Source of the DNA: an uncultured delta proteobacterium
Lineage (GTDB): Bacteria; RBG-13-61-14; DRUE01
Direction: 5' to 3'
NCBI GenBank assembly: GCA_903930515.1
Contig: CAIYYW010000386.1
Span: forward strand, 1 to 22,162
Length of the DNA: 22,162 bases
Shown here: positions 1 through 22,162 of the stretch, piece by piece
Numbering within the stretch: position 1 is the first letter of the stretch
Layout: the number at the start of each line of letters is the position of its first letter
Position numbers and translations under genes: made by a program
The notes under the pieces: generated by a model
The model's database searches: none
Told to the model about the DNA's origin: nothing
Seen by the model: only the letters and a program-made list of their open reading frames with translations

Positions 1-633
1 CCAGGGCAACAGCCGCAGGAATCGGTAGTAAAACGAATTCACATAAATCGGCACCTTGATCACCGCGATCCCGTCCGGCTTCAGCAACCTCCGCATTTCC
101 CCCCAAAAAACCGTCGGCTCCGGCTCGTGCTCCAGAAGATCGCTCAGCGCGATCACATCATAGTGGTCCGAAGGGAGCCTGGTCTCGGTCAACCTTCCCG
201 GATGCACCGCGAGCTGGAATTGGAGACGCGCCTGGTCCGCGGCCCATTCCGAAATATCCACACCCTCCACCTCAAACCCGGCGCGCCTGGCGTAATAAAG
301 AAAACTTCCCGCGGCGCATCCCACTTCCAACAATCGGCCCCGGCTTTTGTGGTTCTGGATCAGGCCCAGCAATTCCCGATATTCATTGACCCGGTTCGCC
401 TCGGTCTCCAGATAGTTCCCCTCGAACATTCCGCAGGAGAAATCAGACTCAAAATATTCCTGCCGGTAAAATTCCCGGATCTCGGCCAAGTCCGGCATCG
501 GGCTGACAAAGACCAGCCGACAGTTCCGGCATTGGACCAAGTCATAGTCCTTGCCCTGATGCGTGTAAATCCGGGCGAGGTAGGTGGCTTGATCGGACGA
601 GCCGCACAGCTCGCATGGCTTGATCTCAGTCAT
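1..633 (-). CDS. Class I SAM-dependent methyltransferase with N-terminal zinc finger (3' end cut by window)
   Basis: Partial gene: 211 codons are read from ATG at 633 to the window edge, which cuts it in frame at a Trp. The N-terminus has two CxxC pairs (C7/C10 and C35/C38), a zinc-finger-like module found in front of many methyltransferases of sugar and natural-product pathways. SAM-binding motif I follows as LLEVGCAAGSF at about residues 101-111, with acidic VDIS at about 125-128 and a SDLLEHEPEP motif near 164-173. It is the fourth gene of a minus-strand operon; its ATGACTGA start overlaps the upstream stop by 8 nt and there is no clear Shine-Dalgarno site, so translation is probably coupled. 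The substrate cannot be read; the context of glycosyltransferase and UGM-like oxidoreductase suggests a sugar or lipid-linked sugar. The fold is sure, the substrate is inference. Confidence 0.9.
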   Translation of the reverse strand, partial: MTEIKPCELCGSSDQATYLARIYTHQGKDYDLVQCRNCRLVFVSPMPDLAEIREFYRQEYFESDFSCGMFEGNYLETEANRVNEYRELLGLIQNHKSRGRLLEVGCAAGSFLYYARRAGFEVEGVDISEWAADQARLQFQLAVHPGRLTETRLPSDHYDVIALSDLLEHEPEPTVFWGEMRRLLKPDGIAVIKVPIYVNSFYYRFLRLLPW

Positions 634-2071
634 TTTTCGGGTATTTGATTTCCAAATATTCGTCCCGTTTCAGGACTTCCTCCAGGTCGTAGCGCTCGCC
701 GATAAGGTTCTGAGCCGCCCGGATCCCGGACTCCATGGAATGGTCGAGGTTGTTGTAGATGAACATCCCATACCTCCCCATCAGGGTCAGGTTGGGAAAC
801 TGCCGGACGAAATTCTTGATCAGCGCCAGCATGCTCTCGTGCCCGATCTCGTGCATGGGGTAGGCCTTCTTCGCCCGCACCACGCAATGGTCCATGATAT
901 TTTCCTCCGCGCCCGGCGCCAGCTTGATCCGCGTGAACTGCTTGACCGTGTTCTCCACGATCTTTTCGTCGCTCATGGACCAGAGCGGGTCGGTCTCGAA
1001 AGAAAAGTATTCAAAGACCAGACTGGTCTTGCCCGGCGGGCTCATGGCCTGGCTCCAGTTGGTCGGCTCGTGCAGCCGTCCGAATTCGATCTGCGGGTCC
1101 GGGATGTAGATCCAGGTGTCCTGCGTGATCGGCGCGGAGTCGAACATCAAGACGCAGATCAGGAGGTCGCGGTAGCGGAGGCGCTTGGCCGCGGCAATGA
1201 CCTCGGCGGGCGCGGGCGGATCGAAGATCTGGATCAACTCGGTGACTGGGATGCTGGAGAGGTAATCGGTCGCGGTCTCCACATACTCCTTGCCGTCGCA
1301 TGTCCGGATCACCACGCCGGTGATGACCTTCCCGTCGTGCATCACCTTGGCCACTCTCGAGTTGAGTCGGACTTGGTTCCTTCGTTCGATCTCCTGCTTG
1401 AGCCGCTCGCTGATCCGGCCGATCCCGTGGGCCGGATACTTGAAGCTGGGGATCAGGCTCACCGGCCGGTCCTTTTTGCTCGGCAGCAGGGTTTCCCGGA
1501 TGGTGGACAATAGGCTCATGCCCTTGATCCGCTGCCCGGCCCAGGCCGCGGAAACCTCCGTGCACGGGATGCCCCAGACCTTCTCGGTGTAATTCTTGAA
1601 AAACAGTTCGTACATCTTCCGGCCGAACTGGCTCACCATCCAGTCTTCCAGCGTCACCACCGGCGTCTTGCGCGGGTTCAGTTTTTCCTTGGCAAAGCTC
1701 GCCAGGATATCCGCGCTCACCCACGGGCCCAGGCCGGTGAAAGCGTTCATGAAGGTTGGCGGGTAATTGAAATACTGGTTCATGAAATAGATCTTGGACG
1801 ACCGTTTCACATCAATCAGCTCGTCCACCAACAGCCGCTGGATGAATTCGTCCAGCTCGTTCTTCTTGGTGAAGAAGCGGTGCCCGCCGAGGTCGAACCG
1901 GAACCCGTGATGCGAATGGGTCCGGCTCAAACCGCCCACCGCGTCGTCCTGCTCGAACACCAGGCACGAGACTTTCTCGTCGGTGAGGATCTTGCCCGCG
2001 GCCAGCCCCGCGGGCCCGCCGCCCATGATCAACACCTTCATGTTTTCCTTTGCAATCTTTTCGGTCATCAT
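626..2071 (-). CDS. FAD-dependent oxidoreductase, UDP-galactopyranose mutase/amine-oxidase-like
   Basis: 481 aa, complete. The N-terminal dinucleotide-binding fold is plain: KVLIMGGGPAG at about residues 12-22, the acidic ribose-binding residue E40 at the end of strand 2, then VGGLSRT at 45-51, the GG motif of the amine-oxidase, protoporphyrinogen-oxidase and UDP-galactopyranose mutase superfamily. FRFDLGGHRFF follows, which is common in bacterial members found in polysaccharide clusters. No signal peptide or membrane segment is visible, so it is probably cytoplasmic. Start: the first ATG at 2071 lies in an ATGA overlap with the upstream glycosyltransferase; a second in-frame ATG follows directly and a third sits ten codons in, just before the Rossmann strand. 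The reaction is not determined: it could rearrange or oxidise a nucleotide sugar, or act on an isoprenoid or lipid. The family call is firm, the substrate unknown. Confidence 0.88.
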   Translation of the reverse strand: MMTEKIAKENMKVLIMGGGPAGLAAGKILTDEKVSCLVFEQDDAVGGLSRTHSHHGFRFDLGGHRFFTKKNELDEFIQRLLVDELIDVKRSSKIYFMNQYFNYPPTFMNAFTGLGPWVSADILASFAKEKLNPRKTPVVTLEDWMVSQFGRKMYELFFKNYTEKVWGIPCTEVSAAWAGQRIKGMSLLSTIRETLLPSKKDRPVSLIPSFKYPAHGIGRISERLKQEIERRNQVRLNSRVAKVMHDGKVITGVVIRTCDGKEYVETATDYLSSIPVTELIQIFDPPAPAEVIAAAKRLRYRDLLICVLMFDSAPITQDTWIYIPDPQIEFGRLHEPTNWSQAMSPPGKTSLVFEYFSFETDPLWSMSDEKIVENTVKQFTRIKLAPGAEENIMDHCVVRAKKAYPMHEIGHESMLALIKNFVRQFPNLTLMGRYGMFIYNNLDHSMESGIRAAQNLIGERYDLEEVLKRDEYLEIKYPKND

Positions 2072-3321
2072 GCCACCCAGTATCCGTTGATATACATCGC
2101 CGCGAAAAAGGCCATTGCCCCGGAGCTTCCGATGAGATAAAGATATTTCAAAACCGGCCGATGATCCAGCAGCATGGCCAGAGCCAGGAACATCGGCGCG
2201 GCCATCACCTGGTATCGGAGGTAAGAGTGGTTCCCGTTGGTGGTGTAAAAGAGCCAGAAACTCAGGAGCCAGACCCAGAGGCTCCAGTCAATTTTGCGGA
2301 AGCTGAAAACGATCGCGAGCAGGAGCAGGAGATGGAGCGGGAACTCCTTGAGGTAGGTGTCCGGTCCTTTCAGATAGGTGGCGTAAAGCATCTGCCAGGG
2401 AAAACCGAAATGGCCGTAGAGGTTGGACTCGTGGACCTGGACAAAAACCAGCGCCGACCCGCTGATCCATTTGAAATACAACAATGCCGTGAGCCCGCCG
2501 AGCGGAGCCAGCAGCAGCCAGTTCACAGCCGGCTCGCGGAACAGCCGGATACAGCCGGACTTGAGAGCGCCCCCCTTGAACACCGCGAACAGTCCCGCGT
2601 CCTCGGCCAGGCCCTTGCGGAAATATTCGTAAATGATCGGAAGATAAATCAGCGCCGCCTCGATCCTGGTGAGGCTGGCGAGTCCGGCGAAGAGTCCGGC
2701 TAAAAAATAGCGGTCCTTTTTCAGGAAATAAAAAGAGCCGCAGATCCAGCAAAGGAAAAGAGGCTCGTTGTAAACCGCGTTCAGGGCGTAGGCTCCCGGA
2801 TGGATCAGGGCCAGGCACAGCCCGAGCAGGGAAACGCGCTGGTCAAAATATATCCGCGCCAATTTATAGAAAAAGAATCCGTAGAGGAAATAGCAAAGAT
2901 TCGAGATCATCACCCCCGCGGCCAGGTAGTTGTTTCCCGATAGCCGCGCTCCGGCCTGGATCAGCCAGGGGAACAGGGGCCAGTGCCGATACGCGTATTT
3001 CCTGGTCACTCCGTCTTCATATCCCAACTCGTCCATCACCTTGAGCCGTTGCGTCTCTTCGGCCAGGTCGTAATCGCCTTTGGTGATTTTCTCATAACCG
3101 AGGGCGGCAATCCGGATGAACCAGGCGCCGTCGAAATTGGCCAGGTTTTCAAACAGGGTGGTGGAGGGACGGACCATCCAGACCTCTCCGGGCCAGTTTT
3201 GGCGGGGAAGGAAATGGTGGGAGAAGAAAAAAACCAGGATCAGGATCAGCTTGATCCCGACCAGGATTGACAAAACCCCGATCCATTCCTTCCGGCCGAT
3301 GATCGCGGACTCCTTTTTCAT
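2068..3321 (-). CDS. Multi-pass membrane glycosyltransferase, PIG-V/GPI18-like (GT-C type)
   Basis: 417 aa. One hydrophobic helix lies near residues 14-34, followed by an extracytoplasmic loop carrying NFDGAWFIRIAALGY at about 62-76, close to the WDGxWYxxIAxxGY signature of PIG-V/GPI18-type mannosyltransferases; D64 would be the catalytic-type acid. Many further hydrophobic stretches run to the C-terminus, as in GT-C enzymes that use polyprenyl-phosphate sugars and act on the outer face of the membrane. Eukaryotic relatives add mannose to GPI anchors; the bacterial ones are poorly characterised. It overlaps both neighbours by 4 nt (ATGA), and GGAG lies about 9 nt before its ATG inside the radical SAM gene. 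It probably transfers a sugar to a lipid or surface polymer made by this operon. Acceptor and sugar are unknown. Confidence 0.8.
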   Translation of the reverse strand: MKKESAIIGRKEWIGVLSILVGIKLILILVFFFSHHFLPRQNWPGEVWMVRPSTTLFENLANFDGAWFIRIAALGYEKITKGDYDLAEETQRLKVMDELGYEDGVTRKYAYRHWPLFPWLIQAGARLSGNNYLAAGVMISNLCYFLYGFFFYKLARIYFDQRVSLLGLCLALIHPGAYALNAVYNEPLFLCWICGSFYFLKKDRYFLAGLFAGLASLTRIEAALIYLPIIYEYFRKGLAEDAGLFAVFKGGALKSGCIRLFREPAVNWLLLAPLGGLTALLYFKWISGSALVFVQVHESNLYGHFGFPWQMLYATYLKGPDTYLKEFPLHLLLLLAIVFSFRKIDWSLWVWLLSFWLFYTTNGNHSYLRYQVMAAPMFLALAMLLDHRPVLKYLYLIGSSGAMAFFAAMYINGYWVA

Positions 3322-4817
3322 TTCAAATTTCTCCGGTAAACCCTGAGCAAAAGACCCAGGGTGTAGCGGGGACGGCGCAGGAGCAGGTCCACGATCGCCT
3401 TGCGGAACAGGAACCAGGGGTTGCGGAAAAAGCTCAAGAGATTGTATTTGACGAATTCCCGTCCGGCCATCCGCTCCAATTCTCGCGGCGGAAAATATTT
3501 CGGCTTATAAATGTAACGGGTAAAGGTCAGGTTTTCAAAATTGAAATCATCCGGGAGCAAGCCCTCGGATTTGGCCCGCTCAAAAAGCTCGGTGCCCGGG
3601 AGCGGGTTGGCGATGAAAAAATACGCCATATTGGTCTTGACCTTGCGGGCGAAGCGGAAGGTTTCCCGGATCTGCTCTTTGGTCTCGCCCGGAAAGCCGA
3701 AGATGTAAAAGGCGTTGGTGTGGATCCCGGCCCGGTGAATCTGCCTGGTAATCTCCGAGGCCTTTTCCAAATCCAGCGGCTTTTTGATGATTTGGTCCAA
3801 GACCTCCTGACAGCCGCTCTCAAAGGCCAGGGTCAATTCATAGCATCCGGACCGCTTCATCAGCCCGATCATTTCCGAGTCTAAAGTCCAGACCGCGACC
3901 CCGTTGGGCATATTAAAGGAAATCCGATAGCCCCGGTCAATGATGCCCTGGAAAATTTCCTTGGCCCGCTTCTTGTTCGCGGTGAAATTGTCGTCCTCAA
4001 ACTGAATCTCCCGGATCCCCCACTTTTCGACCAGCTCCCCGATTTCGTCCAGGACATTTTTCGGAGACCGCCACCGGTACCGGTATCCCCAGTATTTGCT
4101 TGAACTGCAGAAACTGCACCGGGCCGGGCACCCGCGCGAAGTGATCATCGGCGTGTTCAGCTTTTCCTTTGAGCTGAAACTGTGCGGCACGATAATCTCC
4201 GAATACAAATCCATCGGCAATAAATCCCGGGCCGGGAAGGGCAGCTGATCCAAATCCTCGACCCACCTGGTCTTGGGATTCAATCTCACCGCGCCGTTTT
4301 CCTTCCAGGCCAAACCGTCAATCCCGGACAGGTCCCCGTCCCGTTTCAACGCCGCGATCAAATCCCGCATCGTGTATTCGCCTTCTCCCAGCGCGATCAG
4401 GTCCAAATCCTTTTCCTTGGCCAGAAGCTCTTCCGCCAGAAAGGTCGGGTAGGTTCCGCCGGTGATGGTGATGATTTCCGGGTTCAACTGCTTGACCCGT
4501 TTGCAAATCTCGCGCACGATCGGGAACACCGACGAGAACAGACAGGTGATCCCGACCAGGTCCGGCTGAAATTCCCGGATCCGCTGCAGGATCTCATCAT
4601 CGCTGGAACCGTAGGCCATAAAATCATCGTCCAGGTCGGTCTCGTGATAAAATCCCTCGGCAACCGCGTCCATTATTTTCACCTCCGCGGAATCCCGGAT
4701 TACGGAGGCGATATAGGAAATTCCCAAGGGAGGGAAAACCAATTTCATCGTTTCCTTGTAAAGCCGGACCGGCGGAAAGAGCAAAAAAACCTTGTCAATT
4801 TTTCTAGGAGCCGGCAC
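3318..4817 (-). CDS. B12-binding-domain radical SAM protein (BchE-like class)
   Basis: 499 aa, starting with GTG at 4817; AGAGGT lies 11 nt upstream and no ATG lies nearer. Residues 1-160 form a cobalamin-binding-type Rossmann domain, including LVGITCLFSS near 88-97, ITGGTYPT near 118-125 and LGEGEYT near 143-149; the classical DxHxxG motif is not visible, as is usual for this class. The linker with the QLPFPARDLLP motif at 191-201 is typical. The radical SAM core carries the CxxxCxxC cluster motif at C230/C234/C237 and FEDDNFT, which binds near SAM. Such enzymes do methylations, ring formation or other radical steps on lipids, porphyrins and sugars; the substrate here is unknown. It is the promoter-proximal gene of a four-gene operon with a membrane glycosyltransferase, so modification of a lipid or glycan is the best guess. 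Confidence 0.9.
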   Translation of the reverse strand: MPAPRKIDKVFLLFPPVRLYKETMKLVFPPLGISYIASVIRDSAEVKIMDAVAEGFYHETDLDDDFMAYGSSDDEILQRIREFQPDLVGITCLFSSVFPIVREICKRVKQLNPEIITITGGTYPTFLAEELLAKEKDLDLIALGEGEYTMRDLIAALKRDGDLSGIDGLAWKENGAVRLNPKTRWVEDLDQLPFPARDLLPMDLYSEIIVPHSFSSKEKLNTPMITSRGCPARCSFCSSSKYWGYRYRWRSPKNVLDEIGELVEKWGIREIQFEDDNFTANKKRAKEIFQGIIDRGYRISFNMPNGVAVWTLDSEMIGLMKRSGCYELTLAFESGCQEVLDQIIKKPLDLEKASEITRQIHRAGIHTNAFYIFGFPGETKEQIRETFRFARKVKTNMAYFFIANPLPGTELFERAKSEGLLPDDFNFENLTFTRYIYKPKYFPPRELERMAGREFVKYNLLSFFRNPWFLFRKAIVDLLLRRPRYTLGLLLRVYRRNLK

Positions 4818-4857
4818 TGATATTTTTGACCTCTAACTGCATAAAAAGTTTGATCTT

Positions 4858-4886
4858 ATTCTACCATCGGATACCCCGCTTGACAA
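4858..4886 (-). promoter_or_regulatory. Sigma70-like promoter of the radical SAM-glycosyltransferase operon
   Basis: Read on the minus strand, -35 TTGTCA (4886-4881) and -10 TAGAAT (4863-4858) are 17 nt apart, each matching consensus at five of six positions. The predicted transcript starts near 4851, giving a leader of about 35 nt before the GTG start. Sequence-based prediction only. Confidence 0.6.
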
Positions 4887-5000
4887 AAGAGCCGGAGCTT
4901 GGGAATCAATCCCTTTTTTCTTTTAACTTTTTATCCGCCTCATCCTCCCGCTCGCCCCTCCGTTGACAGCCGGGGAAAAACCGCCAGAATATTCACGAGC

Positions 5001-5666
5001 ATGGACTCGATATTAAATCTGATCAAATTCTTTATTGACTATTTCCTGCACCTGGACACCCACCTGAACCAGGTGATCCAGACCTACGGGACCTATACCT
5101 ATTTCCTGCTTTTCGTGATCGTGTTCTGCGAGACCGGCCTGGTGGTCACCCCGATCCTGCCGGGAGACTCCCTTTTGTTCGCGGCCGGAACCTTTGCCAC
5201 GCCCGGCGGCCCGCTCAAGGTCGGATGGCTCTATCTGGTCCTGGCAATTGCCGCGATCCTGGGAGACACGGTCAATTATTCCATCGGCCATTTTCTGGGC
5301 CGGGAGGCCTTTGAGAAATATCCGCGCATTTTCAAGAAGCAATACCTGGAACGGACCCACGCATTTTTCGAGCGGTACGGGGGCAAGACCATTATCATCG
5401 CCCGGTTTGTTCCGATTGTCCGGACCTTTGCCCCGTTCGTGGCCGGAGCCGGGACTATGACCTATACGAAATTCATCGGCTACAATGTGGTCGGCGGGTT
5501 GCTCTGGGTCGCGGTCTGCGTCTTCGGCGGATACTTCTTCGGGAATATCCCGATTGTGAAGAAAAATTTCACCCTGGTGATCCTGGGCATCATTTTCATC
5601 TCCGTCCTTCCCGCCTCCATTGAATACTTCCGACACCGCTACGGCAAAGCCGGAAAGGCCGGATAG
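5001..5666 (+). CDS. DedA family membrane protein
   Basis: 221 aa from ATG 5001. A longer reading from TTG 4899 adds 34 residues that do not look like the family, so the ATG is preferred although no strong Shine-Dalgarno site precedes it. It has the DedA/SNARE-associated layout: a hydrophobic helix followed by [18 protein letters not shown] (43-60), [14 protein letters not shown] (88-101) and [17 protein letters not shown] (135-151). E44/D56 and R135/R141 have the spacings of the essential acidic and arginine pairs described for the E. coli DedA proteins YqjA and YghB. Family members are proton-dependent transporters or lipid scramblases needed for envelope integrity; some recycle undecaprenyl phosphate or flip phosphatidylethanolamine. 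It lies divergent to the glycan-type operon, so a role in lipid-carrier handling would fit, but that is inference. Confidence 0.9.
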
Positions 5667-5734
5667 TTTGCCGCTTTTCAAAAAAGATTCCGGGGATTAA
5701 AATGTTGAGCAGAACTTTTCCGGGAGGGCAGGGG

Positions 5735-6811
5735 ATGCGGAGAAAAATTTTCAGGCTCTTGATCGCGGTTCTGGCGCTGAGTTCTTTCGCCGTGACGATC
5801 GGGACCGGCTGCAAAAAGAAAGAGGCCGGACCAAATGACCAGACCTCGGCTCAAGCGCAAAGGGAAGCGCCGGCGGAGCAGGTTCCCGCGGTTAAGCCGG
5901 ATTTTCCGGAATTGACTTCCATCCAGGCCGCGCAGTTGGCGGATCAAGAGGCCCGGAAATGGAACCCGGACGCCCTGCTCTGGTATCTGACCTGCCCGTC
6001 AAAATACCTTGATTACCGCTACGCTGAGAATGACCGGGCCTGGCAGTGGGCCGCGGTTTTCGTCAACCCCCATAACGACCGGAGATACAATGTCCAAATC
6101 CAGGGCGACCGGGCGATTTCGGGGGAGGAAGAAAAATATGTCAAGCGGGAATCTCCGGTTGATCCGGGCTTTCCCAAAGACCGGCCCGGGGTTTCGCTCA
6201 AGGACGCGGTCAAGGTCGCGCTCGAGGCCGGCGCCCCCGGATGGGAAAAGCCGATGTTCTACTACATCATTGACAACAGCAACCCCGCCTACCATGGCAA
6301 GCCGGTCTGGGATTTGGTCTTTTCCAGCCAGATGGTCGCTTATACCGTTGACGGGATCAGCGGCAAATTGCTGGAGACCCGGCTCCTGGATTTGGCCGGA
6401 TCCCGGCCGATCACCCCGGAAGAAATCCAGAAACTGCCTTTGGGAAAAGATGAAAACCAGGCGCGGGACCTGGAAATTATTTATCAATTCTATCAGGCGA
6501 TCAACGAGGGAAAATATGACGACGCCCTCGCGATGATGAATCCGGAGACGGCCGGGAACGATCAGACCAGGCAGATCTGGAAAAACAATTTTGACAGTTT
6601 GGACCGGGTGAAGGTGATTGATGTGACGGCCGCTGAACAAACCCCCGGGGGAAATGAGCGGCCGGTTTACCAGGTACTGATCTACGCCCGCTTAAAAAAT
6701 CCCGGCCAGAGCCGGAACTGGGCCGACGGGGAAAACAGCCGCTGGATCACCATCAGCCCTTCCGGCGAGGGCCGGAAAATCTTCGCTATCGCCACCAGTC
6801 CCCTGAAATAA
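5735..6811 (+). CDS. Predicted lipoprotein of unknown function (PepSY-like and NTF2-like halves)
   Basis: 358 aa from ATG 5735, chosen because a purine-rich GGGAGGGCAGGGG stretch lies directly before it; an upstream ATG at 5702 would add 11 residues in front of the signal peptide. The signal is MRRKIF plus a hydrophobic stretch and a TGC lipobox with C26 as the lipidated residue, followed by a Lys-rich then Ala/Glu/Pro-rich linker. The middle (about 60-230) contains a short PepSY-like phrase YTVDGISGKLLE. The C-terminal 120 residues (YQFYQAINEGKYDDALAMM and a later mixed beta region) resemble an NTF2-like/DUF4829-type fold. Function is not recognised. It starts about 70 nt after the DedA gene on the same strand and may be co-transcribed. 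The 172 nt after it hold a GC-rich hairpin but no further gene. Confidence 0.75.
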   Translation: MRRKIFRLLIAVLALSSFAVTIGTGCKKKEAGPNDQTSAQAQREAPAEQVPAVKPDFPELTSIQAAQLADQEARKWNPDALLWYLTCPSKYLDYRYAENDRAWQWAAVFVNPHNDRRYNVQIQGDRAISGEEEKYVKRESPVDPGFPKDRPGVSLKDAVKVALEAGAPGWEKPMFYYIIDNSNPAYHGKPVWDLVFSSQMVAYTVDGISGKLLETRLLDLAGSRPITPEEIQKLPLGKDENQARDLEIIYQFYQAINEGKYDDALAMMNPETAGNDQTRQIWKNNFDSLDRVKVIDVTAAEQTPGGNERPVYQVLIYARLKNPGQSRNWADGENSRWITISPSGEGRKIFAIATSPLK

Positions 6812-6983
6812 AGGTTTGCGGACACCCGCCCGGGCGAGGCGCCCGACAGCCGCCCGCGCTTTCCTGATCCATCTCCGGCCAGGGGAGGGAACCAAAATCC
6901 ATTGCCGGAGTCGAACCTTGATGGATCCCTTTGGATAAAAAGCTCTTTGTATGGTAAAGTAAAACCGCGTAAAGGAGGGTAAA

Positions 6984-7601
6984 ATGGACCAGGCGCAAAT
7001 TGAACAGGACCTTCAGTTGATCAAGCGGACGATCAAGGCCAGCGTCCGCTACACCAATATTCCTCCCCTGGGATATCTATGCTCCGGGATTTTCGGCCTG
7101 GCCGGGCCGGCCCTGACTTACCTGATCATCGGCGCGGACAAGGCCGGCCATCCTGATCTTCTCACCCGGACCGACCTGTTGGCCCTGGCCGGGGTGTGGA
7201 TCGGAATTATGCTGGCCGCGCTCTGTTCCAGCGCCTTTTTTATGGCGCGCCGAGCGAGGAAGCGGAAGCAAGCGGCCTGGAACTCGCTTTCGGCCCGGAT
7301 TTTTCTTTCCCAATTGCCGGTCCTGTTGGTCGCTGCCATCCTGACTTCGGCCCTGGCCGGTTATGGACTGGTGGCAATGGTTCCGGCTTTATGGCTCTTG
7401 TTCTGGGGATTGATCCTCTTTTCCTTCTTCTTCTTCACCGGGACCGAACATTTGTTGCAAAGCATCATCTTCATCGCCCTGGGGACCGCAGGCCTGTTGG
7501 TCCCGTTTCCCGTCACGCTTCTGCTGCTGGCCGCGGGGTTCGGATTGATCAACCTGGTCTGGGGAATCGCCGGCCTGGTCAGGGGCGACGCCGGGAAATG
7601 A
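6984..7601 (+). CDS. Six-helix integral membrane protein, partner of a winged-helix regulator
   Basis: 205 aa. A strong ribosome site (AAAGGAGGG) lies 4-5 nt before ATG 6984. A polar N-terminal stretch of about 28 residues (MDQAQIEQDLQLIKRTIKAS) is followed by about six hydrophobic segments near 28-50, 66-87, 106-126, 128-151, 157-176 and 177-199, with a basic loop MARRARKRKQ at 87-96. No enzymatic motif is visible. Its TGA overlaps the ATG of the next gene as ATGA, so it is translationally coupled to a small winged-helix DNA-binding protein. Such membrane protein-regulator pairs are commonly annotated as hypothetical protein plus transcriptional regulator. It might anchor or sequester the regulator, or be the regulated envelope component; neither is shown by the sequence. 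Confidence 0.75.
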   Translation: MDQAQIEQDLQLIKRTIKASVRYTNIPPLGYLCSGIFGLAGPALTYLIIGADKAGHPDLLTRTDLLALAGVWIGIMLAALCSSAFFMARRARKRKQAAWNSLSARIFLSQLPVLLVAAILTSALAGYGLVAMVPALWLLFWGLILFSFFFFTGTEHLLQSIIFIALGTAGLLVPFPVTLLLLAAGFGLINLVWGIAGLVRGDAGK

Positions 7602-7891
7602 AACCGGAACTGCTCAACCCGGTCATCCACGAGCGGGTCCGGCTGGCCGCGATTGCGGCCTTGGCCGCCCGGGGAAAACTCAGCTTCAGCGAATTAAAGG
7701 AAATCCTGGAAGTCACCGACGGGAATTTGAGCGTCCATACCTCGGTCCTGGAACAGAACGGCTTTATCAAAATCAATAAAAAATTCGTCGGTAAAAAACC
7801 CCGAACCACCTTCGTCATCACCGATAAAGGCCGAAAGGCCTTCCGCAATTACCTCGCCCAACTAGAGCGGCTCCTGAAAGAGTCCCGGTAG
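7598..7891 (+). CDS. Small winged-helix transcriptional regulator (HTH_34/MarR-ArsR-like)
   Basis: 97 aa from ATG 7598, which forms an ATGA overlap with the membrane protein gene; longer in-frame readings upstream lie inside that gene and are rejected. The whole protein is one winged-helix domain: ERVRLAAIAALA (helix 1), LSFSELKEILEVT (helix 2), DGNLSVHTSVLEQNGFI (recognition helix) and a basic wing KKFVGKKPRTTFVITDKGRKAF, ending in a helix likely used for dimerisation. This matches the short winged-helix family in which no ligand domain is present. It probably binds DNA as a dimer and may regulate its own operon or the following radical SAM gene. No operator was identified. Confidence 0.85.
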   Translation: MKPELLNPVIHERVRLAAIAALAARGKLSFSELKEILEVTDGNLSVHTSVLEQNGFIKINKKFVGKKPRTTFVITDKGRKAFRNYLAQLERLLKESR

Positions 7892-7917
7892 TCCGGACGG
7901 TCCGGCCGGAACTTTTT
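7892..7917 (+). terminator. Possible weak rho-independent terminator
   Basis: Five-base GC stem TCCGG (7892-7896) with CCGGA (7906-7910), followed two bases later by TTTTT (7913-7917), just after the regulator's stop. The loop contains an alternative CCGGA/TCCGG pairing. The stem is short, so this is tentative. Confidence 0.3.
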
Positions 7918-7938
7918 CCCTTTTCCGCGGTCATACTT

Positions 7939-7944
7939 TATGAT
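7939..7944 (+). promoter_or_regulatory. Candidate -10 box for the second radical SAM gene
   Basis: TATGAT matches the -10 consensus at five of six positions, about 70 nt before the preferred start at 8014. No convincing -35 box lies 16-18 nt upstream. If used, transcription would begin near 7951, close to the upstream ATG at 7957, which further favours the start at 8014. Confidence 0.3.
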
Positions 7945-8013
7945 ACAAAGTTCTTTATGAAGCTGGAAAAGGGCCGGGTCCGGTCACGCGAAAGCGGGAA
8001 AGGAAGGGAAGCA

Positions 8014-9459
8014 ATGTGGATTAAATTGATTTCGCCGAGGATGAGCAGGCGTCCGATGGATACGGCGTTCAAGACCCAAATGGCTCCGTCCCTGGCGCTG
8101 CTGACGCTGGGGGCGCTGACTCCGTTGGCGCACCGGGTGACGATGGAGGACGAGAATGTAGAGCGGTTGAATCTGGTAGACCGTCCGGATTTGGTCGGAA
8201 TCACGGTCAAGGCTGACACCGCGTATCGGTCTTGGCGGATCGCGGAATCTTACCGGAAGCGAGGGATCCCGGTGGTTTTGGGCGGGATTCATCCCACGGT
8301 GGTTCCAGAGGAAAATCTGGCTTATGCGGATTCAATTGTGATCGGGGAGGCTGAGGAGATTTGGGAGGGGCTGGTTCGGGACGCGGAGCAGGGGATTCTG
8401 AAGAAGGTTTATCAACAGGATCATCCGAGCGATCTGTCCCGCTCGCCCGTCCCGCGCTGGGAATTGGCAAAGGGAAAGAACTACCTGTTCGTCAACACCC
8501 TGACCTCGGGACGGGGCTGCCCCTGGAGTTGCGATTTTTGTTACAGCTCGTCCCCAAACCTCTTCCGGGGGCATCGGGCCAAGCCGGCCGGAAGGGTTAT
8601 GGAGGAGATTGAATCGCTGGGGGTCAAGCATGTTTTTTTCATTGACGATAATTTCATCGGCAGCCCGGAGCGGGCGCGTGAGTTGATGCGGGCGATGTCG
8701 CCGCTGGGTCTGACCTGGCATTGCGCGGTTTCCGCGGACATCGGCCGTTATGACGATCTTTTGGATCTGATGGCCGAATCCGGCTGCCAGAGTTTGTTCA
8801 TCGGCTTTGAAACCATCAACGCCGTCAACCTCGCATCCTGTCATAAAAAGCAGAACCGGGTGGCGGAGTATAATTCCACCATCCGCAAAATCCACGAGCG
8901 AGGGATGATGGTCAACGCCAGCCTGGCGCTCGGGTTTGATTCGGACCGGCCCCGGGTTTTTTTGAACACCTTGAATTGGCTGCTGGAGCAAAAGATTGAA
9001 ACGATGACCGCGCATATCCTGACTCCCTATCCCGGCACCCGGCTGTATCAGCGGCTTTTAAACGAGAACCGGATCATTGACTTTAACCTCAATCACTATA
9101 ATACTTCCCGCGCGGTTTTTCAGCCCAGGCAAATGACGGCAAAGGAGCTTGAGCAGGGGTATCGCTGGCTCTATCAGGGGTTTTATTCGCTGGCCGGCAT
9201 CATCGAGCGGATGCCTGCGGCAAGCTCGCAATGGACGGCATATTTGCTGTTCAATTTTTTCTACCGCAAGTTCGGGTCCGCGTTTTCCCTTCTGGGAAAA
9301 TTGGGGCTGATGCCGGTCCTGGGCAATTTGGGCAAAGCCTTGTCATATCCGGCCACCTGGCGAAACGATCCGGGAAAAGATTACGGCTTGGCGGCCAGAT
9401 GCTGGATCAGGAATAGCGATTCCAGCTCGGAGACCCTTTCAAATAATTCCCCGGTATAG
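8014..9459 (+). CDS. Second B12-binding-domain radical SAM protein
   Basis: 481 aa from ATG 8014, which has AGGAAGGGAA close upstream and puts the family-like WIKLISPR at the N-terminus; ATG 7957 would add 19 basic residues and has no ribosome site. The cobalamin-domain region runs over residues 1-125 (LVGITVKADTAYRS at 60-73, VVLGGIHPT at 87-95, IGEAEE near 110-115) without a DxHxxG motif. The radical SAM core holds GRGCPWSCDFCYSSS with C169/C173/C176 and FFIDDNFIGS. The later ILTPYPGTRLYQRL phrase is usual in this class. The product is not predictable. It is not homologous in detail to the first radical SAM protein and stands alone after the membrane-regulator pair. Its last 26 codons lie over the 3' end of the convergent hydrolase gene, so the extreme C-terminus may be recent or poorly constrained. 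Confidence 0.88.
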   Translation: MWIKLISPRMSRRPMDTAFKTQMAPSLALLTLGALTPLAHRVTMEDENVERLNLVDRPDLVGITVKADTAYRSWRIAESYRKRGIPVVLGGIHPTVVPEENLAYADSIVIGEAEEIWEGLVRDAEQGILKKVYQQDHPSDLSRSPVPRWELAKGKNYLFVNTLTSGRGCPWSCDFCYSSSPNLFRGHRAKPAGRVMEEIESLGVKHVFFIDDNFIGSPERARELMRAMSPLGLTWHCAVSADIGRYDDLLDLMAESGCQSLFIGFETINAVNLASCHKKQNRVAEYNSTIRKIHERGMMVNASLALGFDSDRPRVFLNTLNWLLEQKIETMTAHILTPYPGTRLYQRLLNENRIIDFNLNHYNTSRAVFQPRQMTAKELEQGYRWLYQGFYSLAGIIERMPAASSQWTAYLLFNFFYRKFGSAFSLLGKLGLMPVLGNLGKALSYPATWRNDPGKDYGLAARCWIRNSDSSSETLSNNSPV

Positions 9460-10268
9460 ACTTCAAAATGACCAACGGGCAATTTGACGGTTTTTACATT
9501 TTGGATCTTGCCCGCGGTTTTTTCCACCGCCGAGGACGGGATCAGGGAATCCTTTTCCGCGTAAACGATCAGGACCGGGCATTTGATTTGAGGTGTGGAT
9601 TTGATTGGCCGGTAAAACGGGATATTCAAAATGATCCGGGCCGGGGCCTGATTTTGCAAAATTGCGCCGGGCGGAACCAGCGTCAGAAAACCCGGCCAGC
9701 ATTCCGGGGTGTTCATCAGGGCAAAACGGTCGGGCGTGGAAATGATCGGGACATAATGAGGATTCCTGAAGCAGAGCAGGGCGGCGAGGTCCCAAAGCCC
9801 GTGAAAAATCGCGGTTGCCAGATATTTCAGCTCGGGCCGGGCGCTCTCCCTCCCGTCCACAAACGGCACCTGGGCGATGGCGCAGGAAATTTCCGGATTG
9901 CGCGCCGCAGTCACCAGGATATGCCCGCCGCTGAAAGAAGTCCCCCAGAGCGCGATTTTTTTGGGGTTGACCTCGCGCAAGGAGCGGATATGCGCGATCG
10001 CGTTTTGCCAATCTTCCAAATGCCGTTTCGGGCTGATCAGGTTCCGGGGCTCTCCCTCGCTGTCTCCGAAATTGCGGTATTCAAACAAAAATACCGCGAG
10101 TCCCTTGGCGCAGAATTTTTCCGCGAAAGCCGGCAGCCGGAAGGTTCTCAGCCCCCCGAACCCGTGCGCCATAATCACCACCGGGGGATTTTCCCCATTG
10201 TCCGGAAGGTAAAGCCAGCCGGCGCATTTGGTTCCGCGGCTTAGGAAATCAGAATCCAGCCGTTTCAA
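9381..10268 (-). CDS. Alpha/beta hydrolase (serine esterase/peptidase-like)
   Basis: 295 aa starting with TTG at 10268, in a TTGA overlap with the upstream isomerase. No ATG occurs before residue 34, and the family's N-terminal strand (SRGTKCAGWLYLP) begins at about residue 10, so the TTG is needed. HGFGG at 35-39 is the oxyanion region. The nucleophile elbow is GTSFSGG with S111, the acid is D240 in AEKDSLIP and the base is H267 in VGHFEVY, so the triad is complete. No signal peptide is seen, so it is probably cytoplasmic. It is the last gene of the GH1-araD-isomerase operon; removing acyl groups from imported sugars is a reasonable guess, but the substrate is unknown. Its 3' end overlaps the opposite-strand radical SAM gene by 79 bp. 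Confidence 0.88.
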   Translation of the reverse strand: MKRLDSDFLSRGTKCAGWLYLPDNGENPPVVIMAHGFGGLRTFRLPAFAEKFCAKGLAVFLFEYRNFGDSEGEPRNLISPKRHLEDWQNAIAHIRSLREVNPKKIALWGTSFSGGHILVTAARNPEISCAIAQVPFVDGRESARPELKYLATAIFHGLWDLAALLCFRNPHYVPIISTPDRFALMNTPECWPGFLTLVPPGAILQNQAPARIILNIPFYRPIKSTPQIKCPVLIVYAEKDSLIPSSAVEKTAGKIQNVKTVKLPVGHFEVYTGELFERVSELESLFLIQHLAAKP

Positions 10269-11770
10269 ATTTCAGCCCGAAATTTTTCAAACGGGTTCTC
10301 TTGTTGATAGGGGAGGTTGTTGGGAAGCGGAGCCGAAAGGTCATTAACTCCGAGCAGCTTCATTGCCTCGAACAAAACCTTGCCGGATTTTTTAAAGCCG
10401 AGCGCGGTATGATGGGGGAAATGTTTGCCGAGTAAAATGTGGCGATAGAACCTGGCAAAACCGGGGATGGAGATGATGCCGGTCCCGCCGAAGGTGTGCG
10501 GGTCCAGATTGAGGATTTCGCCCTCGGCGATGTAACTTTGGAGATGGCAATCCGGGGTTGACTGAATCCGGAAGAGAGTGATCGGGCCGGGCTTGAGCGT
10601 TCCTTCCAGGGTCCCGCGGGTGATCTCCGGGCTTTTTCCGTTTTCCATCAGCCGGTTCATAATCACCTGGTAGTTCATCCGGCAGTTGCTCAGACAGGAA
10701 GAGGCGGTGTTCCCGCAATGGAACCCCATAAACAAATCGTTCGGCTCCGCGCCTTTGAGATCGGCTTCTTTCGGAATAATCTCGGCCGGAACCGAATTAT
10801 TGATGTCCAGCAGCGTGGCCGGGGTCTGCCCGGCAAGCTGGACGATGTATTCCGAGAGCGCGCCATACAGGTCCACCTCGCACGCGACCGGGATGCCTTT
10901 TCCGGCAAGCCTTCCGTTCACATAGCAGGGCACGAACCCGAACTGACTCTCGAACGCGGGCCAGCATTTATTGGCGAACACCCCGAACCGGCTCGACCCC
11001 AGGTTCTGTTCCATAAAATCCAGCAAGGCCGCTTCCAGTTGGGCGAGTTTGGGGAGCAAGTCCGGATAGGTGGCGGCCTTTCCCAATTCCTTTTTCATCT
11101 CCAGCTCGATCTCCGAGATTTTCTTTTTCCGCGAGCCGGCTTGCCGGTAAAGCTGGAACAGGTCCAACTCGGAATTTTCCATCACCTCAATCCCCAGGTC
11201 GAAGAACGGCTGGATCGGCGCGTTGCAGGCCAGGAAGTCCTGGGGCCTGGGGCCGAAGCTGAAAATTTTTAAACCCTTCACCCCGATTACGGCCCGGGCG
11301 ACATTTTGGAAAAAATTGATCTCATCCGCCAACTCCTCCGCCGTCCCGACCGGATTTTGCGGCAGATAAACCCGCAGCTTCCGCAATCCCAGGTTGTATG
11401 AGCAGTTGAGCAATCCGCATAAGGCGTCTCCGCGGTCCAGCTCCAGCGTCTTCTGGTTTTCTTCAGCGGCTGCGCAGATCATCACCGGCCCGGGGAATCG
11501 TTGGATGAAGATGGTGGTCGGCCCTTCCGGCCCGAAATTGCCCAGGTAAATTATGGCCGCGTTGCATTTTTGCGCGGCAAGTTCTTTCAAGGCCTTGAGG
11601 CTGCCTTTCTCATTCTCGACGATCACCGAGCATTTATGGCTGGAAACCCCGGCCCGGCCAAGCTCCTTGAACAATCGGTCCAGCCGCTTTTGCGCGAGGC
11701 TGACCGGGAAGCAGTCGCGCGACACGCCGACAATTCCGAGCCGGACTTCCGGGGTATTTATCAAGGTCAT
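10265..11770 (-). CDS. L-fucose/L-arabinose isomerase family protein (FucI-like)
   Basis: 501 aa from ATG 11770, chosen because AAGGAGG lies 6 nt upstream; a longer reading to 11917 would run into the araD gene. The C-terminal half has the family's metal site: E298 in ACEVDLYGALSEYI and D322 in TLLDINNSV, 24 residues apart as for the Glu/Asp metal ligands of E. coli FucI, and a later His pair in FPHHTALGF (about 453-454). GFHCGNT near 349-354 is also typical. These enzymes interconvert aldoses and ketoses (L-fucose/L-fuculose, D-arabinose/D-ribulose or L-arabinose/L-ribulose) with Mn2+ in the cytoplasm. It lies 22 nt after an araD-like epimerase, which makes arabinose-to-ribulose use plausible, but the true substrate is not fixed by the sequence. 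It is shorter than E. coli FucI (about 590 aa), as many FucI-like proteins are. Confidence 0.85.
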   Translation of the reverse strand: MTLINTPEVRLGIVGVSRDCFPVSLAQKRLDRLFKELGRAGVSSHKCSVIVENEKGSLKALKELAAQKCNAAIIYLGNFGPEGPTTIFIQRFPGPVMICAAAEENQKTLELDRGDALCGLLNCSYNLGLRKLRVYLPQNPVGTAEELADEINFFQNVARAVIGVKGLKIFSFGPRPQDFLACNAPIQPFFDLGIEVMENSELDLFQLYRQAGSRKKKISEIELEMKKELGKAATYPDLLPKLAQLEAALLDFMEQNLGSSRFGVFANKCWPAFESQFGFVPCYVNGRLAGKGIPVACEVDLYGALSEYIVQLAGQTPATLLDINNSVPAEIIPKEADLKGAEPNDLFMGFHCGNTASSCLSNCRMNYQVIMNRLMENGKSPEITRGTLEGTLKPGPITLFRIQSTPDCHLQSYIAEGEILNLDPHTFGGTGIISIPGFARFYRHILLGKHFPHHTALGFKKSGKVLFEAMKLLGVNDLSAPLPNNLPYQQENPFEKFRAEI

Positions 11771-11792
11771 TGGTTCCCTCCTTTTAAACGGT

Positions 11793-12485
11793 TCAATGCT
11801 TTTGACCATACCGGGCTTGATCCCCGTGCTTGCGCCGGAAATGGGCGTCCAAAATATATTTCGGAAGGCCCGCGGTTTTCGGATTGAGCAGGATCGTGGC
11901 CAACGCCGTCTTGGCAATCTCTTCCAGGAGCAAACTGTGGCTCACCGCGTCCATCGCGTCTTTGCCCCAGGTGAACGGCCCATGCTTCATCACCAAGATG
12001 CCGGGAAGATCCAGAGGATTGATCCGATCAAAATGTTTCAAGATCGCCTTGCCGGTATTTTTCTCGTAATCGGTTTTCACTTCCGCTTTGGTCAGCATCC
12101 GCGTGACCGGGATTGCGCCGTAAAAATGATCGCCCTGAGTGGTGCCCAAACAGGGGATGGGAAGGCCGGCCTGCGAGAATGCCACCGCATAACGGCTGTG
12201 GGTATGGCAGACCCCCCCGATTTCCGGCCAGGCCCGGTATAAGGCCAGGTGGGTCGGCGTGTCCATTGAGGGCTTATATTTCTTTTCCACTAACTTGCCG
12301 GAAAGGTCAACAATGGACATCTGGTTGGGCTTGAGAAGATGATACGGAACCCCGCTCGGCTTGATCACAACCAGACCGGTTTTGCGGTCAATCCCGCTTG
12401 CATTTCCAAAGGTCAATATCACCAGATGCCTTTTAACCAAATTCAGATTGGCCTTCCAGACTTCCCTTTTTAATTGTTCAAGCAT
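11793..12485 (-). CDS. araD: L-ribulose-5-phosphate 4-epimerase (class II aldolase family)
   Basis: 230 aa, full length for AraD. It epimerises L-ribulose 5-phosphate to D-xylulose 5-phosphate, the last step of L-arabinose use before the pentose phosphate pathway. Zinc ligands are visible at H94 and H96 (VCHTHS) and H168 (MKHGPF), with the acidic D75 in MDTPTH. The catalytic residues that separate epimerases from fuculose-phosphate aldolases are also present: D119 in TTQGDHFYG and Y226 in the C-terminal ARYGQK, as in E. coli AraD (D120, Y229). GAGG lies about 8 nt before ATG 12485. It is second in the operon, 45 nt after the GH1 gene. A related class II aldolase remains possible, but the C-terminal Tyr motif favours the epimerase. 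No ribulokinase is in the window. Confidence 0.9.
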   Translation of the reverse strand: MLEQLKREVWKANLNLVKRHLVILTFGNASGIDRKTGLVVIKPSGVPYHLLKPNQMSIVDLSGKLVEKKYKPSMDTPTHLALYRAWPEIGGVCHTHSRYAVAFSQAGLPIPCLGTTQGDHFYGAIPVTRMLTKAEVKTDYEKNTGKAILKHFDRINPLDLPGILVMKHGPFTWGKDAMDAVSHSLLLEEIAKTALATILLNPKTAGLPKYILDAHFRRKHGDQARYGQKH

Positions 12486-12530
12486 TACTTTTGCCTCATC
12501 CTATAACATATTGATGTAACAAAACAAAAC

Positions 12531-13919
<1,389 letters not shown>

Positions 13920-13938
13920 CTATACCTTTCTTGCCTTT

Positions 13939-13967
13939 ATTCTACAAGCGCGCCGGTTTTCCAGCAA
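13939..13967 (-). promoter_or_regulatory. Candidate promoter of the GH1-araD-isomerase-hydrolase operon
   Basis: Minus-strand -10 TAGAAT (13944-13939) lies 17 nt from a weak -35 TTGCTG (13967-13962), with transcription expected near 13932 and a short leader before ATG 13916. The -10 is identical to that of the radical SAM operon. The weak -35 lies in the loop of an inverted repeat, suggesting a regulated promoter. Confidence 0.4.
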
Positions 13968-13983
13968 TCGGCTTGAACCGGCG
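13951..13983. repeat. Perfect 8-bp inverted repeat over the GH1 promoter region
   Basis: CGCCGGTT (13951-13958) and AACCGGCG (13976-13983) are exact reverse complements with a 17-nt centre that contains the predicted -35 box. It could be an operator or part of a hairpin after the CocE-type gene. No T-run follows on either strand, so an intrinsic terminator is unlikely. Confidence 0.45.
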
Positions 13984-14022
13984 GCCCGGGCAAAACCTCT
14001 CCCCGGGATTCAAGCGCTCAAA

Positions 14023-16176
14023 TCATTTCGGGATGATCGGCAACTGGATCTTGCTCGGATGTTCCGGGTCCCGGTAAACCGTGATGATCGGCCGGATGTT
14101 GGCCGGGTTCTTCGGGTCATTGTCCGGAGCAAGTTTCTCGTGCAGGCGGAAAGTGGGCCAGTCCGCGAGCGCGATGCTTACCCGCATCTGGTGGCCTTTT
14201 CGGAACACCCAGGAGGTGGGCTTGAGGTCCAGGGTCAGCTCCACGATTTTGCCGCCCGAAAAAACCTTGGGGTCGTAATCGCTTTTTTCAAACCCGTGCC
14301 AGGGCAGATCAGGAAGCACATTGACCCCGCTTTTGCCCGAGTCTATCTCGCGGTCATTGCTCACCAGTTTTGCGAACCCGGCCCGGAGCACGCCCTCGGT
14401 CACCAACAATGCCATTCCTTTTTCATCCACATCCTCAAGGTAAAGATAGAAGTCCGCGTCATCGGTGGTGGACGACACCCAGAATTCCACAATCGGATGT
14501 CCGGTGACTTCGGTGTCCTGATCCATTGCCGCGCTGGTATAGCTCAAACATTGCTTGTCTTTCTCGGTCCGGATCGGAAGCTGGTCCGGGGCCACTCCCA
14601 TCGTGCTCAGCCAGCGGTTCCCCATTTTCTTCCCGAACCGGCCGTCGTGGGTGAAGTCTGCGGTGTATTTGTCGGTGCCGCGGGAGCGGCGATCCGTGAG
14701 CAGTTGGTTTTGCGCCTCGAAATAAAAATCAGAGATCTTCTGTCTCGCGAGCGGCCATTCGTTCTCGGCCCGGAAACCGCCCCCGTTCATCACATAAATA
14801 TCAACCGGGGCTTCCTTCTCAAACCCGTTGTCAACCCCTTTCAGGTAGTGGTCGAAATAACGGAGCAACTCTTGCGATCCCCGCTTCATCAGTTGATTGG
14901 AATCTTCCCCCAGATACTTCCAGAACGGGCCGCCCCCGCCGTGATAGCCCGGAACGATCACCAGCCGGGACGGGTTGGTATCCTTCATCGTGCGATACAG
15001 CTCCGCAGTCCCGCGCGAGAACGGGTCAAACCATCCGCCCACATTGTAAACCGGGATCCGCGATTGCATTATCGCCGGGATATGGTGGCTGGGGTCAAAG
15101 TCATAGATGCTGAAATTTGAAATTGGGGGAGGAGGAACCGCGTCCAGGAAAAACATTGACTTGGCCCAACTGTGATAGTCAAGGTTGCGCTTGTGGTCGT
15201 AAGTTGCCAGGAAGTAAATGTGCTGCCGCTTTTGTCCATCAAGATATTTCGGCTCGTCCTTGGGATCGTCCGGATACATATAATCATCCAGGAAACTGCC
15301 GTTCTTGTTCAGGTCTATCGGGATTTCATCAATCAGCTCCCCGTCCCCGTCCTCGTCCACAACCGGAGCGGCCGGGAGCAGAAAGTCCGCGTCCTTCTTA
15401 AACAGGAATTTGGCGATGTCCATTTTATAGTAATTCAGGTTAAGCTTGGTCAGCCCCTCGGAATAGGCGGTCATAAACCCGTTCAGATAAATCCCGCCCG
15501 GATACACCTCGCCGTCATATCCCTCCAGCGGGACCATCATCGGCATAATCGCCTTGAGCGCGGGATGCGGATACCCCGCGGTGACCAACTGGGAATAGCC
15601 GGTATAGGAGCCGCCCACCATCCCGATATTGCCGTCGCACCAATTCTGCTTTGCGATCCAGGCCACCAGCTCCCCGCCGTCCTTGGCCAACTGCGGCATA
15701 AAATCGGCCTTCCAGCCCGAAGACGCCCCGGACCCGCGCATATCCGCTCGGATGAAAATATATCCGTAGGAAATAAGCTCCCGGAACATATTCGCCTCTT
15801 CCGGGGCGCTGAGCAGGTCAATCACCGGGCTGGAGTTTTTCAAAAGCAATTTTCTCCCGGCCTGATGGAGCGGGCCGTTTTTTAAATCAATGAACGCGCG
15901 CGTGTAGGGCGTGTATTCAATGATCACCGGGAAGGCCTTCTGTTCCGGGCCTTTGGCCGGAAGATATATATCAATCGCCAGCTTGACCCCGTCCGACATC
16001 GGCACATATTCCGATTTCTTGACAATATCTTTGAAGAGCGGAAAGGTGTACCCGCAGTATGCAAACGGCTTGCTCACCTTGACCGGGCAAGGCTCTTCTT
16101 TCTTCTTCGCGGCCAGCGCCGTGAGTGCGAACAATCCCAGAACCAAAACCATCATTGTCCATTTGGCTTTTTTCAT
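14023..16176 (-). CDS. Secreted CocE/NonD family alpha/beta hydrolase with two DxDxDG-type loops
   Basis: 717 aa from ATG 16176. The first ATG (16182) directly abuts the AAAGGGAG ribosome site, whereas the second is spaced 6 nt from it. A Sec signal (Lys-rich start, hydrophobic core, ALAA then KKK) predicts export. Numbered from 16176: nucleophile S190 in VGGSYTG, acid D384 in GGWFDPFSRG and base H412 in PGYHGGGGP. The acid-to-base spacing of 28 equals that of CocE as I recall it. The C-terminal beta-jellyroll follows (FWVSSTTDDADFYLYLEDV, HQMRVSIALADWP). The nucleophile-to-acid distance is about 50 residues longer than in CocE, and the extra part holds two calcium-loop-like motifs at about 274-285 and 288-299. 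Relatives are X-Pro dipeptidyl-peptidases, cocaine esterase and acylases; the substrate is open. It lies upstream of the GH1 gene but has its own promoter. Confidence 0.9.
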   Translation of the reverse strand: MKKAKWTMMVLVLGLFALTALAAKKKEEPCPVKVSKPFAYCGYTFPLFKDIVKKSEYVPMSDGVKLAIDIYLPAKGPEQKAFPVIIEYTPYTRAFIDLKNGPLHQAGRKLLLKNSSPVIDLLSAPEEANMFRELISYGYIFIRADMRGSGASSGWKADFMPQLAKDGGELVAWIAKQNWCDGNIGMVGGSYTGYSQLVTAGYPHPALKAIMPMMVPLEGYDGEVYPGGIYLNGFMTAYSEGLTKLNLNYYKMDIAKFLFKKDADFLLPAAPVVDEDGDGELIDEIPIDLNKNGSFLDDYMYPDDPKDEPKYLDGQKRQHIYFLATYDHKRNLDYHSWAKSMFFLDAVPPPPISNFSIYDFDPSHHIPAIMQSRIPVYNVGGWFDPFSRGTAELYRTMKDTNPSRLVIVPGYHGGGGPFWKYLGEDSNQLMKRGSQELLRYFDHYLKGVDNGFEKEAPVDIYVMNGGGFRAENEWPLARQKISDFYFEAQNQLLTDRRSRGTDKYTADFTHDGRFGKKMGNRWLSTMGVAPDQLPIRTEKDKQCLSYTSAAMDQDTEVTGHPIVEFWVSSTTDDADFYLYLEDVDEKGMALLVTEGVLRAGFAKLVSNDREIDSGKSGVNVLPDLPWHGFEKSDYDPKVFSGGKIVELTLDLKPTSWVFRKGHQMRVSIALADWPTFRLHEKLAPDNDPKNPANIRPIITVYRDPEHPSKIQLPIIPK

Positions 16177-16218
16177 CTTCATCTCCCTTTCAAAAATTGC
16201 GCGATGGTCCGGGGAGAG

Positions 16219-16246
16219 TTTAGATTGAATAAGAGCGTTTTGTCAA
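16219..16246 (-). promoter_or_regulatory. Promoter of the CocE-type hydrolase gene
   Basis: Minus-strand -35 TTGACA (16246-16241) is a perfect match and -10 TCTAAA (16224-16219) matches four of six, with 16 nt between. The transcript would start near 16212, leaving a leader of about 36 nt that includes the ribosome site. Confidence 0.5.
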
Positions 16247-16308
16247 ATAAGAAAGCGCGGGTTTCCGCTCTTTTTTTATCCGCCAAACGGTTTATAATGG
16301 CCGGTATT

Positions 16309-16863
16309 ATGGCATTGATTAAAACCTGCCCCTGGTGGATGGGGTATTCCATTGACAACCCGCTCCGGAGAATGATTCACCGGCCGGAAAAGATGCTTGC
16401 CCCATATCTCAAGCCCGGAATGACCGCGATGGACCTCGGAGCCGGGTTCGGGATGTTCACCATCGCGATGGCGGAATTGGTCGGCCCGACCGGGAAAGTG
16501 ATCGCGGTGGATCTTCAGGAAAAAATGCTGGCTGAGATGAAACGCCGGGCAAAAAAGCAGGGAGTGATTGACCGGATTCAGCCGGTTCTGTGCAAGCCCG
16601 ATGATCTCCTGATAAAAGATCAGGTGGGTTTTGTCCTGACTATGTGGATGCTCCACGAAGTCCGGGAACCAAAAAAATTCTTAAACCAGTTAAAGGATTG
16701 CCTGAAACCCGAATCCCGGTTCCTGATCGTGGAGCCGAAATATCATGTCAGCCAGGACCAGTTCCAAAAAATACTCGCCCTCGCCGAGCAGGTGGGCCTG
16801 AAAAAAATTGAAACCCCCAAAATCCGGATTAGTATGGCCGCGTTGTTAGGCCTAGCCGCTTAA
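16309..16863 (+). CDS. Small class I SAM-dependent methyltransferase
   Basis: 184 aa from ATG 16309. A longer reading from 16204 adds 35 residues of low-quality sequence, and ATG 16297 would add four. Motif I is MDLGAGFGMF at 41-50, an acidic VDLQEKML follows at about 68-75, and an LTMWMLHEV motif sits near 108-117. The family is the Methyltransf_11/31-like group (UbiE-related); the substrate is unknown. Oddly, there is no Shine-Dalgarno site, and a perfect TATAAT (16293-16298) sits only about 11 nt before the start, so the mRNA could be nearly leaderless. It is divergent from the CocE-type gene and converges on the TPR gene with only 2 nt between stop codons, with no room for a terminator. 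Confidence 0.82.
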   Translation: MALIKTCPWWMGYSIDNPLRRMIHRPEKMLAPYLKPGMTAMDLGAGFGMFTIAMAELVGPTGKVIAVDLQEKMLAEMKRRAKKQGVIDRIQPVLCKPDDLLIKDQVGFVLTMWMLHEVREPKKFLNQLKDCLKPESRFLIVEPKYHVSQDQFQKILALAEQVGLKKIETPKIRISMAALLGLAA

Positions 16864-16865
16864 AA

Positions 16866-17762
16866 TCACTGATCCGGATATTCCTTGCCGGTGAACATTT
16901 TCCACAAGATCCGCGCCTCTTTTTGCCGGAGCAGATTGTCGGCCTGGTAACCGGCAAGGGAGTCCGGGCTGTGGCCAAGGGAATATTCCAGTTCGCTCAA
17001 GGCCTTTTGCTTATTCTCTTTTCCGCCCATTTTGTTTAAAATGAACGCGCGCACATTATGGTTGGAAAAACAGTTCGGCTCCATCAAGATGGCCTGATCA
17101 ACATAGGGCAGAATCACCTCCGGGCCCGCGCCCAAGCTGCTCGTCATCCAATCCGGCATCAGCGCGAGCGACATTCCGTAAGTCCGGTAAATCGCGCCGT
17201 ATTCGTAATAGGGGTCCACTTCCTCCACTTTTTGGGAATACCTCAAGATTTCGGGCAGCCGGAAAAGGGCCACCGCGATGTTCCGCAAGTTGGCCTCCGT
17301 GATCAAAATATTGCTCATCCAATAATTCGCGCCCGGACAGTCGGGATTAAGAGCGAGCGCACGGTTGCAGGCGGATTTCGCCCGGCCGAGGTATTCCAAA
17401 GCCTGAGCTTTTTCCTCTTTGGTCTTTTGCGGCATATAAAAGGTTCTCAGGCAATAGGCCGCGCCCAGGCCGAACCAGGCCTGATCATAATCCGGCGAGA
17501 GCGCGGTCGCCTCGCTGAAGAGCTTGATCACCTGATCAACATCTTTGCTGGTTTCAACCTTGGCCGCCAGATCCTTGGCCTTGGTAATAAAAGCCTGAGC
17601 TTCTTGCTCTGTCCCGGTCAGCCGGAGGGGTGGTTGTTTCCTTAACTCAATACTTTGTTGCGCCAGCCGCGCCGCCCGTTCCTGGGAGGTTTCGCCGAAA
17701 ATTCTCCCGGCCAGCCCAAAAAGTAAAATCAGGCAGAAAAAGTATCTAATGATTCTTGGCAT
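16866..17762 (-). CDS. Exported TPR-repeat protein of unknown function
   Basis: 298 aa from ATG 17762. An upstream ATG (17777) adds only MRLAI and would lie almost at the predicted transcription start; neither has a clear ribosome site. The N-terminal PRIIRY plus hydrophobic stretch ending GRIFG looks like a Sec signal. The mature part is alpha-helical with TPR-like units: VDQVIKLFSEATALSPDYDQAWFGLGAAY, then SACNRALALNPDCPGANYWMSNIL, and a later VDQAILMEPNCFSNHNVRAFIL. The arrangement recalls the periplasmic TatT-type (TRAP-associated) TPR proteins, but no TRAP genes are in the window. It probably acts as a periplasmic scaffold or binding protein. It is downstream of and on the same strand as the 5'-nucleotidase gene but separated by 89 nt with its own promoter-like sequence. 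Confidence 0.72.
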   Translation of the reverse strand: MPRIIRYFFCLILLFGLAGRIFGETSQERAARLAQQSIELRKQPPLRLTGTEQEAQAFITKAKDLAAKVETSKDVDQVIKLFSEATALSPDYDQAWFGLGAAYCLRTFYMPQKTKEEKAQALEYLGRAKSACNRALALNPDCPGANYWMSNILITEANLRNIAVALFRLPEILRYSQKVEEVDPYYEYGAIYRTYGMSLALMPDWMTSSLGAGPEVILPYVDQAILMEPNCFSNHNVRAFILNKMGGKENKQKALSELEYSLGHSPDSLAGYQADNLLRQKEARILWKMFTGKEYPDQ

Positions 17763-17788
17763 TATTGCCAGCCGCATTTAAGCAAATT

Positions 17789-17816
17789 AAGATAATGAGA
17801 AAAAACTTTTTGACAA
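17789..17816 (-). promoter_or_regulatory. Candidate promoter of the TPR protein gene
   Basis: Minus-strand -35 TTGTCA (17816-17811, five of six) and -10 TATCTT (17794-17789, four of six) are 16 nt apart. Transcription would start near 17781, favouring the ATG at 17762. Confidence 0.4.
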
Positions 17817-17851
17817 GATCTGCAAGGTTCCAGGTTGCTGCGTCAAAATTT

Positions 17852-19414
17852 TCACAAGCGCGTGATCCTGCCGTCGGTCTTGGCGTCAATGACCTTCTTG
17901 GTGCGGATGGTGTCCACAATCAGCTCGCGCAAAGGCAGCCCGGTGGAGGTGAAGGGCTTTTCCTTGAGCATCTCGTATCCGTCCCCGCCCGAGGCCATAA
18001 AATCGGTGATCGCAACCGAATAAATCTTTTTCGGGTCAAGCGCCTTGCCCCCGACAATCACCTCTTGTGCCGCTTTGTCCTTGATCTTGAACCTGATCCC
18101 GGACACGGCCAAAAATCCGCCGTCCTCATCGTCCCGCGTGCCCTGGACCGATCGGGTAAGCGCCTTCAGGATTTGCTCGCCGCTAAGCTGGGCCACCAGG
18201 ATTTCATTGGAATAGGGCATCATCTTGAAAACCGATTCCACCGTGATCGGGCCTTGATCTATGCTCGATCGCAGGCTCCCGCTGTTGATCATCGCGATTT
18301 CCGCGCCGGTGAATTCCCGCATAATGTCCGCGACCCAGTCGGCCAGGTTGGTCTCTTCATATCTGATCTTGTCGCGCTCTCCGTAAAGGAAATTTTTGTT
18401 CTCGCCGATCACTTCCTTGAACTTGGAGTCCAGTTGGGCGTTATATTTCTCAACGATCGTGGAAATCTCCGGGTCCAACGGAATGTCCGCGCTGACCGGG
18501 AGGTAGGTCCAGTTGACGATTCTGGCCTGGCCCGACGGCTCCTCAATTTCCAGGTCAATCCTGCCCAGGTATTTGCCTTTTTCAAACGCCTGGAACACCG
18601 GCACCTTCCCCGCCTCGCGATAGGGGTTGAACAAAATCTGGTCGTGCCCCCCGATGATCGCGACCAGGCCGGGAACATTCCGCGCGATCTCCGAGTCGGT
18701 CTGGAACCGGCTGTGGGAGAGCAGGATCACCGGGCCTTTGTCCTTGAGTTGGTCGTAATATTTCTTCACGGTCTGGGTGGAGTCCAGGACATTGATCTTT
18801 TCCACATTGGAGGGCTTGGTGGTGGTCAACAGTTCGCGGGTGGTCGCTCCGATCACATTGAGCGATATCTTCGGACAGAGCGGAAAAGTCACATACGGGT
18901 CCGCAACCTGCTTCCCGGAACTCTTCCAGGTCACATTGGAACTGATGATCGGGAACGCCGCGGATTTCTTCAGCTCCAGGAAATTATCCAGGCCGAAGTC
19001 AAACTCGTGGTTGCCGATGGTCATCGCGCTGATCCCGATCGCGTTTAAGGCTTCAATATCGGCCTTGCCCATAAACACCGTTGACATCGGCGTGCCCTGC
19101 AGGATGTCTCCGGCGATCAGCACGAAAGTTTTCGCGCCTTTCTTGTCGTTCTCGGCCCGGATATTTTTCACCAGCGTCCCGATCCTGGCGATCCCTCCCA
19201 CTTCCACCGACTGACCCGACTCATCCTTTACCTTGATCGGAAGAAGGTTTCCGTGCAGATCGTTCAGGAACAGCACCGTGGCCTTGAGCGAGGTCGGCTG
19301 ATTTTTGCAAGGACAGGAATTTTCATCCGATGTTTGGCCGGCCGCTCCGGAAAAGGCCATCCCTCCGGCCAATAACAGGATCAGCGAAAACCACAAACTT
19401 TTTTTCCCATTCAT
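17852..19414 (-). CDS. Exported 5'-nucleotidase/metallophosphoesterase, UshA-type
   Basis: 520 aa with a Sec signal (MNGKKS, hydrophobic core, likely cleavage after GAAG). The N-terminal calcineurin-like domain has all metal ligands in order: D52 and H54 (LNDLHGN), D103 (AGDILQG), N135 (GNHEFDFG), H234 (LLSHSR), and H257 with Q259 (IGGHDQ). The H-x-Q ending matches UshA's GHSQ rather than the more common GHxH. The C-terminal 5_nucleotid_C domain shows NSGSLRSSIDQG (378-388, substrate-binding R382) and FMASGGDGY (472-480). It should hydrolyse nucleoside monophosphates, and perhaps UDP-sugars, to nucleosides in the periplasm for salvage or phosphate supply. A GGCGGGG ribosome site lies close to ATG 19414. 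It is divergent from the saccharopine-dehydrogenase-like gene. A close YfkN-type relative with wider phosphoesterase range is possible. Confidence 0.92.
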   Translation of the reverse strand: MNGKKSLWFSLILLLAGGMAFSGAAGQTSDENSCPCKNQPTSLKATVLFLNDLHGNLLPIKVKDESGQSVEVGGIARIGTLVKNIRAENDKKGAKTFVLIAGDILQGTPMSTVFMGKADIEALNAIGISAMTIGNHEFDFGLDNFLELKKSAAFPIISSNVTWKSSGKQVADPYVTFPLCPKISLNVIGATTRELLTTTKPSNVEKINVLDSTQTVKKYYDQLKDKGPVILLSHSRFQTDSEIARNVPGLVAIIGGHDQILFNPYREAGKVPVFQAFEKGKYLGRIDLEIEEPSGQARIVNWTYLPVSADIPLDPEISTIVEKYNAQLDSKFKEVIGENKNFLYGERDKIRYEETNLADWVADIMREFTGAEIAMINSGSLRSSIDQGPITVESVFKMMPYSNEILVAQLSGEQILKALTRSVQGTRDDEDGGFLAVSGIRFKIKDKAAQEVIVGGKALDPKKIYSVAITDFMASGGDGYEMLKEKPFTSTGLPLRELIVDTIRTKKVIDAKTDGRITRL

Positions 19415-19445
19415 TTTTTTCCCCGCCTCAATGATTCTTGGCCGT

Positions 19446-19451
19446 ATTATA
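19446..19451 (-). promoter_or_regulatory. -10 box for the 5'-nucleotidase gene
   Basis: A perfect TATAAT on the minus strand (19451-19446), 31 nt before the ATG. The -35 position 17 nt away reads TAGTCT and is poor, so an activator may be needed. Confidence 0.4.
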
Positions 19452-19493
19452 TCGTAATTCGGTTTTTCAGACTACCCGGTCAGCCGGCGCAAG

Positions 19494-19523
19494 TTGAAAT
19501 TTAGATCGGTTTGGGAATAATAT
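19494..19523 (+). promoter_or_regulatory. Promoter of the saccharopine-dehydrogenase-like gene
   Basis: -35 TTGAAA (19494-19499, five of six) and -10 TAATAT (19518-19523, four of six), 18 nt apart. Transcription would start near 19530, just before the GAGGAGG ribosome site of the gene at 19551. Confidence 0.45.
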
Positions 19524-19550
19524 GGAGGGATCAAGTCCGAGGAGGAAAAA

Positions 19551-20774
19551 ATGGCAAAGGTAGTTGTGTTGGGAGGATCAGGCGCGGTCGGGAGCGTGGC
19601 GGTAAAGACCCTGTCCGGCCAGGATCATTTTTCCGAGATCGTGATCGCGGACATCAATTTAGCCAAGGCCCGGCAGGTCGCTTCCGGCCTGAAAGGCAAG
19701 AAGGTTATTGCGAAAAAAGTGGATGTGCTGGACCAGAAAAAACTGATCGCCGCGATCAAGGGAAGCGATGTGGTTTTGAATTGCACCGGCCCGTTTTACA
19801 AATTCGCGGTCCCAGCGCTCAAGGCGGTGCTCAAGGCGAAGGTCAATTATGTGGACATCAATGACGATGTGGATGTGACGATGGAAGTTTTGGAAATGGA
19901 CGCCGAGGCCAAAAGGGCAGGGGTGAAAGCCCTGATCGGGATGGGCAGTTCCCCAGGCGCCACCAATATCATCGCCAAGATGGCCGCGACCAATCTTTTG
20001 GATGAGACCGACTCCATTGACATCTTCCACGCCCACGGCGGAGAGCCGATTGAAGGGGAGGGCGTGATCGGGCACCGGTTCCATTGTATGAGCATAGACA
20101 TCCCGATGTTCCTGGACCGCAAGCTCACCTATGTGAAATATTTTGAAGGGGACGGAATTTCGCTCCGGGAAAATTTTGTTTTCCCGATTTTGGGCAAGGT
20201 CTTGCTCTATCCCTACCCGCATCCGGAGCAGGTCACGCTCCCGAAATATATCAAGTGCAACCGCGTGACCAACAAGGGATCGGTCCTGCCCGAGCCTTAT
20301 TACAACCTGATCCGGGACCTCTGCCAGCTCGGCCTGACCGGGAAGGAGCCGGTGAAGGTGAAAGGGAAAAAAGTTGTGCCTTACGATTTCGCGATGGCCT
20401 TTATCCTCCGAGAGCGCGAGCGGATTCTGAAAGAGACCAGGTTCGGCCACCAGCGCGGATGCGTGAGCGTGGTGGTGAAAGGGAAAAAGGACGGCAAATA
20501 CCGCGAGTACCGCGCCCACCTCGCGTCTGAGAGCCAGGCCCTGGGGGAAGGAACCGGCATCCCGGCTGCGATCGGAACGCTTCTGATGCAGGAAGGCAAG
20601 GTGGCCGGACCCGGGGTGTTGCCGCCCGAAGCCTGTCTCAACCCGATGGACTTCCTGGCCCTGGTGCCCAAGGTGATGAAGCTGGACCAGAAAAAAGAAG
20701 GCGGCAAATCCTTCGGCGGAATCATTGTGGAGCAGGTGGATGAGAATGGGATCATCAAGAAACTGGACATTTAG
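19551..20774 (+). CDS. Saccharopine dehydrogenase family oxidoreductase
   Basis: 407 aa. GAGGAGG lies about 6 nt before ATG 19551. The N-terminal NAD(P) fold has the GxxGxxG loop at GGSGAVGS (8-15), the acidic strand end VIADINLAKA near 31-40, and DVVLNCTGPFYKFAVPALKA, typical of the Sacchrp_dh_NADP domain. GVKALIGMGSSPGATN begins the catalytic half and VLPPEACLNPMDF is the usual C-terminal phrase of the group. The family includes saccharopine reductases, lysine dehydrogenases and carboxynorspermidine synthases; the actual substrate here is unknown, and this stand-alone form is often of unproven role. The last 144 bp are repeated 833 bp downstream behind a toxin-antitoxin-like pair. The gene itself appears intact. 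Confidence 0.88.
   Translation: MAKVVVLGGSGAVGSVAVKTLSGQDHFSEIVIADINLAKARQVASGLKGKKVIAKKVDVLDQKKLIAAIKGSDVVLNCTGPFYKFAVPALKAVLKAKVNYVDINDDVDVTMEVLEMDAEAKRAGVKALIGMGSSPGATNIIAKMAATNLLDETDSIDIFHAHGGEPIEGEGVIGHRFHCMSIDIPMFLDRKLTYVKYFEGDGISLRENFVFPILGKVLLYPYPHPEQVTLPKYIKCNRVTNKGSVLPEPYYNLIRDLCQLGLTGKEPVKVKGKKVVPYDFAMAFILRERERILKETRFGHQRGCVSVVVKGKKDGKYREYRAHLASESQALGEGTGIPAAIGTLLMQEGKVAGPGVLPPEACLNPMDFLALVPKVMKLDQKKEGGKSFGGIIVEQVDENGIIKKLDI
20631..20774 (+). repeat. Direct repeat copy 1 (3' end of dehydrogenase gene)
   Basis: This segment aligns without gaps to 21464-21607. I count 18 mismatches in 144 positions (87.5% identity). The central 20647-20744 has a single mismatch; the differences cluster at both ends. 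The repeats bracket the DUF4258/zinc-finger gene pair. Confidence 0.9.
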
Positions 20775-20800
20775 CAAGTCTTAGGTGTAAAATTGCCAAG

Positions 20801-20820
20801 GACGCAAAGGAAATTTTGTT
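20801..20820 (+). repeat. Short GCAAAGGA-type motif shared with the region after repeat copy 2
   Basis: GACGCAAAGGAAATTTTGTT here resembles AGCGCGAAGGAATTTTATTC at 21621-21640. Both lie shortly after the two stop codons, so the similarity extends past the coding repeat, with about 13 nt fewer in copy 2. It partly precedes the ribosome site of the DUF4258 gene. Confidence 0.45.
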
Positions 20821-20835
20821 ATAAGGAGATTTGAG

Positions 20836-21162
20836 TTGCCAAGCCGTCTTGATCTGGAGGCAATGAGGTTTGCGGTTCGGCGGGCCCGGATTGAATGGCA
20901 GAGGCATGCGCTGGAAAGAATGGCGGAGCGTGGTATATTTAGAGATGAAGTAAAGCAAGTCCTGCTCCGGGGAGAGCGGATTGAGGACTATGCGGAAGAT
21001 CAGCCGTTCCCCGGCGCGCTGTTCTTGGGCAGGCCCAAGGGCCGTGCTTTGCATGTGGTGGCGGCATTCAACGCTGAGCGCATTATGGTTTTCATCATCA
21101 CGGCCTATGAGCCGGAGTTGACTCGTTTTGAGCCGGACCTGAGAACTCGGAGGAGGAAATGA
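20836..21162 (+). CDS. DUF4258 domain protein, probable toxin of a toxin-antitoxin-like pair
   Basis: 108 aa from TTG 20836, preferred because AAGGAG (20823-20828) lies 7 nt upstream; an internal ATG at 20863 has no ribosome site. The sequence fits the compact alpha/beta DUF4258 family: QRHALERMAERGI near 22-34 (H24, R28, R32), EVKQVLLRGERIEDY, a central beta region with HVVAAFN, and the ending VFIITAYEPELTRFEPD. The fold is thought related to RelE/HigB/BrnT-like toxins, and members are often encoded next to small antitoxin-like genes; toxicity of this protein is not shown. Its TGA overlaps the next gene's ATG as ATGA, the usual close coupling of such pairs. It could instead be a harmless small-domain remnant. 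Confidence 0.8.
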   Translation: MPSRLDLEAMRFAVRRARIEWQRHALERMAERGIFRDEVKQVLLRGERIEDYAEDQPFPGALFLGRPKGRALHVVAAFNAERIMVFIITAYEPELTRFEPDLRTRRRK

Positions 21163-21398
21163 CCCAGAAAAAAGGAAAAGACCTTTGCCCCTTTTGCCGG
21201 GGGTTGAAGAAGCCCGGGACCACTACCTTTACCGCGGAGCTTGGCTTTGGGGTTGTGGTTGTGAGATATGTGCCGGCCTCGGTCTGCTCCCAATGCGGCG
21301 CCGACTGGATCAGCGACAAGACCGCGGCAAAGCTGGAAGCCCTGGTGAAGGACGCCAAAATCAAAAAGCTGGAAGTGGAAGTAACCGCGCTCGGCTGA
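21159..21398 (+). CDS. YgiT/MqsA-type zinc-finger protein, probable antitoxin
   Basis: 79 aa; AGGAGGAA lies just before ATG 21159, inside the end of the DUF4258 gene. Two CxxC knuckles, C10/C13 (LCPFC) and C43/C46 (VCSQCG), flank a beta hairpin with the RYVPASVC phrase. This is the zinc domain of MqsA/YgiT antitoxins. The C-terminus is a Lys-rich helix; the HTH domain of E. coli MqsA, which binds DNA, is absent, so self-repression by this protein alone is uncertain. Many short YgiT-type proteins of this length are partners of DUF4258 proteins. Toxin-first order, as seen here, is also that of mqsRA. Function as a neutralising partner is inferred. Confidence 0.82.
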   Translation: MTQKKGKDLCPFCRGLKKPGTTTFTAELGFGVVVVRYVPASVCSQCGADWISDKTAAKLEALVKDAKIKKLEVEVTALG

Positions 21399-21463
21399 CT
21401 CCCGCGAGAGGCATTACCCTCGATTCGGGGCGCAAATGCTCTTGCTCTGCGATGACCTCTAAA

Positions 21464-21607
21464 GCCCGCCTCAATCCCCTGGACTTCCTGGCCCTGGTGC
21501 CCAAGGTGATGAAGCTGGACCAGAAAAAGGAAGGCGGCAAATCCTTCGGCGGAATCATTGTGGAGCAGGTGGATGAGCACGGAGTGGTGAAGAAGTTGGA
21601 TATTTGA
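21464..21607 (+). pseudogene. Duplicated 3' fragment of the saccharopine-dehydrogenase-like gene (repeat copy 2)
   Basis: It encodes the last 47 residues of a near-identical protein in frame to its own TGA: RLNPLDF instead of CLNPMDF, and EHGVVKKLDI instead of ENGIIKKLDI. Changes are mostly synonymous or conservative, as expected for the end of a once-functional paralogue or orthologue rather than a decaying copy. The upstream part of the gene is absent. An ATG at 21452 would give a 51-residue reading, but no ribosome site precedes it. The 65 nt between the zinc-finger gene and this fragment show no other feature. Confidence 0.85.
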
Positions 21608-21724
21608 TTTCACCGCAAAGAGCGCGAAGGAATTTTATTCGCGGTCAAATCACAAGTTTAAAATTTAGACCTGAGCCCCTTCACCACATGACTCCTTCAC
21701 CATAAAAGCGGGAGTATAATACCA
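21608..21724. other. Intergenic, AT-rich transition
   Basis: No gene seen. It holds the GCGAAGGA-type motif noted above, a 9-bp direct repeat CCTTCACCA (21678-21686 and 21694-21702) and a TATAAT at 21715-21720 with no plus-strand gene after it. No terminator is evident. Confidence 0.4.
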
Positions 21725-22135
21725 TCAATATAATTGCACCCATTTGCCATAAGGATCTTTTGTAATATTGAGTTCATCATGGTACCCTGCAAAGGAAGAT
21801 TGAACGCCCGTATCCCGACGGTTATTAGACTGAAGACAGGTGCCGGCTATCGAATATCTTACGGGCCAATAGCTCACCCCAAGTACCTCTTGATGTTCAC
21901 CGAATTTTAAATCTGTTATTGATATTTGATTTATCTTACAAGAATTCCCATGTGGTATTGATGGCGTAAATTGAAAATCCCTACCCAAACTATTAAACGG
22001 GAGGCCAATACAGATAGATCGAACTATTTCCTCAATTTGTTGCTTAGAAGGTTTTGATTGGCAGCCAAGAAAAAATTCCATACTCAGGCAGAGCGCCAAT
22101 AGCAATAACATTTTTGAAAGCGGCTTGTATTTCAT
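21725..22135 (-). CDS. Hypothetical small lipoprotein
   Basis: 136 aa. AAAGGAG lies 8 nt before ATG 22135, an excellent site. The signal is KYKPLSK plus a Leu-rich core and lipobox FLGC with C25 as the lipid-bearing residue. The mature part has Cys42, Cys66 and Cys99 (approximate positions), which might form a disulfide, and no recognised domain. Base composition is unlike the rest: seven 60-nt rows from 21721 to 22140 total 166 G or C of 420 (about 40%), against about 55-57% in the genes to the left. This fits recent acquisition. It converges with the dehydrogenase/toxin-antitoxin segment. Function unknown. Confidence 0.75.
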   Translation of the reverse strand: MKYKPLSKMLLLLALCLSMEFFLGCQSKPSKQQIEEIVRSICIGLPFNSLGRDFQFTPSIPHGNSCKINQISITDLKFGEHQEVLGVSYWPVRYSIAGTCLQSNNRRDTGVQSSFAGYHDELNITKDPYGKWVQLY

Positions 22136-22162
22136 TTGGTCTTCTCCTTTTTAAATTTTTTA

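Follow-up and report, generated by a model that had tools for sequence, protein, structure and literature searches.

A DUF4258-YgiT toxin-antitoxin-like pair between two copies of a host gene's 3' end suggests entry at gene ends with target duplication

Toxin-antitoxin (TA) pairs found alone in chromosomes are very mobile, and the movement of two-gene units that carry no transposase is rarely visible. Here we describe a DUF4258 gene and a YgiT-type gene, a predicted TA pair, which lie between the intact 3' end of a saccharopine-dehydrogenase-like gene and a second, in-frame copy of that end with its own stop codon. The scar can be seen here: beyond the pair lies a duplicated end of the host gene. 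Related cassettes in unrelated bacteria likewise lie between copies taken from their own neighbouring genes, and this suggests that such cassettes enter genomes with a target duplication. Our preferred explanation, which we consider probable though well short of certain, is that a minimal TA cassette enters at gene ends and produces a long target duplication. If this is true, sequence alone is enough to trace and test the movement of such TA pairs, and they would share one insertion mode with restriction-modification systems.

The locus lies in a stretch of 22,162 nucleotides that was analysed as a whole and is called the window here. The host gene (19551..20774, plus strand) is intact and encodes a protein of 407 aa that matches PF03435 (E 3e-21) and PF16653 (E 4e-9). 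The position of the gene end is common to its orthologues, which are up to 70% identical. The 3' end of this gene, with the stop codon TAG, forms copy A (20629..20774). It is followed on the same strand by the DUF4258 gene (20836..21162, start codon TTG, PF14076 E 8e-22), a predicted toxin gene of the RelE/ParE superfamily, and by the YgiT-type zinc-finger gene (21159..21398, TIGR03831 E 1.7e-9), a predicted antitoxin gene that corresponds to the N-terminal domain of MqsA only. These two small genes of known TA families overlap by the stop/start sequence ATGA at 21159-21162, and both profile matches are above the cut-off. Copy B (21462..21607, plus strand) is the second gene end, in frame and with the stop codon TGA. 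An earlier sequence-only reading had reported this arrangement and a direct repeat of 144 bp with a period of 833 bp, and both were confirmed. Behind copy B, at 21700-22162, the G+C content drops from about 55% to 38%, and an unassigned, lipoprotein-like open reading frame (ORF) on the minus strand (21725-22135) reaches toward the contig end.

The direct repeat comprises 20629-20772 and 21462-21605. It spans 144 nt, 126 of which are identical (about 89%), and blastn between the two flanks of the pair gives an E-value of about 1e-51. Copy A covers the last 48 codons of the host gene; copy B (21464-21607) keeps their reading frame and contains no indel. The stop codon is kept in both copies and its type differs. 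Copy B itself lacks a plausible start; in the ORF list it appears only as the tail of an ORF with a TTG start (21185-21607) that crosses the YgiT gene in a different frame. The 18 differences between the copies are distributed over the codon positions as 6/1/11, and 8 of the 13 changed codons are synonymous. The differences are clustered at both ends of the repeat, with 1 of 32 codons changed in the middle versus 12 of 16 in the outer parts (scan p about 1e-5 under a uniform null). The window comes from a draft metagenome assembly of 401 contigs, which would allow for an assembly error. However, a misassembly by plain sequence duplication is unlikely at this locus: 18 of 144 sites (11%), synonymous sites among them, differ between the copies, and the longest identical run is 49 bp.

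An 18-bp motif, GCAAAGGACGCRAAGGAA, is found behind both stop codons. It has exactly two matches in the 22 kb window, where 0.06 are expected. The first (20795..20812, plus strand) starts 20 bp past stop A and the second (21615..21632, plus strand) starts 7 bp past stop B. Because the motif occurs behind both stops and nowhere else in the window, the duplication probably extends past the stop codon. The duplicated block would then probably measure about 170-185 bp, made up of about 145 bp of coding sequence and about 25-40 bp past the stop. The region behind the stops aligns weakly between the copies, and 15 of 2000 shuffles aligned equally well. The motif is dispersed in the genome, with 12 matches to its core pattern versus 0 for the reversed control. 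Motifs related to GCAAAGGACGCRAAGGAA are also present on both sides of two further pairs, L149 and L158.

The 0.69 kb between the copies hold the DUF4258 and YgiT genes only, and no integrase or transposase is visible, as the earlier reading had stated. A genomic island with its own integrase was rejected because this interval contains no integrase gene, and a composite transposon was rejected because the flanking repeats are a gene end and not an insertion sequence. DUF4258 is a listed toxin family of the RelE/ParE superfamily whose activity is unknown; a RelE-like (BECR) fold has been ascribed to DUF4258 toxins, and DUF4258-MqsA fusions exist (PMC11980606). A sequence search for a solved relative of DUF4258 found none, and the structure model of the window protein (pLDDT 49.5) is too poor to judge the fold. 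The family profile of the antitoxin matches 3ga8, the N-terminal zinc domain of Escherichia coli MqsA, with an E-value of 3e-7. At 79 aa, the YgiT-type protein is too short to contain the helix-turn-helix of MqsA. No RNA families or tRNAs were found near the pair, and PADLOC gave no match at the locus. Other vehicles were considered and rejected. Neither the dehydrogenase nor the window toxin has relatives in viral contigs, no relatives of this toxin were found in phages, and the toxin of another pair (L118) has one very weak match in viral contigs. Carriage by plasmids was set aside, with just two weak plasmid matches. Recent copying of the cassette within one genome was also rejected, as no copies are near-identical; the window's genome contains a single gene of each of the two families, DUF4258 and YgiT. 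Between different pairs, DNA similarity is limited to the two genes.

The two copies might be what remains of a tandem paralogue: the pair would once have stood between two full dehydrogenase genes, of which the second was later lost for the most part. The preserved frame and stop in both copies and the partly synonymous differences fit such a history. Public genomes were scanned for the dehydrogenase. Of the 77 loci obtained, 74 show 48-70% identity, and none of the 77 has a second full or partial dehydrogenase copy nearby or a DUF4258-YgiT pair. The 3' end is included in 72 orthologous loci (two from a whole-genome search), and 64 of these have at least 1.5 kb of sequence behind it. All 72 have a single gene end and no pair. 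Two full tandem dehydrogenase genes in relatives, named beforehand as the result that would speak for an ordinary decayed paralogue, occur in none of the 72, and the window's own genome has no dehydrogenase paralogue. Together, the single ends and the missing paralogue speak strongly against the tandem-paralogue reading, and the single gene end is likely the ancestral state. Decay of a paralogue would also require the same loss repeatedly, since other pairs show the same layout with unrelated genes, and we regard it as very improbable. At this locus, distant relatives have one end and no pair; the closest of them known is G002, which belongs to another family of the same order and has one end followed by different sequence.

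The layout recurs around other pairs. In a survey of several hundred further genomes, 124 distinct DUF4258 units were collected, 95 of them with a YgiT gene behind; all surveyed loci are from draft assemblies, most of them fragmented. A pair was counted as bracketed when blastn (E<=1e-10) between its 900-bp flanks found a direct repeat that lies no more than 200 bp from the pair on each side. By this rule 13 of the 95 DUF4258-YgiT pairs are bracketed (12 of 94 without the window), and none of the 29 DUF4258 units that lack YgiT. Among controls treated in the same way, brackets were found for 0 of 299 similarly sized genes from the dehydrogenase loci and for 1 of 211 genes on the contigs of the pairs. 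The excess over all controls is significant (Fisher 1.2e-9), as is that over the same-contig controls alone (4e-6). A second sample, drawn from other groups, yielded only one new bracket, which means that the frequency of brackets depends on the group. For BrnT pairs, which represent another TA family, 1 of 30 was bracketed (37 bp, under a looser rule), and these are too few for a comparison.

Copies of a neighbouring gene form the bracket in 6 of the 13 cases. Besides the window these are L118, L124, L162, L148, and L152, so that the proposed search for other pairs flanked by neighbour-gene copies returned five more, four with 3' ends and one with a 5' end. L118 has a copied 3' end of an epimerase-type gene, and its copy B contains an internal stop. 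In L124 the 3' end of an O-methyltransferase-type gene is copied, on the other side and strand, and 8 of 13 changed codons are synonymous. In L162 the copy is of the 3' end of a YegS-like kinase gene (88 bp, 80% identity; 9 of 18 changed codons synonymous). In L148 the last codons of a small ribbon-helix-helix-type gene are copied together with the sequence behind them. L152 has a copied 5' end of a nucleotidyltransferase-type gene, with 95 bp identical. The copies are identical in L152 and 80-93% identical in the other gene-copy cases, the repeats measure about 45-146 bp, and in each of the six the copies enclose a unit of 590-690 bp. The remaining seven brackets (L143, L149, L158, L161, L169, L182, and L235) are intergenic, dispersed, or unclear.

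Some of these brackets bear on another explanation, namely that the window layout is an assembly artefact or a chance combination of dispersed repeats around the pair. The motif behind both copies is dispersed, and the brackets of L149, L158, and L161 are dispersed repeats. Against this, gene-end copies are found in five other genomes. Dispersed repeats were rejected as a general cause, as two motif families bracket only 3 of the 95 pairs. We consider artefact or chance a most improbable origin of the window layout.

In a tree of toxin and antitoxin, the window pair forms a clade with L118, L124, L152, L112, and L244 (SH-aLRT 98), and the six members come from six different families. Gene-copy cases make up 4 of 6 pairs inside the clade versus 2 of 88 outside (Fisher 7e-5, or 7e-4 without the window), in a test that was devised after the tree had been seen. 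The contig of L112 is packed with small TA-like genes and long repeats.

The clearest empty site is at the level of gene order and concerns the L162 pair of G001, a genome of the same genus as the window's genome (G000). In G001 the order is YegS-like gene end, DUF4258, YgiT, second end, a small gene pair, and a D-aminoacyl-tRNA deacylase gene. In G000 the YegS-like orthologue (75% identity) has a single end and is directly followed by the same deacylase gene. The small genes ahead of the deacylase gene in G001 (L162:1480-2470) encode 147 aa and about 123 aa; the second appears RelE-like by eye, with no Pfam match. G000 lacks both this gene pair and the DUF4258-YgiT pair. An empty site for L118 was sought in a congener, which has no orthologue there. 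In the family of L124, one orthologue has a single end and no pair, and the region behind it is not comparable. The earlier proposal that an element had entered the 3' end of a gene is thus supported by relatives with a single end, by recurrence with different genes, and by the empty site in one congener.

Under the preferred explanation, the cassette would be a unit of about 0.65 kb that consists of a ribosome-binding region, the predicted DUF4258 toxin gene, and the predicted YgiT antitoxin gene. It would have settled immediately downstream of a metabolic gene's 3' end, and the event would have left a long target duplication, with the intact host gene on one side and an inert gene end on the other. 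For the window locus we infer that the pair was inserted, and not that a gene end was copied behind an existing pair. Addiction to the toxin could then fix the cassette, while the flanking homology would permit RecA-type recombination, conversion, deletion, or re-insertion. The second end would have been either made at insertion or brought along with the cassette from a related species. Under both versions the cassette inserts at a gene boundary, is flanked on each side by long homology to the target, and has no transposase.

The version in which the second end was brought in, a strict form of the earlier reading's model, is possible, though on balance we think it unlikely. Here a cassette that carried a gene end would have recombined with the single end of the recipient, either ends-in or by one crossover with a circular form, and two reciprocal hybrid ends would result. 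The codon patterns and the mosaic of differences hint at such a donor. The differences in the window, L124, and L162 are rich in synonymous changes, the stop type is changed and a stop is still kept in three cases (two of which are double changes), and the window repeat, with its differing ends and near-identical middle, resembles a conversion tract. Additionally, the single YegS-like end of G000 matches copy A of L162 almost throughout and agrees with copy B only at scattered sites and in the last codon. On the other hand, no donor is known, and the synonymous excess is explained in part by drift of copy B with constrained change of copy A. Duplication at insertion followed by drift of copy B fits the identical copies of L152 and the internal stop in copy B of L118. 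When the window copies were polarised with orthologues, no clear switch was seen, and copy B carries an Arg in place of the Cys of the best orthologues, which suggests decay. Spread by homologous recombination at gene ends, as had been proposed from the window alone, is possible and would fit the mosaic and synonymous differences. A further and rather speculative idea is that the two-gene TA cassettes of one clade are a self-sufficient mobile unit with no need of a transposase or integrase. They would carry or create a copy of the target end and use homologous recombination at conserved gene ends to pass from one species to another; each insertion would leave the host gene intact and rebuild the flanking homology for the next move.

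The 3' ends of genes are classic sites of genomic islands. The pair might therefore have been integrated site-specifically at the gene 3' end by an integrase supplied from elsewhere, with the repeats as attachment sites. The partial copy is on the far side, where a displaced end is expected. However, no integrase was recognised beside the pair, the target gene is different for each pair, and L152 copies a 5' end. The repeats are also longer and more diverged than usual attachment cores. We judge this explanation to be highly unlikely. The likeness to islands at gene 3' ends is in the intact host gene on one side and the partial end on the other; the window differs from them in the absence of a visible integrase, the very small cargo, and the change of target from copy to copy.

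Several known systems resemble the preferred reading of a cassette that enters at gene ends. Insertion of restriction-modification genes with target duplications of about 100 bp is described in two articles, where it is credited to Nobusato 2000 and Furuta 2010 (PMC3874152, PMC3031569). The similarity lies in a selfish poison-antidote unit that has no transposase, is flanked by target-copy repeats of about 100 bp, and has an empty site in a relative. The present unit differs in being a TA pair of 0.65 kb whose target is mostly a gene 3' end; most of its copies have diverged (80-93%), and here a duplication at insertion is only proposed. MNT-HEPN and other mobile two-gene modules similarly occupy a locus in one strain that is vacant in a relative, whereas the accessible portion of that account describes no duplicated gene end (PMC2701414). 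The DUF4258-MqsA (YgiT) modules share the protein families and the toxin-first gene order (PMC11980606). They differ from the window in that the accounts found mention no flanking copies of neighbour genes, and the window antitoxin consists of the zinc domain alone, unlike MqsA with its helix-turn-helix. In the open literature we found no report of a flanking gene-copy layout for TA pairs; the subscription literature lay mostly outside the search.

Further arrangements were seen at individual loci. In L148:1347-2783 (pair orientation) a third copy of the repeat follows after about 0.7 kb, as though the site had received two insertions. In L182:687-2290 (pair orientation) the pair is preceded by another YgiT-like gene and by a duplicate of a terminator-like sequence, an arrangement that represents a tandem TA duplication. 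The nucleotidyltransferase-type gene in L152:2005-2901 continues in one frame into a match to an IS1-type transposase, which places an insertion sequence less than 1 kb from the L152 pair. Finally, L303:1-7676 contains small TA-like genes (two DUF4258, PIN-like, and others, by eye) between long direct repeats, one of which is 174 bp at 89% identity.
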